Assembly (NCBI RefSeq): GCF_900167335.1
Contig: NZ_FUXI01000017.1
Location: 1-64,000, forward strand
Source: Pilibacter termitis
GTDB taxonomy: Bacteria; Bacillota; Bacilli; Lactobacillales; Streptococcaceae
Direction of reading: 5' to 3'
DNA length: 64,000 bases
Shown: one piece after another, positions 1 to 64,000 of the stretch
Layout: each line of letters opens with the position of its first letter
Numbering within the stretch: the first letter of the stretch is position 1
Notes under the pieces: model-generated
What the model saw: only the letters and a program-made list of their open reading frames with translations
Databases searched by the model: none
What the model was told of the DNA's origin: nothing
Made by a program: the position numbers and the translations under genes

Positions 1-147
1 TCACTGTTGCAGACTTCAAAACGCACCATTACGCTTTTAGTTTTTCTGCAATTGTTTATTTCCCCATTCCCTTCTTATTAAGGAAAGTTATAAAAATATT
101 TTATCATACTTTATAGAAATATTGCCACAATTTGTGCAAAAAAAGAT

Positions 148-179
148 AGAGATTAGAACAACGTTTTGCTCCAATCTCT
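148..179 (-). terminator. Intrinsic terminator of the P-type ATPase gene
   Basis: On the minus strand AGAGATT pairs with AATCTCT across an imperfect stem, followed by a run of seven T. It lies just past the stop codon of the ATPase gene. Bases 1-147 hold no gene that I can support. Confidence 0.7.
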
Positions 180-183
180 CATT

Positions 184-2049
184 CTAAGCTCTTAACATTC
201 TTAAACCATTCAAAATAACTAAAATCGTACTTCCCTCATGTCCTAATACCCCTAGTGGAAGAGTGATAATTTGAAAGAAATTGGATAAAATAAGGAGGCA
301 AATGATTGTTAGTGAAAAACAAATATTTTGTTTGATGATTTTTTTCATTTTTTTAGAAAGTTTATGACTAACAACCAAATTGCCTAAATCGTTTTTCATC
401 AATACCACGTCTGCCACGTCCATTGCAATATCACTTCCCTCACCCATTGCCACACCAATCGATGCAGTAGCCAGAGCAGGTGCATCATTTATCCCGTCGC
501 CAACCATTGCGTTCACAGCAAAACGCTCTTTTTGTTTTTGAATAAGGATCGTTTTATCTTCTGGCAAAAGATTCGCATATACTTCTTGAATCCCAATTTT
601 TTGAGCAATATGATTGGCAACTCCTTCATTGTCACCTGTCATCATCATCGTTTGAATTTCGTGATAATTGAAGTATTGTACGGCAAGTACACTTTCTTCT
701 TTTTCCGTATCAAGCAAAGCAAGAAATGCAATTAATTCATCATTTTTTGAACAGAAAATCACCGTTTTTCCCTCGTTTTTTAAACGTGTAATGTTTTCCA
801 AAAGGCTGGGGTGAATTTTTGTTTTTTTCTCATCAAATGCGTGTTTCCCGATTTTATAAATCGCACCGTCTACTTCTGTCTCCAGACCAAATCCAGCTTT
901 TTCAATGACTTCTAGCTTGGTAAAAGTGTGTGTTTCACTTGAGAGATACTCTACAATCGCCGTAGCAATCGGGTGCGTTGACATCTCTTCCATTGCAAGT
1001 AAAATAGGGGCAATGTTTCTTTTTTCTTCTAAAAACCATTCGTTTGTTACTTTCGGTTTCCCTTCAGTTAATGTTCCTGTTTTGTCAAAAGAAATTGCAC
1101 GCAAGCCTTCCAAGTTCTCCAACGCTTGCCCTCCTTTAAATAACACTCCACGTTTTGCTAAATTTGACAACGTTGCAAGTGTTGCAGGAGTGGCACTTGC
1201 GACCAAAGCACAAGGTGAGGCAACGACAAGCAACACCATTCCACGGTAAAAACTATCATGCCAAGACCAAGAAAATAGAAAATGCGTCAGTAAAATCATC
1301 AAAGGAACAGCACAAAGAACAATTTTGACATAAGTGTTTTCAATTTTTTCAATAAAACTAGCGGTTTTTGTCGGATTGTTCTGTGCCTCGTCTACTAATT
1401 TCACGATTTTGGCAAACATCGTATCCTCAGATTTTTTCGTAACGACAATCGTAATCGCATTGCCTAAATTCATTGTGCCAGTGTACACACTATCCCCCGA
1501 AGATTTTTCAACAGGAATTGCCTCGCCACTTAGTAATGACTCGTCCACATTGGTTACACCGTGAAGAATTTCGCCGTCAACGCTAATATTTTCCCCTTTT
1601 GCCACCAAAATTTTATCTTGAAGTTCAAGTGAGGAAACTTCTACTTCTTCTATTGAACCGTCAGAATGTATTTTCTTTGCAACTGTCGGCTGTAAATTCA
1701 TAAGAGAAGTGATTTCTTTCTTACTTTTACTCGTCGTATATTCTTCCAAAGCTCCTGACAAACAGAAAATGAATGTCAACATTGCCCCTTCTACCCAGTC
1801 GCCAATCGCACACGCTCCAATACTTGCAAGTGCCATCAACAAATCCACATTGAGCGTTTTATCCTCAAATATTTCTACAATTCCCTCGCTCGTCTGTTTC
1901 CAACCGCCAAAAAGGATAGCAAATATATACGGAATTTGATAAAAAGAACCTCCCAACCTCTCTACACTCCAACCTATTACCATAAAAAGTAAGCAAAGTC
2001 CTGTTGAAAGAAAGGCACTCCGTTCTTTATTTTTCACTAAATTCTTCAT
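184..2049 (-). CDS. P1B-4-type heavy-metal-translocating P-type ATPase (probable Fe2+/Co2+/Zn2+ exporter)
   Basis: An integral-membrane pump that exports transition-metal cations at the cost of ATP. The phosphorylation motif DKTGTLT lies near residue 322 and a TGD hinge motif and the GDGINDAPAL motif follow. The membrane metal site reads SPC rather than the CPC of copper or cadmium pumps, and the last membrane helix carries HEGST. SPC plus HEG[GS]T marks the P1B-4 class, which includes Bacillus PfeT and Listeria FrvA, both Fe(II) exporters. There is no N-terminal metal-binding domain, again as in that class. ATG at 2049 is preferred to GTG at 2058 because a GAAGTGG-like ribosome site precedes it. 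A Fur/PerR-like box lies about 90 bases upstream, supporting iron rather than cadmium as substrate. Metal specificity is inferred. Confidence 0.88.
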   Translation of the reverse strand: MKNLVKNKERSAFLSTGLCLLFMVIGWSVERLGGSFYQIPYIFAILFGGWKQTSEGIVEIFEDKTLNVDLLMALASIGACAIGDWVEGAMLTFIFCLSGALEEYTTSKSKKEITSLMNLQPTVAKKIHSDGSIEEVEVSSLELQDKILVAKGENISVDGEILHGVTNVDESLLSGEAIPVEKSSGDSVYTGTMNLGNAITIVVTKKSEDTMFAKIVKLVDEAQNNPTKTASFIEKIENTYVKIVLCAVPLMILLTHFLFSWSWHDSFYRGMVLLVVASPCALVASATPATLATLSNLAKRGVLFKGGQALENLEGLRAISFDKTGTLTEGKPKVTNEWFLEEKRNIAPILLAMEEMSTHPIATAIVEYLSSETHTFTKLEVIEKAGFGLETEVDGAIYKIGKHAFDEKKTKIHPSLLENITRLKNEGKTVIFCSKNDELIAFLALLDTEKEESVLAVQYFNYHEIQTMMMTGDNEGVANHIAQKIGIQEVYANLLPEDKTILIQKQKERFAVNAMVGDGINDAPALATASIGVAMGEGSDIAMDVADVVLMKNDLGNLVVSHKLSKKMKKIIKQNICFSLTIICLLILSNFFQIITLPLGVLGHEGSTILVILNGLRMLRA

Positions 2050-2135
2050 TTTTACCACTTCTTTCTATGCGTTCTCTACATTATTAAGATAACACAATAA
2101 AAAGCAAAAAGAGAGCAAAAATGCTTAAATAGGAA

Positions 2136-2150
2136 TGAGAATCTTTATCA
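2136..2150. promoter_or_regulatory. Fur/PerR-like operator upstream of the metal ATPase
   Basis: TGAGAATCTTTATCA matches the 7-1-7 Fur consensus TGATAATNATTATCA at 12 of 14 defined positions. The PerR box is a close relative, so the regulator cannot be named. It lies between the ATPase start and the DUF3021 stop, where the ATPase promoter should be. Bacillus pfeT is controlled by PerR and Fur, which fits. Confidence 0.5.
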
Positions 2151-2195
2151 ATGACAACACAAGAAAATAGTAAGCGTGAGTTTTTAGAGGTAGCA

Positions 2196-2570
2196 TTAAG
2201 ACAATTTCTGATTGATTCTCTCTATTTTCCGTTTCTTGTAAAGATACATAACAAACCAAATGATGAAAAATAAAATAAGGAAAAAAATCGTTGATGTTAG
2301 CACGATTACAAAATTCATCGGAATCCATTTGCAGTAAAATGCAATGGCTAAATAAGCGATATAGGAAACACCTAAATGAAAAAGTGTTTGTGTAAGGAGC
2401 GTGAGTTTTTCTACCTCATAAATTGCACTTGCCAGAGCAATGAATAAACTAAGCAATAAATAGGCGAACGCAAATCCTCTTGCCTCCAATGAAAATACTA
2501 AAGCTGAGAGCGTAAAGAGAATGGAGCCTAGAGAAATCCCAAGATATAATAGTTTTACGACTGTTTTCAT
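2196..2570 (-). CDS. DUF3021 family four-helix membrane protein
   Basis: About 124 residues with four hydrophobic segments and a basic C-terminal tail (KKRKIERINQKLS), the usual form of DUF3021 proteins. These are almost always encoded directly after a LytTR DNA-binding protein, as here, and are thought to restrain or signal to that regulator at the membrane. The ATG at 2570 is chosen because an AGGTGA ribosome site sits just before it; the GTG at 2579 is inside that site. The ribosome site overlaps the stop of the upstream LytTR gene, so the two are translationally linked. The exact role is unknown. Confidence 0.8.
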   Translation of the reverse strand: MKTVVKLLYLGISLGSILFTLSALVFSLEARGFAFAYLLLSLFIALASAIYEVEKLTLLTQTLFHLGVSYIAYLAIAFYCKWIPMNFVIVLTSTIFFLILFFIIWFVMYLYKKRKIERINQKLS

Positions 2571-2580
2571 TTTATTCACC

Positions 2581-3036
2581 TCATAATTTTTCTAATCGAC
2601 GGAGTAATTCTTTTACAAATCGTCTTGAAACACTCAGTTTTCGCTTGCCTACTTCTACCAAATAATTGCCAGAAAACGAAAGCTCTAGCCGCCGAATATT
2701 TTTCATCTGGACATAGACTGATTTGGAAATTTGGATAAACGTGACATCATTTATTCTTTCAATCACCTGATAAAGCGGTCCATTTGTCTGATAGACCTCT
2801 TCTTCTGTTGTAATCTCCACCTTTTTCCCAAAACTTTCGATAATTTGAATGACGGATTTTTCAATTACCTCCACTCCGTCCGCTGTTTTAATTAACAATT
2901 TCGTTGTTTTTCCTTTGTCATATTCTTCTAAAAGTGTTACGATTTCCGCAATCTCCTCCGTTTCTCTCGCTTTTAACAACACTTCTGGAAAAGAAATCGT
3001 CTCATCGAGTAAAATTGATAGCTGGAATTTATTCAA
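2581..3036 (-). CDS. LytTR-domain DNA-binding transcriptional regulator
   Basis: About 151 residues. The C-terminal half (from about residue 70) is a LytTR DNA-binding domain: YQVIERINDVTFIQISKSV is followed by IRRLELSFSGNYLVEVG and a serine/arginine-rich final helix. The N-terminal 65 residues form a short alpha/beta region rather than a receiver domain, so this is not a two-component response regulator. This is the LytTR/DUF3021 regulator type. A TTG start at 3036 fits the AGAGG site eight bases upstream; the GTG at 3045 lies within that site. The gene begins directly at the 3' end of the broken rep gene, so its promoter probably lies inside that remnant. Confidence 0.8.
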   Translation of the reverse strand: MNKFQLSILLDETISFPEVLLKARETEEIAEIVTLLEEYDKGKTTKLLIKTADGVEVIEKSVIQIIESFGKKVEITTEEEVYQTNGPLYQVIERINDVTFIQISKSVYVQMKNIRRLELSFSGNYLVEVGKRKLSVSRRFVKELLRRLEKL

Positions 3037-3041
3037 TGTCC

Positions 3042-4010
3042 TCACCTCTTTCTAGTGTTATCATAACAAATTTTTTCCATGTTTTGCGTGATTTGGTATA
3101 AGTGGTTGATTTTTGGGAATAAGAGGGGGAGTTTATCAAAAGCTTTCAACGTGGATAAACCACCTCCAAACAAAAACCATTGTTCCGTGTCTTTCAACCC
3201 CCTAGTCTCATATTTTCTTGGTATGTTTAATGGAGCAACATTTCCTAAATATCGTTTCCAGAATCGAGGAATTCTTGTGTGATTATCGTCTAAATAGAAA
3301 GTTAGTTCTTGTTTAACAAATCCACGTATTACACTTCTAGTGGTTGATTGTCTTGTGAAATCAATTCGACTACCGAGTGAGCTGCCTCTCGCTTAAATTC
3401 CACTTCAAGACGTTTCCAAGAGCCAATTCTTGAACTGCTCTTTTTTCCTTTTGGGCTGTTTCTAAATCTTTATCGTATATCCGAAACATGATATCCGATG
3501 TTCGCTTTCCAATATAGAGCGTTTTGCTGGTTTTTGTTCCAACTACATTGCTCTCAGCTATATGAAATTTTCGTTTTCTAGACTCGTACCTTTTTTTCTT
3601 ACACAGCTTAATCAGTTGCTCTACCTTAAAATAAGGAAGTTCATTTCGATCATCAAGTGCAATATCTAAACGTTTGACTTTAAATCGTTGATTAAACTGT
3701 AATACAAGCTGTTGAAAAAATATGATCCAACTACTTTCTAATGAAATAAGCTGTCTTTCGTACAAACTGCAAGCATCTCCACTAAAAACCAAATAACACT
3801 CCGTCTCATCACTAGGAGGAAATTCAAACGTATATAACCATAAGAATAACAAACATCATACTCCTTGTGCCGAATTTGAGCTTTCTCTACTAAAAAACAC
3901 TGCTTTTCAATTTTTAAAAGAGATTCCAACAGCTCTTCAATTGAACAATGATAAAAAATAATTTGTAGCCAATCAATTTTAGCCGTTACATTTTTCTGGC
4001 TTGTCTTCAA
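3042..4010 (-). pseudogene. Replication initiation factor (Rep_trans family), multiply frameshifted
   Basis: Reading across three frame breaks restores a nearly full-length protein of about 320 residues. The N-terminal part (3850-4010) contains KIDWLQIIFYH. The middle part (about 3415-3850) contains LDIALDDRNELPYF and RIYDKDLE. A third segment (about 3330-3415) gives SWKRLEVEFKREAAHSVVEL, and the last (3042-3330) gives PRFWKRYLG and TEQWFLFGGG. This matches the Rep_trans family of rolling-circle plasmids and integrative elements. Frame breaks lie roughly at 3740-3850, 3410-3420 and 3325-3335. The start is a TTG at 4010 after AAAGGG. The reading frame ends at 3042, overlapping the ribosome site of the LytTR gene. 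No functional initiator can be made. Confidence 0.78.
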
Positions 4011-4172
4011 TTATCTATCCCTTTCATCAACAATTTTGCGCATGGTTAGACGTGTCATAAACCTTGTTAAATAAGGTGTTTCATCAGAAGCAAAGCATAA
4101 TGTTACAGTGCTATTAGCAATCACTGATTTCTCGCTTCGCTCTTCTTGCCATCTTTCCTATTTCCAATCTGC

Positions 4173-4229
4173 CGATTTTTGTCTTTGTTGACAAAATCGT
4201 CAGTTGAAAGGGAAATCTGTCAAGATTTC
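4173..4229. repeat. Two adjacent inverted repeats upstream of the rep remnant (possible origin or nick site)
   Basis: CGATTTTTGTC and GACAAAATCG form one hairpin at 4173-4199. GAAATCT-gtca-AGATTTC forms a perfect 7-bp stem at 4212-4229. They lie between the accessory pseudogene and the rep pseudogene, where a rolling-circle element may carry its double-strand origin. The second hairpin also spans the accessory gene's stop codon. Assignment as an origin is inference only. Confidence 0.3.
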
Positions 4230-4693
4230 TTTCTCGAAAAAGGCTTATCCAACTTTCCATTCTCTAACTCAATGATACGCTCCTTTAACTGGTAGTTTTC
4301 ACGCCTAACTAAGATCATCTGCTGATCCATGTCAGTCATTTTGGCAGTTAGATTATCTACCTGCTCATTCATTTTCTTAATGAATTTTATTAACTTGTCA
4401 AGGATCGTCCTATTCTCTATTTCTTTTTCATTTTTAATAACTTGTTTTTCAAAAGCTTCAACAACAGCTTCCTTTATAGGTCATCCTCGATTTCTCAAAT
4501 CAGAAACTTGACGAAATTTTTCAACATCTGATTCAGAAAATTCATAGATTTTCGTATAGGTTGTTTTTCCTATTTGAATTGTTTTTTATTGAAATTTCAC
4601 GTTACATAATTCCTCTGCAAACTTTCGCCAGCGATGAAATGTAGATACACTATTTAGACCATCAATTTTGTTAATTAATTCTTCTGAATCCAT
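4220..4693 (-). pseudogene. Element-borne accessory protein with C-terminal coiled coil, interrupted by stops
   Basis: A very strong AAGGAGGTGG site precedes ATG at 4693. The product starts MDSEELINKIDGLNSVSTFH and continues RWRKFAEELCN, then is cut by a TAA. A second reading segment (KTIQIGKTTYTKIYEF, EKFRQVSDLRNRG) is cut by a TGA before PIKEAVVEAFEKQV. The last part (NRTILDKLIKFIKKMNEQVD onward) is a predicted coiled coil ending in LENGKLDKPFSRKKS. The layout resembles small DNA-binding proteins encoded next to rep on Gram-positive plasmids and integrated elements. I cannot name the family. It decays together with the adjacent rep gene. Confidence 0.6.
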
Positions 4694-4753
4694 CTTATTC
4701 CACCTCCTTCTTCACAAACTTTAATCCGATTAAAAATGACTAAAATGCATTTA

Positions 4754-4765
4754 ACTTTTAAAAGT
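4754..4765. promoter_or_regulatory. Perfect 12-bp palindrome between divergent genes
   Basis: ACTTTTAAAAGT lies about 35 bases upstream of the XRE gene's -35 box and upstream of the divergent accessory pseudogene. It could be the operator for the XRE repressor. This is position-based inference. Confidence 0.3.
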
Positions 4766-4798
4766 CACTTTAAATCGTAATTTATTATACAACAAAAC

Positions 4799-4827
4799 TT
4801 GATTATTACAAGTAGAAATTATATAAT
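4799..4827 (+). promoter_or_regulatory. Sigma-A promoter of the XRE gene
   Basis: TTGATT (4799-4804) and TATAAT (4822-4827) are separated by exactly 17 bases and lie 30 bases before the start codon of the XRE gene. Confidence 0.7.
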
Positions 4828-4856
4828 AATAAAAAAATACTTATGGGAGGCTTTTT

Positions 4857-5552
4857 ATGATCGAGAATTTTGGATCAAATATTGCTCGCTTAAGAAAAGA
4901 AAAAAATATGACACAAAAAGATCTAGCGGATAAATTAGGGGTAAACAAACAAACTATATCCAATATAGAAAAAGGCGAAGGATATCCTACTTTTAAAAAT
5001 CTGGAGAAATTGAGCCAAATTCTAAATGCCAATGCTATTCAACTATTTGGTAAACCTTCAGAAATTGTTGTATCAGATACCCCACTTATTTTAGATAGGA
5101 TTGACGAATATCATGATAAAATACGAGATGTCTTACAAGTGGAAAAAGTATTTAGCACCTTTCACGATTCACAAGGAAATCCTAATGAGCTTTTTCATAA
5201 TATTGTTACATTGGCAAGTAGTATAAAAACAATTGAGAAAGCATATGACCTTGATGAAAATGCCAATTTAACATCCCTACTTCCTTCAGATGAAGAAATA
5301 TATATAATTAACACATTGGCAACTTCCCTTAAATATTTGGATGGGGTTTTTGTTGAAACTAAAATTCCAGATGAAAGAAGTATTTCAGAAGGTTTAAGTA
5401 ATGGTTCTATTGACGAATTAGATATTTACGAAGGAAATATTCCATACAATGTTTATCCACCTAGAATTTCAAAGATTCTACCTACAGATGAAAAAATAGA
5501 AGAAGTTCATAGACTTGCTAAAGATTTGAAATATATAGAGGAAAACAAGTAA
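4857..5552 (+). CDS. XRE-family HTH regulator with a repeated C-terminal motif
   Basis: 231 residues. Residues 7-62 form a classical HTH_XRE domain (NIARLRKEKNMTQKDLADKL, then TISNIEKGEGYPTFKNLEKL). The rest has no recognised enzymatic domain. Two segments, residues about 141-161 and 207-227, repeat the pattern LP-[ST]-DE-x-I...LA-x2-LKY, suggesting a duplicated helical unit for oligomerisation or partner binding. A GGGAGG ribosome site precedes the ATG. It is followed in the same direction by a HEPN-motif gene, an arrangement typical of regulator-effector modules. It lies inside the mobile-element scar and is AT-rich. Its function as repressor or antitoxin is inferred. Confidence 0.8.
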   Translation: MIENFGSNIARLRKEKNMTQKDLADKLGVNKQTISNIEKGEGYPTFKNLEKLSQILNANAIQLFGKPSEIVVSDTPLILDRIDEYHDKIRDVLQVEKVFSTFHDSQGNPNELFHNIVTLASSIKTIEKAYDLDENANLTSLLPSDEEIYIINTLATSLKYLDGVFVETKIPDERSISEGLSNGSIDELDIYEGNIPYNVYPPRISKILPTDEKIEEVHRLAKDLKYIEENK

Positions 5553-5580
5553 GCCCCTTATTCTTCTCGTGTAGGAAATT

Positions 5581-5637
5581 CTCTAATTATCGAAAAAGTG
5601 GTTATTTCTTTGATAATTGCGAGAATGAGGATTTTTT
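5581..5637 (+). terminator. Hairpin with T-run between the XRE and HEPN genes
   Basis: AATTATCGAAA pairs imperfectly with TTTGATAATT, with outer CTC/GAG, and a run of six T lies downstream. It may end or attenuate XRE transcription before the HEPN gene. Confidence 0.4.
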
Positions 5638-5704
5638 GTGAAAAATAGAAAGATACTAAAGCAACTGAAGAACTAATTTTTTTATAAAGAGAGGTGGAAT
5701 AATT

Positions 5705-6466
5705 TTGAAAAAAGAGATATGGTTATCTAAAGATTATCTATACGAAAACATTGAATGGTATACTTCATGTTCCACATTACAGTCGTTAGATGATCAACAA
5801 AGAGCTTATCTTATATGGGATAGAGCCAATAGTTTAGTAGAAAAAAATGAAACTCCATTTGATCTTACTGATGGAATAACAAACCTAAAAAGAAGTATGA
5901 ATCATCGTTTAAAACTGATTGAGGAAATATATAATTTTAAAAAAATTGATTTCCCCAAAAAGCCTAAAGGCTATTTAGAATTATTAGAAACTTATAACCT
6001 TGTAAGACCTTATCTAATGAAAATACTTCTAGAAATACGAAATCTCATTGAACACGATGATAGTCCACCACCCAATCAAAAAAGATGTAAAGAATTGGTT
6101 GACATGGTCTGGTACTTCCTTAAATCTACAGATTCCCTTGTTTTAAATTTAGTCTCTGATTTTGAGTTTCAGGTGTATGATAAAAATAATGATGAAACTC
6201 CATATGGAGGAACTGTCGAATTAGAACACGATACCCACAAAATCATAAAAATTCGTGGATGGTTTCCTTCTGAAGCCATAACTACAGAAAAACGAGAAAA
6301 ATTTTTTTGTTTGTATACAGATTCCTTCCACGGAAAAGCAAAATGGAATAATACTGAATATCATCAAGACAAATTAGACACTGATATATATATCGATGGC
6401 ATAATTGATACTAAAGATTTTGATTACCACAACTTAATTCGTCATCTATTAACATTAGCAAGATAA
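5705..6466 (+). CDS. Uncharacterised protein with a HEPN-type RN-x3-H motif
   Basis: 253 residues of no recognised named family. The N-terminal 150 residues are strongly helical and contain ILLEIRNLIEHDDS: R112, N113 and H117 form the R-x4-H motif with a polar residue after the arginine that defines catalytic HEPN RNases. The C-terminal 100 residues look mixed alpha/beta (GGTVELEHDTHKIIKIRGWF) and may sense or bind a ligand. TTG is the start, with AGAGGTGG seven bases upstream. It follows an XRE regulator in a degraded mobile element. HEPN proteins in such settings are usually toxins, abortive-infection effectors or defence RNases. That role here is inference from one short motif plus context. 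Confidence 0.6.
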   Translation: MKKEIWLSKDYLYENIEWYTSCSTLQSLDDQQRAYLIWDRANSLVEKNETPFDLTDGITNLKRSMNHRLKLIEEIYNFKKIDFPKKPKGYLELLETYNLVRPYLMKILLEIRNLIEHDDSPPPNQKRCKELVDMVWYFLKSTDSLVLNLVSDFEFQVYDKNNDETPYGGTVELEHDTHKIIKIRGWFPSEAITTEKREKFFCLYTDSFHGKAKWNNTEYHQDKLDTDIYIDGIIDTKDFDYHNLIRHLLTLAR

Positions 6467-6620
6467 TATGGTATAAATAATATTCTTGAAAAACTGCAAC
6501 CATTTTGCAACCAACCCGACAATAACTTGCCAAATTCAAATAATCGAAAGGACACTAATTCCTTTCATATCACTTGTTTCTCACTTAATCAACCTCTATC
6601 ATTACAGAGTGGGAATAAAA

Positions 6621-6660
6621 AAGCGCTAGAAACCTTTGATGCAAAGGATTTCTAGCGCTT
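6621..6660. terminator. Long palindrome with flanking A/T runs (terminator or element junction)
   Basis: An 18-bp near-perfect stem (AAGCGCTAGAAA...CTTTG with its complement) and 3-nt loop, followed on the minus strand by six T. It lies past a second, closer tuf terminator, so it may instead belong to the mobile element or mark its right junction. The 6467-6620 stretch before it holds no gene. Confidence 0.55.
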
Positions 6661-6692
6661 TTAGTTTTGGATAAAAGAATATTGCACGTAAA

Positions 6693-6718
6693 AAAGCACA
6701 ACCCGAAGATTGTGCTTT
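6693..6718 (-). terminator. Intrinsic terminator of tuf
   Basis: AAAGCACAA and TTGTGCTTT form a perfect 9-bp stem with an 8-nt loop, followed on the minus strand by a T-run, about 20 bases past the tuf stop. Confidence 0.8.
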
Positions 6719-6737
6719 ACATTCTACATTGTAGAAA

Positions 6738-7934
6738 TTATGCTTCGATTTCAGTAACCATACCTGAACCAACAGTACGTCCACCTTCACGGATAGAGAA
6801 AGTAGTACCTTGTTCAACGGCGATTGGGTGAATCAACTCAACGTCGATAGTTACGTTATCACCTGGCATTACCATTTCAACATCAGCAGGTAATTGGATG
6901 TTACCAGTCACGTCAGTTGTACGGAAGTAGAACTGTGGACGGTAGTTTGTGAAGAATGGAGTATGACGTCCACCTTCTTCTTTAGAAAGAACGTAGATTT
7001 CTCCCTTGAATTTAGTATGTGGAGTGATAGAACCTGGTTTAGCCAATACTTGACCACGTTCGATTTCATCACGTTGGATACCACGTAGAAGTACACCAAC
7101 GTTATCTCCAGCTTCAGCGTAATCCAAAGTTTTACGGAACATTTCCAAACCAGTTACAACAGCGTCTTTGATTTCTTCTTTGATACCAACGATAGAAACA
7201 GTGTCACCTGTTTTGATTTGTCCACGATCCACACGACCTGAAGCAACTGTACCACGTCCAGTGATTGAGAATACATCTTCGACTGGAAGCAAGAAGTCTT
7301 TGTCAGTGTCACGTTCTGGAGTTGGGATATACTCATCAACAGTATCCATCAATTCCATGATTTTGTCTTCAAATGCAGCATCGCCTTCAAGAGCTTTCAA
7401 TGCAGAACCAGCAAGAACTGGAGCGTCATCACCTGGGAAGTCATATTCGCTTAACAATTCACGAACTTCCATTTCAACTAATTCAAGCAATTCTTCATCG
7501 TCAACCAAGTCAACTTTGTTCAAGAATACGATAAGGTTTTTAACCCCTACTTGACGTGAAAGAAGGATATGCTCACGAGTTTGTGGCATTGGTCCGTCAG
7601 TTGCAGCTACTACAAGGATAGCACCATCCATTTGGGCAGCACCAGTGATCATGTTTTTAACGTAGTCCGCGTGTCCTGGAGCGTCAATATGTGCATAGTG
7701 ACGGTTAGCAGTTTCGTACTCAACGTGTGCAGTATTGATTGTGATTCCGCGTTCGCGTTCTTCTGGAGCAGCATCAATTGATGCGTAGTCTTTCGCTACG
7801 TTTACACCGCTTGGTAAACGACGAGACAATACAGAAGTGATTGCAGCAGTTAAAGTAGTTTTCCCATGGTCAACGTGTCCGATTGTACCAATGTTAACGT
7901 GTGGTTTACTGCGGTCATAATGTTCTTTAGCCAT
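6738..7934 (-). CDS. tuf: Translation elongation factor Tu
   Basis: The GTPase that delivers aminoacyl-tRNA to the ribosome. [16 protein letters not shown] and NKVD give the G-domain motifs, with domains 2 and 3 complete to the C-terminal GMVTEIEA. The length is 398 residues. The segment [20 protein letters not shown] near residue 40 is the longer streptococcal/lactococcal type rather than the shorter form of classical enterococcal TufA (about 395 residues). The gene stands alone, not after fusA in the str operon, also as in streptococci. A strong AGGAGG site precedes the ATG. A second tuf may exist elsewhere in this genome; that cannot be seen here. Confidence 0.97.
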
Positions 7935-7976
7935 TTTGTAAAAAACCTCCTATGGTTCAAAAAAAATAATATTTGA

Positions 7977-8049
7977 GATTAGCATTCGTAAAGATACTAC
8001 TGTCTAATCCTCACTTTTTTCATTATATACTATTTCCGCTAAAACTCAA
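7977..8049 (-). promoter_or_regulatory. tuf promoter and leader hairpin
   Basis: On the minus strand TTGAGT (8044-8049) and TATAAT (8022-8027) are 16 bases apart. The leader of about 80 bases contains a GATTAG/CTAATC inverted repeat (7977-7982 with 8004-8009), which could regulate the message. Confidence 0.65.
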
Positions 8050-8096
8050 CTAAAAAGCGTGAATTTCTACAAAAAAAGTTTTATTTTCACATTTTT

Positions 8097-9806
8097 TTAG
8101 GAAAGTGCCAGCTCTTTTTCTGAAATAGCACTTAAATAATCGTCTACTTCTTGAATTACTTCACGTAAAGTTCCTTTTTCAAACGGTGAGTTAGCTCCTG
8201 TAAGTTCAATAATTTCAAGGAATGTTTTTGTCCCTCCTACACTTGTAGCCTCTAAATATTTCTCCCAAGCGTTACTTGCTTGTTCCACGTTAAATTTTTT
8301 CCAAAATTGCAGTGCAACCACTTGAGCGAGAGTGTAGTCAATATAGTAGAAAGGTGCTCCAAAAATATGTGCTTGCTTAAACCAGAAAATTCCTCTTTCT
8401 AAATCTGGACTTTCACTATAATCTTTGTGCGGTAAATACATTTTCTCCAGTCGTCTCCAAGTCGCTTTACGCTCGACAGCACTCCATCCTGTATGAGTAT
8501 AAACTTCTTGTTGGAAATGGTCAACAAGTACACCGTAAGGCAAAAATTGAACACCTGCAGATAAGTGAGAAAATTTGTAGCGATTGGTGTGTTCCTTGAA
8601 GAAACTTTCCATCCATCGCCATGTGATAAATTCCATACTCATAGAGAAAATTTCCGCTGCCTCAATTGTCGGCCAAATGAGTGAGTTTTCCTGAATATGT
8701 CTTGAAGAATATACTTGGAAAGCGTGTCCTGCCTCATGTGTCAACACGTCAACATCTCCGCTCGTTCCGTTGAAATTCGCAAAAATATACGGAGATTTTT
8801 CATCAGAAATATACGTGCAGTATCCGCCTCCCATTTTTCCTTTTCTCGCATCCAAATCAAGTAAATCACGCTCTACCATAAAGTCGAAAAATTCACCTGT
8901 CTCTTTGGAAAGTTCGCAGTACATTTTTCTTGCAGCTGCTACAAGTTCATCTTTTTCTCCTTGTGGTGTTGCATTGCCATCTAAAAATTGCAAATCTAAG
9001 TCGTAGTGTTTCATTTCTTCCACGCCAATACGTTTCCCTTGTCTAGCGTAAAGTTTTTGAGCCACAGGTACTACAACTTCTAAAACTTGTTTACGATAGT
9101 ATTCAATATCCTTTTGCGAATAGCCAAAACGTTGGCGAATATCTAACGACATTTCAACATAATTGTTATAACCTAACGTTACTGCTTGTTGATGACGGTT
9201 TTTAATCATTTCGTCGTAAATACGGTCAAATTGTTCTTCGTTTTGAACATACCACGCTGTTCTTGCTTTATCCGCACGTTTGCGAACTTCACGATTGGTA
9301 TCCGTCATGAACTTAGCCATTTGTGGCAAATTGTAAACCTCACCGTCAAATTCGATTGTTGCGTTCGCCATTAATTCATCGTACTTTGAAATTAATTCAT
9401 TTTCTTGCTGACGAAGGTCAAGTGTCGTTTCTGAAATGGTATTGGTTTTACATTTAGCGAGCAAGAAAAGAGTTTTAGGAAAAATTTCTTGTAATTCTTT
9501 CACAAATGGTGATTTCAAAAGTGCAGAGGACGTTTCCATTGCACATTCGTCAAATAATGGAGCGTACTCATTCCACCACTCATCTTCTTTTTTGTGAAAT
9601 TCATCATTAACATTTAAAGAAAAATGGATTTGGTGCAATGTTCCCATAGATTCAACCGTTGCCTCTTCTTCAAGTAATAAACGAAAAAGAGAGGAGGCTT
9701 CTTCTACTGTTTTCGCCTGTTCAAATTTCTCTCGTGTTTCACGAACTTTTTTTGCATATTCTTCGTAGTTTGGTCTTTTGTAAATATAGTCTTTGAATTT
9801 TTTCAT
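8097..9806 (-). CDS. M3-family oligoendopeptidase (PepF-like)
   Basis: A cytoplasmic zinc metallopeptidase of 569 residues that hydrolyses short peptides. The HEAGH zinc motif occurs in DVLTHEAGHAFQVYS, with a downstream glutamate ligand expected in IEAAEIFSMSME. The length matches the roughly 560-residue M3 group common in Lactobacillales rather than the 600-residue PepF of lactococci, so no symbol is given. The ATG is five bases after the purB stop, and a GAAGG site lies in the purB 3' end, so it is probably the last gene of the purEKB transcript. The link to purine synthesis looks positional only. Confidence 0.9.
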   Translation of the reverse strand: MKKFKDYIYKRPNYEEYAKKVRETREKFEQAKTVEEASSLFRLLLEEEATVESMGTLHQIHFSLNVNDEFHKKEDEWWNEYAPLFDECAMETSSALLKSPFVKELQEIFPKTLFLLAKCKTNTISETTLDLRQQENELISKYDELMANATIEFDGEVYNLPQMAKFMTDTNREVRKRADKARTAWYVQNEEQFDRIYDEMIKNRHQQAVTLGYNNYVEMSLDIRQRFGYSQKDIEYYRKQVLEVVVPVAQKLYARQGKRIGVEEMKHYDLDLQFLDGNATPQGEKDELVAAARKMYCELSKETGEFFDFMVERDLLDLDARKGKMGGGYCTYISDEKSPYIFANFNGTSGDVDVLTHEAGHAFQVYSSRHIQENSLIWPTIEAAEIFSMSMEFITWRWMESFFKEHTNRYKFSHLSAGVQFLPYGVLVDHFQQEVYTHTGWSAVERKATWRRLEKMYLPHKDYSESPDLERGIFWFKQAHIFGAPFYYIDYTLAQVVALQFWKKFNVEQASNAWEKYLEATSVGGTKTFLEIIELTGANSPFEKGTLREVIQEVDDYLSAISEKELALS

Positions 9807-9811
9807 AAAAT

Positions 9812-11122
9812 TTATTTTCCTTCTTTTTCGTTCAATCCAACACGCTCGAAAATTTCATCTACACGTTTCAAATGGTAATTGTAATCAAATGCTGCATCTA
9901 TATCTTCTTTGCTTAAAATAGAGGTAATGCGTTCGTCTGATTCTAAAAGAGGACGGAAATCGACTTGATTATCCCAACTTTCAGCAGTTTTTGGTTGCAC
10001 CAAATCATACGCCTCTTCACGTGTCATTCCTTTGTCGATAAGTGTCAACATCACGTGTTGCGAGTAAATAAGTCCAAATGTCGCATTCATGTTACGTTTC
10101 ATGTTTTCAGGGAATACCGTTAAGTTTTTAACAATATTACCAAAACGATTCAACATATAATCAAGCAAAATCGTCGTGTCTGGTGTGATAATGCGTTCTG
10201 CTGAGGAATGTGAAATATCACGTTCATGCCAAAGTGGAACATTTTCATAAGCAGTTATCATATGTCCTCGAATGACACGGGCAAGTCCTGTCATGTTTTC
10301 GCTCCCGATAGGGTTGCGTTTGTGAGGCATTGCACTACTTCCCTTTTGACCTTTCGCAAAAAATTCTTCTACTTCACGTTGTTCGCTCTTTTGAAGTCCA
10401 CGAATTTCTGTTGCCATGCGTTCAACACTTGTGGCAATCAAGGCAAGTGTCGCAAAATATTCTGCGTGCAAATCACGAGGCAATACTTGCGTTGAAATTT
10501 CTTGCGGGCGAATGCCTAGTTTTTTACAAACGTATTCTTCTACAAATGGAGGAATATTGGCAAACGTTCCGACTGCTCCACTAATTTTTCCAGCCTCAAC
10601 ACCAAGAGCTGCGTGTTCAAATCTCTCGATATTGCGTTTCATTTCTGAATACCAATGAGCGAGTTTTAAACCAAATGTCGTAGGTTCCGCATGAACACCA
10701 TGAGTACGTCCCATCATCACAGTATATTTATACTCTTTTGCTTTGTTGGCAATGATTTGAGTGAAGTTTTGCAAATCTGCACGTAAAATATCGTTCGCCT
10801 GCTTGAACAAATAACCATAAGCTGTATCTACTACATCTGTCGAAGTCAATCCATAATGCACCCACTTGCGTTCTTCACCAAGAGATTCGCTGACTGCACG
10901 AGTGAAAGCTACCACATCATGACGTGTTTGCTGTTCAATTTCTAAAATGCGGTCAATATCAAACGTTGCCTTTTCACGAATTTTCGCCACGTCCTCATGC
11001 GGAATTTCACCTAACTCAGCCCAAGCCTCATCTGCTAAAATCTCGACTTCAAGCCATGCTTTATATTTATTTTCCTCTGTCCAAATATTGCCCATTTCTT
11101 CTCTTGTGTAGCGTTCAATCAT
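9812..11122 (-). CDS. purB: Adenylosuccinate lyase
   Basis: Catalyses two fumarate-releasing steps, SAICAR to AICAR and adenylosuccinate to AMP. The fumarase/aspartase-superfamily signature [10 protein letters not shown] is present, with TSTDVVDTA and [10 protein letters not shown] forming other active-site regions. 436 residues is the usual length. An AAGGAGC site precedes the ATG. It follows purK after 33 bases in one transcription unit. Confidence 0.97.
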
Positions 11123-11155
11123 TTTTTATAAGCTCCTTGTTTTTATTTTTTATGC

Positions 11156-12286
11156 TCAATCCCAAATCGCCGTCTGGAAAATTTCCTCAAGTGTTTCTTC
11201 GACATTTTCAGTCAAAATGGTAATATGCCCCATTTTTCGACCATATTTCGCCTCTTTTTTTCCATAGTAATGGAAGTGCCAATCTGGTTTATCTTTGATA
11301 AAATTTTGTGTATCGTAAAATTCATTCCCCAAAACATTCACCATTACAGCTCTACTTAATATTTTTACTTCTGGAAGTGGCCAACCACAAATTCCTCGGA
11401 TATGTGCCTCAAATTGACTCATGCTACAAGCCTCAATCGTATAATGCCCCGAATTGTGCGGACGTGGAGCAAGTTCGTTGACGTAGAGACTTCCTTCTTT
11501 TGTTAAAAACATCTCAATGCAAAGCGTTCCGCTTAATTTCAATGCTTTTGCAATAGTTAAGGCAATGCGTTCGGCTTCTTCGCCAATTTCTTGCTCAATA
11601 CGAGCGGGTGCAATGGTTTCATGCAAAATATTGCTACGATGAATATTTTCAACCGCAGGAAAAACAGTAAAGCTATCTTTTCCATTTCCTGCAACAATCA
11701 CTGAAATTTCCTTTTCATATGGAATCCACGCCTCTAAAACGCACGTGCCGTCACGCAAAAGATTCATTGCTGGTGCGACATCAGACATAGAATAAATCAC
11801 GTATTGTCCTTTTCCGTCGTATCCACCTCGTGTTGTTTTCAATACACATGGGAATCCTACTTCTTCTAGTCCACGCTGAATATCAGAGGCACGAATAATC
11901 GTAGCATACGGTGCAATAATGACATTATTTTCCTCCAAAAATACTTTTTCAAGGAGTCTATCTTGTGTAATTGCGAGCAAATCCGTTCCTTGTGGAATTT
12001 CAGCCTTTCCTTGCACGTTATTGAGGGTTTCAACGTCCACATTTTCAAATTCATAGGTGATAATCGTTGATTTCTCAGCAAGCTCAGTCATTGCTTTTTC
12101 GTCGTCATAATCCGCTTGGATATGAAAATCAGCTACTTGGGCAGCGGGAGCATCTTCCGTTGGGTCAAGTACACCGACACGAAAGCCCATATATTTTGCC
12201 GCAACACACATCATGCGACCAAGTTGCCCGCCACCTACAATGCCAATTGTTTGTTCTGGTAAAATTATTTTAGACAAGTTTCTCAC
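11156..12286 (-). CDS. purK: N5-carboxyaminoimidazole ribonucleotide synthase
   Basis: ATP-dependent carboxylation of AIR to N5-CAIR in purine synthesis. The N-terminal [12 protein letters not shown] is the ATP-grasp preATP fold; [13 protein letters not shown] and [12 protein letters not shown] are ATP-grasp signatures. The full length is 376 residues. The GTG at 12286 overlaps purE by 17 bases; a TTG seven codons before ILPEQ is an alternative and the ribosome site is weak for both. Translational coupling to purE is likely. Confidence 0.95.
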
Positions 12287-12758
12287 TACTTTCTAGTACG
12301 ATTTTTTTCAAATTTTCTCTACGTGTCTCTAGTCTTTCAGCAAGTGTTTCATCTGTCATTGCAAGCATTTCAACAGCTAAAAGCCCTGCATTCACTGCGC
12401 CAGCACTTCCAATTGCAGTCGTTGCAACAGGTACGCCTCCCGGCATTTGAACAATTGACAAAAGAGAATCTAAACCACTTAATGCTCTGCTTTGAACTGG
12501 AACACCAATCACTGGCAAAGTTGTTTTACTTGCCACCATTCCTGGCAAATGAGCAGCTCCTCCAGCTCCTGCAATAATTATGCGAAAGCCATTTTTTCGT
12601 GCGTTTTCAGCGTGTTCAAACATCAAATCAGGTGTGCGATGTGCAGAAACTACTTTTTTCTCATACGGCACTTCAAATTCATCCAAAATCGCACAAGTTT
12701 CTTTCATTGTTGACCAATCACTTGTACTGCCCATAATAACGGATACGATAGCTGACAT
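12270..12758 (-). CDS. purE: N5-carboxyaminoimidazole ribonucleotide mutase
   Basis: Converts N5-CAIR to CAIR, using the product of PurK. 162 residues with the class I signature MGSTSDW near the N terminus, SAHRTP, and [10 protein letters not shown]. An AGGAGAG ribosome site precedes the ATG. It is the first gene of the purE-purK-purB unit. The other purine genes, except purD at 60 kb, are not in this window. Confidence 0.96.
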
Positions 12759-12837
12759 TTTTTTCTCTCCTATACCATAAAAGTCTTTTCCTTTATTCTA
12801 CCAAAAGATAGAAAAGATTTCAGCATTTTATCGAATG

Positions 12838-12870
12838 ATTCTTCGTTTTTTTTGTTGAATATTCGTAGTT
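12838..12870 (-). promoter_or_regulatory. Two weak PurBox-like sites upstream of purE
   Basis: On the minus strand AAAAACGAAGAAT (12838-12850) and AACTACGAATATT (12858-12870) match the lactococcal PurBox AWWWCCGAACWWT at about 11 and 10 of 13 positions. They lie about 80-110 bases before purE. The AT bias makes chance matches possible. Confidence 0.25.
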
Positions 12871-12911
12871 TTGGGTGAAATGTAGTCGTTCTTTTCATTT
12901 TGAAAAATAAA

Positions 12912-12939
12912 AGCCACGCTCAATACGGAGCATGGCAAG
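12912..12939 (-). terminator. Intrinsic terminator of pta
   Basis: On the minus strand GCCATGCTC pairs with GAGCGTGGC (one mismatch) and is followed by TTTTATTTTT, directly past the pta stop. Confidence 0.8.
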
Positions 12940-12943
12940 TATT

Positions 12944-13930
12944 TTATTCATCATTTAACAAAGTTTGTGCTGCTGTAATAATTGAAAGTTTGTAAACATC
13001 TTCTTCGTTTGCACCACGGGAAAGGTCAGAAACAGGTTTGTTCAACCCTTGTAAAATCGGCCCAATCGCCTCGAAGTTTCCAAGACGTTGTGCGATTTTA
13101 TACCCAATATTTCCTGCTTGCAAATCTGGGAAAACAAACACATTCGCACGTCCCGCAACTTCAGAATCTGGAGCTTTTAGTTGCCCAACGCTTGAAACAT
13201 ATGCCGCATCAAATTGCAATTCTCCGTCAATAATGCAATCTGGAGCAAGTGATTTGGCGATTTTTGTTGCTTCTGCAACTTTTTCAACTTCTGGAGCTTT
13301 GGCACTTCCTTTTGTTGAGAATGAAAGAAGAGCAACTTTGGGATCAATGTCAAACAAACTTGCAGTTTTTGCACTATCTACGGCAATTTCTGCTAATTCT
13401 TGAGCGTTTGGATTCACATTAATCGCACAATCGCTAAACAAATATTTTTCTTGGTCACGACCACGAACCATCAAAAATGCCCCGCTTGTACGTGAAATTC
13501 CCGGTTTTGTTTTGATGATTTGCAACGCAGGACGAACAGTATCTGCAGTCGAATGAATTGCTCCACTCACCATCCCATCAGCAATTCCCATATAAGTAAG
13601 CATTGTCCCGAAATAGTTTTCATCTTTTAAAATCTTTTGGGCATCTTCACGTGAGACTTTGCCCCCTCTACGCTCTACGAACGCATCTACCATTTCATCC
13701 CAACGATCAAAATTGTCTGGATCGATAATTTTGAACATAGAAGACTGCAACCCACGATCGTGAATTGCTACACGCACTTGATCTAAATTCCCAATCAAAA
13801 TCGGCTCACAAAGCTGTTCAATTTTCAAACGTGCTGCAGCTCCTAAAATACGTGCATCCGTTGATTCTGGAAAAGCAATCTTAATATCTCTGCGTACAAT
13901 CTTAAATTTTAATCCGTCAAAAAGTTCCAC
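12944..13930 (-). CDS. pta: Phosphate acetyltransferase
   Basis: Interconverts acetyl-CoA and acetyl phosphate in the acetate/ATP-yielding fermentation branch. 328 residues, the short bacterial form without the N-terminal regulatory domain. Recognised by GMVSGAIHSTADTVRPALQI, SFSTKGSAKAPEVEKV and VFPDLQAGNIGYKIAQR. A GTG start is preceded by GGAGG eight bases upstream. It is monocistronic, with its own terminator. The 177 bases upstream (13931-14107) show no further gene. Confidence 0.95.
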   Translation of the reverse strand: MELFDGLKFKIVRRDIKIAFPESTDARILGAAARLKIEQLCEPILIGNLDQVRVAIHDRGLQSSMFKIIDPDNFDRWDEMVDAFVERRGGKVSREDAQKILKDENYFGTMLTYMGIADGMVSGAIHSTADTVRPALQIIKTKPGISRTSGAFLMVRGRDQEKYLFSDCAINVNPNAQELAEIAVDSAKTASLFDIDPKVALLSFSTKGSAKAPEVEKVAEATKIAKSLAPDCIIDGELQFDAAYVSSVGQLKAPDSEVAGRANVFVFPDLQAGNIGYKIAQRLGNFEAIGPILQGLNKPVSDLSRGANEEDVYKLSIITAAQTLLNDE

Positions 13931-14107
13931 TTTTAATTCCTCCGTTAATCTTTTGTTGAAATCGTTTTACACTCGTTTATAAGTATGCCATAAATATAAC
14001 AGTTTTTTCAAGTGTTTTTTGTCAAAAAGACTGAATTTCTTTCATTTTTTATTTTTTGTAGTAATACAGAAAAACGCATTCAAATAACTGTTACATATCA
14101 TCGAACA

Positions 14108-14776
14108 TTAGTTCAGCCAGTCAATTTCTTTTTCACCAAGATTTCTTAACTCGTTATTTACATTTAAAAACACATTGCTCCCAAAGAATCCTCGATGTGC
14201 TGAGAGTGGTGACGGATGTGGAGCGGTAATCATTTTATGTTGCTCATTTGTAATCAATTTTATTTTTGATTGTGCAGGGCGACCAAGTAGTAAAAAGATG
14301 ACAGGCTTTTCTCGTTCGTTGAGAAATGAAATAATTTTATCTGTAAATATTTCCCAGCCAACACCTGCATGAGAATTGGCATTTGCCTCTTCAACTGTTA
14401 ACACAGTATTCAAAAGTAGCACACCTTGCGTTGCCCAACGGGTCAAATCTCCACTTGTTTGCACTTGTGTAGCAAATTCTTCCCCGATTTCCTTGTATAT
14501 ATTGCGTAATGAAGGTGGGAGAGGAATGTCGTTTGGCACAGAAAAACTCAATCCCATTGCTTGCCCTTTTTTATGATAGGGATCCTGTCCAAGTAAAACA
14601 ACTTTGACTCTATCATAATCCGTCAAATTCAGTGCTTGAAAAATCTGTTCTCGTGGGGGAAAGATGTTTTTTGTTTTCCTTTCAAGGGAGATAAAATTAC
14701 TGAGTTTTTGCATATATTCTTGTTGTAATTCACTAGATAACAGCTCTCCCCATTTTCCTTGAATGGTTGCTTGCAT
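14108..14776 (-). CDS. ung: Uracil-DNA glycosylase
   Basis: Removes uracil from DNA in base excision repair. The family-1 motifs are all present: GQDPYH with the catalytic aspartate near residue 63, LLLNTVLTV, and HPSPLSAHRGFFG with the catalytic histidine. ATG at 14776 is decided by a GGAGG site seven bases upstream; the upstream ATG at 14800 would place that site inside the gene. The product is about 222 residues, the usual length. A half copy of the dispersed palindromic repeat starts 29 bases upstream. Confidence 0.96.
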   Translation of the reverse strand: MQATIQGKWGELLSSELQQEYMQKLSNFISLERKTKNIFPPREQIFQALNLTDYDRVKVVLLGQDPYHKKGQAMGLSFSVPNDIPLPPSLRNIYKEIGEEFATQVQTSGDLTRWATQGVLLLNTVLTVEEANANSHAGVGWEIFTDKIISFLNEREKPVIFLLLGRPAQSKIKLITNEQHKMITAPHPSPLSAHRGFFGSNVFLNVNNELRNLGEKEIDWLN

Positions 14777-14804
14777 TTCGTGTCCTCCGTAAGTTTTCAT
14801 TTAT

Positions 14805-14820
14805 GGGCACCTCTAAAAAA
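14805..14820. repeat. Half copy of the dispersed palindromic repeat (copy D)
   Basis: GGGCACCTCTAAAAAA matches the left end of the full copy at 45710. A remnant of the right end may be CAGAGTTTTGCCTTA near 14883-14897. Confidence 0.5.
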
Positions 14821-14842
14821 ATAAGCCGAGACAATAGTTTGC

Positions 14843-14880
14843 ACGTTTATACAATATTGCTAGTAGTATTGTATAAACGT
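14843..14880. repeat. Perfect 14-bp inverted repeat between nusB and ung
   Basis: ACGTTTATACAATA (14843-14856) and its exact complement TATTGTATAAACGT (14867-14880) flank a 10-nt loop. No T-run follows on either side, so a simple intrinsic terminator is unlikely. It may be an operator, an RNA processing site or the core of repeat copy D. Confidence 0.7.
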
Positions 14881-14903
14881 ACAGAGTTTTGCCTTAGCTT
14901 GTC

Positions 14904-15356
14904 TTATATATTTCTTAATACATTATCCAAAACACCATTAATAAATCGAGTGCTGTTTTCGTCGCTAAATGCTTTTGCTAATTCAAGCGCTTCATTCACT
15001 GCGATTTTGGCATCTACTTCTTCTTTTTGGTACATCATCTCAAAAATTGCCAAACGTAAAATAATCAAATCCATTTTGGAAATACGTTTTAAACTCCAAT
15101 TTTTCGTCAAATGTTTGGTAATGATTTCGTCTATGCTAGATTTTTGCTCAATCACTCCCGTTACAAGTGTATCAAGGTACGGAGGAGTAAATTTTTCGTC
15201 ATCATCGTCTAATACGTCAAAATCATCCATTGAAAGTGCATTTTGAATCGCAGCATCTTTTGTCAAGTCCACATTGAAATCAAGCGGAAAAAGCGACTGC
15301 AAGGCTTTTATGCGGATTTCATGGCGGTTTAATTCTTTATTCTTCACTAGATTCAT
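14904..15356 (-). CDS. nusB: Transcription antitermination factor NusB
   Basis: An RNA-binding protein that works with NusE at boxA sequences in rRNA antitermination. About 150 residues, all-helical: the N-terminal RHEIRIKALQSLF and the C-terminal AVNEALELAKAFSDENSTRFINGVLDNV are characteristic. The central acidic loop DDDDEKF is longer than in many homologues. ATG at 15356 has a GAGGA site; it overlaps the yqhY stop by about 20 bases, so translation is coupled. It closes the pepP-efp-yqhY-nusB group. Confidence 0.95.
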   Translation of the reverse strand: MNLVKNKELNRHEIRIKALQSLFPLDFNVDLTKDAAIQNALSMDDFDVLDDDDEKFTPPYLDTLVTGVIEQKSSIDEIITKHLTKNWSLKRISKMDLIILRLAIFEMMYQKEEVDAKIAVNEALELAKAFSDENSTRFINGVLDNVLRNI

Positions 15357-15768
15357 CTTCCTCGTCATCTAAAAAGTCTTCTGGGTTCAGTTGTGAAAGT
15401 TTTTCTGGTACGACTGCGACAATGTGAATGTTCACTTCAGAAAGGTCAATTCCTGTCATGTATAGCACCTGTTGTTTCACTTTTTCTTGCATTTCCATTG
15501 CTACTTTTGGCACAGAAACACCATATTGAAGATAGCTATAAATATCAACACTAAGTGTGCCGTCTTCATTTGTAGAAAGATTGATTCCTTTTCCATGACT
15601 TTGGCGACCTAATTTTTCAGCAATTACACCTGCAAATGTGCCACGCATACCGTAAACACCTTCCACCTTTGCTGCTGCCACACCGATAATTACCTCTAAT
15701 ACTTCTGGGGCAATAACGATTTCGCCAAGATCATCATTTCTCTCAAGTGTTAATTTATCTTCTGTCAT
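15337..15768 (-). CDS. yqhY: Asp23/Gls24-family protein YqhY
   Basis: 143 residues with the conserved Asp23 domain (GEIVIAPEVLEVIIGVAAAK, then VEGVYGMRG and VSVPKVAMEMQEKVKQQV) and an acidic C-terminal tail. In Bacillus the neighbour gene product YqhY affects acetyl-CoA carboxylase activity; in cocci relatives are general stress proteins. The AAAGGAG site and ATG are clear. It sits between efp and nusB as in other Firmicutes. Confidence 0.9.
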   Translation of the reverse strand: MTEDKLTLERNDDLGEIVIAPEVLEVIIGVAAAKVEGVYGMRGTFAGVIAEKLGRQSHGKGINLSTNEDGTLSVDIYSYLQYGVSVPKVAMEMQEKVKQQVLYMTGIDLSEVNIHIVAVVPEKLSQLNPEDFLDDEEDESSEE

Positions 15769-15791
15769 TGTATTCTCCTTTATTTACTCGT

Positions 15792-16349
15792 TTACGCACG
15801 TGAAGCATAGCTTCCATCCGTTGTATTAATAATCAATTTATCTCCTTGATTGATAAAGAATGGTACGTTTACAACAAGTCCTGTTTCCATTGTAGCAGGT
15901 TTTCCACCACCGCTTGAAGTGTCGCCTTTAATGTTTGGTTCTGTCTCAGCAACAGTCAATTCCACGGTATTTGGCAAATTAACACCCAAAATTTCTGCAC
16001 CATACATGATAATGTTCACTTCCATGTTCTCAAGCATAAATTTCAACTCATCTTTAATCTGTTCTTCTGAAATTTCCACTTGCTCGTAACTTTCTAAGTC
16101 CATAAACACGTGTTGTCCACCTGTATCGTATAGATATTGCATTTTTTTGTTGTCAATTTGTGCTTTTGCTACTTTTTCACCCGCACGAAAGGTGGTTTCT
16201 TGAACAGCTCCAGTACGCAAATTTTTCAATTTTGAACGAACAAACGCAGCACCTTTACCCGGTTTTACGTGTTGAAAATCAATGACACGCCAAATCCCTC
16301 CGTCATACTCAATTGTAAGTCCTGTTTTAAAGTCGTTTACTGAAATCAT
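15792..16349 (-). CDS. efp: Elongation factor P
   Basis: Rescues ribosomes stalled at polyproline. 185 residues in three beta-barrel domains. The KOW-like N-terminal domain holds the exposed tip [16 protein letters not shown], where the modified lysine of the Firmicutes type is expected (PGKGA). The C-terminal domain ends [17 protein letters not shown]. The 126 bases to pepP hold no gene and may carry its promoter. Confidence 0.97.
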
Positions 16350-16475
16350 AGTTTCGTCCTTTCGTCAGGCGAACAGCCTTTTCATCATCAATTTTGTGTG
16401 TTCACACAGTTCATACTTAGTTTACCATTTTTCTTCAAAAAAATGAATTACTTTCTATTGTTCAAAATCTAAAAA

Positions 16476-17537
16476 TCACAAAACAATCAACTCTTTTGGC
16501 GATTTCGTCAAAATTTCACAACCGTCTTTGGTGACAAGCAAGTCGTCCTCAATTCGCACACCGCCACGACCTGCTAAATAAATTCCCGGTTCATCGGTAA
16601 TTAGCTGATTTTCTTTTAAAACATCGTCGATTTTTTGAAAAATAATAGGTCCTTCATGAATTTCTAGCCCAATGCCATGCCCTAGCCCATGACCGAAATA
16701 TTTTCCATAGCCTTTCTCTGTTATATAATCTCGTGCCAATTTATCATAATCTGCGACACTTACTCCTGCTTTTGTACCGTCAATCACACGTTTATTCGCC
16801 TCTAGTACGATATTGTAAATTTTCACAAGTTCATCATCTACATTTCCAAGAGCAACCGTACGGGTCATATCACTCACGTATCCGTTATAATAACAGCCGA
16901 AATCAAATGTAATCAGCTCATTCATCGCCAATTTTTTCTCACTTGCCACGCCATGAGGCAAGGCACTACGCACTCCGCTTGCGACAATTGTATCAAAACT
17001 AACACTTGTCGCTCCTAGACTTCTCATGTAAAAATCAAGTTCATTCGCAAGTTCAATTTCCGTTACGTCAGGTTTGATTTTGCCTAAAATATACTCAAAT
17101 GCTTTGTCTGAAATTTCACACGCTCGTTTGACCGTTTCAATTTCTGCCACTTCTTTTATCTGACGAATTTCACCGATAAAATCTGGAACGGAGAAAACAT
17201 CTGTCGGAAGTGAAATTGCCTCTTCTAGTCGAATATATTCTGCGTAACTTAGCGTTTCCTCAAATGCAATATTTTCTACTCCAAGTTCTTCTACAACACG
17301 TGCGATTTCATTAAAAATATCACCCGTTTGTTGAATGATCGTGAAATGACCACTTTGTATTTTCGCTTGCTCAATATAGCGTGAATCTGTAATTAAATAT
17401 TTTTCATCAAGTCCAATCACTGCCGCACCGCTTGTTCCAGTAAAACCTGTTATATAGCGTAAATTGTATAGATTAGTAATCATGAGGCTTTCAAGCCCGT
17501 TTTCTTGCATTTTTTCTCTTAGTTGTTTGATTCTCAT
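16476..17537 (-). CDS. M24-family Xaa-Pro peptidase (aminopeptidase P-like, YqhT type)
   Basis: A cytoplasmic metallopeptidase of 353 residues. The N-terminal creatinase-like domain (residues 1-125) is followed by the pita-bread catalytic domain with the five usual ligand positions: TFDFGCYYNGYVSDMTRT provides two aspartates, GHGLGHGIGLEIHE a histidine, and TDEPGIYL and RIEDDL two glutamates. The AAGGAG site precedes ATG. It lies upstream of efp, a conserved pairing in Firmicutes. Confidence 0.94.
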   Translation of the reverse strand: MRIKQLREKMQENGLESLMITNLYNLRYITGFTGTSGAAVIGLDEKYLITDSRYIEQAKIQSGHFTIIQQTGDIFNEIARVVEELGVENIAFEETLSYAEYIRLEEAISLPTDVFSVPDFIGEIRQIKEVAEIETVKRACEISDKAFEYILGKIKPDVTEIELANELDFYMRSLGATSVSFDTIVASGVRSALPHGVASEKKLAMNELITFDFGCYYNGYVSDMTRTVALGNVDDELVKIYNIVLEANKRVIDGTKAGVSVADYDKLARDYITEKGYGKYFGHGLGHGIGLEIHEGPIIFQKIDDVLKENQLITDEPGIYLAGRGGVRIEDDLLVTKDGCEILTKSPKELIVL

Positions 17538-17628
17538 GTTGTTCTCCTTAATAAGTTTTTAAGACCTTTTAGGTTTTATTCTGCCTAAGTTGTTTGCTTA
17601 GCGGGGAAACTTTGTATTCCGATTTCGC

Positions 17629-18234
17629 TCAATGCTTTTCATAAACTATTTTATAAATAGGTAAAAGTGTTTGGTAAGTTTCCCACATTTTTTGTTTTGC
17701 CTTTTCTTCGTTTTGCCAAATGCTATCATTTCGCAAAATCACTCGTCCAATTTCAAATTCCCCTTTTTTCACATCACGAAAGCGTAAAATTGCTTGTTCT
17801 AATTGTTCATCTATCGGGAAATAATCTGAAACCATATGGTCTTTGGAGTAGACAAAGTCACTTGGAAGTTGCTTGAGCAAATGAATATTTCCGAGCAGAC
17901 AATTGGCGATTTCTTTTTCATTTTTTGGCTGGTCAATCATGGAAAGATACATAAATACATAGTCTTTCCAAATACCAAGCTGAAAATGAGGTTGTGCTTT
18001 GTACCCTCGTTTGCTCGTTGAAATCGCACTCCACGTGTTTTCGGGTGCATAAGTTGTCCTACGTCTGTGTTGAGCAATATGGATAAATTCTTCCTCATTC
18101 ATTTCACGAGCAATTTTTGGAGCAAATTCCTCCCAAAACGCTTGGAAAACAGGTTGAATGTTGGCACGAATTGCTGTCATTCGTGAGTCTAGTCCTTCTA
18201 TGTCAAACACTTGAAAATCTTTTTCTAAAAACAT
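17629..18234 (-). CDS. DUF1054 (YktB/TfoX-like fold) family protein
   Basis: About 201 residues matching the UPF0637/DUF1054 family (YktB of Bacillus): FQVFDIEGLDSRMTAIRANI at the N terminus, then HRRRTTYAPENTWSAIS and FQLGIWKDYVFMYLSMIDQP. The function is not established. ATG at 18234 is chosen since GGGAGAAG precedes it; the earlier codon would overlap the GNAT gene. It is cotranscribed with that gene. Confidence 0.88.
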   Translation of the reverse strand: MFLEKDFQVFDIEGLDSRMTAIRANIQPVFQAFWEEFAPKIAREMNEEEFIHIAQHRRRTTYAPENTWSAISTSKRGYKAQPHFQLGIWKDYVFMYLSMIDQPKNEKEIANCLLGNIHLLKQLPSDFVYSKDHMVSDYFPIDEQLEQAILRFRDVKKGEFEIGRVILRNDSIWQNEEKAKQKMWETYQTLLPIYKIVYEKH

Positions 18235-18244
18235 ATCTTCTCCC

Positions 18245-18841
18245 TCAATCGTCAAATAATTGAATATCTTGAGCTTTTCGCTGTCGTTTTAACTCAAAGT
18301 ATTCTGTTCTACTTAGCTGATATTCAGTAAATTTACGAATGGTTTTTGTCAATTTATCGTGTTTTTTATAGGTAGATTTTCGCCTCATTCCACTTTTTTC
18401 CATGACAAATCCACTAGCAGTATTTTCTATATCAAACTCCGCTTTCACACTTACTAACTCTAATTCTTCAAAAGCAATCTCAAGCAGTTTACTCAATGCC
18501 TCTGTCGCAAACCCACGTCGCCAGTACACCTCATTTATCGTATAACCAACTTCTGCCACTCGTGCATGAATATCCCAATTCATAAAATCCATTACACCAA
18601 TCACTTTGCCTGTTTCTTTCAGCTCAAGAGCATACTTTCCAAGCGGTTCACGCATGGAGTTGGCGATGTATTGATAAGTGTTTTCAATTTCCGTTTCAAC
18701 AGGAAAAACAAATTTTGCCACGTGCGGATTACTTTCAAATTCAAAAATATCTTCTGCATCTTTCATCGTTTTCGGACGCATATACAAACGCTGTGTTTCA
18801 ATCACCACATTTTCTGCCAGTCCTCGCCAGATGTTCTTCAT
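18245..18841 (-). CDS. GNAT-family N-acetyltransferase (RimJ/RimL type)
   Basis: 198 residues. The first 145 form an acetyltransferase_3 domain: ETQRLYMRPKTMKDAEDIFEF, the acetyl-CoA-binding segment EVYWRRGFATEALSKLLEIAF, and NTASGFVMEKSGM. Such proteins acetylate ribosomal-protein N termini or small amines; the substrate is unknown. The basic C-terminal tail (RTEYFELKRQRKAQ) is extra. An AGGAGA site precedes the ATG, and a TATAAT box lies at about 18877-18882 on the minus strand. Confidence 0.88.
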   Translation of the reverse strand: MKNIWRGLAENVVIETQRLYMRPKTMKDAEDIFEFESNPHVAKFVFPVETEIENTYQYIANSMREPLGKYALELKETGKVIGVMDFMNWDIHARVAEVGYTINEVYWRRGFATEALSKLLEIAFEELELVSVKAEFDIENTASGFVMEKSGMRRKSTYKKHDKLTKTIRKFTEYQLSRTEYFELKRQRKAQDIQLFDD

Positions 18842-18902
18842 ATGATTCTCCTGAAAAGATTTATTTATCTTTTATTATAACAAATTTTGAGACCGTCGAG
18901 GT

Positions 18903-18930
18903 AAAAAAGCCAACTTTCAATTGAAAGCTG
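18903..18930 (-). terminator. Intrinsic terminator of the SprT-like gene
   Basis: On the minus strand CAGCTTTC and GAAAGTTG form a stem around AATT, followed by a run of six T. Confidence 0.7.
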
Positions 18931-18940
18931 ACTAATTTTA

Positions 18941-19375
18941 CTACATCTTTACAATTCCTCCGCCGCATTTCCCACAAGCATATTTTTTCGTATTCATTTT
19001 TCGTTGACGAAAGAAAAGTTGTCCGCATTTTTTACATTGGTAGGTGAGACGTTTTTTCTCCTCTATTGGCGGGGTAAATCGAAGTCCGCCGACTTGTTTT
19101 AATAACTGTTTAAAAGTGGAATCTTTATGCTGAAATCCCTGCCCTTGCAGGTGCAAATGGTAATGACAAAGTTCATGTTTGATGATTTTGGAAAAAATTT
19201 CTTCTCCATGTACCTCTAGCACTTTTGGATTGAAATCTAAATCGTGCGTTTTCAAGTCATATCTACCACCAGTTGTTTTCAAGCGGTTGTTCCATTTTGC
19301 TTTGTGGAAAAATGGTCGTTGAAAACTTTCAAAACTTATTTTTTCAACGAAAGATTGCAATTCTTCTTCGGTCAT
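18941..19375 (-). CDS. SprT-like zinc metallopeptidase-fold protein
   Basis: 144 residues. HELCHYHLH gives the HExxH zinc site, and the C-terminal part has four cysteines in two CxxC pairs (CKKC and CGKC), forming a zinc ribbon. This is the SprT-like/YdcK family. Its substrate in bacteria is not established, while eukaryotic relatives (Spartan) cut DNA-crosslinked proteins. The ATG overlaps the tex stop (ATGA). The tex-sprT pairing equals ydcI-ydcK in Bacillus. Confidence 0.9.
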   Translation of the reverse strand: MTEEELQSFVEKISFESFQRPFFHKAKWNNRLKTTGGRYDLKTHDLDFNPKVLEVHGEEIFSKIIKHELCHYHLHLQGQGFQHKDSTFKQLLKQVGGLRFTPPIEEKKRLTYQCKKCGQLFFRQRKMNTKKYACGKCGGGIVKM

Positions 19376-21534
19376 TTTTTCTCAATCATTCGCAAACTAA
19401 TGCGTCCTTTGTTGGTATCAATGGCATCCACCCACACGTCCACCACATCTCCCACTGCTGCCACATCACTTGGATGTTTGAGATATTTTTCACTAATTTT
19501 CGACAAATGCACTAAACCGTCTTGTTTGACACCAATGTCAACAAACGCACCAAAATCGACAACATTTCGGACAGTTCCTTTGAGTTTCATACCAACAGTC
19601 AAGTCCTCCATGGAAAGTACATCACTTCGTAAAATTGGTTTTGGCATTTCTTCACGCATATCACGGTTTGGATTTTGCAATGCCTCAACAATATCAGAAA
19701 GTGTTGGCACTCCTGCATTCAGCTCCTCAGATAACCGTGCGATATTGGCGTTTTTCAGCTTTTCTTTCGATTCTTTCTCACGCAATTTTTTCACATCAAT
19801 CGAAAGCGTTGATAAAACTTCTTTTGTCAGTGCGTAACTTTCCGGGTGAATACTTGTTTCATCTAAAATATTTTTCGCCTGAGGAATACGCAAAAAACCA
19901 ATGGCTTGCTCATATGATTTTGCACCAAGACGAGAGACTTTCTTGATTTGTGTTCGTGTGGTAAATTGCCCGATTTCCTCACGATAGGTTACTAAATTAT
20001 GAGCCGTTGTTTTATTTAACCCAGAAATATGCACCAAAAGCTCTGCACTTGCAGTATTTACATCCACTCCTACTTTGTTTACTGCCGTCTCTATCACGAA
20101 ATCCAATTCTTCGCCCAAACGCTTTTGTGAAACATCATGCTGATATTGCCCGACTCCTACTGCTTTCGGTTCAATTTTGACAAGTTCCGCAAGTGGATCT
20201 TGAAGTCGTCTAGCAATAGAAATTGCCGAACGTTTTTCAACCGTTAACTCTGGAAATTCATTTCTTGCAATTTCACTCGCTGAATACACACTTGCTCCAG
20301 CCTCGTTGACGATTGTGTAAAAAACTTCACGTTTAATTTTTTTCAACGCATTCGCCACAAATTGCTCACTTTCACGACTGGCAGTGCCGTTTCCTATGGC
20401 AATCATCTCAACTTGATATTGCTCGATTAGCTCTATCAATCGTTTTTCACTCTGCTTGATTTTTTCTGTATTTGCAGGTTTGACAGGATAAATCACGTCC
20501 GTTGTCAACATTTTCCCTGTCGGGTCAATAATCGCCAATTTCGCCCCTGTTCGATAGGCAGGGTCAAATCCTAAAATAACCTTGTTTTTTAGAGGAGATT
20601 GAAGTAACAAGTTTTTTAAGTTTTCGCCAAAAACAGCAATTGCCGCCTCATCAGCTCTTGCGGTCAATTCATTTCGCAATTCTCGCTCAATGCTTGGAGC
20701 AATAAAACGTTTGTACGCATCACGAATCGAAAATTCTATCAACTCACGCACTGCACTCTCGCGTTTTAAAAATTCTCTTTCATAACGATCGAAAATTTTC
20801 TCCTCATCAAGTGCAATTTTTACTGTCAAAATCCCTTCTTTTTCCCCACGATTCAAGGCTAAAATACGGTGATTTTGAATACGAGCGACACTTTCCGAAA
20901 AATCATAGTACATTTCAAACACGCTTTTTTCGTCTTTTTCGGCAGATTTGACTGTTGAGGTTACCATTCCGTTTTTCTGAGTAAAATCACGTGTCCATTT
21001 TCTTAATTTTGCATTGTCACTCATTTCTTCAGCTAAAATTTCATGAGCCCCAGCTAAAGCATCCTCAATCGTTTGAATCCCTTTTTCTTCGTTCAAATAA
21101 TCGGAAACATCTTTTTCTTTATTCCATTCTTTTGGCAAACTCAAAATTAATTTCGCCAAACCTTCTAGCCCCGCCTCTTTGGCAATGGTTGCTTTCGTTC
21201 TTCTTTTTTGCTTAAATGGTCGATATAAATCCTCCACTATTTGCAATTTTTCTGCGGAAAGAATTTCTTTTTTTAATTCACTTGTTAACTTCCCTTGTTC
21301 TTCAATTGCTGATAAAACAGCTTGTTTTCTCTTTTCTAATGTTTCAAGCTGACCATAACTTTCCCAAATATCGTGAATTTCAACCTCATCTAATGCTCCT
21401 GTGACCTCTTTTCGATACCTTGCAATAAATGGCACCGTATCCCCTTGCATGAGCATTTCAAGAGTTTTTTCTACCTGTCCTTTTTTTAGCGTTGAAAATT
21501 TTTTCATCAAAAGGTTAAGAATTGTTTCATTCAT
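19372..21534 (-). CDS. tex: Tex-family RNA-binding transcription accessory protein
   Basis: About 720 residues. The domains in order are an N-terminal Tex region with HTH and helical bundle, a YqgF-like RNase H fold near residues 330-450 (VILGFDPAYRTGAKLAIID), helix-hairpin-helix repeats near 490-560 (VDVNTASAELLVHISGLN), and a C-terminal S1 domain (GMKLKGTVRNVVDFGAFVDI). Tex binds nucleic acid and affects transcription and stress survival. The start is placed at ATG 21534, after GGAGGCGG; the upstream ATG at 21552 overlaps that site. Confidence 0.96.
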   Translation of the reverse strand: MNETILNLLMKKFSTLKKGQVEKTLEMLMQGDTVPFIARYRKEVTGALDEVEIHDIWESYGQLETLEKRKQAVLSAIEEQGKLTSELKKEILSAEKLQIVEDLYRPFKQKRRTKATIAKEAGLEGLAKLILSLPKEWNKEKDVSDYLNEEKGIQTIEDALAGAHEILAEEMSDNAKLRKWTRDFTQKNGMVTSTVKSAEKDEKSVFEMYYDFSESVARIQNHRILALNRGEKEGILTVKIALDEEKIFDRYEREFLKRESAVRELIEFSIRDAYKRFIAPSIERELRNELTARADEAAIAVFGENLKNLLLQSPLKNKVILGFDPAYRTGAKLAIIDPTGKMLTTDVIYPVKPANTEKIKQSEKRLIELIEQYQVEMIAIGNGTASRESEQFVANALKKIKREVFYTIVNEAGASVYSASEIARNEFPELTVEKRSAISIARRLQDPLAELVKIEPKAVGVGQYQHDVSQKRLGEELDFVIETAVNKVGVDVNTASAELLVHISGLNKTTAHNLVTYREEIGQFTTRTQIKKVSRLGAKSYEQAIGFLRIPQAKNILDETSIHPESYALTKEVLSTLSIDVKKLREKESKEKLKNANIARLSEELNAGVPTLSDIVEALQNPNRDMREEMPKPILRSDVLSMEDLTVGMKLKGTVRNVVDFGAFVDIGVKQDGLVHLSKISEKYLKHPSDVAAVGDVVDVWVDAIDTNKGRISLRMIEKK

Positions 21535-21640
21535 TTTAAAAACCGCCTCCATTCTTATCTATTTTATCACATCTAGGAGCGTTTTTGTGCTAAACTAAGA
21601 GAAAGAACTTTTAAAAAAATTTACAAAGCGAGGGAACACC

Positions 21641-21823
21641 ATGGGACTAAAATTTACAAAAGTAGATGACTGGGATAAAATGTTTGAAAAATTTGCCGTT
21701 GACCCTGACAAAGTCGAACGCAACGGTGTAAAAGCGGACGTTGTCCAAGAAGACGAAGAAAAACGAAAAAATCATCTTGGCATAAAAGAAGAAACACATG
21801 AGGAAAAAAAGATTATCAAATAA
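21641..21823 (+). CDS. Small acidic SPJ_0845-like protein
   Basis: 60 residues, charged and with no membrane segment. The N-terminal FTKVDDWDKMFEKFAVDPDK and the lysine/glutamate-rich tail resemble the SPJ_0845 family of short conserved proteins in streptococci and enterococci. Function unknown. A GAGGGA site precedes the ATG. It is divergent from tex. Assignment to the family is from memory of its sequence pattern. Confidence 0.6.
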   Translation: MGLKFTKVDDWDKMFEKFAVDPDKVERNGVKADVVQEDEEKRKNHLGIKEETHEEKKIIK

Positions 21824-21902
21824 ATTTAGCGAAGTTTGTAAACGGGAGGTAGGGTGAACTGTTCGCCAAACCTCCTACTTTTTCATACAGAGGTGTAAAA
21901 AA

Positions 21903-22805
21903 TTGATTAAAGGAATTTTTCCAGATTCCGTTCTTCAAATGGGAACGATTTTTCTTTCGATTATTATTGAGGCTTTGCCATTCGTATTGCTTGGTTGTCT
22001 TGTTTCAGGTGGCTTGCAAGTATTTTTAACTGCTGAGCGTGTAAAGAAACTTCTTCCAAAAAATAAATTTCTCTCTATTCTTACTGGCTGTATATTGGGC
22101 TTTTTCTTTCCAAGTTGTGAATGTGGAATTGTGCCGATTGTCAATCGTTTTGTTGAGAAAAAAGTGCCAGAATATACTGCATTTGCCTTTATGCTGACCG
22201 CACCAATTGTTAATCCAGTCGTTATTTTCTCGACCTATATTGCCTTTGGAAATACTTATCGTTTTGCGTTGTTGCGTGTGATTGGTTCATTTTTAGTAGC
22301 CATTGCAATTGGTAGCTGGATTGCTTACTTTTACAAAGGAAGTATCCGAAAAATTGCTACACATCAGCATATTCACGAACATCAGCACGAGGATTTTCAC
22401 AATCTTTCGTTTTTCAAACGAGTGTGGCAAGTATTGGAACACGCAATCGAAGAATTTTTTGACACAGGTCGCTATTTGATTTTCGGCAGTTTAGCAGCAA
22501 GTGTTATGCAGACATATTTACCTACAAAAATCATTTATACGTTAGGAAGTAATAAACTATTGGCAATTCCGTTGTTACTTTTTCTTGCATTTGTGCTAAG
22601 TCTATGTAGCGAGGCGGACGCATTTATCGGCTCAAGTTTGGTTTCACTATTCGGAACGGCTCCGATTGTTGCCTTTTTGGTTTTTGGTCCAATGGTTGAT
22701 ATTAAAAATATTTTGATGATGAAACGCTACTTTCAGCCAAAATTTATTCTGCAAATGATGTTAGGAATCTTTTTCATTACGTTTATCTATGCGTTGTGTT
22801 TGTAG
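21903..22805 (+). CDS. UPF0718/DUF318 family permease (YcgR type)
   Basis: 300 residues with about eight membrane segments. FFFPSCECGIVPIVNRFV in the second block, with its paired cysteines, and SLCSEADAFIGSSLV in the C-terminal half are family signatures. A histidine-rich cytoplasmic loop (HQHIHEHQHEDFH, near residues 155-168) suggests metal contact. TTG at 21903 is the start, with AGAGGTG upstream. It is followed 15 bases later by its usual partner. The transported substrate is unknown. Confidence 0.88.
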   Translation: MIKGIFPDSVLQMGTIFLSIIIEALPFVLLGCLVSGGLQVFLTAERVKKLLPKNKFLSILTGCILGFFFPSCECGIVPIVNRFVEKKVPEYTAFAFMLTAPIVNPVVIFSTYIAFGNTYRFALLRVIGSFLVAIAIGSWIAYFYKGSIRKIATHQHIHEHQHEDFHNLSFFKRVWQVLEHAIEEFFDTGRYLIFGSLAASVMQTYLPTKIIYTLGSNKLLAIPLLLFLAFVLSLCSEADAFIGSSLVSLFGTAPIVAFLVFGPMVDIKNILMMKRYFQPKFILQMMLGIFFITFIYALCL

Positions 22806-22820
22806 GAAGGAGAAATATGT

Positions 22821-23636
22821 ATGCTACGTTTTTTAATTTTATCTGGCTATTTTGAGTTGATGATGTACTTACAAGTATCTGGAAAACTAGACCAATATAT
22901 CAACGCACATTATCGCTATTTGGCTTATTTATCAATGATTCTTTCCTTTCTTCTCGCTGTCGTGCAACTCATTCTTTGGGTAAAAGGGGAAAAAGGAAAA
23001 ACTCATTCACACTTGACAACGGTCAGCTCAAAAATCTCAGCCTATATTTTGCTTGCAATTCCGTTATTTGTCGGCTTATGCTTTCCGACAGTATCGTTAA
23101 ATGCCTCAATCGTCGATACCAAGGGCTTTCATTTCCCCGTCTCTGAGGAATCAACGGGGGATAGTCAAGTGAAAACACAATATTTACGTCCTGATACATC
23201 TATTTATTTCAACAAAGGCGACTATGCCGATATGATGAATATGGTCAAAAAGAAATATATTGAGCATGATACTATTAAAATTACCGACGAAAATTATTTG
23301 GAAGTAATGGAGATGATTTATGATTTTCCTAGTGAATTTATCGGAAAAAAAGTGGAATATACAGGATTTTACTATGCCGATCCTGAAAAAACAAAAAATC
23401 TAGGTTTCTTATTCCGTTTCGGCATTATTCATTGTGTTGCTGATAGTGGAGTGTTCGGTTTGCTAAACATTTTCCCAGAGGACTTTTCTGCTGAAAAAAA
23501 CGATTGGGTGCAAGTAAAAGGGACAATTGAAATGCAATTTTACAAACCGTTCAATCGAAACTTGCCTGCTGTAAAAGTGGAAGTGGCGAAAAAAGTAAAT
23601 CCTCCTCAAAATCAATATGTTTATAGGAGTTTTTAG
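22821..23636 (+). CDS. TIGR03943-family putative permease subunit (YcgQ type)
   Basis: 271 residues. Two to three N-terminal membrane helices (LRFLILSGYFELMMYLQVSG onward) are followed by a soluble domain from about residue 110 with CVADSGVFGLLN and a strand-rich end. This is the regular partner of UPF0718 permeases (YcgR/YcgQ in Bacillus). An AAGGAGAAATATGT site precedes the ATG. Both genes are plus-strand between tex and the dga genes. Role unknown; some homologues sit in zinc-responsive loci. Confidence 0.85.
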   Translation: MLRFLILSGYFELMMYLQVSGKLDQYINAHYRYLAYLSMILSFLLAVVQLILWVKGEKGKTHSHLTTVSSKISAYILLAIPLFVGLCFPTVSLNASIVDTKGFHFPVSEESTGDSQVKTQYLRPDTSIYFNKGDYADMMNMVKKKYIEHDTIKITDENYLEVMEMIYDFPSEFIGKKVEYTGFYYADPEKTKNLGFLFRFGIIHCVADSGVFGLLNIFPEDFSAEKNDWVQVKGTIEMQFYKPFNRNLPAVKVEVAKKVNPPQNQYVYRSF

Positions 23637-23649
23637 AAACTCTCAAAAG

Positions 23650-23686
23650 AAAAACGTTGCACTGAATTTACAATGCAACGTTTTTT
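23650..23686. terminator. Bidirectional terminator
   Basis: AAAACGTTGCA and TGCAACGTTTTTT form a strong hairpin between the convergent YcgQ-type and dgaF genes, with A-run and T-run on its two sides. Confidence 0.85.
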
Positions 23687-23693
23687 CTAATTC

Positions 23694-24437
23694 TTATTTA
23701 TTCAAAGTTTTTCTCATCATAGCGATTAAAGTTTTCACATCTTCTACTTTTGTATCGCCTGACTCTTTGTCGATAATTGAGCTATATACGTGAGGAATAA
23801 TTTTCTTCACGCCAGCATCTACTGCGATTTGTACGATTTCTTCAAAGTTTTCAAGGTCAATTCCACCAGTTGGCTCAAGGTAGAAATCATTTTCCGCACA
23901 GGCTTTAGCTACTGCTTTGTATTCTTCAATATGCTCTAAACCTTTCATGTTGAAGAATTTGATTGAACTTCCGCCCATATCTTTCAAAAGAGCAATTGCT
24001 GTTTCGATTGGCACAATTCCTTTTGGTGCTTGTGAAGAAAGAGGTCCTGTTGCAAGATTCACCATTCCTACTTCACCAGTTGGTGAAACAAGACCGTTAA
24101 TAACAGAATCATTTTGTCCTAAAGCCTCACGAGATGCACCTACTCCAGTAAATACTTGGTTCACGTGTTGAGGTTGTAAAACTTTTGCCAAACGTGTTAC
24201 CATTGCAGATTGGTTTGGATCTCCTGCACCAAGTCCAACAGAAAGTGCGTTATCAGTCGCCTCAATGTAGCGTTTCATGTCTTCGATTGCTGCTTCGTCT
24301 GTATCATAATTTTTTGAAAGCACACCTAGCACAACATATCCTTCTGCTGCTTCGTACAATTCTTTTGCGTTTTCAACTGAGTTTGCCAATACGTTTAGGC
24401 ATAGACGATCTTCTAAATAATTTGGTGTTTTTTGCAT
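23694..24437 (-). CDS. dgaF: DgaF-type 2-dehydro-3-deoxy-phosphogluconate aldolase
   Basis: 247 residues of the EF_0839/DgaF family, a class I aldolase that splits 2-keto-3-deoxygluconate-6-phosphate to pyruvate and glyceraldehyde-3-phosphate. Recognisable segments are GLGAGDPNQSAMV, GVGASREALG, SSIKFFNMKGLEH (the lysine is the likely Schiff base) and LEPTGGIDLENF. It is the last gene of the PTS unit and follows dgaE after about 35 bases. An AAGGAAGGA site precedes the ATG. DgaE and DgaF were characterised in Salmonella D-glucosaminate use; the substrate here could differ. Confidence 0.85.
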   Translation of the reverse strand: MQKTPNYLEDRLCLNVLANSVENAKELYEAAEGYVVLGVLSKNYDTDEAAIEDMKRYIEATDNALSVGLGAGDPNQSAMVTRLAKVLQPQHVNQVFTGVGASREALGQNDSVINGLVSPTGEVGMVNLATGPLSSQAPKGIVPIETAIALLKDMGGSSIKFFNMKGLEHIEEYKAVAKACAENDFYLEPTGGIDLENFEEIVQIAVDAGVKKIIPHVYSSIIDKESGDTKVEDVKTLIAMMRKTLNK

Positions 24438-24471
24438 GATAAAATTCCTTCCTTTTTTGACGATTTTTATT

Positions 24472-25569
24472 TTAAGCTGGCATTATTTGCGATAGCTTTT
24501 CTACGATTTCATTCATTTCATTTTCATCAACCGCTCGAATATCAAATTCAATAATTCCATTGTTTGCTTGATATTCTCTTGTATAAACAGCTAAATCTCC
24601 CAATTTTAACTGAGCGATTACCTCTTTTGCCGAAATATTTTCGGCTACTACTTTGACACTTGCACGGAAAATATCTCGTCCTGCAGCATCTTGTACCATT
24701 TTCACCTCTAAGCCGTTGATTTCGTTTAACGCAGCGATAAATGGTGTAAGGCGAGCAATCATAGATTCTTTTGACTCACTTCCGTTTGCCAAATACTCCT
24801 CAAGAGCGGTAACAAGCCCAATGATATTGTCTTTTCCGATTTTCATTGCTCGACCGATTCCCTTGTTTTGAAGTTGAATCCAAGGAATATATGGATTGCG
24901 ACCGATAATCAACGCAGAGCTTGGTGCCTCAATTGCTTTTGCACCGCTATAAATGACAAGGTCAGCACCTTGATTGTAGTATTTATACAAATCTTCTTCT
25001 GCTGCCGCATCAACAATCAGCGGTAAGTCATGTTTTTTCGCAACTTCGCTCATTTCTGCAATGCTTAGCATACTTTTTTGAACGGTGTGGTGGCTTTTAA
25101 TGTAAAGTAGAGCAGCTGTGTTTTCAGTGATTTCCATTTCTACTTGCTCTGGTGTACATTCATTTGCCCAGCCAGCCTCAACGAGCTGTCCGCCACCAAG
25201 AGAAGTCATCACTTCCACTCCTGTACCGTAATTGACGTTATGTCCTTTCGGCATAATGATTTCACGTTTGGTAATGCGTGAAGTATTGGAGTGTGTCACG
25301 TGGTACAAATCCCCTTGACCGATGATAGCCGCAGTAGACAGAGCAATCGCAGCACTTGCACTAGAGACGATTGTTGCATTTTCAACGTCTAGCATTTTTG
25401 CTACATACTCACCACTTTTGACGGTCAAATCTGCCATTTCAAAAAATGTTTGTCCTGCTGCTTTTTGCGATTCAGCAACCGCATCACTTACTTTTGAAAC
25501 ACCTAAAATCGTCATTTTTCCACTTGCATTAATCACTCTTTTTAAACCAAATTTTTCGTGAATATTCAT
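24472..25569 (-). CDS. dgaE: DgaE-type PLP-dependent amino-sugar-acid-phosphate ammonia-lyase (SelA fold)
   Basis: 365 residues in the SelA-like aminotransferase fold I group. VIYSGAKAIEAPSSAL carries the lysine that would bind pyridoxal phosphate. Other typical segments are INASGKMTILGVSKVSDAV, NATIVSSASAAIALSTAA and PLIVDAAAEEDL with the cofactor-contacting aspartate. Salmonella DgaE converts D-glucosaminate-6-phosphate to 2-keto-3-deoxygluconate-6-phosphate and ammonia, feeding DgaF, the next gene. The AAGGAG site and ATG are clear. It is cotranscribed with the amidohydrolase upstream. Confidence 0.85.
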   Translation of the reverse strand: MNIHEKFGLKRVINASGKMTILGVSKVSDAVAESQKAAGQTFFEMADLTVKSGEYVAKMLDVENATIVSSASAAIALSTAAIIGQGDLYHVTHSNTSRITKREIIMPKGHNVNYGTGVEVMTSLGGGQLVEAGWANECTPEQVEMEITENTAALLYIKSHHTVQKSMLSIAEMSEVAKKHDLPLIVDAAAEEDLYKYYNQGADLVIYSGAKAIEAPSSALIIGRNPYIPWIQLQNKGIGRAMKIGKDNIIGLVTALEEYLANGSESKESMIARLTPFIAALNEINGLEVKMVQDAAGRDIFRASVKVVAENISAKEVIAQLKLGDLAVYTREYQANNGIIEFDIRAVDENEMNEIVEKLSQIMPA

Positions 25570-25630
25570 GTGTTTCTCCTTTGTTCTAATTGCATAGTGC
25601 GAAGCTAGGCAATTGCTGCCCCTCTCGCTT

Positions 25631-26728
25631 TTAAATATTATAAACTTTTCCAGCGATAATTGCTGTTTTTGGTATGATTTTTTGATTTACTTCTTTTGTT
25701 GCACCATTTGAGTCACGTAATTCTTTTGCCTCGTTTGCTACTTCAAAAAGTGTGAAATCTGCATCAAAACCTTCTTTTACTTCACCTTTCGTGGTGAAAC
25801 CTAGGGCTTTTGCAGGTGCTTTCGTGACACGAGTCACGACTTCTTCTAGCGAATAGCCAACGAACATCAATTTTTCCATGGTCGTTGCCATATTATAAAC
25901 AGGACCATATTCACGATTACGAGAGTAAATATCTGTACTAATCGTATCTGCTAAAATATCTTCTTCTTTCGCACGGAGAGCCACTTCAAAATTAAAACTA
26001 TCTGTTCCATGACCAATGTCGAAATGTACACCGTTATGATAAGCAGTTTTTGCAAATTCTTTAATTTTTCCGTTCGTATCTAAAATGCCATTGTCCTTAC
26101 CATTAAAACAATGCGTTACAATATCGCCTTTTTCTAAGTAAGTAAACAATTCATCAAGAGCAACAGGAGCCGTTCCAATATGCACCATTAAAGGCAAGTT
26201 TACCTTTTTTTGCAACTCTTTTGCCATAACTAGAGGCTTCACGCCGTTTTCACCGATAACACTCTTACTCATGCGAGCTTTTATCCCGATAATAAATTCA
26301 GGTAGTTCGTTGATACGTTCGATGTTTTTCGTCTCATTTACTCTACTCAAATCTGAAAGTTCATCTTGTGTCACAATACCATTTTTAGAAATATTCAAGA
26401 GTGCATACACATTTGTTTTTGCGTTTTTGGCAATTTCGTAAAAATCTCGAATGTTATTTTCTCCAGTTGAACCAGCGTCAACAATCGTTGTCACACCATT
26501 TTCCACACCAACTTTGTCTGGATAGTCATAGTACAAATCCATTTTTTCAAAGCAATGCACGTGTGCATCAATCCAACCTGCTGAAAGAAAAAGTCCGTTT
26601 GCATCAAAAATTTCTCGTGCCTCATCATGAATTTCTTGAGCTACTTTTTCAATTTTTCCATTTGTAACTGCGACTGAAATCGGCTGGTTGTCAATAGTTG
26701 TCGCATTTTTAATTATTAAATCGTACAT
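25631..26728 (-). CDS. Amidohydrolase/deacetylase (EF_0837 family)
   Basis: About 365 residues in the amidohydrolase TIM-barrel superfamily. Metal ligands are visible: the HVH pair in SAGWIDAHVHCFEK, a likely carboxylated lysine in IGIKARMS, histidines in LPLMVHIG and IVTHCFNG, and the aspartate in DIGHGTDSF. Other family members in similar clusters are annotated as dihydroorotase-like or N-acyl hydrolases. ATG at 26728 is selected by AGGTGG upstream. Lying directly before dgaE, it may remove an N-acetyl group to expose the amine that DgaE eliminates. That step is inference. Confidence 0.85.
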   Translation of the reverse strand: MYDLIIKNATTIDNQPISVAVTNGKIEKVAQEIHDEAREIFDANGLFLSAGWIDAHVHCFEKMDLYYDYPDKVGVENGVTTIVDAGSTGENNIRDFYEIAKNAKTNVYALLNISKNGIVTQDELSDLSRVNETKNIERINELPEFIIGIKARMSKSVIGENGVKPLVMAKELQKKVNLPLMVHIGTAPVALDELFTYLEKGDIVTHCFNGKDNGILDTNGKIKEFAKTAYHNGVHFDIGHGTDSFNFEVALRAKEEDILADTISTDIYSRNREYGPVYNMATTMEKLMFVGYSLEEVVTRVTKAPAKALGFTTKGEVKEGFDADFTLFEVANEAKELRDSNGATKEVNQKIIPKTAIIAGKVYNI

Positions 26729-26754
26729 TTTTTGTTCCACCTACTTATATTTCT

Positions 26755-27840
26755 TTAATTCGCCTTGAACTTGAATTTACTCCAAGGTTTTATATAGTCT
26801 AAAAGAATGCGTTCTTCTTCTTTGATAGAACCAATTTTATTTTTTCTTGTGTCGTTATGAGCTTGCAAAACCAATTGTAATTCATTTTTGTATTTGCCAA
26901 ACGCATCATTTCCGACAACTACATCTCCACGTTGAAATGTGATTGTATTGTTATGTGCAGGATTGTCTTCCTTGTATTCTTTTCTCACTTGGGTTGAGCG
27001 AGCCATTACATCTGCAATGTCCCCTCGTCTAAAGTGCTGATTATCAAACGCAACACGTTTTTCTACTTCATTTACTTCCTCAAGCAACTCAAGTGAAAAT
27101 TCGATTTGATAACGATTAATTTTCCCAAGGGCAATCAATTCATCTTTATGTGCATAAGCATTACCAATAATCACATCATCAATTAAATTTGTCGCAAACA
27201 GATGTTTTGCCTGCACTTCAATTGGTAAATGCCTGTGCATTTCAAGTGTCGGCAAGCCGTCATTAATATCCCAAGGACCGCCTTTTGCTACTTGACTTGT
27301 CACAAAAGCAGCTGTACGAATCCCATGATTTTTAAATCGTTTTGAACAACGAGTGAAGAAATCAAGCGGTAAAGCCGTGTTTTCCTGCGGATAAAAATTG
27401 TGACAACCATAAATGAATGGCTTATTCGCTTGATAGGTCAAAATATTATCCAAGTAAGCAACATCATTGCTCATATTGAGTTCAATGATTAAGCCATAAG
27501 GGTTAAATGAAAGCATTGACTCCTTATTGCCGTCAAACCCAGCATCTAAACGCAATCCGTCCGCTCCTAATTCGTGAAAGAAACTCAAATCATCATAGGA
27601 AATGCCTAGCTCATCAAAAATATTCGGTGCAATATCAAGCATAACTTCATAATCTAAATCCTTTGCCACTCGAATAATTTTTGAAAATTTCTTCGCTACC
27701 ACTTCACGACCTTCAGTGACTTCGAGCATAGACATAAAAATCCGCTCAAAACCTTGCTTTTTCGCAAATGTGATATACTCAACATCTTCTTCAAATTTAC
27801 TTTTATCTGGGTAAAGAGAAACACCTAATCGTCTATACAT
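26755..27840 (-). CDS. DUF871 / GH170 family glycosidase (MupG-like)
   Basis: About 361 residues. LGVSLYPDKSKFEEDVEYIT begins the TIM-barrel and GADGLRLDAGFDGN, ELNMSNDVAYLDNI and YGCHNFYPQENTALPL are family hallmarks. The small C-terminal domain (from about 240) contains RRGDIADVMARSTQVRK. DUF871 includes Staphylococcus MupG, a 6-phospho-N-acetylmuramidase that splits PTS-imported MurNAc-6P disaccharide. ATG at 27840 follows GGGAG and overlaps the small membrane gene by eight bases. With a PTS EIIC upstream and sugar-acid enzymes downstream, it likely cleaves an imported phosphorylated disaccharide; the true substrate is unknown. Confidence 0.87.
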   Translation of the reverse strand: MYRRLGVSLYPDKSKFEEDVEYITFAKKQGFERIFMSMLEVTEGREVVAKKFSKIIRVAKDLDYEVMLDIAPNIFDELGISYDDLSFFHELGADGLRLDAGFDGNKESMLSFNPYGLIIELNMSNDVAYLDNILTYQANKPFIYGCHNFYPQENTALPLDFFTRCSKRFKNHGIRTAAFVTSQVAKGGPWDINDGLPTLEMHRHLPIEVQAKHLFATNLIDDVIIGNAYAHKDELIALGKINRYQIEFSLELLEEVNEVEKRVAFDNQHFRRGDIADVMARSTQVRKEYKEDNPAHNNTITFQRGDVVVGNDAFGKYKNELQLVLQAHNDTRKNKIGSIKEEERILLDYIKPWSKFKFKAN

Positions 27841-28099
27841 TTTTGTTCTCCCATTCGTCAATAGTTTTTCTGTATCGCCATAAAATAACACATCCCGCAC
27901 AAATCGTAAAAATGATTGGAATGTAGAGCAAGCGTATCAAAACTGCCAAAAACAAACCAAGCAAAATGAACGCAAGTTGGATAAGAAGAAGTTTCCATAG
28001 AGCCACTTTTACAAATCGTTGTGGTAATTTTCCTTTTTCCAAATAAATTAGAGCAGATACAAATGTGATAAGCGAAACAATTGCAATATCATAAGTCAT
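27833..28099 (-). CDS. Small membrane protein of the PTS operon, unknown function
   Basis: 88 residues with three predicted membrane helices (IAIVSLITFVSALIYL, LLLIQLAFILLGLFLAVL and LYIPIIFTICAGCVILW) and a charged tail. I do not recognise a family. AAGGAG precedes the ATG. It lies 127 bases after the EIIC stop and overlaps the GH170 gene, so it is certainly expressed with them. It could assist the EIIC, but nothing in the sequence proves that. Bases 28100-28226 hold no gene. Confidence 0.7.
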   Translation of the reverse strand: MTYDIAIVSLITFVSALIYLEKGKLPQRFVKVALWKLLLIQLAFILLGLFLAVLIRLLYIPIIFTICAGCVILWRYRKTIDEWENKNV

Positions 28100-28226
28100 T
28101 CTTGTTCTCCTTGTCTAGTTGAGAGGAGCAAGAGGGGAGTCGCTGTTCGCAATGCCACTTGAAACAAAGTGTGGTAGCAAGTAAATAGCATGACTCACTA
28201 CGACCACCCTTATCGCTCCTTTTCAC

Positions 28227-29531
28227 TTATTCTCCTTCTTCACTTATAAGTTGTTGTTTTTCAAACACTTTGAAGAATGGATAATAAATTACTAGACTTA
28301 CAAAGAAATTGACAACGACTAGGATAGCCGCAATAATGTGCCAATTGGTTACCATCATCGCTCCAATAGGTGAGGGAACAGTAAAGACTGTTCTTGATAC
28401 GGTCATTGGAATGAGATGTGTGATTGTCGCAATATACGCAATAACGGTCATCACAAGTGGTGAGAGGACAAACGGAATAGCAAGTGTCGGATTCATTACA
28501 ATCGGTGCTCCGAAAATAATCGGCTCATTGATGTTAAATAATCCCGGCAAAAATCCGATTTTCCCTAATTCCTTGAGATAGGCAGACTTAGAACGCAAGA
28601 ATAGACAAACTAACGCAAGTGTTGCTCCTGCTCCACCAATCCAGACGAACCACTGTAAGAACATTTCCGTAAAAATATTCGGCATTTGTGTTGCTGGTGT
28701 ATTGTTCGCAAAAGCGTCCATATTTTCCGCAATTGAAGTTTCCCAAAATGGTCGAATGACTGGACCCATAATGGCAGGACCATGAATCCCCAAAATCCAG
28801 AAGAAACAGATGAGGAAAACTGTCACAAGTCCACCAAACAAACTATTTCCTGCAAGGAAACTTTGAAGTGGCATAAGCAAATTGGAAAGTGTCGCATTAA
28901 TATCAAAACCGAGCATATGACGAATGACCCAGAAAAGAATCAAATTCGTTGCTGCTGGCATTAATGCAACAAATGAATTGCTTACTTCTGGTGGCACGCC
29001 TTCTGGCATTTTAATTGTAATGTTTTTCTCTTTCATAAAGCGATAAATTTCAACTGATATAATAGCTGTTACAATCGCACCAAATAGTGATTGAGCTCCG
29101 AGGTTTGCAATGTTTAAATAACGTCCTACTGGTACAACTTCCGTTTGAACCGTTGTTTTAGCTACTTCTTCAAACAAGCGAACAGGTTTAATGCTTGTTA
29201 CAATAAAAGACATGACCGCAACAATTCCTGCGGTTAAAGTGTCTAACTTGTAACTTTTCGCAAGTGAAGTGGCAATCCCAAACGTTGCATAAAGTGCCAA
29301 AATCCCAACTGTAAAGCGATAGGGAATGTCTAGTATCGGCAAATAAGGAGCTAATTTTTCAGCAATACTAGGGATTGGGAAGTTCAAAAAGATAACAAAA
29401 AATGAACCGACCAATGTAAGTGGCAATGTGGAGATGATTCCTTTTCGGACAGCCAACATATGTCGTTGACCACCAATTTTTTGAGCGACAGGGGAAACTT
29501 TTTCTTCCAAAAACAGTATAAGTTTATTCAT
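28227..29531 (-). CDS. PTS sugar transporter subunit IIC, lactose/cellobiose (CelB-like) family
   Basis: 434 residues with about ten membrane segments. The LacC/CelB family signature appears in FFWILGIHGPAIMGPVIRPFWE and in GFLPGLFNINEPIIFGAPIVMNP, where the NEP motif forms the sugar site. Family members import beta-linked disaccharides with phosphorylation. No EIIA or EIIB is encoded in this unit, so these must be supplied by other loci. AAAGGAG precedes the ATG. It is the first gene of the EIIC-membrane-GH170-amidohydrolase-dgaE-dgaF unit. Confidence 0.92.
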   Translation of the reverse strand: MNKLILFLEEKVSPVAQKIGGQRHMLAVRKGIISTLPLTLVGSFFVIFLNFPIPSIAEKLAPYLPILDIPYRFTVGILALYATFGIATSLAKSYKLDTLTAGIVAVMSFIVTSIKPVRLFEEVAKTTVQTEVVPVGRYLNIANLGAQSLFGAIVTAIISVEIYRFMKEKNITIKMPEGVPPEVSNSFVALMPAATNLILFWVIRHMLGFDINATLSNLLMPLQSFLAGNSLFGGLVTVFLICFFWILGIHGPAIMGPVIRPFWETSIAENMDAFANNTPATQMPNIFTEMFLQWFVWIGGAGATLALVCLFLRSKSAYLKELGKIGFLPGLFNINEPIIFGAPIVMNPTLAIPFVLSPLVMTVIAYIATITHLIPMTVSRTVFTVPSPIGAMMVTNWHIIAAILVVVNFFVSLVIYYPFFKVFEKQQLISEEGE

Positions 29532-29849
29532 ACGTTCTCCTTTCGAGATTTCACTTTTGGCTACCCATACGAAATCTCAGACACTTGACCTTTCAGTCAA
29601 ATAGCGACATACAACATTTCCTTACTCAAAGATAGTTTTGTTTCGTTTTGGAACGGCGAAATCTGTTCTCTACCACGTCCATTGGGTGTATTTTTTACTT
29701 CCCTTCACTTTGTTTAGAACAAATTTCTTTTGGATAAATCAAACGTTTTCTATACCTAGATAATAACATTATAATTTTGAAAAGTAAATAAAATAATCCA
29801 TTATTTTATAGTTTTTTATCAAAAAGTTTTCATCAAAAACTACCAAGCA
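29532..29849 (-). promoter_or_regulatory. Promoter and long leader of the PTS unit
   Basis: This 318-base gap has no gene. On the minus strand a TATAAT box lies at 29768-29773, with no good -35 box. A 14-nt site (29737-29750, AATCAAACGTTTTC on the plus strand) lies just downstream and also occurs at the PRD-operon promoter. The predicted leader is over 200 bases, long enough for further control. Confidence 0.55.
29737..29750. promoter_or_regulatory. Shared 14-nt operator-like site, PTS unit
   Basis: The complement of GAAAACGTTTGATT, identical to 33645-33658. It contains the palindrome AAACGTTT and resembles a CcpA cre site. It begins 18 bases downstream of the -10 box. Confidence 0.5.
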
Positions 29850-29862
29850 TTAAACTTGGTAG
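29840..29862 (-). terminator. Terminator overlapping the GntR stop codon
   Basis: CTACCAAG and CTTGGTAG form a perfect 8-bp stem with the stop codon in the loop, followed on the minus strand by five T. Confidence 0.7.
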
Positions 29863-30536
29863 TCGATGAAATACTCTTGCTTAGAAGAGTCGTAAATAGA
29901 AATCGTATATTCTATTAATTTTCCTCGGTTATCATACGCATACCGTTTACGTTCTAATGCAATGTCATCAGAAAGTTGAAGTTGTTCTTTGAGCATATCT
30001 TCTACTCTTAACGCACGAAAAGAATCCTTGATATAATCAATATACAAGCCACGGTCGGCTAAAAAAGAATAGAATGAAAAATTCTTATCCTCTTTTTTCG
30101 GCAATCCTTTATCGTTTGTCAAAGAAAAATAATGCTTCATGAAAATGGCAGCCTCACCATCTAAGTAGTAAATACGGTGAATCTCATAAACATCTTCATA
30201 ACGAAATTCATGAGGGACTCCTTTGCATTTTCCTACATAAACAACTTTGTTTTCGACTTTGATTCCTTCGTCTTCTAAAAGTTTCGTGTAAGTATGTGCT
30301 TTGCTCAAAACGTTGAACGGGCGATTGCTAATCACTCGCGTTCCTTTTCCGCTTTGTTTGTGCAAATACCCTTCTTGTGCTAATAGCTCTACTGCTTTTC
30401 TGATAGTGATCTTACTGACAGAAAACATCTCAACCAAATCGTTTTCCGTTGGAAAAAGAGAGTCCACTGGATATTTTTTGTTGATAATGTCTCGTTTTAA
30501 TTGATCACTAATTTCTTGATATAAAATACCTTTCAT
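29850..30536 (-). CDS. GntR-family regulator with UTRA domain (HutC subfamily)
   Basis: About 228 residues. The N-terminal winged helix holds LKRDIINKKYPVDSLFPTEN and ITIRKAVELLAQEGYLHKQ, with the KGTRV wing. The C-terminal UTRA ligand domain spans about residues 75-228 and usually binds a phosphorylated sugar. ATG at 30536 follows ATGGAG; an earlier in-frame ATG is at 30548. It stands between the two catabolic/transport units and has its own terminator, so it probably controls both. A CTTATA-ctt-TATAAG palindrome lies just upstream. Confidence 0.92.
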   Translation of the reverse strand: MKGILYQEISDQLKRDIINKKYPVDSLFPTENDLVEMFSVSKITIRKAVELLAQEGYLHKQSGKGTRVISNRPFNVLSKAHTYTKLLEDEGIKVENKVVYVGKCKGVPHEFRYEDVYEIHRIYYLDGEAAIFMKHYFSLTNDKGLPKKEDKNFSFYSFLADRGLYIDYIKDSFRALRVEDMLKEQLQLSDDIALERKRYAYDNRGKLIEYTISIYDSSKQEYFIDYQV

Positions 30537-30554
30537 TATTTTCTCCATTTCATT

Positions 30555-30569
30555 CTTATACTTTATAAG
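30555..30569. promoter_or_regulatory. Palindrome at the GntR gene start
   Basis: CTTATA-ctt-TATAAG lies between a TATAAT box (minus strand, near 30574-30579) and the start codon. It is placed as an autoregulatory operator would be. Confidence 0.35.
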
Positions 30570-30648
30570 TCTATTATAACAAAACTTTCGCCCATGATAA
30601 GAATTTTTTCCCTTTTTTCCCTATTTTTTTCTATTTCAGTAATAATAG

Positions 30649-30709
30649 TACGGTTTTTATACTCAAGCAAACTTTTATTCATAAAAAAGTTTGCTTGAGC
30701 AATACCGTA
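30649..30709 (-). terminator. Long hairpin after the DUF4310 gene
   Basis: A perfect 15-bp stem (30662-30676 with 30685-30699; arm CTCAAGCAAACTTTT) has extra outer pairing TACGGT/ACCGTA. It lies between the DUF4310 stop and the GntR promoter. The T-tract after it is weak, so it may work as a terminator or as an mRNA 3' stabiliser. Confidence 0.6.
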
Positions 30710-30735
30710 TTTAATTTAAAATAAATTTCCTTTGA

Positions 30736-31425
30736 TTATTTCAAGACTACTGGGAAAATCGCTCCTAGAATCATTGCTCCTAGAATTGCTCCACCAGCAA
30801 TTGGTTTTTGCCATTTGTAGAATACCAAGGCACCAATCGTTGCACCAATTCCAATCGGAATAGAGGCAAGTCCTGCACTCAAAATGATAAGTGGGCCTAA
30901 GAAACGTCCTGCTGAATTTCCAGCTCCCATCATCACGTCAGCTCCAAATGTAGCATCTCCACCACTAATCGTAAATTTACGAATACCAGTAATTACACCA
31001 CCGACAATCAAGCCAAGTACAGCTCCTGTAATCAATGAAAGGGCAAAGTTTTCAATTGGTGCTTTCCAGCCAATGCTAAGGAAAATAGCAGGTACACCAA
31101 TCCCGATACCTGTAAGAATTGAACCACCTAAGTCCAAAATCCCAACAAGTGAACCCTCTAAAATACGTGCAAATAAGAAACTTGCACCAAATGCAGCTGC
31201 AGCTCCGTAGCTCCCGCCATCAAGACCTGCTTTCAACATGGCAACGATTGACACCTCGTTAAATGCTCCAACACCATATTTTACATACATATGTGTTCCT
31301 GCAAATACCGCCATAGCCATCATACCAACGATAATTGGAAATGCCCAATCAGCATACCAAAAACTTTTATGCTTTAATTCTTGAACTTCTTCTTGTTCTT
31401 TTTCCCACTGCTCTTTCGTTTCCAT
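30736..31425 (-). CDS. DUF4310 family membrane protein (EF_0833 type)
   Basis: 229 residues. A charged N-terminal stretch of about 20 residues precedes at least five glycine-rich membrane segments (YGAAAAFGASFLFARILEGS, GGSILTGIGIGVPAIFLSIG, GGDATFGADVMMGAGNSAGR). The family is known only as a conserved companion of DUF4311, DUF4312 and SFCGS proteins. The gene order and sizes recall mannose-type PTS EIIC/EIID pairs, but no direct homology can be shown here. AGGAAAG precedes the ATG. Function unknown, transport likely. Confidence 0.8.
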   Translation of the reverse strand: METKEQWEKEQEEVQELKHKSFWYADWAFPIIVGMMAMAVFAGTHMYVKYGVGAFNEVSIVAMLKAGLDGGSYGAAAAFGASFLFARILEGSLVGILDLGGSILTGIGIGVPAIFLSIGWKAPIENFALSLITGAVLGLIVGGVITGIRKFTISGGDATFGADVMMGAGNSAGRFLGPLIILSAGLASIPIGIGATIGALVFYKWQKPIAGGAILGAMILGAIFPVVLK

Positions 31426-31446
31426 TGCTTTCTTCCTTTCGAAAAA

Positions 31447-32226
31447 TTATTTTTGTCCCATCATTTTGTGAATATCGCTTAACCATTCTGGTGCTTGCAA
31501 TTTGAATTGTTCTAGTGCTGTTAAATCAAATCCTCTAAAGAATCCACTTAGAATGAATAAAATAAATACTGTTGAAATCATGATTTTTGTCAAGCGAGTC
31601 CAGCCGAGTTCATCAATTCCTTTTCCGACCAAAATTCCAAGAACTACACCGGGAACGGCATTTCCCATAATTAATTGAGCCAAGCCACCAAACAATGTTC
31701 CCCAGAAACCAGTGCGTTTTCCAGCGTCAAGTGCTGCCAACCAGAATAAAACTGGCATTACAGTGTTAATCAAAAGCGTTGCCGCTGGCACCAATACTGC
31801 TACTGCTGTTACTTTGAGTGATTCTGGAATAGCAGTTGCGGTAGTGTTCAAAAATGCAACAACTAACGCTCCGATAATTGCCCCAGCAATCCCCATTGCT
31901 TTTGGATTGTGAACGGTTTGTCCCATATCCTTGTTTTTCGCAAGCAAACTTGCTGCTGCCCAGTTTGGCACAACACGGTGGGTAACGTCTTGCGTGAAAG
32001 CTCCTGCACCAACTGCTGATGCCCAAGCGTTAAAGAAAAATCCTAAGCCGAATGAAAAATGACTTGCCGCATCTCCTTCACACGCATTCATTTCCCCAAG
32101 CGTTCGGAATGCACCTAATGCTTGAGTTGTCGGTGCGTGAAACATTCTTGCTGCCCCAACACCTGCTGCGAAACCTAGTAATCCACCAATACATAGTGAT
32201 TTTAATAAAATAATCAATACTTCCAT
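31447..32226 (-). CDS. DUF4311 family membrane protein (EF_0832 type)
   Basis: About 259 residues with six to seven hydrophobic segments rich in Gly and Ala. GVGAARMFHAPTTQALGAFR and ACEGDAASHFSFGLGFFFNA are conserved-looking polar/aromatic loops, and GWTRLTKIMISTVFILFILS is a C-terminal helix. ATG at 32226 is selected by AAGGAGAAG; an upstream ATG at 32262 is less likely. It is encoded 21 bases before DUF4310, and the two probably form a membrane complex. Function unknown. Confidence 0.8.
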   Translation of the reverse strand: MEVLIILLKSLCIGGLLGFAAGVGAARMFHAPTTQALGAFRTLGEMNACEGDAASHFSFGLGFFFNAWASAVGAGAFTQDVTHRVVPNWAAASLLAKNKDMGQTVHNPKAMGIAGAIIGALVVAFLNTTATAIPESLKVTAVAVLVPAATLLINTVMPVLFWLAALDAGKRTGFWGTLFGGLAQLIMGNAVPGVVLGILVGKGIDELGWTRLTKIMISTVFILFILSGFFRGFDLTALEQFKLQAPEWLSDIHKMMGQK

Positions 32227-32437
32227 TTTCTTCTCCTTATTATTTATTTTTTTCAAAATCATGAAAAATTCTTTTGCTTGCGTGTCAAATTAACGTTCTT
32301 TTGCAATCTTCCTGTTTTCCAACTTTTTAAATTAAGAATGACTTCCTACTTCTTCTTTAAAAAAGCGGAACAGCAAGGAAAATAGTGTATGATGAAAAAT
32401 AGGCACACATCATTTTTTCATGAATTTTTCCTCAATG

Positions 32438-32501
32438 AATAGAAACAGTTGTTTCTATTGAAAACTTATAAATAAACAAACTGCTACACTCGTTTGTTTA
32501 T
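32438..32501 (-). repeat. Two perfect hairpins between the DUF4312 and DUF4311 genes
   Basis: ATAAACAAAC/GTTTGTTTAT (32472-32481 with 32492-32501) spans the DUF4312 stop codon. AATAGAAAC/GTTTCTATT (32438-32446 with 32451-32459) follows. Neither has a proper T-run. They may be RNA-processing or attenuation sites setting the ratio of soluble to membrane proteins. The rest of the 220-base gap (32263-32437) shows no gene. Confidence 0.55.
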
Positions 32502-32837
32502 CAATGGAATTTTGATACTGTCGTCAGCTGCTTTTGATACTTCTTTGTACTGAACACTCTCAGCATCAAATCGAGTAATTTCAACTTCAATTTCCAGTGA
32601 TACGGAATAACTCACACGTTCACGAGGGAAAAAGAAAAATAGAAATTTCTCATGTACCACTTGCTTTTCAGCAGAAAGAATGTTGATGTCAATTGGTTCT
32701 ATTTTCAAAATAACATCTTCACTTTCTTTTAGCACTTTCGACTGAATTTTATTCAAGGCAGAGGCGAATGCTGCCTTTTTGTTTTCGCCCTCACCTTGAA
32801 CTGTAATTTTTTCTTTGAAACGTTTTACTTCACTCAT
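32484..32837 (-). CDS. DUF4312 family soluble protein (EF_0831 type)
   Basis: About 117 residues, soluble, alpha/beta. The segments EKITVQGEGENKKAAFASAL and LFFFFPRERVSYSVSLEIEV mark the family. Its function is not known. ATG at 32837 lies one base after the SFCGS stop, with GGAGCA in the SFCGS 3' end as ribosome site, so translation is tightly coupled. Its conserved place between a small Cys-containing protein and two membrane proteins suggests a cytoplasmic part of a transporter. Confidence 0.8.
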   Translation of the reverse strand: MSEVKRFKEKITVQGEGENKKAAFASALNKIQSKVLKESEDVILKIEPIDINILSAEKQVVHEKFLFFFFPRERVSYSVSLEIEVEITRFDAESVQYKEVSKAADDSIKIPLINKRV

Positions 32838-32838
32838 C

Positions 32839-33195
32839 TTATGCTCCATGTTTTTTGATGAATGCTTCAGTCAATCGTTTCCCTAACTCTTCTGTATCCA
32901 TAAAACCAAAGCCTAGAACAGTCATACCGTCATTAATTGCTGTAACTCCTTCATCAATTGAACGCATACCATGACGCTCTTTGTAGCCATATTTGTTTGC
33001 AGCAGTCAATGCACCTGCACCACCACTTCCACAAAATGAAAGCCCCATATCTGCGTTTTCTTTTTGCATTACATCTCCAAGTTTCATATCAGCTGCCATA
33101 CCCGGAACAACTACTGCACGTCCTCCTGCTGCCTCTACACCTTTGGCAATGTTTTGCCCTTTGCCCATTCTGTCTGCGATTACTACTGTTACCAT
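32839..33195 (-). CDS. Glycine-rich SFCGS family protein (EF_0830 type)
   Basis: 118 residues. A Rossmann-like start (TVVIADRMGKGQNIAKGVEA) and the hallmark loop LSFCGSGGAGA (residues about 52-62, single Cys55 in the loop) define the family. The one conserved cysteine in a glycine-rich loop and the small size invite comparison with PTS EIIB proteins, which are phosphorylated on cysteine; that parallel is my inference. AAAGGATG precedes the ATG. It is the second gene of the PRD-led unit. Confidence 0.82.
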   Translation of the reverse strand: MVTVVIADRMGKGQNIAKGVEAAGGRAVVVPGMAADMKLGDVMQKENADMGLSFCGSGGAGALTAANKYGYKERHGMRSIDEGVTAINDGMTVLGFGFMDTEELGKRLTEAFIKKHGA

Positions 33196-33233
33196 TACTT
33201 TAACATCCTTTCTTCTGCGAATACTCGCCTATT

Positions 33234-33572
33234 TTAATTGATATTTCCTCTTGCATTTTCAATGTGCAATGCAAGTAAAAACCGTTCGTTTTGTTGCAAA
33301 TTCTCAACTTGTTCCATGATTTTTAATGCCAATTCAATTGACTCTTTTGATAGCTCTGCAAAAAGTTCCTCATCCATTTCTGGTAAAGTTTCTCCCGTTA
33401 CAGAACGGAAAATCATTGCATCTACATGGTTGATAAAAATTTGCCATTGCAATTCATCAGGAAGTATTTCCTCCTGTTGCAACAAGTCATGTGCAAAGAA
33501 AATGACTTGTTTTAATTTTTCTCCATAATTAGAGTTTTGTTCACTTATCAGTTCGTTAATTCTTGTTTCCAT
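33234..33572 (-). CDS. Stand-alone PRD-domain protein (EF_0829 type)
   Basis: About 112 residues forming a single PTS regulation domain: VIFFAHDLLQQEEILPDELQ, then FINHVDAMIFRSVTGETLP and a helical end with ALHIENARGN. PRDs are normally phosphorylated on histidines by HPr or EIIB in antiterminators and activators; here the domain has no partner. Histidines are present in FAHD, NHVD and LHIE. ATG at 33572 follows AAAGGAAG; an in-frame ATG at 33632 lacks a site. It opens the DUF4310-4312 unit, tying that system to PTS signalling. Confidence 0.8.
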   Translation of the reverse strand: METRINELISEQNSNYGEKLKQVIFFAHDLLQQEEILPDELQWQIFINHVDAMIFRSVTGETLPEMDEELFAELSKESIELALKIMEQVENLQQNERFLLALHIENARGNIN

Positions 33573-33642
33573 TTTACTTCTTCCTTTTTTCTGTTTTTTT
33601 GCCTGCTTTTTAGATACATTTTGAAAACGCATCTTTCATTTT

Positions 33643-33698
33643 TTGAAAACGTTTGATTATCACAATAATAGATTATAATATTATACTTGAGTTGTCAA
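33643..33698 (-). promoter_or_regulatory. Promoter of the PRD-DUF4310 unit with shared operator
   Basis: On the minus strand TTGACA (33693-33698) and TATAAT (33672-33677) are 15 bases apart. GAAAACGTTTGATT at 33645-33658 lies just downstream. It matches the cre consensus WTGNAANCGNWNNCW except one position, and equals the site at 29737-29750. Confidence 0.6.
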
Positions 33699-33796
33699 CC
33701 CATTTCTGTAACTTTTTTATTAAAAATAAAAAATCTGTTTATTTTGTACCGTTTGGAGTTAGAAAAACTCTCAGAAGAGTGGATAACTTAGACAAA

Positions 33797-33820
33797 AACG
33801 ACCTCATTTCTGAAGTCGTT
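33797..33820 (-). terminator. Intrinsic terminator of rpoD
   Basis: On the minus strand AACGACTTC pairs with GAGGTCGTT (one mismatch) and is followed by a short T-run, 15 bases past the rpoD stop. Confidence 0.7.
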
Positions 33821-33835
33821 TCCCTTAGAAGCACC

Positions 33836-34957
33836 CTAATCCAAATAATCTCGCAACTGCTTAGAGCGGCTTGGGTGGCGAAGTTTTCTTAACGCTTTTG
33901 CTTCAATCTGGCGAATACGTTCACGTGTTACACCGAACACTTTCCCTACTTCTTCAAGTGTACGAGTGCGACCGTCATCTAAACCAAAACGTAGACGCAA
34001 TACATTTTCTTCTCGGTCAGTTAAGGTATCTAACACATCTTCTAATTGCTCTTTGAGCATTTCGTATGCAGCTGCCTCTGCAGGACTTGTTGCTCCTTCG
34101 TCCTCAATGAAATCACCTAAATGACTATCATCTTCTTCACCGATTGGCGTTTCAAGCGAAACTGGCTCTTGAGCGATTTTTAGAATTTCACGCACTTTTT
34201 CCGTTGGCAAATCCATTTCTCCACCAATTTCTTCAGGCGTTGGTTCTCGTCCTAAGTCTTGCAAAAGTTGACGTTGAATACGAATTAATTTGTTAATCGT
34301 TTCGACCATGTGAACAGGAATACGAATGGTTCTTGCTTGATCGGCAATTGCACGTGTAATGGCTTGACGAATCCACCATGTTGCATATGTTGAAAACTTA
34401 AATCCTTTTGTATGGTCAAATTTTTCAACAGCTTTCATCAAACCCATATTTCCTTCTTGAATTAAGTCTAAAAACTGCATACCACGACCTACATAACGTT
34501 TTGCAATTGAGACAACCAAACGCAAGTTGGCTTCCGCAAGTTCTTGTTTTGCCAAAAGATCGCCTTCGACAATACGCACAGCCAAATCTGTTTCCTGATC
34601 CCCCGTCAAAAGTGGCACTCGCCCAATTTCCTTGAGGTACATACGCACAGGGTCATTGATTTTTACACCTGTTGGTGCAGACAAATCTTCCAGTTCTTCT
34701 TCCTTTGGTTCATTTGCTTTCAAAGAGGCTCCAGTTGGCTCTCCTTTTTCGTCGACAACGCTAATTCCTGCGTCCTCCACTTTGGCAATTAATTCCTCCA
34801 TTTTCTCCGCATCCAGAGTGTACGGCTGAGCCAATTGTTCAGATAAATCTGTAATGACTACCGTTCCTGTTTTTTTGTGCGTTCTGATAAATTCTGCTAC
34901 TGCCACATCATAAGTAGTAACGTCTTTCTTATCGTTTGCCATGCCATTGCCTCCCAT
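33836..34957 (-). CDS. rpoD: RNA polymerase primary sigma factor (sigma A)
   Basis: Housekeeping sigma factor of 373 residues. Region 1.1 is short, there is no large non-conserved insert, and all core regions are present: [17 protein letters not shown] (1.2), the 2.4 block [20 protein letters not shown], region 3 ([20 protein letters not shown]) and the region 4.2 HTH ending [22 protein letters not shown] with a GGAGG site. It follows dnaG by 27 bases, the classical dnaG-rpoD operon. It recognises the TTGACA/TATAAT promoters described here. Confidence 0.98.
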
Positions 34958-34984
34958 TTATTTATATTCATTCAAAAAAATGAA

Positions 34985-36838
34985 TTACTTACTCTTTTCT
35001 AACTGCACAAGCTGTACAAATAATTGTTTTGCTAACTCATGGTTGCCAGCTTGTGATGCTTGGTGAAATTCTTCTTTTAATTTCATTTTTTTCTCCTGTA
35101 TCGAAGAACTTTGAACGACTGCGATTAAATCAAGAATTTCCTTTTCTTCCACTTCCTCTTCAAATCGAAGAGAAAAAATTTCCGTTGCTATATTTGACAA
35201 ATTTCCTTGCCTTACAAAACTCAAAAAATTTGCCGTGTTGAAATCACCGACTTGTCGGTCATAGGCTTGGTACAAAACGTAAAGTGTTTCATACGGCTCA
35301 TGATAAAAGTGAAATCCCTCAAAATAAGAGGAAAATCGTTTGTTTGCCGACTGATAAAAAATCCGATACAAAAGCTGTTGCTCCGCCAATTCGATTTTAG
35401 AAGTTTTCCGTTTTTGAACAGGCACTTCAACTGGTGGCGGAAGAATTTCCCTCTCAACAAACGCCTCTTCTTGAGGAGAAGGTGGTTGCACCGAAGAACG
35501 TTTCCCTTGTAACTCTTTTAGTTGATCTAATAATACTTTGTAGGAAAATCTTGGAAATTCCTGCGTGATTTCATTCAGATAGGCATCTATCTCAAGATTG
35601 GAGGAAACTTTCGCTAACTCTTGTAAAAGTGCATTAATATACCCAATCTGTTCTGCATGATTTTCTAAATTTTTCTCTATCCTGAGAAATCTTTTCCGAA
35701 ATTCAAACCAACTTATCCTACCGTTTTTCAATGTTTGCACAAGAGAAGTCTCACCGTATTTTCTCGCATACTCATCAGGGTCAAGTCCTTCTGAAAGCGA
35801 GACGATTTGTAGCGTCAGGCGAGGAAATTTTTCAAATAAATCAATTGCACGGTTGGTTGCTTTAATTCCTGCGTTGTCCCCGTCAAAAACGGTAATCACA
35901 CTTTTGCAAACCCGTGCAATTTGCTGGATTTGCTTGTCGGTCAAACTCGTCCCAAGAGAGGCAACTCCGTTTGGAATCCCTGCTTGATAGGCTGCAATCA
36001 CATCCATTTGTCCTTCAAAAAGAAACACTTCTCCTTGCTTGCGAATGGTATTTTTTGCTAGGTCAAGGTTAAACAGCAACTGACTTTTATTGAATATCAA
36101 ACTCTCTGGCGAGTTCATATATTTGGTTTTTTTGATGTCAGGATTAATTTTTGCCTCCTCAGCGGTAAAGACTTTTCTTCCACTAAATGCGACTACTTCC
36201 CCGTGTTCATTGCGAATTGGAAACATAATCCTGCCAGAAAATCGGTCAAATAATTCTCCGTCATCCCCTTCCAAAAACAAACCTGTTTTCAGTAAAACTT
36301 CTTTTTTTCTCCCTTGTTTTAGAAACAAAGTGGATAAAAATTTCCTATCGTCTGGTGAAAAACCGACACGAAACGTTTCAATCGTTTCTTCTGTTAACTC
36401 TCTGTTTTTTAAATAAGCAAGAGCTTTTTCCCCGACAGCTAAATCTTTCAGCACGTAAGCATATACTTCACACGCTTTTTCATGTATTTCGATTAATTCT
36501 TTTTTTTCGCTATTCTCAGTAGTTCGCGAGTTATTTGCCACAGCATACTCAAAAGGAATATGAGCATAGTTTGCGACTTCACTAATTGCCTCGACATAGG
36601 AAATGTTTTTTATTTCCTCGACAAATTTGAATACATCGCCACCTTTTCCACAACCAAAACAATGGAAAAATTGCTTATCCTCAATCACATTGAAACTAGG
36701 CGTTTTCTCTTGGTGAAAAGGACAAAGCCCTAAATAGTTCTTTCCTCGTTTCTCAAGTTGAACATATTGCCCTACAATATCTACAATATTCGCTTGTGAT
36801 TTTATTTCAGCAATGACATTATCAGGAATACGTGCCAT
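34985..36838 (-). CDS. dnaG: DNA primase
   Basis: Makes RNA primers at the replication fork. About 617 residues: the N-terminal CHC2-type zinc finger (GLCPFHQEKTPSFNV and FHCFGCGKGGD), the TOPRIM core (VFLFEGQMDVIAAYQAGI and VITVFDGDNAGIKATNRA), and a C-terminal helicase-interaction domain. ATG at 36838 is chosen because GGAGGAG lies just upstream; the extra 23 residues upstream are not primase-like. Confidence 0.97.
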   Translation of the reverse strand: MARIPDNVIAEIKSQANIVDIVGQYVQLEKRGKNYLGLCPFHQEKTPSFNVIEDKQFFHCFGCGKGGDVFKFVEEIKNISYVEAISEVANYAHIPFEYAVANNSRTTENSEKKELIEIHEKACEVYAYVLKDLAVGEKALAYLKNRELTEETIETFRVGFSPDDRKFLSTLFLKQGRKKEVLLKTGLFLEGDDGELFDRFSGRIMFPIRNEHGEVVAFSGRKVFTAEEAKINPDIKKTKYMNSPESLIFNKSQLLFNLDLAKNTIRKQGEVFLFEGQMDVIAAYQAGIPNGVASLGTSLTDKQIQQIARVCKSVITVFDGDNAGIKATNRAIDLFEKFPRLTLQIVSLSEGLDPDEYARKYGETSLVQTLKNGRISWFEFRKRFLRIEKNLENHAEQIGYINALLQELAKVSSNLEIDAYLNEITQEFPRFSYKVLLDQLKELQGKRSSVQPPSPQEEAFVEREILPPPVEVPVQKRKTSKIELAEQQLLYRIFYQSANKRFSSYFEGFHFYHEPYETLYVLYQAYDRQVGDFNTANFLSFVRQGNLSNIATEIFSLRFEEEVEEKEILDLIAVVQSSSIQEKKMKLKEEFHQASQAGNHELAKQLFVQLVQLEKSK

Positions 36839-36941
36839 AGTCTCCTCCTCACATTTACCATGAAAGAATAGCGTAAAAATCCAATTATTAGTATAGCACA
36901 AAACCACACCATTTCCAAGTGTTTTTTGTCTAAATAAAAAG

Positions 36942-36983
36942 CTATCGTTCTCTTCTCAGAAAAAACGGAGAAAAAAACGATAG
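36942..36983 (-). terminator. Intrinsic terminator of pflA
   Basis: CTATCGTT and AACGATAG form the base of a hairpin, followed on the minus strand by CTTTTTATTT, five bases past the pflA stop. Confidence 0.75.
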
Positions 36984-36987
36984 ATAT

Positions 36988-37758
36988 TTATATTTCTTTC
37001 GCATAACCAGTATAATCAGCCGTGTGTAGCAATTTGTTCGCATTTTCTACACGTGCTTTTGTTGGTGGTTCTAAATTTTCAAGGGGATATTTCATGTTCA
37101 TTTCTTTCCACTTGTATTCACCCATGGTGTGATAAGGAAGTACCTCAAATTTTTGAACATTTTTCAACTGTTTTACAAACTTATCTAAGGCGATTAAGTC
37201 CTCGTCAAAATCACTTCTAGTCGGTACTAGAACGTGACGAATCCAGACGGGTTGCCCTATATCTGAAAGAAATTGAGCAAGTTCTAGGATGTTTTCATTC
37301 CCCCAAGCAGTCAAAGTCTTATGACGAGCTGGATTGATTTCTTTAATGTCAAGCAAAATTAAATCGGTGTATTGCAATAACTCATTAAACTTAGAGAAAA
37401 ATGGTTCTTCACGTGTAAATGGTTTCCCACAAGAATCTAGCGTTGTGTGAATCCCTAGTGATTGTGCTTTTTTAAATAACGCAATCAGAAAATCAATTTG
37501 CAAAAGTGGCTCGCCACCGCTTACGGTAATGCCACCACGTTCACCCCAATATTCCTTGTATTTCATTGCCTCTTCCAAACAATCGTCTACCGTTCTCTCT
37601 GTTGCTGTCTCACTCGTCAATGCCCAAGTATCTGGATTGTGACAAAATTGGCAACGCATACGGCAACCTTGCATGAAGAAAATAAAACGAACCCCCGGAC
37701 CGTCTACACTTCCAAAGCTCTCTGTTGAATGAACAAGACCTGTAATTTCCTCTGACAT
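36988..37758 (-). CDS. pflA: Pyruvate formate-lyase-activating enzyme
   Basis: A radical SAM enzyme that installs the glycyl radical on pyruvate formate-lyase under anaerobic conditions. About 256 residues. The cluster motif CxxxCxxC is seen in GCRMRCQFCHNPDTWAL, followed by GGITVSGGEPLLQ. ATG at 37758 follows an AAGGGG site. The pflB partner, usually next door, is not adjacent here: rpoD-dnaG lies downstream and parC upstream. Confidence 0.95.
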   Translation of the reverse strand: MSEEITGLVHSTESFGSVDGPGVRFIFFMQGCRMRCQFCHNPDTWALTSETATERTVDDCLEEAMKYKEYWGERGGITVSGGEPLLQIDFLIALFKKAQSLGIHTTLDSCGKPFTREEPFFSKFNELLQYTDLILLDIKEINPARHKTLTAWGNENILELAQFLSDIGQPVWIRHVLVPTRSDFDEDLIALDKFVKQLKNVQKFEVLPYHTMGEYKWKEMNMKYPLENLEPPTKARVENANKLLHTADYTGYAKEI

Positions 37759-37798
37759 AATCAAACGCCCCTTTACCTAGTAATAAAATAGCAATAGA

Positions 37799-37868
37799 GT
37801 ACCTCTAAAAACTCACGCTTACTCAAAAATTGCTAATTTTGGTTTAAACGAAGTTTTTAGAGTTACCC
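37799..37868. repeat. Dispersed palindromic repeat, copy A (70 bp)
   Basis: Left end GTACCTCTAAAAACTC and right end AGTTTTTAGAGTTACCC are inverted. The interior is itself palindromic around AAAATTAGCAATTTT. It lies between the pflA start and the parC end. Confidence 0.75.
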
Positions 37869-37882
37869 ATATTATAACAAAT

Positions 37883-40348
37883 TTATTCGGTAGTATCTTC
37901 TTCTATGTTTACAAATCCTTGTTTGCGGACTTCATAAACGCCGTTTTCGACTTTTTCATCAATTGCAAATGAACCATTGCTTGTTCTCTCGCCGATTGGA
38001 TAGTTGTTTTCATCTACTTCAATTACTGTCCCTTTTGCAGTAGTAATGAGTAGTGGCGTGGCATTTGAACTGTTCATATACACTATGCGATGCGGGTTGT
38101 TTTTCAACTCTCGCAAGACCATTAATCCACGTTTTGCTCGACCAATTTGCAAGATTTCTTGAGCAAACATTCGTTTAATCGCTCCACGCTGAGTAACAAT
38201 TGTAATTGCCTCATCTGCTCCGTCATAAACAAGTAAACCATTCACCACATAATCTTCTTTTTTCAGATTAATAGACTTCACACCTGCTGCCGTTCTACCA
38301 ACGACTGGCACTTCGCTCAGTGGATAACGCAAGGCAAATGCCTTATTCGTTACTAAAAATACATCGAGCATTTCGTCTTTTTCGTCCACAAGAAAGACTT
38401 GCAACACTTCGTCTGTTTCACTTTTCAACTTCATAAACGTCGTTGCCTTTGATTTATACGTTCGCCAGATTTCAAAGTCGCACATTTTCGTTTGTTTGAT
38501 AAACCCTTCCTTTGTAAAGCTGACAAATAATTTTTCCTCGGACAATTTGTCGTACGAAAAGACTGCTAAAATTCGCTCGTCCATTGCAAAACCTGTAAGT
38601 GACTGTGTAATGTGTTCACCCAAATCTTTCCATTTCAAATCAGACAATTCATGCACAGGACGATAAATGACATTTCCTTTATTGGTGAAGAAAAGTAAAT
38701 GTGAAAGCGTATTGAGTTGTTTGGCAAACAGCACACTATCGCCTTCTTTTAATCCGACTTCTTCCGGCGTACTTGCAGTGTAACTACGCAAACTGCTACG
38801 TTTCACATAACCGTCACGTGTTACCACAACGACCACATCTTCACTTGCAATCAACACTTGTGTATCAATTTTGATTTCTTCAATTTTACGTTTAACCGTC
38901 GTCAATCGAGGAGTGGCAAATTCTTTTTTCACTTCACGCAATTCTTTTTTGATTACATTGAAAAGCGTTGCCTCCTCACTCAAGATTTTCTTTAATTCTA
39001 AAATGCGTTTGGCAAGTTCCTCTGCCTCTGTTTGAAGTTCTGTAATGTCCGTATTCGTCAAGCGGTAAAGTTGCAACACGACTATTGCCTCAGCTTGTGC
39101 CTCGGTAAAGCCATAGCTTGCCATTAAGTTTTTCTTCGCATCTTTTTTATCTTTCGATGCACGAATGGTACGAATGACCTTGTCTAAAATCGAAAGAGCC
39201 TTCATTAAACCTTCGACAATATGCTGACGTTTTTCCGCCTTATTCAACTCAAAGCGTGAACGTTTCGTAATCACGTCTACTCTGTGAGCAATGTAACTTC
39301 TCAAAATATGGAGCAAACCTACTTGTTTCGGTGTACGATTGTCGATTGCTACCATGTTAAAATTGTAACTAATTTGTAAATCTGTATTTTTCAGCAAATA
39401 ATTCAAAATCCCTTGAGCGTTTGCTTCTTTTTTCAGTTCAATGACAATCCGCAAACCTGTACGGTCTGTTTCGTCACGCACTTCAGAAATACCGTCAATT
39501 TTTTTCAACAAACGAATTTCGTCCATTTTTTTGATTAAATTTGCCTTATTCACTTCGTAAGGAATTTCTGTGACAACGATTTGCTCACGATTTCCTTTGA
39601 TTTGCTCAATCTCAGATTTAGAACGGAGAATCACTTTTCCTCGTCCAGTTTCATAGGCTTGCTTGACTTCGTTTGCCCCTTGCAAAATCGCTCCTGTCGG
39701 AAAATCTGGTGCAGGGATAAACTCCATGATTTTCTCTAAACTAGCATTTGGGTGGTCAATCAAATACACCACACCGTCAATGACTTCACCCAAATTATGT
39801 GGCGGAATCTCTGTCGCATACCCTGCAGAAATTCCAGTTGAACCATTGACCAGCAAATTAGGAAATTTTGCAGGCAAAACAGTCGGTTCTTTTTCCGTAT
39901 CATCAAAATTCCAGACAAAATCAACCGTTTCCTTGTCAATATCAGACAACAACTCACTCGAAAGTTTGGAAAGACGTGCCTCGGTGTAACGCATTGCCGC
40001 AGGGCTGTCGCCGTCCATTGAACCGTTGTTTCCGTGCATATCAATCAAGACATCACGCAATTTCCAGTCTTGACTCATACGCACCATTGCCTCGTAAATA
40101 CTTGAGTCCCCGTGCGGGTGATAGTTCCCCATAATATTTCCGACAGACTTCGCACTCTTACGATAGGCTTTTTCATAAGTATTTCCGTCTTTATTCATGG
40201 AAAATAAAATTCTACGTTGTACAGGCTTTAAGCCGTCACGAATATCAGGAATTGCACGCTCCTGAATAATATATTTTGAATAGCGTCCGAAACGCTCCCC
40301 CATTACTTCTTCTAGGGTTAGTTCTTGGATTTGTTCGTTTGTTGCCAA
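37883..40348 (-). CDS. parC: DNA topoisomerase IV subunit A
   Basis: The cleavage subunit of topoisomerase IV, which decatenates daughter chromosomes. 821 residues. The N-terminal winged helix has ERAIPDIRDGLKPVQRRIL and the quinolone region HPHGDSSIYEAMVRMSQDW, with the catalytic tyrosine in AAMRYTEARLS. The C-terminal domain has beta-pinwheel repeats. TTG start with GAGGTG upstream. Unlike the usual layout, an HNH endonuclease gene separates it from parE by about 800 bases. Confidence 0.97.
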   Translation of the reverse strand: MATNEQIQELTLEEVMGERFGRYSKYIIQERAIPDIRDGLKPVQRRILFSMNKDGNTYEKAYRKSAKSVGNIMGNYHPHGDSSIYEAMVRMSQDWKLRDVLIDMHGNNGSMDGDSPAAMRYTEARLSKLSSELLSDIDKETVDFVWNFDDTEKEPTVLPAKFPNLLVNGSTGISAGYATEIPPHNLGEVIDGVVYLIDHPNASLEKIMEFIPAPDFPTGAILQGANEVKQAYETGRGKVILRSKSEIEQIKGNREQIVVTEIPYEVNKANLIKKMDEIRLLKKIDGISEVRDETDRTGLRIVIELKKEANAQGILNYLLKNTDLQISYNFNMVAIDNRTPKQVGLLHILRSYIAHRVDVITKRSRFELNKAEKRQHIVEGLMKALSILDKVIRTIRASKDKKDAKKNLMASYGFTEAQAEAIVVLQLYRLTNTDITELQTEAEELAKRILELKKILSEEATLFNVIKKELREVKKEFATPRLTTVKRKIEEIKIDTQVLIASEDVVVVVTRDGYVKRSSLRSYTASTPEEVGLKEGDSVLFAKQLNTLSHLLFFTNKGNVIYRPVHELSDLKWKDLGEHITQSLTGFAMDERILAVFSYDKLSEEKLFVSFTKEGFIKQTKMCDFEIWRTYKSKATTFMKLKSETDEVLQVFLVDEKDEMLDVFLVTNKAFALRYPLSEVPVVGRTAAGVKSINLKKEDYVVNGLLVYDGADEAITIVTQRGAIKRMFAQEILQIGRAKRGLMVLRELKNNPHRIVYMNSSNATPLLITTAKGTVIEVDENNYPIGERTSNGSFAIDEKVENGVYEVRKQGFVNIEEDTTE

Positions 40349-40372
40349 GTTCTTTCACCTCGTTAATAAACC

Positions 40373-41107
40373 TTAAAGATACAATTCATACAACTCTTTT
40401 TCTGTAATCTCAATGCCAGTATTCAACAAATCTGTCACTTGTTTTTGGAATAAAAAATGTAGCATTTCTTTTTGTTCATTTGCCGTTGAAAAATGTATTT
40501 TTCGATGACAATTTGGACAAAGCGACAAAATGTTTGACACCGTATCAATGCCATAATCAAATAATCCTTGATAAGAAATTGGAATTAGATGATGTGCCTC
40601 TACATAATTTCTTTGAGTAGCTTTAGAAATAAATGTTTTGTGGTGTTTATCTATTTGACAAGAAAAATCATGATAATTCAATGCCATTTTGGCAATTTTA
40701 GGATTACGATAATACGTTTTTCTTCCATTCAGAATTACTTCTCTGCTTACTTTTACTGGTTTTATTTCTATTGTTTCTTCTTTTATCTCAACAACTTCAA
40801 CTTCTTGCTCGTAAACCATTTCGGTAGAGAAAATTTCTCTTTCTGAAAAACTCGCCACAAATTTCAAGTAGTTTGCAACAGCTGATGAATAAAAACGATT
40901 GGGATTTTTTTCCATAAGTCCTTCTAATACTTTTACATCTTTATAAAGTGTTTGAATACTGGATAAATCTTCCAATTCATAAAATGAAATCCCCAGCTCA
41001 TTGAAAATTCGATTATGTGCTTGAACAGCATTTTTCCGAATGGTACTCTCTGCCAGTCCACGTTTTTTCAAGTAATAAGAAAAGTTTTCTTTGTTAAAAA
41101 TAGACAT
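40373..41107 (-). CDS. HNH endonuclease inserted between parE and parC
   Basis: 244 residues. The C-terminal HNH domain is complete: the core VEAHHLIPIS (His172/His173), the central SNILSLCPNCHRKIHF with Asn192, Cys197 and Cys200 of a zinc knuckle, and His205. The N-terminal 90 residues (YLKKRGLAESTIRKNAVQAH) resemble a SAM-like DNA-binding fold of tyrosine recombinases. Family members include McrA-like modification-dependent nucleases and free-standing homing-type enzymes. GAGGTGGGG precedes the ATG. It is read with parE and parC, 24 bases before parC. Its presence in an essential two-gene operon is unusual. Confidence 0.85.
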   Translation of the reverse strand: MSIFNKENFSYYLKKRGLAESTIRKNAVQAHNRIFNELGISFYELEDLSSIQTLYKDVKVLEGLMEKNPNRFYSSAVANYLKFVASFSEREIFSTEMVYEQEVEVVEIKEETIEIKPVKVSREVILNGRKTYYRNPKIAKMALNYHDFSCQIDKHHKTFISKATQRNYVEAHHLIPISYQGLFDYGIDTVSNILSLCPNCHRKIHFSTANEQKEMLHFLFQKQVTDLLNTGIEITEKELYELYL

Positions 41108-41146
41108 TTCCCCACCTCATCATTGCTATGCCAAAACATTTTTTAC

Positions 41147-43228
<2,082 letters not shown>

Positions 43229-43271
43229 CTAAATCAGAGAAGTCTTTCAGAAAACTGAAAGAAACATTACA

Positions 43272-43293
43272 GGTACCTCTAAAAAAACTAATA
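43272..43293. repeat. Half copy of the dispersed palindromic repeat (copy E)
   Basis: GGTACCTCTAAAAAAACT matches one end of the family. It lies between the parE start and the ypmS end. Confidence 0.45.
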
Positions 43294-43332
43294 TATCCTT
43301 TTATCTTATCACGTCAATGAAACAAACACAAC

Positions 43333-43920
43333 TTACTCTCCCATAACGCAATCAAAAACAAATTTATCATTTACCACATCAATCAATTTCGCCTTTACTG
43401 CTAGATTATTTGGTAACTCTACTTTGTCTAAGCGAATCGTAACAATTTCTTTTTTTGCATTCAACTCTACATACTCTGGAAACTCGTTTGCCCCTTGGAT
43501 AAAACTCATAACCGTTGCTGTTGGAATGGAGAGCGTGCCTGCGGAAATTGTTTTTACTTTTAAATTGATATTACCGTCTTTGTTTGCTGACGGTGTAAAG
43601 TAAATATAAATTGGCACTTTAGAGCCTAGAAAATTATATTCTCCCTCAAAAACCGCCTCTTTGTCAATATAAAAAGAATAAGACGAATTTTTACTTTGAA
43701 ATTCTTTGAGAATGTGATTGATTAGCGTATTGAGTTTTGCTTTGTCCGTTTGAACAGTGGCGATGTCGAAATTTTTTTCCGCCTGAGCTACTTTATTCTC
43801 TAAGGATACTTCTCGAGTGGTCGTAATACGCAGAAAAACAATCAAACTCACACCTAGCATGAGAGCAAGCAAGAAGAGTGTAGCGTATTTCCAAATACTT
43901 TGTTTTATTTTTTCAACCAT
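43333..43920 (-). CDS. ypmS: DUF2140 (YpmS-like) membrane-anchored protein
   Basis: 195 residues. A single N-terminal membrane helix (YATLFLLALMLGVSLIVFL) is followed by an extracellular domain of mostly beta character (YNFLGSKVPIYIYFTP, GTLSIPTATVMSFIQGANEF). It is the DUF2140 family, found next to the GDSL lipase YpmR, as here. The function is not established; a lipid-binding-type fold has been suggested for relatives. It overlaps the ypmR 3' end, so translation is coupled. Confidence 0.85.
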   Translation of the reverse strand: MVEKIKQSIWKYATLFLLALMLGVSLIVFLRITTTREVSLENKVAQAEKNFDIATVQTDKAKLNTLINHILKEFQSKNSSYSFYIDKEAVFEGEYNFLGSKVPIYIYFTPSANKDGNINLKVKTISAGTLSIPTATVMSFIQGANEFPEYVELNAKKEIVTIRLDKVELPNNLAVKAKLIDVVNDKFVFDCVMGE

Positions 43921-44738
43921 AGTTTTTTCGTTCCCTCCATTTCTTCCAAAACAGCTTTTGCCATTAGTTGATACCCCGTATCATTCGGGTGAAATTGATC
44001 TTCTGTGAAAAGAGCATCGTTGACAACGGTTGTTGCCTCACCATTTTTTTCCTCGACCCCACCGTTTAACCCTTGTGAAATGAGGTCATTTACTGGCACG
44101 AAGAAACAATTTTCTTGTGCGGTTACAACTTTTTTCGTGCCGTCATTCCAATCATCAATGATTTCCTGCATTTCCTTTATCTCTGAGAAATTCAAATAAT
44201 ACGGATTATAAACGCCCACCACATAAATCGGTGCCGTTTTATTTCGCTCACGAATTTCGCTAATGATTCGCTGTATTCTCGCTTGATAAGCAACCTCAGG
44301 TTTGGTAAATGATTTTTTGGAAAGATTGGCGAAGTTTTCTTTAATTACTTTCATTATATCATTTCCGCCAACCGTAATCGTGAGAAAATCAGCCTTTTCA
44401 ATTCCTTTTTGAATTTCTTCTTTCTTTTGAATACGTGACAAAATCTGCTCTGATGTATTCCCGCTCACGCCAAAATTTTCACTTTTCACTACTACATCAT
44501 AGTCTTGCGACAAAAGGTTAGAAACAATCGGAATAAACCCGCCTTGCCCGGTAGAATCTCCCACCCCCTCTGTCAAGGAGTCACCAATTGCAGTATAGTA
44601 AAGTGTCGGAAACTCCTTGTTTGAGATGTCTTTTGACATTCTAGGACTTTCTGACTTTAAAATAAAATGAGTAAAAATCACTACACAAACGAACAATCCA
44701 ACAAACACACCTAAATCTATGAACACTCGTTTTTTCAA
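43905..44738 (-). CDS. ypmR: SGNH/GDSL-family lipase or esterase (YpmR-like)
   Basis: About 277 residues. One N-terminal membrane helix, then the SGNH hydrolase domain: block I GDSLTEGVGDS with catalytic serine, block II glycine in NFGVSGNTSE, block III TVGGNDIM, and block V DQFHPNDTGY with catalytic Asp and His. TTG at 44738 fits AGGAGG eight bases upstream; GTG at 44747 overlaps that site. It acts outside the membrane on an unknown ester. Paired with ypmS. Confidence 0.9.
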   Translation of the reverse strand: MKKRVFIDLGVFVGLFVCVVIFTHFILKSESPRMSKDISNKEFPTLYYTAIGDSLTEGVGDSTGQGGFIPIVSNLLSQDYDVVVKSENFGVSGNTSEQILSRIQKKEEIQKGIEKADFLTITVGGNDIMKVIKENFANLSKKSFTKPEVAYQARIQRIISEIRERNKTAPIYVVGVYNPYYLNFSEIKEMQEIIDDWNDGTKKVVTAQENCFFVPVNDLISQGLNGGVEEKNGEATTVVNDALFTEDQFHPNDTGYQLMAKAVLEEMEGTKKLWLKK

Positions 44739-44809
44739 AACAAACACCTCCTCTATGAATACTACGCTCCATACAAATACCGATAGCTAAACTATCGGCT
44801 TTGAAAAAG

Positions 44810-45652
44810 TTAATCCTCGTCTGTATAATATTCAATCGCAAATGCACCTTCGCCAGCGTGTGTCGCAATGACACTTCCTGTATAAAGAAACGGCAAATGA
44901 ATATCTGGAAAAAGTGTATTCAATTCTTTTTTAAATGGCTCTAAAAGTGCCGCCGCCCCAGCATGAGAAATCGCAATTTTCTCCAGATTCGGTGTCGTCA
45001 ACAACGTTTCACGAATATTTTCAAACCATTTATGAAACGTTTTGTTCCCTCGTCCTTTTGTTACCATGACAAGTCCTTCATCAACGGTCAACTCCATTAC
45101 TGCTTTAATATTTAACAGATTGGAAATCATCCCTGCTGTCTTACTGATACGTCCACTTTTGACAATATTATCAAGTGTTGCAATTGCAACAAATAGCTTT
45201 GTATTCTTTTTCATTTTTTCTAGTTTTTCTAGGATTTCTTCCTTGTTCGCTCCTGCTTGTGCCATTTCGGCTGCTTTAATCGCTTGAAATGCAAGAGCTT
45301 GGTCGATAAAACCAGAATCCAAAACCGTCACGTTTGCCTGCGTTAAATTGCTTGCTTGACGTGCCGCTTCAAAAGTTCCACTTAAATGTTTTGTTAAATG
45401 AATGGAAATAATTTCACAATCTGCATATTTGTCATATGCTTCTGCAAATAATCCAATCGCTGGCTGACTTGTTTTTGGCAAGGTTTCAGCCTGACGCATT
45501 AATTCAACAAATTTTTCGCCAGCTAGTTCATCATCTTGGTAAATTACCCCGTCAATCATTACTGAAAGTGGGACAATCTCAATCCCTAGCTTTTCTGCTA
45601 CACCCTCCTCAAAAATTGCTGAGGAATCTGTAACGATTTTAATTTTTGTCAT
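44810..45652 (-). CDS. DegV family fatty-acid-binding protein
   Basis: About 280 residues. KIKIVTDSSAIFEEGVAEKL, SQPAIGLFAEAYDKY, HLSGTFEAARQAS and the C-terminal SVIATHAGEGAFAIEYY are DegV hallmarks. DegV proteins (FakB type) bind acyl chains for phosphorylation by FakA, allowing use of exogenous fatty acids. ATG at 45652 is preferred over GTG 45661. It is monocistronic, with copy B of the palindromic repeat upstream. Confidence 0.93.
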   Translation of the reverse strand: MTKIKIVTDSSAIFEEGVAEKLGIEIVPLSVMIDGVIYQDDELAGEKFVELMRQAETLPKTSQPAIGLFAEAYDKYADCEIISIHLTKHLSGTFEAARQASNLTQANVTVLDSGFIDQALAFQAIKAAEMAQAGANKEEILEKLEKMKKNTKLFVAIATLDNIVKSGRISKTAGMISNLLNIKAVMELTVDEGLVMVTKGRGNKTFHKWFENIRETLLTTPNLEKIAISHAGAAALLEPFKKELNTLFPDIHLPFLYTGSVIATHAGEGAFAIEYYTDED

Positions 45653-45709
45653 AATAGTCACTCACACTTTCCCACTATTGCTCAGAAAACTCAACCTTCT
45701 CCTAAATAA

Positions 45710-45865
45710 GGGCACCTCTAAAAACTCGCACTTATCCTAAATTGCTAGTTTTCCGATTTTCTTCGTCAATCTCCTCAACCTATGAACCACATAGCTTTCG
45801 TCGATTTCCTCGAAAATCGAAAAAACTAGCTAATTTAGTCTTAAGCGGAGTTTTTAGAGATGCCC
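45710..45865. repeat. Dispersed palindromic repeat, copy B (156 bp, most complete)
   Basis: Ends GGGCACCTCTAAAAACTC and GAGTTTTTAGAGATGCCC are inverted, and similarity between the two arms extends about 55 bases inward (CTAAATT...GCTAGTTTT...CGATTTTC). The centre is a short non-palindromic stretch with no reading frame. It lies in the divergent region between degV and the hemolysin III gene. Confidence 0.85.
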
Positions 45866-45903
45866 TTAAAATAAAGAGAGTTGCCAAAAAATATTTTGTT
45901 TAG

Positions 45904-45932
45904 TTGGTTGACTGAGTATATTATGTTACAAT
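45904..45932 (+). promoter_or_regulatory. Promoter of the hemolysin III-like gene
   Basis: TTGGTT (45904-45909) and TACAAT (45927-45932) are 17 bases apart, on the plus strand. It is 190 bases from the start codon; the rest of this leader holds no gene. The whole 45653-46122 gap contains only repeat copy B and this promoter. Confidence 0.45.
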
Positions 45933-46122
45933 GGTTCAAACAAGATTATAACAAAAAAATAACAGAATTACGAACAAACTTTCTATTTTTTTTATAAGCT
46001 TTTAAAATAGTAAAGCTATTTTTAAAAAAGGGAAGTATAATAAATTCAACAAGACTCAAAGCAAGGCTCAAAATTACGAGCATGATAAGCAATGATTCAA
46101 ATTTAAAATCGGGGGGATTGAA

Positions 46123-46776
46123 ATGGAAAATCCAAAATTTACAAGAGGATACCTTATCCTAAATGAAGTATTAAATGCTGTTACGCATGGCATTGCGTGT
46201 GCGTTATCCATTGCAGGCTTGGTGATTCTTTTGCTAAAAGGAAGTCACACGGGTTCGCCAGTTTACATTGCTGCCTACGCTTTGTACGGTGCAACGTTGA
46301 TTTTGCTATTTCTGTCGTCAACGCTGTTTCACAGTTTAATTTTTACAAAAGCCAAAAAAGTGTTTCAAGTGTTTGACCATAGTTCGATTTTTCTTTTGAT
46401 TGCAGGGAGTTACACACCGTATTGTTTGCTTTCAATCAAAGGTTGGATGGGCATTACAATGCTTGTTGCCATTTGGGTTATTGCGATTTTAGGTGTCGTT
46501 TACAAATCCATTTTCCTACACAGACAAGAAAAAGTTTCTAAAATCTCTACGATTCTTTACGTCGCAATGGGCTGGATTTGTGTCTTTGCCATTCAACCAC
46601 TCTACAATGCACTTGGCATAAACGGCTTGATTTTACTTGTTTTAGGTGGGGTAAGTTATACTGTCGGAGCATTCTTTTACAGTTTAAAAAATGTAAGATT
46701 TATGCACGTCGTTTGGCATTTGTTTGTCATGGCAGGTGCGTGCTTTATGTTCTTCTCTATTCTTTTTAATACTTAG
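46123..46776 (+). CDS. Hemolysin III / PAQR family membrane protein
   Basis: 217 residues with seven membrane helices. Conserved polar residues typical of the HlyIII/YqfA family occur in NAVTHGIACALSIAG, SSTLFHSLIF with FDHSSIFLLIAGSYTP, and HVVWHLFVMAG, giving the metal-binding-type histidines of PAQR proteins. A GGGGGGATTG site precedes the ATG. Despite its name, a toxin role is not established; homologues affect membrane properties. Confidence 0.9.
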   Translation: MENPKFTRGYLILNEVLNAVTHGIACALSIAGLVILLLKGSHTGSPVYIAAYALYGATLILLFLSSTLFHSLIFTKAKKVFQVFDHSSIFLLIAGSYTPYCLLSIKGWMGITMLVAIWVIAILGVVYKSIFLHRQEKVSKISTILYVAMGWICVFAIQPLYNALGINGLILLVLGGVSYTVGAFFYSLKNVRFMHVVWHLFVMAGACFMFFSILFNT

Positions 46777-46791
46777 AGGGAACCTTAAACC

Positions 46792-46834
46792 AAAACGCAT
46801 GAAATCATTACAAACATTGATTTCATGCGTTTTT
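46792..46834. terminator. Strong bidirectional terminator
   Basis: AAAACGCATGAAATCA and its exact complement (46792-46807 with 46819-46834 approximately) lie between the convergent hemolysin III and helicase genes, with a run of seven T on the plus strand. Confidence 0.85.
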
Positions 46835-46837
46835 TTC

Positions 46838-48010
46838 TTATCGTTTTGATTTTTTCTTTTTCTTCTTCTTTTTGACTTCTACTATCTTGGGTTTTTCCGT
46901 CACAAGTTGACCGCCCCAGAGAAAAATTTCCTGACTTGTCACACCTAATTCTTTTTCCAGTTTCTTGAGTGAGTTACTTTGTGAATTTTCGACAAAAGTT
47001 AATACCGTCCCACTTTTGCCCATTCTTCCCACTCGTCCTGTCCGATGTGTAAAGCTCTCTAGCGACAATGGCGTTTCAAAATTAACAATTGCACTAAGAT
47101 TTTCAAGGTCTAACCCTCGAGCTAACACGTCCGTTGTCAAAAGTAATTTGATTTCGCCACTTTGAAATTTATCTAACGCTGCTTTTCTTAAAAGTTTGTT
47201 CTGGTCGCTTGCCAAACTTGCAACTGCGACTCCCTCATACAGCAGTTTTTCTTCTGCATTGCCTACTTCTGCTAATTCGTTAAAAAAAACAATTGCTTGG
47301 AAATTTTCCACGTAAGCAAGTGAACGCAACGTGTCTACACGTTTTCTCGGTGAAACCTGAAGTCTTAAATAATCCACTTCACCTTTCGAACGATCTTCGT
47401 TTGTTACGTCTATCACTAGCAACTTTTCGCCCGCCAACTTTTGAATTGCCGCACCTTGATTATTTGCTGTTGCTGAGAAAAAAACGAGTTGAAAATCTTT
47501 TGGCACATGATGAATCAAACTAGAAGAAAAACTCGCTTCTTCGCCTGTAAGCAAGCTATCCACTTCATCTAGCACAATCGTTTCCACATTCATCAGCTTG
47601 ATTTTCTTCATTTTGACTAACTCATAAATGCGACCTGCCGTACCGATAATAATTTCCGGTCGTTTTTTCAAATTTTCAGCTTGTCGCTTAATATTGACAC
47701 CGCCAATAAAATTGCCTACTTTCAACTCAAGCAAATTCGCCCACTCTCTTGCAACTTCTGCGACTTGAACGGCTAATTCCTGTGTTGGTAAAAGGATAAT
47801 CAACTGATTGCCTGCACCTTTTTCGATAGTGAGCAAAAGCGGCAACAAATAAGCTAAAGTTTTCCCACTTCCCGTAGGAGAAATTCCTAGCACATTTTCT
47901 TTTTCTTTCAAGTATTCAAATGTCTTTTCCTGTATTAAACTTGGAGAGGAAAAGCCTAGACTTTCCCATTTTTCCTGCCAACTTTCTGGCAAATTTTCGA
48001 TAAATTTCAT
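46838..48010 (-). CDS. DEAD-box family RNA helicase
   Basis: About 390 residues, two RecA-like domains. Motif I is SPTGSGKT, Ia PTQELAVQ, motif II reads DEVD rather than DEAD, motif III SAT, motif V TDVLARGLD and motif VI HRTGRVGRMG. A lysine-rich tail (VEVKKKKKKKKSKR) probably binds RNA. The size and short tail resemble YfmL-type helicases of ribosome assembly. ATG at 48010 follows AGGAAG; the 21 residues upstream are not helicase-like. Confidence 0.92.
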   Translation of the reverse strand: MKFIENLPESWQEKWESLGFSSPSLIQEKTFEYLKEKENVLGISPTGSGKTLAYLLPLLLTIEKGAGNQLIILLPTQELAVQVAEVAREWANLLELKVGNFIGGVNIKRQAENLKKRPEIIIGTAGRIYELVKMKKIKLMNVETIVLDEVDSLLTGEEASFSSSLIHHVPKDFQLVFFSATANNQGAAIQKLAGEKLLVIDVTNEDRSKGEVDYLRLQVSPRKRVDTLRSLAYVENFQAIVFFNELAEVGNAEEKLLYEGVAVASLASDQNKLLRKAALDKFQSGEIKLLLTTDVLARGLDLENLSAIVNFETPLSLESFTHRTGRVGRMGKSGTVLTFVENSQSNSLKKLEKELGVTSQEIFLWGGQLVTEKPKIVEVKKKKKKKKSKR

Positions 48011-48092
48011 CTTTCTTCCTGTTCTAAGAAAAGAAATTGAGACCGTTGTTTCAACGAAAAACGACTGAAACACTTGCTCAACTTCTTCTCAG

Positions 48093-49079
48093 TTATTCCT
48101 TATCTGCTGCAAATTCAATTCCCGCGTCCATTCGCATATCGTAAAGCACTTGATTGACTTTTTGCGACAAATCAGCAAGCTCTTCGTATTTTTTTATGTC
48201 ATTTGTGGCAATAATTTTTGCAAAAGCATTTGCCTCGTCAAACATACCATGTTCATGCGGATGTGTCTCGATTGTTTCCTCGATTTCATTACGTTTTTTA
48301 TAAACAAGCGTGTCAATTGTTGAAACTTCCCCTAAAATCAATGTGCCGTTAGAAAAATAAATTTGTGACGGAGCATAGTTGTCGATGTTTTTTCCGGGAG
48401 AAATTTGCACGTCAAAGTTTTCATAGCGTAACACACCTACACCATATCCGTCAACTCCTGACGGAAGAAGTCTCGCAGTATAACGCACGCTTTGTGGCAA
48501 ACCAAACAAAGCAATCGCTGGATAAACAAGATACACCCCTAAATCCATTAAAGCTCCACCTGAAAATTTTGGACTAAAAATATTCGGTTCTTCACCACGA
48601 AGTAACGCCTCCATACGTGAAGAATACTTGGCATAACAAAATTCAGCACCCCAAACCTCTTCTTTTTCAACGATTTCTTTTACGATTGTAAAACTTTTCT
48701 CATGCAAGCTACGAATTGCCTCGAAATAAAAACAGTTTTTTTCAGCTGCAATTTTCAAAATCTCCTCCATTTCTTTCGGAGTAGAAAACGCTGGTTTTTC
48801 GACAATTACGTGCTTTTCATGCAACAACGTTTCACGTGCTTGCGTAAAATGCAAACCATTAGGCGAGGCGATATAGACAATATCTAGCGTTTCATCACTT
48901 AAAAACGCATCCAATGAATCAAATAATTCAATACTCTCACCGTATTTTCCAGCAAATCGCCCTGCACTCTCTAGTGTTCGTGAATACACTGAATGAAGTT
49001 TATACTCCTTCGTCAAGAGAGCCGCATCAACAAATGCACCAGTAATCCAATTTGTCCCGATAATACCTAAATTTAACAT
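48093..49079 (-). CDS. Gfo/Idh/MocA family oxidoreductase
   Basis: About 328 residues. NAD(P)-binding Rossmann start NLGIIGTNWITGAFVDAAL; HVIVEKPAFSTPKEME holds the EKP motif, and GGALMDLGVYLVYPAIALFG is the conserved GGG-x-LxDxG segment. Substrates in this family range from inositol to sugars, and this one is not identifiable. ATG at 49079 follows GGAGGG. Monocistronic. Confidence 0.93.
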   Translation of the reverse strand: MLNLGIIGTNWITGAFVDAALLTKEYKLHSVYSRTLESAGRFAGKYGESIELFDSLDAFLSDETLDIVYIASPNGLHFTQARETLLHEKHVIVEKPAFSTPKEMEEILKIAAEKNCFYFEAIRSLHEKSFTIVKEIVEKEEVWGAEFCYAKYSSRMEALLRGEEPNIFSPKFSGGALMDLGVYLVYPAIALFGLPQSVRYTARLLPSGVDGYGVGVLRYENFDVQISPGKNIDNYAPSQIYFSNGTLILGEVSTIDTLVYKKRNEIEETIETHPHEHGMFDEANAFAKIIATNDIKKYEELADLSQKVNQVLYDMRMDAGIEFAADKE

Positions 49080-49146
49080 AAAAAACCCTCCGTAATTTTT
49101 TCTTGGTAAGGGTATTATACCATGAAAAAACATTTAGAGGGGGGAA

Positions 49147-49162
49147 TTTTTTAGAGGTGCCC
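49147..49162. repeat. Half copy of the dispersed palindromic repeat (copy F)
   Basis: TTTTTTAGAGGTGCCC is the right end of the family. The left end is not clear. It lies between the oxidoreductase start and the EcsC-gene end. Confidence 0.5.
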
Positions 49163-49210
49163 TTATACGAAAAAAGGTAAGTTTATTCAAAGAAAGCAGC
49201 AACACACACC

Positions 49211-49912
49211 TTAAAGAATTAAATCTTTTTTATCAATAATTGTTCCATCTCCCATATCAATACCTACTTCAGTAAATGTTTTTTTAGCTAATTGTGCAAT
49301 CGTTTTTGTTGTTAGAGCATCAAATGTTCCACCTACCACTGCTCCAGCAACAGGAATTACTTTCCCAAGATTCACAGCACCTTTTGTACCAAACTTAGTA
49401 ATTAGCCTAAAACCAACTGCTTGGTTAATTTTTGTGAGAGTTTTCCCCGGAACTTTTTGCACTACTCCACGCAACATTTTATTACCAATTACAATACCCG
49501 TTTTCTTCATAATATCCGCAACTGAAGTACCTGCAAGAGTTGCATAAACAAAAGTTTGAACTTGATCACTTTTTAAATCATATCCACGAATTAAAGCAAT
49601 AGCAGCAATCATTCGCATTTGAAATAAAATCACAGACGTTACATTTGCAGGGATTGTTATAGGCATTGTGAGAATCCCTCCAAATCCAGTAACAAATCCC
49701 GATGTAGTTGCTTTAGTGATTTGAAATTTCACTAACTTTTTAATCGCTGTTTCTTTATCGTGTTTAGAAAGGTAATCTTCAACTAGGTCATAAATGCTTT
49801 TTTCACCCGGTAATCCTGTCAAAGTTTTATCATAAGCCCAATCTAAGACCTGTAACATTTTTTCTCTTGAAACCATAGTTTTTTCAACTTCTTTTTTCTC
49901 ATTATTATTCAT
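49211..49912 (-). CDS. EcsC family protein
   Basis: 233 residues. VLDWAYDKTLTGLPGEKSIY, a glycine/hydrophobic central segment (GFVTGFGGILTMPITIPANV, then MRMIAAIALIRGYD), and GAVVGGTFDALTTKTIAQLA are EcsC family features. The family may associate with membranes; its function is not defined. GGAGGT precedes the ATG. Monocistronic on the minus strand. Confidence 0.85.
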   Translation of the reverse strand: MNNNEKKEVEKTMVSREKMLQVLDWAYDKTLTGLPGEKSIYDLVEDYLSKHDKETAIKKLVKFQITKATTSGFVTGFGGILTMPITIPANVTSVILFQMRMIAAIALIRGYDLKSDQVQTFVYATLAGTSVADIMKKTGIVIGNKMLRGVVQKVPGKTLTKINQAVGFRLITKFGTKGAVNLGKVIPVAGAVVGGTFDALTTKTIAQLAKKTFTEVGIDMGDGTIIDKKDLIL

Positions 49913-49943
49913 GTTATACCTCCATGATTATACATTGACGTCT

Positions 49944-50990
49944 CTACTTCATCCCTTCCAAATACTCCAAAGCCTCTTTTGCCGTTTTTACAGGGATGAT
50001 TTTCATTTTCGTTTTTAGTTTTTTGGCTGCTGCGAGTGCTTCTTTGTAGTTGCTTTGAATTTCTGGGTCGTATTTTTTCATTTCTTTCGTAATTTCATCA
50101 TCTGGAGCAAAGAAAATTTCTGCTCCTTGCTTACTTGCTGAGGCGACTTTTTTGTCAATACCGCCAATTCTTCCGACTTCTCCGTCAAAATCCATTGTGC
50201 CAGTACCAGCGATTTTTTTGCCTTTACGAATGTCCTTCCCTGTAATTTTCGTATAAGTCTCAAGTGTCAACATCAAACCACCACTAGGGCCAGTAATGCC
50301 ATACGCCTCATAGGTAATTGGCACTTCTGAAGTGATTTCAGTATTGTCAACAAGTGTAATACCAATTCCTGCAAATTTCGTGCCGGGTAATTTCATCAAC
50401 TTTCCTTTGGCATTTTTCTTTTTGCCGTCATGAGTAAATTCAACCGTTGCTGAGTTGCCGATTTTTTGACTGTGAACGTAATCGACTAACTCTTTTGAGC
50501 TTTTAAACGACTTTCCGTTGACACCTGTGACAATATCTCCTACTGAAATTTGGTCTTTAAAAGCAGAATCGTCACTAATACTCATTACATAGACACCTTT
50601 GAACTTCATTTCATACTTCATTTTCGCTAGTTTCAACGCCTCAACTTTTGCTGCATTTTGAGCGGATTTCATGTAAAATTCATTCATTTGAATGTATTCT
50701 TCTGTTGTCGCTCCTCCTAGCATATCTCGCTCGGAAATAATTTCAGTAAAAGGGACAAATTTTGAAACTAAAAGCGAAACACCTGTCGCCCGTCGTTCGC
50801 TGACGGTTGTGATATTAAAACTCCCTTTAAATTCATCTTCTTTTCCTTCGACATTGACAAAAGGTTTTAAATCTTCAACAGGACCGGGTAATTCTATAAA
50901 ATATGGTAGCGGAACAGTAACAAATGCTACTACAAAAAGTAGAGCAACAATCAGTCCGACAACTCCTTTGTTTCTTTTCAACCATTTCAT
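49944..50990 (-). CDS. SepM-like PDZ/Lon-fold membrane serine protease
   Basis: 348 residues. One N-terminal membrane helix (GVVGLIVALLFVVAFVTVPL), a PDZ domain near residues 125-205 (VYVMSISDDSAFKDQISVGD), and a C-terminal S16 (Lon-type) protease domain with GPSGGLMLTLETYTKITG (catalytic serine) and RKGKKIAGTGTMDFDG, plus the lysine in GGIDKKVASA. Streptococcal SepM trims the competence pheromone CSP; a pheromone substrate is not known here. It is directly downstream of coaD, as in streptococci and Bacillus (YlbL). Confidence 0.93.
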   Translation of the reverse strand: MKWLKRNKGVVGLIVALLFVVAFVTVPLPYFIELPGPVEDLKPFVNVEGKEDEFKGSFNITTVSERRATGVSLLVSKFVPFTEIISERDMLGGATTEEYIQMNEFYMKSAQNAAKVEALKLAKMKYEMKFKGVYVMSISDDSAFKDQISVGDIVTGVNGKSFKSSKELVDYVHSQKIGNSATVEFTHDGKKKNAKGKLMKLPGTKFAGIGITLVDNTEITSEVPITYEAYGITGPSGGLMLTLETYTKITGKDIRKGKKIAGTGTMDFDGEVGRIGGIDKKVASASKQGAEIFFAPDDEITKEMKKYDPEIQSNYKEALAAAKKLKTKMKIIPVKTAKEALEYLEGMK

Positions 50991-50996
50991 AAGTAT

Positions 50997-51491
<495 letters not shown>

Positions 51492-52046
51492 CTATTTTTT
51501 TCGTCTGTAAATCGCAACAGCGGTAATTCCATAAATTGCTTGTTTGTATTGGATAAATTCACCGATTTCATCGGATAATTTCACCTCTTTGTCTGTTTCA
51601 CAAAGAATAATACATTCCTCACTTAGCAAATCCAACTCTTGCATTTTCAATATTTGTTGCTCTATTTCTTGTTTAGCATAAGGTGGATCTAAGAAAACAT
51701 AGTCAAATTGCCGATTTTCTTCATGAAATTTACTCAAGGCTTTGTTTGCATCTAATTTGAACACCTCAAAACTTTGTTCAGATTTTGTCAAAGCTACATT
51801 TTCCTTGATCACTTGAATGGCAGGATACGCTCTGTCCACTAATACAGCTTGAGTTGCTCCACGGCTCACTGCCTCAATACCTAAAGCACCACTTCCAGCA
51901 AATAAATCAAGAGCAACGCCTCCGTCAAAAAATCCACCAAGCATATTAAACATGGACTCTTTCACCTTATCCGTTGTCGGTCTCGTATTTTTTCCGTCCA
52001 AACTTTTCAATCTGCGACCACGAAATTCACCAGAAATTACCCGCAT
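51492..52046 (-). CDS. rsmD: 16S rRNA (guanine(966)-N2)-methyltransferase
   Basis: 184 residues. [34 protein letters not shown], the SAM-binding [19 protein letters not shown] and the catalytic [11 protein letters not shown] are all family signatures. Its ATG overlaps the ylbG stop by one base, with GAGGAG upstream. Cotranscribed with coaD. Confidence 0.96.
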
Positions 52047-52399
52047 TAGCCTAACTCCTCGCTCAAACGAATCGTCGTTTTCAATTCCTCAACTTCAAAG
52101 CCGTCATCATTGAATTTTAACGCATCTTTTGTGCCAATTTTATCTGCAAAGTTCATCTCAACATCTGGTCGATAACTTTCCTCGGCATTTCGTACAAAAT
52201 GCAATCGACGAATTTTCTCTAAACTACTTTCAACATTTTCTTCATTCATGTAAATAATAACATAGTGCATTTTATTAGAAACGTAGTGGATGTTCCCAAA
52301 TTTTTTCAAATGATTCAATTGTTTCATGCTATACACCCAGACTACGACAAGTCTACGTTTTTGTATTTTAAATGTATTTTCCTTTAATTCTTCTGACAT
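52046..52399 (-). CDS. ylbG: DUF2129 (YlbG) family protein
   Basis: About 117 residues. [40 protein letters not shown] and [20 protein letters not shown] match the UPF0298/DUF2129 family; here there is an extra C-terminal extension (about 30 residues). ATG at 52399 is decided by GGGAG seven bases upstream; the longer frame would overlap ylbF. Function not established. Conserved neighbour of ylbF and rsmD. Confidence 0.88.
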
Positions 52400-52424
52400 T
52401 CTGCTACTCCCTATTAATGAATTT

Positions 52425-52856
52425 TTATCTATTGTGCAGTCGAACACAATTTTTATGTCGTTCTCCTTTATCGAAAAATGGATTGCCCGCCTCTACTTGT
52501 ATTTCGCTTGAGATATTTTGAGCGATTTTTTCAGAGATTTCATCTAACATTGCTTGCAATTCCGTTTCAGCAAAACGAAATGCTGCAACACATTCATGCA
52601 AATCAAGTTCGCGTTTCTTTCGCTGTGCCTCCATTTGTAACGTGCGAAAATCAGGAACCTGCGTGCCATAATCTTTGATTTGATCAAACTTTTCTCTTGC
52701 TTGTAAAAAGTCATTTTTCAATTGTTGAACTTCTTTATTTTCGTTCATTTTCTGTTTTTTTTCAATATAATTTTGATAGCTTGTAGAATTTTTTACACTT
52801 TTACAAAGCAATTCTACATTATCCATTAGCTCAAAATAATTCTCTGTAATAATCAT
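52425..52856 (-). CDS. ylbF: YlbF-family regulator (RNase Y-associated)
   Basis: 143 residues, all-helical: LMDNVELLCKSVKNSTSYQN, the AREKFDQIKDYG segment, and LHECVAAFRFAETELQAMLD. In Bacillus YlbF joins YmcA and YaaT in a complex that directs RNase Y and affects competence, sporulation and biofilm. ATG overlaps the stop of the preceding gene (ATGA), with GAGGTAG upstream. Confidence 0.88.
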   Translation of the reverse strand: MIITENYFELMDNVELLCKSVKNSTSYQNYIEKKQKMNENKEVQQLKNDFLQAREKFDQIKDYGTQVPDFRTLQMEAQRKKRELDLHECVAAFRFAETELQAMLDEISEKIAQNISSEIQVEAGNPFFDKGERHKNCVRLHNR

Positions 52857-53410
52857 TTCTCTACCTCTATTATCATATAACGTTTTAATTGTACCAGTTC
52901 TTCAACTGATAAGTAAATAACGGAGGTCAATTTTCCGTTTTGTTTGGAAAAATTCAAAATAGCAAAGGCTCCATTTTTAAATTTCACAACAGGCGAATAG
53001 TTCATCTCACCGTCACTTAATTCAAGATTGTAAAGTTTCCCTTTCAAACGAAGGGAAATATTTGTTTTGAAATTTATTTTTTCCCCTATTTCACCAAGTG
53101 TTTGCCCGAGTTGAAAAGGGGTGAGTGGTGCCTCTTTTTCAGAAAGTTCTACCAAGGAAATCTTCCCTTTTTTGACTTTCACCTCATCTGCCTCTCTTGC
53201 CCAACTTTTATTTGGCAATGACTCTTTTCCTATGTATAAAGCACCACCAGTAGTAGCAAGGTGGTCGCTTTCCTGTTTTTTTTGCGTCATATCATTCAGA
53301 TTTATTTGCTCCTCTTTCGGTTCATCTGAAAAAAAGATTGGCTGAAAATAAGCAATGACGAGGAAAAACATGAAAAAAACAATGAAACTTATAACTGTTT
53401 TTATTTTCAA
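52853..53410 (-). CDS. Membrane-anchored extracellular protein of unknown function
   Basis: 185 residues. TTG start with GGAGGG upstream. One N-terminal hydrophobic helix (VISFIVFFMFFLVIAYFQPI) without a lipobox, then a predicted extracellular beta-rich domain (KGKISLVELSEKEAPLTPFQ, LRLKGKLYNLELSDGEMNYS). I do not recognise a family. In Bacillus the gene before ylbF neighbours a CAP-domain protein (YlbC), but no CAP domain is seen here. It is coupled to ylbF by ATGA overlap, suggesting coordinated use. Confidence 0.72.
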   Translation of the reverse strand: MKIKTVISFIVFFMFFLVIAYFQPIFFSDEPKEEQINLNDMTQKKQESDHLATTGGALYIGKESLPNKSWAREADEVKVKKGKISLVELSEKEAPLTPFQLGQTLGEIGEKINFKTNISLRLKGKLYNLELSDGEMNYSPVVKFKNGAFAILNFSKQNGKLTSVIYLSVEELVQLKRYMIIEVEK

Positions 53411-53480
53411 TAGTTTTCCCTCCTTGCTTTTTTATTATGAATTTGCCTAAGTTTGAGCATTGCTCTATTTCGACAGTATT

Positions 53481-56400
53481 TTATTGCTCTTTTAATTCAA
53501 GCAACAAGTCATTAGAAGAAACAGGTTCGTTTTCTGTAACGTAAACTTGTTCTACTACGCAATCAAATGGAGCAGTAATGCTCGTTTCCATTTTCATTGC
53601 TTCTGTGATAATCAACGGTGCATCTTTCTTGACGATGTCGCCTTTTTTCACTAGCACTTTTAGCACGGAACCGCTCATAGTAGCACCAATATGCTCACGA
53701 TTGGTCGGTTCTGCTTTTTTCTTGACTAATACGTTTGTTTTGATGTTTTTGTCTTGTACGACAATTTCTCGACGTTGTCCGTTTAGATTAAAGAATAGTG
53801 TCCGTTTTCCTTCGATAGTTGGCTCGCCAATTTCATCAAGGCGAACAATCAGCGTTTTTCCTCGCTCAATTTGTACTTCAATGGTTTCACCTAATCGGAT
53901 ACCATAGAAGAATGCTGGCGTATCAAGGATACTGACTTCTCCGTATTCTTCTGCTTTCTTGACATAATCAAGAAATACTTGCGGATACATTAAATAGCTC
54001 AATACTTCTTCAAATTTAGGTGTGTAGCCGATTTTTTCTTTTAATTCACTGGCAACTTTTTCAAAGTCAACAGGTGGCACATTTTCTCCCGGTCGTGTGG
54101 TAAGTGGAGTTTGACCTTTCAAAATAATTTTTTGCAATTTCTCTGGGAAATTCCCAACAGGCTGACCTAAATCACCCATAAAGAAACTGATAACGGAATC
54201 TGGATAGCTCAATGTTTCACCACGCTCGTAAATATCTTCTTCCGTCAAATTATTTTGTACCATGAAAAGTGACATATCGCCAACGACTTTACTTGAAGGT
54301 GTTACTTTGACAATATCACCGAACATCATGTTGACATTGTGATACATTTCTTTAATATCGTCCCACTTCTCAGCAAGACCAACTGCTTTGGCTTGTTCCA
54401 TTAAATTCGTATATTGTCCGCCCGGCATTTCATGATGATACACTTCCGTTTGCGGTGTCGTCAAGCCTTTTTCAAATGGAAGATAGAATTTACGGACATC
54501 TTCCCAATAATGATTGAGTTTTTGCACGTTTTCAATCGAAATATTTGGCTCACGCTCAGAATCTACAAGTGCATAGTAGAGCGAACTCATAGACGGTTGT
54601 GACGTTCCGCTAGAAAGAGCACTCGTTGCCACGTCTACAATATCCACTCCTGCCTTGACCGCTGCTGAATAGGTGATAATCCCATTTCCACTCGTGTCAT
54701 GCGTGTGTAGATGAATTGGCAAGTCGGTAATATCCTTTAATTCTGAAATCAAGCGATATGCCGCTTGAGGTTTCAAAAGTCCCGCCATATCTTTGATTGC
54801 CAAAATATGAGCACCACTTGCCTCTAGCTCTTTTGCTAAGTCTTTATAGTATTGTACGTTATATTTCGTGCGATTTGGGTCGTTAATGTCACCAGTATAA
54901 CACATTACCGCTTCAGCAATTTTCCCGCTATCACGCACTGTCTGGATAGAACGAGTCAGCTGTGGCACCCAGTTTAGACTGTCAAACACACGGAAAACAT
55001 CAATTCCTTGTTTGGCACTTTCCTTGATAAATTCTTCGATGACGTTGTCAGGATAATTTTGATACCCGACTGCATTTGACCCTCTAAAGAGCATTTGTAA
55101 AAGCGTATTTGGCATTAATGAGCGAATAATCCGCAATCTTTCCCAAGGGTCTTCTCCTAAGAAACGATATGCCACGTCAAATGTTGCCCCACCCCACATC
55201 TCACTTGAAAACAACTCAGGAAGTCCTTTTTCCGTCAATTTCGCAATTTGTTTAAAATCAGTGGTACGAACTCTTGTCGCAAGTAAACTTTGGTGAGCAT
55301 CTCGGAAAGTCGTATCCGTTAGCAACACATGGTCTTGATCTTTCACCCATTCTGCAACGGCATCTGCACCTTTACTATCCAAAATATTTTTCGCCGTCAA
55401 AACATTTTCTTTTACAATCATTCCCTCTGGCAAGCGTGGTGTGTCAAAATAAGGTTTCTCAATTTTATCCACCCCGGGATAGCCATTTACGGTAATGTTG
55501 CCAATGTATTTCATTGTTTTATTCCCTCTATCACGCACACGAGAAAACTCAAAAAGTTCGCTTGTGTTGTCAATAAAGGTCGTTTTCGCATCTCCCGTTT
55601 GGAAAATAGGGTGCTGAATTACATTTTGCATGAATGGAATATTTGTTTTCACTCCACGAATACGAAATTCTTTCAAACATCTCGTCATCATGCCGATCGT
55701 GCTTTTGAAATCACGTCCATGCGTACACACTTTTACCAAAAGCGAGTCGAAAAACGGTGTCACTTCATAACCTGCATAGGCATTTCCGACATCTAAACGC
55801 ACACCAAAGCCACCCGGAGAGCGATAGGTGTCAATTTTTCCTGTGTCAGGCAAGAAACCATTCGTAGCGTCTTCCGTTGTTACACGACACTGGATTGCTA
55901 CCCCACTTTTCTCGATATTTTCTTGAAGTGGCACACCGATTTCTTTATGCAAATCAAGCCCTTGTGCAATCAAAATTTGACTTGCTACAATGTCAATTCC
56001 TGTAATCATCTCGGTAATCGTATGTTCTACTTGCACACGAGGGTTGACCTCGATAAAGTAGAAATTTTCACCTTCCACTAGAAATTCAACTGTTCCAGCA
56101 TTGACATATCCCACGTGTTTCATCAAACGAGTAGCACTTTCGCAAATTTCTTGGCGAAGATTTTCGGATAAATTCACACTTGGTGCGATTTCTACGACTT
56201 TTTGGTGACGACGTTGAACCGAGCAATCACGCTCATACAAATGTACCACATTTCCATGCGTGTCCCCTAAAATCTGCACTTCGATATGCTTAGGGTCGGA
56301 AATGTATTTTTCCACGTAAATTTCATCACTACCAAATGCAGCTTTTGCCTCGGATTTTGCTCGTTCATAACCGTCACGTGCTTCAACTTCATCACGTGCC

Positions 56401-56909
56401 ACACGCATACCACGACCGCCACCACCAAGAGCTGCTTTAATCATGATAGGATAGCCATATTGATTGGCAAAAGCAAGCACACCGTCAATGTCCTCAACCG
56501 AGCCATTGCTACTTGGAATCGAAGAAAGTCCAGCCTCAAGGGCTGCTTGTTTCGCTTTGATTTTATCGCCAAAAATGTCCAAATGGTGCAACTCAGGTCC
56601 AATAAACACGAGATTTTCCTCTTGACAGCGACGTGCAAAATCAATGTTTTCACTTAACAAACCATATCCCGGATGAATGGCATCTGCTCCACATTCGTGA
56701 GCTACTCGCAAAATATCCTCAATGTCTAGGTAGGCTTCAATCGGTTTTTTGCCTTTTCCGATTAAATACGCTTCATCTGCTTTGAAACGATGAACGGAAT
56801 ATTCATCTTCCTGTGCATAAACTGCAACAGTTGAGATATTCAATTCTGCTGCTGCACGAAATACTCGAATCGCTATTTCACCACGATTTGCTACTAAAAT
56901 TTTCTTCAT
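53481..56909 (-). CDS. pyc: Pyruvate carboxylase
   Basis: Anaplerotic biotin enzyme converting pyruvate and bicarbonate to oxaloacetate. 1142 residues: biotin carboxylase domain (residues 1-450, IMIKAALGGGGRGMRVARDE, FIEVNPRVQVEHTITE), carboxyltransferase domain (from 530, LLTDTTFRDAHQSLLATRVR, HLHTHDTSGNG), tetramerisation region and C-terminal biotinyl domain with EAMKMET. AGGGGGT precedes the ATG. It lies downstream of ftsW, as in Bacillus (ylaN-ftsW-pycA), with repeat copy C between. Confidence 0.97.
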   Translation of the reverse strand: MKKILVANRGEIAIRVFRAAAELNISTVAVYAQEDEYSVHRFKADEAYLIGKGKKPIEAYLDIEDILRVAHECGADAIHPGYGLLSENIDFARRCQEENLVFIGPELHHLDIFGDKIKAKQAALEAGLSSIPSSNGSVEDIDGVLAFANQYGYPIMIKAALGGGGRGMRVARDEVEARDGYERAKSEAKAAFGSDEIYVEKYISDPKHIEVQILGDTHGNVVHLYERDCSVQRRHQKVVEIAPSVNLSENLRQEICESATRLMKHVGYVNAGTVEFLVEGENFYFIEVNPRVQVEHTITEMITGIDIVASQILIAQGLDLHKEIGVPLQENIEKSGVAIQCRVTTEDATNGFLPDTGKIDTYRSPGGFGVRLDVGNAYAGYEVTPFFDSLLVKVCTHGRDFKSTIGMMTRCLKEFRIRGVKTNIPFMQNVIQHPIFQTGDAKTTFIDNTSELFEFSRVRDRGNKTMKYIGNITVNGYPGVDKIEKPYFDTPRLPEGMIVKENVLTAKNILDSKGADAVAEWVKDQDHVLLTDTTFRDAHQSLLATRVRTTDFKQIAKLTEKGLPELFSSEMWGGATFDVAYRFLGEDPWERLRIIRSLMPNTLLQMLFRGSNAVGYQNYPDNVIEEFIKESAKQGIDVFRVFDSLNWVPQLTRSIQTVRDSGKIAEAVMCYTGDINDPNRTKYNVQYYKDLAKELEASGAHILAIKDMAGLLKPQAAYRLISELKDITDLPIHLHTHDTSGNGIITYSAAVKAGVDIVDVATSALSSGTSQPSMSSLYYALVDSEREPNISIENVQKLNHYWEDVRKFYLPFEKGLTTPQTEVYHHEMPGGQYTNLMEQAKAVGLAEKWDDIKEMYHNVNMMFGDIVKVTPSSKVVGDMSLFMVQNNLTEEDIYERGETLSYPDSVISFFMGDLGQPVGNFPEKLQKIILKGQTPLTTRPGENVPPVDFEKVASELKEKIGYTPKFEEVLSYLMYPQVFLDYVKKAEEYGEVSILDTPAFFYGIRLGETIEVQIERGKTLIVRLDEIGEPTIEGKRTLFFNLNGQRREIVVQDKNIKTNVLVKKKAEPTNREHIGATMSGSVLKVLVKKGDIVKKDAPLIITEAMKMETSITAPFDCVVEQVYVTENEPVSSNDLLLELKEQ

Positions 56910-56929
56910 ACGTTACCCCCTAAGTTTAT

Positions 56930-56983
56930 GGGCATCTCTAAAAACTCGCTAATTTAGTCTTAAGCAGAGTTTTTAGAGTTCCC
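56930..56983. repeat. Dispersed palindromic repeat, copy C (54 bp)
   Basis: Left end GGGCATCTCTAAAAACTC, then CTAATTTAGTCTTAAGC and the right end GAGTTTTTAGAGTTCCC. The interior equals the right arm of copy B at 45829-45848, so copy C looks like an internally deleted form. It lies between the ftsW end and pyc start. Confidence 0.8.
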
Positions 56984-57004
56984 TTATTTATTAACACAAG
57001 AAAA

Positions 57005-58234
57005 TCAATTGTACCCTTGATAACCTTGCATTCTATCGAAATACTCCATTTCCGCCTGTTGTTCAAGTCGAAGTCTCGCCTCGTCTGCCGAGACGTTTAA
57101 GACAAACGCTACTGCCACGCTTAAAACGAACAGACTATTTCCTCCTTGCGAAAGAAATGGAAATGTAACACCTGTTGACGGAATTAAACCTGTAATTCCA
57201 CCGAGATTGACAAAAGTTTGCATAAGTAGCATGACCGCAAAACCAATTGACATCATTGCGTTAAATGGTTTTTGAGCACGTATTCCTACAAGAAACATTC
57301 GAGCAATCATAAAGAACAAAACAATTAATATAATTATTGAGAAAATCAAACCGAGTTCCTCTATTGTAATCGCAAAAATAAAATCAGTGTGTGCCTCGGG
57401 TAAATACCCTTTTTTCTGAACGCTATTGCCTAGTCCTAGTCCAAATAACCCACCATTGTGCATAGCATAATAGGAATTAGCGAGCTGAAGTCCGCTTTTC
57501 CTAAGAACATCTGGGTTAAATGTATCCGCCATTGCCTCAAAACGACCGTAAATATAAGCAAATTTCTTCGGGAATATATGCCCTTTCGTTTGAACGACTA
57601 ACTGCATTCCTGCCACACCTGAAAGGATAATGCCAAATATCGTTAGATAAGCATATCGAAAGCTAATGCCACTTGCCAACATAACTGCTAAAGCCGTCAG
57701 TGATAAAATCACCATATTTCCCATATCTGGCGTAATGACAACCAAGCCTAAAAGCACGATTAAAATAAGAAGTGGCTGTTTAAATCTTTGCCAACGATGT
57801 TGTGCTATTCTGTCTTGATTTCCCGCAAATAAATTGCTTAAAAACCAAACAAATAGTATTTTCAAATACTCTGCTGGCTGTAAATTCCCACCTACTGGCA
57901 ATTTTATCCAACCTTTTGCACCATTTATAGTTTCTCCAAATAACAATGCGTAGACAAGCATACAAAATACAACCAACATCAAACTATTGAGCAATCTTTT
58001 TTTTGTAAAAATCGTAACTTTCATGTGATAAATGAGGAAAATAAAAACCAAACTCATTCCCCACCAAACCGCCTGCATGGTAACAGATTGCAATGGCGAT
58101 TTCCCTGCAATTAATTGCCCATAACTCGTTGAGCTATATACCATAATCAAACCGATAATCACGAGGAAAATATACGGAAGTAAAATCGAAAAGTCTAAGA
58201 AATGACTTTTGTGTATTTTTTTAGGCGAGTTCAT
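57005..58234 (-). CDS. ftsW: SEDS-family peptidoglycan polymerase FtsW
   Basis: Septal peptidoglycan glycosyltransferase of the divisome. 409 residues, ten membrane segments. GLIMVYSSTSYGQLIAGKSP, NGAKGWIKLPVGGNLQPAEYLK and the C-terminal NLGGITGLIPSTGVTFPFLSQGG are SEDS hallmarks. FtsW rather than RodA is suggested by the ylaN and pyc neighbours. ATG overlaps the ylaN stop (ATGA), with GGAGGG upstream. Confidence 0.94.
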   Translation of the reverse strand: MNSPKKIHKSHFLDFSILLPYIFLVIIGLIMVYSSTSYGQLIAGKSPLQSVTMQAVWWGMSLVFIFLIYHMKVTIFTKKRLLNSLMLVVFCMLVYALLFGETINGAKGWIKLPVGGNLQPAEYLKILFVWFLSNLFAGNQDRIAQHRWQRFKQPLLILIVLLGLVVITPDMGNMVILSLTALAVMLASGISFRYAYLTIFGIILSGVAGMQLVVQTKGHIFPKKFAYIYGRFEAMADTFNPDVLRKSGLQLANSYYAMHNGGLFGLGLGNSVQKKGYLPEAHTDFIFAITIEELGLIFSIIILIVLFFMIARMFLVGIRAQKPFNAMMSIGFAVMLLMQTFVNLGGITGLIPSTGVTFPFLSQGGNSLFVLSVAVAFVLNVSADEARLRLEQQAEMEYFDRMQGYQGYN

Positions 58235-58521
58235 TCCGCTCCCTCCTCGTCCAATGTATCCGCTACTTCTGTATAAAGCATATTCAACTCACGTTCAAGT
58301 CCGCTTAGAATTTCTTGCCCCTCGTCCTCAGTTAAAAAACCAATGCGTACAGCATACATTACTTCACGTGAAAAACCGTACATTTGAGTGTCAACGACTT
58401 CCTCAAATGCTTTGCATTGTGCAATACAAAGTGCATAAGTTTGTTGTTTAATTAAGTTTTTTATTTTATCAGCATCTGCCTGTAAAAGCTCTAATGCCTT
58501 GGTTTTTAGTTGTATATCCAT
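58231..58521 (-). CDS. ylaN: YlaN family (DUF1507) protein
   Basis: 96 residues, helical: KALELLQADADKIKNLIKQQ, FEEVVDTQMYGFSREVMYAV and EGQEILSGLERELNMLYTEV. In Bacillus and Staphylococcus YlaN helps iron homeostasis by binding Fur and is essential in low iron. AGGAGGAG precedes the ATG. It opens the ylaN-ftsW-pyc group. The 281 bases upstream hold only the minimal repeat copy G and the promoter region. Confidence 0.9.
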   Translation of the reverse strand: MDIQLKTKALELLQADADKIKNLIKQQTYALCIAQCKAFEEVVDTQMYGFSREVMYAVRIGFLTEDEGQEILSGLERELNMLYTEVADTLDEEGAE

Positions 58522-58746
58522 TCTTTTCTCCTCCTGAGGATAAGTTCATTTATTCATTCTAATGCACCTATTATAGCATATTGTAAGAAAGAAAATAGAA
58601 GTTTCCAACTAAGAATGAAAATTTTTTTGAAAATTTTTCCATAAATATAGAAAATGCCGAATATTTATGAATCGGAAAAGAAAAAATTCTCGCTAATTCT
58701 AAAAGATAAGAAAAGAGAATTTTCCTATTCTGTGGTATTCTTTATA

Positions 58747-58771
58747 GGGTACTTCTATTTTAGAGGTACCC
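58747..58771. repeat. Minimal copy of the dispersed palindromic repeat (copy G, 25 bp)
   Basis: GGGTACTTCTA and TAGAGGTACCC are joined by three bases, so only the two ends of the family remain. It lies 30 bases before the YdcF-gene start. Confidence 0.6.
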
Positions 58772-58802
58772 TTGAGATAAAAACTACTTTGGAGGGATAA
58801 AA

Positions 58803-60020
58803 ATGCTTGGCTTTGCCATTGATTTTCTATTAGTTCTTATTTTTATTGGACTACTCGTTTCTATTATTCGCAAACGAAATAAATATCCTTATAAAAGTCT
58901 AGGTATTTGGTTTATTACCTCACTTTTTATTGATACGATTTTAACGGCTATTTTTACCAATTATAGCAAAATTTTACTTGTTATTTCATTTGTAGCACTT
59001 GTCTGTATTTGGTTGGTCACTTATCGCGTGATTTTAAAAGACAAACGGCGACTTTTAATCGGTTTTTTGTTCAATGTTAGTTTGGTGGCAACACTTAGCT
59101 ATATTTTACTTATCGGAATAAGCCTTGCTACTCCGCTAATGATTGGTATGTTACTTGTTGTTGGCTTGAGTTTTTTCATCACGATTACTTACGGAGGATA
59201 TGCCTTAATTTTGTTTTTCCTCTGGAACGCACGAGTGGTGCTAAAAAAAGAAAGTCGCTCATTTGCCAATATGCTAACGTTATTTTTAGGGATATTTGGA
59301 TTATTTTTCTTACTTGGAGGCTGGGTAAATGACTTGCTTCAAACAGAGTCGCTTTATTTTTATATTTATTCCTGTGTTTTTTGGATATTTGGTTATTATT
59401 TCCTCTGTTTTTGTACGGTATTGAGTAGCACAATTCTCTTCAACATTCTCAAACCTAAGATGAACAAGGATTTTCTAATCGTCCTAGGTGCTGGATTGCT
59501 TGACGGTGAAAAAGTTTCCCCACTTCTTGCAGGAAGAATTAATCGAGCGATTCAATTTATGAATGAACAACTGACATTAACTGGCAAACAGGCAATTCTT
59601 TTGATGAGTGGCGGACAAGGTGGAGATGAGAAAATTCCTGAAAGCGTGGCGATGAAACATTTCGCAATGGAGCAAGGTGTAGCGGAAAAAAATATTTTAA
59701 CAGAAGAAAAAAGCACTACAACTTTAGAAAATCTTCGGTTTTCAGATGAAATCATGCAAGAGAAAAAAGGTGCGAATTACGAAAGTAGTTTTGTTAGCAA
59801 TGAATACCATATTTTTCGTGCAGGACTTTTCGCTCGAAAACTCGGTATGAAAAGTGACGGTCTTGGCTCTAAAACAGCAAGATATTACTTGCCAAATGCT
59901 TTCATTCGTGAATTTATTGCGATTGTCTTAATCAATAAAAAACGACATTTAATCATTAATGCACTTATTGTGCTATTCCTTATCGCTAATGCGGTATTGA
60001 AGGCATTTTTTGTTCGATAA
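58803..60020 (+). CDS. YdcF/ElyC-like DUF218 domain membrane protein
   Basis: 405 residues. The first 220 contain about six membrane helices; residues about 225-370 form a DUF218 domain (DFLIVLGAGLLDGEKVSPLL, LLMSGGQGGDEKIPES, EKSTTTLENLRFS, VSNEYHIFRAG), and one membrane helix ends the protein (LIINALIVLFLIANAVLKAF). Homologues SanA and ElyC act in envelope permeability and undecaprenyl carrier metabolism. GGAGGG precedes the ATG. Monocistronic, on the plus strand. Confidence 0.88.
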   Translation: MLGFAIDFLLVLIFIGLLVSIIRKRNKYPYKSLGIWFITSLFIDTILTAIFTNYSKILLVISFVALVCIWLVTYRVILKDKRRLLIGFLFNVSLVATLSYILLIGISLATPLMIGMLLVVGLSFFITITYGGYALILFFLWNARVVLKKESRSFANMLTLFLGIFGLFFLLGGWVNDLLQTESLYFYIYSCVFWIFGYYFLCFCTVLSSTILFNILKPKMNKDFLIVLGAGLLDGEKVSPLLAGRINRAIQFMNEQLTLTGKQAILLMSGGQGGDEKIPESVAMKHFAMEQGVAEKNILTEEKSTTTLENLRFSDEIMQEKKGANYESSFVSNEYHIFRAGLFARKLGMKSDGLGSKTARYYLPNAFIREFIAIVLINKKRHLIINALIVLFLIANAVLKAFFVR

Positions 60021-60026
60021 GAAAAT

Positions 60027-60061
60027 AAAAACCGATAGATTTTTTTAACTATCGGTTTTTA
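60027..60061. terminator. Bidirectional terminator
   Basis: AAAAACCGATAG and CTATCGGTTTTT form a perfect 12-bp stem between the convergent ydcF-like and purD genes, with A and T runs. A weak repeat half-end (GGATACCTCTAA, 60068-60079) follows. Confidence 0.85.
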
Positions 60062-60075
60062 TTTTTAGGATACCT

Positions 60076-61338
60076 CTAATAATACAACGCTTTTTCTCCA
60101 ATATCCTTACGATAAAAAAGATGCTCTAAGTTTAATTTTTTCAAATCTTGATAAACTTTTTCACGTGCGTCTGTAACGTTCTCTCCTGTCGCCTCAAGCA
60201 ATAGCACACGTCCGCCGTTGGTGATGAGTTGCCCGTTTTTTTCGCTTACACCTGCAAAAATCACCGAGCTTTCTTTGAGCGAAGAAAAATCTGGCAAAGC
60301 AAAACCATTCTCATAATTTCCCGGGTAACCGTCACTTGCGACTACTACGCCAAGCGTTATCCCTTCTTTTTTCCAAGTAATGACAGGTTCACGTTTTTCC
60401 AAAATATCTAGGATAATTTGAGCGAAGTCACTAGTCAATCTAGGCAAAACTACTTGAGTTTCAGGGTCGCCAAAACGTGCATTAAATTCAATCACTTTCG
60501 CACCTTGCTTAGTCGCAATTAAACCTGCGTATAAAATTCCTTTGAAAGACTTCCCTTCCGCAACAAGTCCTTTCGCAGTCGGCTTGACAATCTCCTCTAC
60601 TGCTTTTGCCACCATTTCCTCTGGAATCTGTGGCACTGGAGCATATGCACCCATACCTCCTGTATTCGCACCTTTATCACCGTCAAACGCACGCTTGTGG
60701 TCTTGAGAAATGACCATTGGATAAACTTTTTCACCGTCTACAAAAGAAAGCAACGAAAATTCTTGCCCTTCTAAAAATTCTTCAACAACCACTCTTGCAC
60801 CGCTCGCACCGAAAACATTGTCCTCTAGCATATCTACAAGAGCCGCCTCTGCCTCTTCAACAGTTTCTGCTACAACTACACCTTTTCCTGCTGCTAATCC
60901 GTCCGCTTTTACCACAATAGGTGCCCCTTGTGCGTTGACATAGGCTTTCGCCAAATTCAAGTCGGTAAAAGTTTGATGTTTCGCAGTTGGGACATGGTAC
61001 TTATTCATCATTTGCTTGGCAAAATCTTTTGACCCTTCAATTTCAGCGGCAGCCTTGCTTGGTGCAAAAATCAATAGCCCTTCTTTTTCAAATTCATCTG
61101 CAATCCCTGCAATCAAAGGAATTTCTGGACCAACAAAAGTGAAAGTAATTGCATTTTCCTTGGCAAAAGCGATTTGCTTGGAAAAATCTTTCTCAGCAAT
61201 CGGCACAATCTCAATCCCGTCACGTGTCATTCCAGCATTTCCCGGTGCAACAAAAACTTTCTCTACTTTATTAGACTCTAAAAACTTCTTCGCAATTGCG
61301 TGTTCACGACCGCCAGAACCAATAACTAAAATTTTCAT
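60076..61338 (-). CDS. purD: Phosphoribosylamine-glycine ligase
   Basis: The second step of purine synthesis, ATP-dependent formation of GAR. 420 residues, ATP-grasp: KILVIGSGGREHAIAKKFL (N domain), VVKADGLAAGKGVVVAE, DHKRAFDGDKGANTGGMGAY and FNARFGDPETQVVLPRL. ACGGAG precedes the ATG. It is separate from the purEKB group at 9.8-12.8 kb. Confidence 0.97.
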   Translation of the reverse strand: MKILVIGSGGREHAIAKKFLESNKVEKVFVAPGNAGMTRDGIEIVPIAEKDFSKQIAFAKENAITFTFVGPEIPLIAGIADEFEKEGLLIFAPSKAAAEIEGSKDFAKQMMNKYHVPTAKHQTFTDLNLAKAYVNAQGAPIVVKADGLAAGKGVVVAETVEEAEAALVDMLEDNVFGASGARVVVEEFLEGQEFSLLSFVDGEKVYPMVISQDHKRAFDGDKGANTGGMGAYAPVPQIPEEMVAKAVEEIVKPTAKGLVAEGKSFKGILYAGLIATKQGAKVIEFNARFGDPETQVVLPRLTSDFAQIILDILEKREPVITWKKEGITLGVVVASDGYPGNYENGFALPDFSSLKESSVIFAGVSEKNGQLITNGGRVLLLEATGENVTDAREKVYQDLKKLNLEHLFYRKDIGEKALYY

Positions 61339-61462
61339 GGTATTCTCCGTTTTTTTGTTAGATTTTCTTTCATTATAAAGGATTTTTTAGAGAAATGCTT
61401 GTGTTTTTTAGATGATTCCTATTATTTTTGTTTTAAATGTTCGGTAATCGCAAAAGACTCTC

Positions 61463-62398
61463 TCAATTATTTTCCCCCTTGCTATTCCACCTTTCAATCA
61501 TAAAACCTCCTTTTTGAATAACCGAAATAGATTGAGATAATCTCTTGTTTTCCTTACTTGTCAATTGAAGTTTCACTCGCTCACCTACACCATTTCTGGA
61601 AAGTCTGCAAGGATAAGAATAATAACATTCCATTTTTTTATCATAGTTAGAAACCGGTACAATAACTTCTTTTGTAGAGTTTAACACTTCAATTAAATAA
61701 CTTGCTGTCGTAGCAATCCCATAAGAAGTATAGTGTTTTCCTGTCAAAATTCGCCACCCTCTTGCTTTGGTCGCAGTTTCATAATCTGTTAGTTTTTCTG
61801 GGTAAAGCTCGCTAATTTTTCTACCTTTTAGCAAAATCTGACTCCATGCAGGAAATTGACTTTCCCCATGTTCACCTAACATTAAGGCACTCACTTCTCT
61901 TGATTGAACACCTAAATCCTCTGCAATAATATTTTTTAGCCGATTGCTGTCAATGACACAACCTGAACCAAATATTTTTTCCGTTGGATAATCTAGTAAT
62001 TTCTGCAAATACGTTGTAATCACATCATTTGGATTGGTGATAACAAGAATTATCCCTCGAAAACCTGAATGTTTGATTTTAGGGGCAATTTTTTCAATCA
62101 TTTTATGCGTTTGTCGCAATTCACTTGTTCTATCGACATTTTTTTCTAATAACACCTCGATTTTTCCAAGACTGATAATCAACAAATCTGCGTCGACTAA
62201 TTGTTCGTAGTCTTGAGTGAAAATTTTCGTTTTTTTAGAAAGTGGCACTTGAGCATCTGTTAAATCAAGTGTTTCCGAAAGTGTTCGCCGTTCATTTTCA
62301 TCAATCAAGACTATTTCTTGGCAAATAGATTGAAGAACCAACCGATAAGCAAGTGTAGCACCTACATTTCCAATTCCAATAATCCCTATTTTTTTCAT
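61463..62398 (-). CDS. Lactate/2-hydroxyacid dehydrogenase of the LDH/MDH superfamily
   Basis: 311 residues. NAD-binding IGIIGIGNVGATLAYRLVLQ, ITNPNDVI, GSGCVIDSNRLKNIIAEDLG and the catalytic MLGEHGESQFPAWS are conserved. The substrate loop reads SLGKIEVLLEKNVDRTSEL, unlike the GAPQKPGETR of true L-lactate dehydrogenase, and GSGCVIDSNR replaces GTSLDTARFR. This resembles L-2-hydroxyisocaproate dehydrogenases, which reduce branched 2-oxo acids. GAGGAG precedes the ATG, overlapping the next gene's stop by four bases. Confidence 0.82.
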   Translation of the reverse strand: MKKIGIIGIGNVGATLAYRLVLQSICQEIVLIDENERRTLSETLDLTDAQVPLSKKTKIFTQDYEQLVDADLLIISLGKIEVLLEKNVDRTSELRQTHKMIEKIAPKIKHSGFRGIILVITNPNDVITTYLQKLLDYPTEKIFGSGCVIDSNRLKNIIAEDLGVQSREVSALMLGEHGESQFPAWSQILLKGRKISELYPEKLTDYETATKARGWRILTGKHYTSYGIATTASYLIEVLNSTKEVIVPVSNYDKKMECYYSYPCRLSRNGVGERVKLQLTSKENKRLSQSISVIQKGGFMIERWNSKGENN

Positions 62399-63468
62399 AA
62401 CTCCTCCACTTTTTCAATCGCACAAATCAATTCCTCTGCTGTTATATCTGGTTTTATCAAGCGAAACGTTTCTTTTTCGCTCACAGCAAATGCAGCAATT
62501 TTTGCTAATTCCGCTCTGTTTTCTATTTGCAAATGAAGTGATTGAAGTGAGGTAGGTAAATCAAAGTGCTTGAATAGTTTTTTCAAACGCTTGATTTCAT
62601 CAAAATCTTTCTCTACTGCAAGTTGAACCAAAATGCCGTAGGCAACTTTCTTTCCATGCAAAACACTATGTGTATTTTTTACCAAACTAAGTGCATTGTG
62701 AAATGCGTGTGCTCCTGCTACTCTGCCGTATTCGAGTGCAAAACCTCCAACACTTCCAGAAAGGGCAATAATCGCATCAACGACTTCTTGAAACTCCTCA
62801 TTCACTTCGTTTTTTCTAAGAGCAGAAATCGCTCCTTCTGCCGAAGTGTTTAAAATTTCTAAAATCACTTTACTTGTAGCAAAGCCAAGTTTGGCATAAG
62901 CGGGCGTTCGCTTGCTCGTTGCTTGCAAAATCCCTCGTGCCTCATAATATTTTGCATACGTGTCCCCAATTCCTGCGAGAAAATAGTCAAATGGTGACTT
63001 GCTTAAAAGAGTGTAATCCACCAAAACAAACTCAGCAATTCGAGAAAATGGAGTAAACTCAATAAATTCATGCGTTTCTTGTGTATAAATCACCGCAAGT
63101 GGTGTACTCGCTGCACAATTTGAAATAAGTGTCGGAATGAAACCGAAAGGAATATCAAGCAAATGAGCCGTCATTTTGACTGTATCAGCAATTTTCCCGC
63201 CACCAATACCGATGATAAAATCAGCGTTTATTCGCTTTAATTCTTCCGACAAACGTGTCGCATCTTCCCAACTACACGTCTCATCATAATAAAAAACTGG
63301 CAAATACTGATATTCTGGTGCATAATCAAAAAAAGCTTTGGAAGATTGTTTGCCTGTAATAATTACCGCTTGTCTGTAATTTTCAATTTGCTCTGGTAAA
63401 TGATGTACCGCCTGAAGTCCACCGTAATATTGATTCACTCCTGCACGAACCGCCTCTTGAATAGCCAT
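62395..63468 (-). CDS. Iron-containing alcohol dehydrogenase / glycerol dehydrogenase-like oxidoreductase
   Basis: 357 residues. GIGGGKIADTVKMTAHLLDI gives the NAD(P)-binding GGGK motif, IPTLISNCAASTPLAVIY follows, and metal ligands are expected in GIGDTYAKYYE (Asp), GRVAGAHAFHNAL and HSVLHGKKVAYG. The type resembles YbdH/HcxA, which reduces 2-oxo acids. Translationally coupled to the 2-hydroxyacid dehydrogenase, so both may act on related keto acids. GAGGTGG precedes the ATG. Substrate inferred. Confidence 0.85.
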   Translation of the reverse strand: MAIQEAVRAGVNQYYGGLQAVHHLPEQIENYRQAVIITGKQSSKAFFDYAPEYQYLPVFYYDETCSWEDATRLSEELKRINADFIIGIGGGKIADTVKMTAHLLDIPFGFIPTLISNCAASTPLAVIYTQETHEFIEFTPFSRIAEFVLVDYTLLSKSPFDYFLAGIGDTYAKYYEARGILQATSKRTPAYAKLGFATSKVILEILNTSAEGAISALRKNEVNEEFQEVVDAIIALSGSVGGFALEYGRVAGAHAFHNALSLVKNTHSVLHGKKVAYGILVQLAVEKDFDEIKRLKKLFKHFDLPTSLQSLHLQIENRAELAKIAAFAVSEKETFRLIKPDITAEELICAIEKVEEL

Positions 63469-63480
63469 ATTGCCACCTCG

Positions 63481-64000
63481 CTAAATTTTTCTTCCTCTCA
63501 ACGTCCATTTGACTAATAAATTCCCGATAATTTGCGTGATAAATACAATGATTAACACCAAAACTAATGATAGCAACGTCACATCGTCACGTCCTCGCTG
63601 GTATCCTTGTTGAAGTGCCATTGCTCCAAGACCGCCACCACCAACAGTTCCCGCCATTGCTGTCAAACCGATTAGATTGATCACTGTAAAACTAGAGGCA
63701 CGAATAATCGAAACCAAACCTTCTTTTAAATAGACGAATAAAATAATTCCTAAATTGCTCTCGCCCATAGATTTTGCCGCCTCAATCACACCGCTATCCA
63801 CCTCAAGTAAAACATTTTGAATTTGTCTTGCAAAAAATGGAATCGTACCAAGTACGATAGGCACCGTCACCGCCTCTGTTCCAATACTTGTACCAACCAA
63901 AACACGTGTAAACGGCATGATAACAGCAAGTAAGATGATAAACGGAATGGAACGACCAATATTGACAATTTTGTCTAAAATGCTATATACAATTCGATTC
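63481..64000 (-). CDS. metI: Methionine ABC transporter permease (partial at right edge)
   Basis: The frame is open to the end of the window: before ATG at 63918 it reads IVNIGRSIPFIILLAVIMPF, so the start lies beyond 64000. The visible 173 residues hold four to five membrane helices and the permease loop EAAKSMGESNLGIILFVYLK (EAA motif), with VINLIGLTAMAGTVGGGGLGAM typical of MetI. It would pair with MetN and MetQ, outside the window. It ends 12 bases before the Fe-ADH gene and is probably cotranscribed with it. Confidence 0.9.
   Translation of the reverse strand, partial: NRIVYSILDKIVNIGRSIPFIILLAVIMPFTRVLVGTSIGTEAVTVPIVLGTIPFFARQIQNVLLEVDSGVIEAAKSMGESNLGIILFVYLKEGLVSIIRASSFTVINLIGLTAMAGTVGGGGLGAMALQQGYQRGRDDVTLLSLVLVLIIVFITQIIGNLLVKWTLRGRKI

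Follow-up and report, generated by a model that had tools for sequence, protein, structure and literature searches.

Chitin LPMOs are made by many bacteria, but what becomes of the oxidised ends of the sugars has been worked out in one case only, the marine ong pathway. Marine bacteria break down N-acetylglucosaminic acid (GlcNAc1A) through deacetylation, deamination and phosphorylation of KDG (PMC9537276), and the ong pathway comprises a periplasmic GH20 enzyme, a sodium symporter, a D-aminoacylase-type OngB, OngC and a kinase acting last (PMC9537276, PMC12017989). Aeromonas has LPMOs, yet carries no clear OngB or OngC (PMC11653859).

We analysed a stretch of 64,000 nucleotides of the Pilibacter termitis genome (contig NZ_FUXI01000017.1; hereafter the window), in which six minus-strand genes at 29531..23694 encode a PTS EIIC, an 88-aa membrane protein, a GH170 glycosidase, a cog3964-type amidohydrolase, DgaE and DgaF. 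Comparison with described systems showed partial likeness to: (i) the ong pathway, which shares the predicted substrate GlcNAc-GlcNAc1A and the chemistry (deacetylation, loss of ammonia, KDPG), whereas the window has predicted phosphorylating uptake, GH170, another amidohydrolase subtype and a phosphorylation that probably precedes DgaE; (ii) the Salmonella dga operon for D-glucosaminate (DgaABCDEF; PMC9529869), with which it has DgaE and DgaF and their conserved active-site residues in common, but in place of the mannose-family PTS (DgaABCD) there are a cellobiose-type EIIC, GH170, the amidohydrolase and a four-DUF module; (iii) the Lacticaseibacillus chb operon (PMC12791066), which likewise combines a cellobiose-type EIIC, a GH170 enzyme (ChbE) and a GntR-type regulator, but contains DUF3284 and its own EIIA and EIIB, and feeds NagA; and (iv) S. 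aureus mupG-murQ-murP (PMC6262408), where a PTS and a GH170 enzyme also act on a phospho-disaccharide, but with a different GH170 clade, a MurP-type EIIBC and an etherase.

The same genes in near-identical order form the conserved hypothetical cluster EF_0829-EF_0839 of Enterococcus faecalis (TIGR03577-TIGR03583; locus L071), and the PRD829, SFCGS, DUF4312, DUF4311, DUF4310, amidohydrolase, DgaE and DgaF proteins of that set occur together in the window. The window differs in having a GntR gene between DUF4310 and EIIC, and in lacking both the adjoining large PRD regulator and the PfkB gene after DgaF. Judged by TIGR model names, the Aeromonas AHA_3910-3917 cluster belongs to the same family. 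In the open literature no function was found assigned to EF_0829-EF_0839 or to DUF4310/4311, and EF0839 has been suggested only for amino-sugar metabolism (PMC7701990). The window operon is part of an annotated cluster shared with E. faecalis, whose purpose is now testable.

Organization of the cluster

A preliminary description of this DNA had placed genes for EIIC, GH170, the amidohydrolase, DgaE and DgaF at 23694-29531. All five were recovered there on the minus strand, together with the gene of the 88-aa membrane protein (27833-28099), which had been left out. The genes are real, but they cover only the 3' half of a conserved cluster spanning 33632..23694, whose upstream half (33632..29850) encodes a PRD protein, SFCGS, DUF4312, DUF4311, DUF4310 and GntR. 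The features are as follows:

33234..33632, minus strand, PRD-domain protein of the EF_0829/AHA_3910 family (TIGR03582, 109 bits, cut-off 69; Pfam PRD, 27 bits)
32839..33195, minus strand, SFCGS protein of the EF_0830 family (PF14272, 204 bits)
32484..32849, minus strand, small DUF4312 protein of the EF_0831 family (TIGR03578, 119 bits; PF14189, 107 bits)
31447..32262, minus strand, DUF4311 membrane protein of the EF_0832 family (PF14188, 372 bits; TIGR03580, 463 bits)
30736..31425, minus strand, DUF4310 membrane protein of the EF_0833 family (PF14187, 332 bits; TIGR03579, 355 bits)
30662..30699, no strand assigned, perfect 15-bp inverted repeat between DUF4310 and GntR, a likely terminator
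29850..30548, minus strand, GntR/UTRA regulator (PF00392 and PF07702)
29825-29870, minus strand, terminator hairpin where the GntR gene ends (-20.7 kcal/mol, z = -7.2)
28227..29531, minus strand, PTS EIIC of the lactose/cellobiose type (TIGR00410, 375 bits, cut-off 236)
27833..28099, minus strand, 88-aa membrane protein between EIIC and GH170, matching no family
26755..27840, minus strand, GH170 6-phosphoglycosidase (PF19200 (MupG_N), 318 bits, and PF05913 (MupG_C), 123 bits), placed by the family tree on the ChbE side
25631..26740, minus strand, amidohydrolase of the EF_0837/cog3964 family (TIGR03583, 519 bits; relative of 2ICS)
24472..25569, minus strand, DgaE, PLP-dependent glucosaminate-6-phosphate ammonia-lyase (TIGR01437, 545 bits, cut-off 385; relative of 7LC0)
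23694..24437, minus strand, DgaF, KDPG aldolase (NF047796, 390 bits, cut-off 300; relatives 3LM7, 3M0Z and 3NZR)
23645-23695, minus strand, terminator hairpin 3' of DgaF (-19.9 kcal/mol, z = -6.7)

Cotranscription of the EIIC-to-DgaF genes is likely from the sequence, because the intergenic gaps of the operon are at most 127 nt and strong terminators lie on either flank. This gene order was found again in many genomes and is therefore not a product of chance. The leaders had no Rfam match, the sole item being a sub-threshold chance hit to mir-965, and a promoter scan at the locus gave results at chance level. The GntR/UTRA regulator stands where most other clusters have a large PRD regulator; in L. 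raffinolactis (L083) a GntR gene likewise directly precedes EIIC. A counterpart of the 88-aa membrane protein occupies the equivalent site in most GH170 clusters. The open frame of the GH170 gene starts at 27900.

Predicted functions of the encoded proteins

The upstream four-DUF module, the constant part of the cluster, had been missed in the scheme of the preliminary description. No EIIA, EIIB or EIIC domain was recognised in it with Pfam and NCBIfam PTS profiles. The DUF4310 and DUF4311 membrane proteins are likely parts of a transporter; the AF2 model of DUF4311 (built from 10 sequences) is all-helical and weak (pLDDT 73) and matched nothing in the PDB, and thus does not allow the transporter to be placed in a class. 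The AF2 model of SFCGS (pLDDT 92.6) predicts an RpiB/LacAB fold: the top PDB matches were all RpiB/LacAB proteins (best 6mu0, E 4e-5, TM 0.71). Family HMMs of RpiB/LacAB gave E values of only 0.02-0.1, and Cys55 of SFCGS is invariant. A role of SFCGS as PTS EIIB was not supported, the fold search having returned RpiB/LacAB and no known EIIB.

Profile searches (Pfam and NCBIfam) detected no EIIA or EIIB gene in the cluster. The rest of the source genome was examined by family-by-family queries, which yielded three PTS_IIA matches. The window EIIC shares only 32% identity with that of the chb operon.

In the GH170 tree, the window enzyme falls on the ChbE side, split from the MurQ-linked MupGs with support of 100/100, as a sister group of ChbE rather than inside it (support 84-85). 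ChbE is genetically required for the use of diacetylchitobiose (PMC12791066). The source genome carries, in addition, a solo ChbE-type GH170 gene and a separate mupG-murQ-murP-murR operon corresponding to the S. aureus system. These data bear on cell-wall recycling, in which the window GH170 would be a MupG acting on MurNAc-6P-GlcNAc. The GH170 family was founded on MupG (PMC6262408), and the preliminary description had named the cell wall as a possible source of the substrate; given the position in the tree, the separate mur operon and the absence of MurQ from the window cluster, we set aside a MurNAc origin and consider this role for the enzyme very improbable.

The amidohydrolase is proposed, from sequence, to be a GlcNAc1A deacetylase. 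Its residues H60, H62, K154, H187, H210 and D270 are each shared by 97% or more of the 111 sequences compared; the set lacks the Cys ligand of the OngB-type enzymes (subtype V, Cys/His/His), and D-aminoacylases are only distant matches. In DgaE, the conserved residues H160, H161, R302, R331, R345 and K211 include the PLP lysine, a His pair and three phosphate-binding arginines. Residues corresponding to Arg301/332/346 and His162/163 in the Salmonella enzyme DGL (PMC9529869) occur in 97% or more of the 105 sequences compared, while the narrower equivalog NF047797 was not passed (389.5 bits, cut-off 600).

A candidate route for oxidised chitin ends

We propose, at about even chances, that the operon at 29531..23694 serves a disaccharide whose reducing end has been oxidised, likeliest chitobionic acid (GlcNAc-beta-1,4-GlcNAc1A), which is produced by C1-oxidising chitin LPMOs. 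EIIC, with EIIA and EIIB encoded elsewhere, would import chitobionate and phosphorylate C6 of its non-reducing GlcNAc. Cleavage by GH170 would then give GlcNAc-6-P, destined for NagA/NagB, and GlcNAc1A, which the amidohydrolase would convert into glucosaminate and acetate. A PfkB sugar-acid kinase, here presumably a KdgK-like one encoded elsewhere in the genome, would phosphorylate glucosaminate, from which DgaE would remove ammonia to form KDPG, split by DgaF into pyruvate and glyceraldehyde-3-P. The SFCGS-DUF4312-DUF4311-DUF4310 module would be a second entry, probably for a monomeric amino-sugar acid. The analysis establishes which genes are present and in what order, the operon limits, the family assignments, the conserved residues and the linkage between kinase and GH170; the substrates at all steps, whether deacetylation precedes phosphorylation, and transport by the DUF module are inferred. 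Counting against the route are the lack of an LPMO_10 match in the source genome, the absence of kinase, EIIA and EIIB genes from the window cluster, and the DgaE score beneath the NF047797 cut-off.

The scheme put forward earlier (a PTS-imported phospho-disaccharide, cut by GH170 to release an N-acylated amino-sugar acid that is deacylated and passed to DgaE and DgaF) fits all tests, except that it lacked a kinase step. The acid must sit at the reducing end, so that GH170 would release it without a phosphate, and DgaE has kept its phosphate-binding residues; a kinase is therefore needed. Such a substrate had also been called undescribed, but chitobionic acid and GlcNAc1A, both products of LPMOs, have been described (PMC9537276), though not the route predicted for the window. 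If correct, the proposal would add a second, unrelated route for oxidised chitin in Enterococcus and relatives, filling the gap noted above, and would give a function to EF_0829-EF_0839, four DUF families, the cog3964 amidohydrolase and a GH170 clade, and the question would become open to direct testing in a standard laboratory strain.

Distribution of the cluster, the kinase gene and LPMOs

The core unit, consisting of the four DUF proteins, the amidohydrolase, DgaE and DgaF, is widespread and conserved in Lactobacillales, Bacillales, Enterobacterales and Chromobacterium, and GH170 is absent from most genomes that carry it. EIIC and GH170 co-occur and are gained or lost jointly, with the amidohydrolase, DgaE and DgaF present alongside. 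Of the 24 clusters that include GH170, 22 carry a PfkB kinase gene, versus 1 of 66 that do not; it takes two different positions, 3' of DgaF in the Enterococcus clusters and between the DgaE and DgaF genes in those of Lactococcus. EIIC, GH170 and this kinase thus form a linked add-on to the core. The cluster PfkB resembles KDG kinases, which makes a sugar acid the probable unphosphorylated product. Neither the window cluster nor the L. reticulitermitis one (L081) contains a kinase gene; a KdgK-like kinase gene lies elsewhere in the source genome.

The operon might instead hold two pathways, EIIC and GH170 serving an ordinary disaccharide (e.g. diacetylchitobiose), and the amidohydrolase with DgaE/DgaF an amino-sugar acid entering via the four-DUF module. 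The core does function without GH170 in most genomes, and ordinary diacetylchitobiose is served by a ChbE-type GH170 (PMC12791066). Against this, the KDG-kinase-like gene joins exactly with GH170, as expected only if GH170 frees an unphosphorylated sugar acid; EIIC-GH170-amidohydrolase-DgaE-PfkB-DgaF of L. raffinolactis stands alone as its own block behind a GntR gene; and the source genome already has its solo ChbE-type GH170. We therefore regard two pathways as unlikely, marginally more so than the other-acid alternative discussed below.

Within the window's order, LPMO_10 occurred in 15 of 16 genomes with GH170 clusters, in 6 of 25 with GH170-less clusters and in 36 of 253 without the cluster; the positive genomes were drawn from few genera, so the counts lack phylogenetic independence. 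A C1-oxidising chitin LPMO is known from E. faecalis (PMC5094447), to which we attribute locus L071. In genomes of the order Enterobacterales, the core cluster shows only a weak association with LPMO (16/41 vs 63/255, p = 0.06). LPMO_10 had no match in the source genome, in the four Lactococcus genomes with the cassette or in Enterococcus sp. BWB1-3. LPMO as a universal partner was rejected; the association mainly concerns GH170 clusters of Enterococcus-type genomes.

The same scheme could serve another N-acylated amino-sugar acid end (e.g. a galactosamine epimer or a ROS-oxidised host-glycan fragment) in place of LPMO-made chitobionate. Consistent with this are the LPMO-less source genome and cassette-bearing Lactococcus genomes, as well as the core cluster in many small LPMO-less genomes of the Enterobacterales sample. 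However, the cassette is strongly LPMO-associated in Enterococcus-type genomes, GH170 groups with the diacetylchitobiose enzyme, and the LPMO-less exceptions are explicable by scavenging of neighbours' LPMO products; a different acid is thus a doubtful, though not negligible, alternative to chitobionate.

A bolder extension of the chitobionate route, which we likewise hold to be improbable but worth stating, is that DUF4310/DUF4311 with SFCGS and DUF4312 constitute an undescribed PTS-regulated transporter importing amino-sugar acids already phosphorylated, and that together with the EIIC-GH170-kinase add-on they give Gram-positive bacteria of guts and insects a full pathway, with phosphorylation, for chitin oxidised by LPMOs. 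Phosphorylated import via the DUF module would explain the kinase-less core clusters that carry a phosphate-requiring DgaE.

Organization of the Pilibacter termitis gene cluster

In the genome of P. termitis (2.79 Mb, 59 contigs), a minus-strand cluster (33632 to 23694) encodes, listed in the direction of transcription, a PRD-domain protein, SFCGS, DUF4312, DUF4311, DUF4310, a GntR/UTRA regulator, a lactose/cellobiose-type EIIC, an 88-aa membrane protein, GH170, an EF_0837-type amidohydrolase, DgaE and DgaF. The EIIC, GH170, amidohydrolase, dgaE and dgaF genes named in the preliminary description are indeed present, and the region it delimited corresponds to the last six genes. Strong hairpins were found at three sites:

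3' of DUF4310: hairpin with a perfect 15-bp stem
end of GntR: hairpin, z -7.2
3' of DgaF: hairpin, z -6.7

Because of these positions, three transcription units are likely predicted: PRD to DUF4310, GntR alone, and EIIC to DgaF. The 127-nt gap between the EIIC and small membrane protein genes (28095-28235, minus strand) folds better than shuffled sequences (z -2.6) and may serve in processing or regulation. Outside the cluster and convergent with it, an ArsP_1-type permease and a DUF1980 two-domain protein are encoded (21903-23636, plus strand). Short open frames reading like SSYEGLKSGGCSQCHLKL occur at several places in this genome (loci L169, L170, L171 and L173), which suggests a dispersed intergenic repeat.

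Distribution of the cluster and the DUF module

The cluster proteins match TIGR models named for Enterococcus faecalis EF_0829 to EF_0839 and Aeromonas AHA_3910 to AHA_3917. The same cluster was found in a compared locus (L071) taken as E. faecalis, whose amidohydrolase start is almost identical to PDB 2ICS. In the open literature we found no function given for the EF_0829-EF_0839 cluster; a role in amino-sugar metabolism was suggested for EF0839 (PMC7701990). DUF4311 is present in 42 of 295 sampled Lactobacillales genomes, and at 523 candidate places in the genome collection. Across 117 compared neighbourhoods (101 distinct), the amidohydrolase, DgaE and DgaF nearly always accompany the four DUF genes; three loci (L048, L059 and L062) carry the PRD/SFCGS/DUF4312/DUF4311/DUF4310 module without them nearby. 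In L048, a large PRD regulator and the small PRD protein of the EF_0829/AHA_3910 family form one 736-aa fusion. EIIC and GH170 are optional and come as a pair. In Enterococcus they are placed after DUF4310 and before the amidohydrolase; L. raffinolactis and L. chungangensis have EIIC-GH170-amidohydrolase-DgaE-PfkB-DgaF as a separate block upstream of the DUF module.

The best structural matches of a high-confidence SFCGS model are RpiB/LacAB isomerases (E 4e-5 and TM 0.71 for the top one), and the invariant Cys55 lies within a glycine-rich loop. This loop presumably resembles the RpiB CGTG loop. SFCGS was not recognisable as a PTS subunit. It (32839-33195) has a weak match to DUF2620 (E 0.13), the family of YhfU in E. 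coli; a related pairing of a small protein with a membrane protein may exist in the yhf operon. A weak model of DUF4311 consists entirely of helices and has no PDB match. Since these membrane proteins are constantly tied to a catabolic set otherwise devoid of a transporter, we infer that DUF4311 and DUF4310 constitute one.

The predicted pathway and its kinase

In the GH170 tree, with ChbE (the diacetylchitobiose enzyme) taken from the chb operon of L. chiayiensis, the cluster GH170, ChbE and a solo paralogue fall on one side and MurQ-linked MupG on the other (split 100/100). The P. termitis genome has its own mupG-murQ-murP-murR operon. The substrate predicted from sequence, a GlcNAc-beta-1,4 disaccharide with an N-acetylated amino-sugar acid end, is most likely chitobionic acid. 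Marine bacteria use this product of C1-oxidising chitin LPMOs via N-acetylglucosaminic acid (PMC9537276). The cluster, previously annotated but unexplained, looks like the basis of a phosphorylating equivalent to the oxidised-chitin pathway. At L056:1498-3097, a second EIIC and an adjoining 88-aa membrane protein are encoded beside a 462-aa gene whose product resembles a GH1 glycosidase. EIICs of this subfamily may generally be partnered by small membrane proteins of the kind encoded at 27833-28099.

The amidohydrolase residues H60, H62, K154, H187, H210 and D270 are conserved, and we take them to be the ligands expected in a two-metal amidohydrolase. They differ from the Cys/His/His site of OngB of the ong pathway (PMC12017989); if the amidohydrolase deacetylates N-acetylglucosaminic acid, the two deacetylases would have separate origins within the superfamily.

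The PTS would phosphorylate the non-reducing sugar, and GH170 cleavage would then free the reducing-end acid without phosphate. In Salmonella DGL, three arginines hold the 6-phosphate (PMC9529869); these and the catalytic histidines are kept by DgaE in at least 97% of 105 sequences. A kinase would therefore be expected wherever GH170 supplies the acid. In agreement with this, a PfkB gene, in two different positions, accompanies GH170 in 22 of 24 distinct clusters, vs 1 of 66 without GH170 (counts that ignore phylogeny). This PfkB is similar to KDG kinases, whose substrates are sugar acids. The proposed sequence of EIIC import, GH170 cleavage, deacylation and DgaE/DgaF catabolism is supported in part, and improved by adding the missing kinase and by naming a candidate substrate. 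PfkB is absent from the P. termitis and L. reticulitermitis clusters; P. termitis encodes a KdgK-like PfkB elsewhere, at C28:53164-54087, which scores 156 bits against a kinase from one of the clusters.

Association with chitin LPMOs

The C1-oxidising chitin LPMO of E. faecalis is EF0362 (PMC5094447). In the Lactobacillales sample, LPMO_10 occurs in 15 of the 16 genomes that carry the GH170 cassette (P. termitis being the sole exception), 6 of 25 core-only genomes and 36 of 253 without the cluster. It is also absent from four cassette-bearing Lactococcus genomes and from Enterococcus sp. BWB1-3. Such LPMO-less cassette genomes could belong to scavengers of LPMO products or use a different substrate. 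The Enterobacterales sample gave only a weak trend for the core cluster and LPMO (16/41 core-cluster genomes vs 63/255 others, p = 0.06). The P. termitis genome encodes a large GH18 protein with a start like that of a secreted protein.
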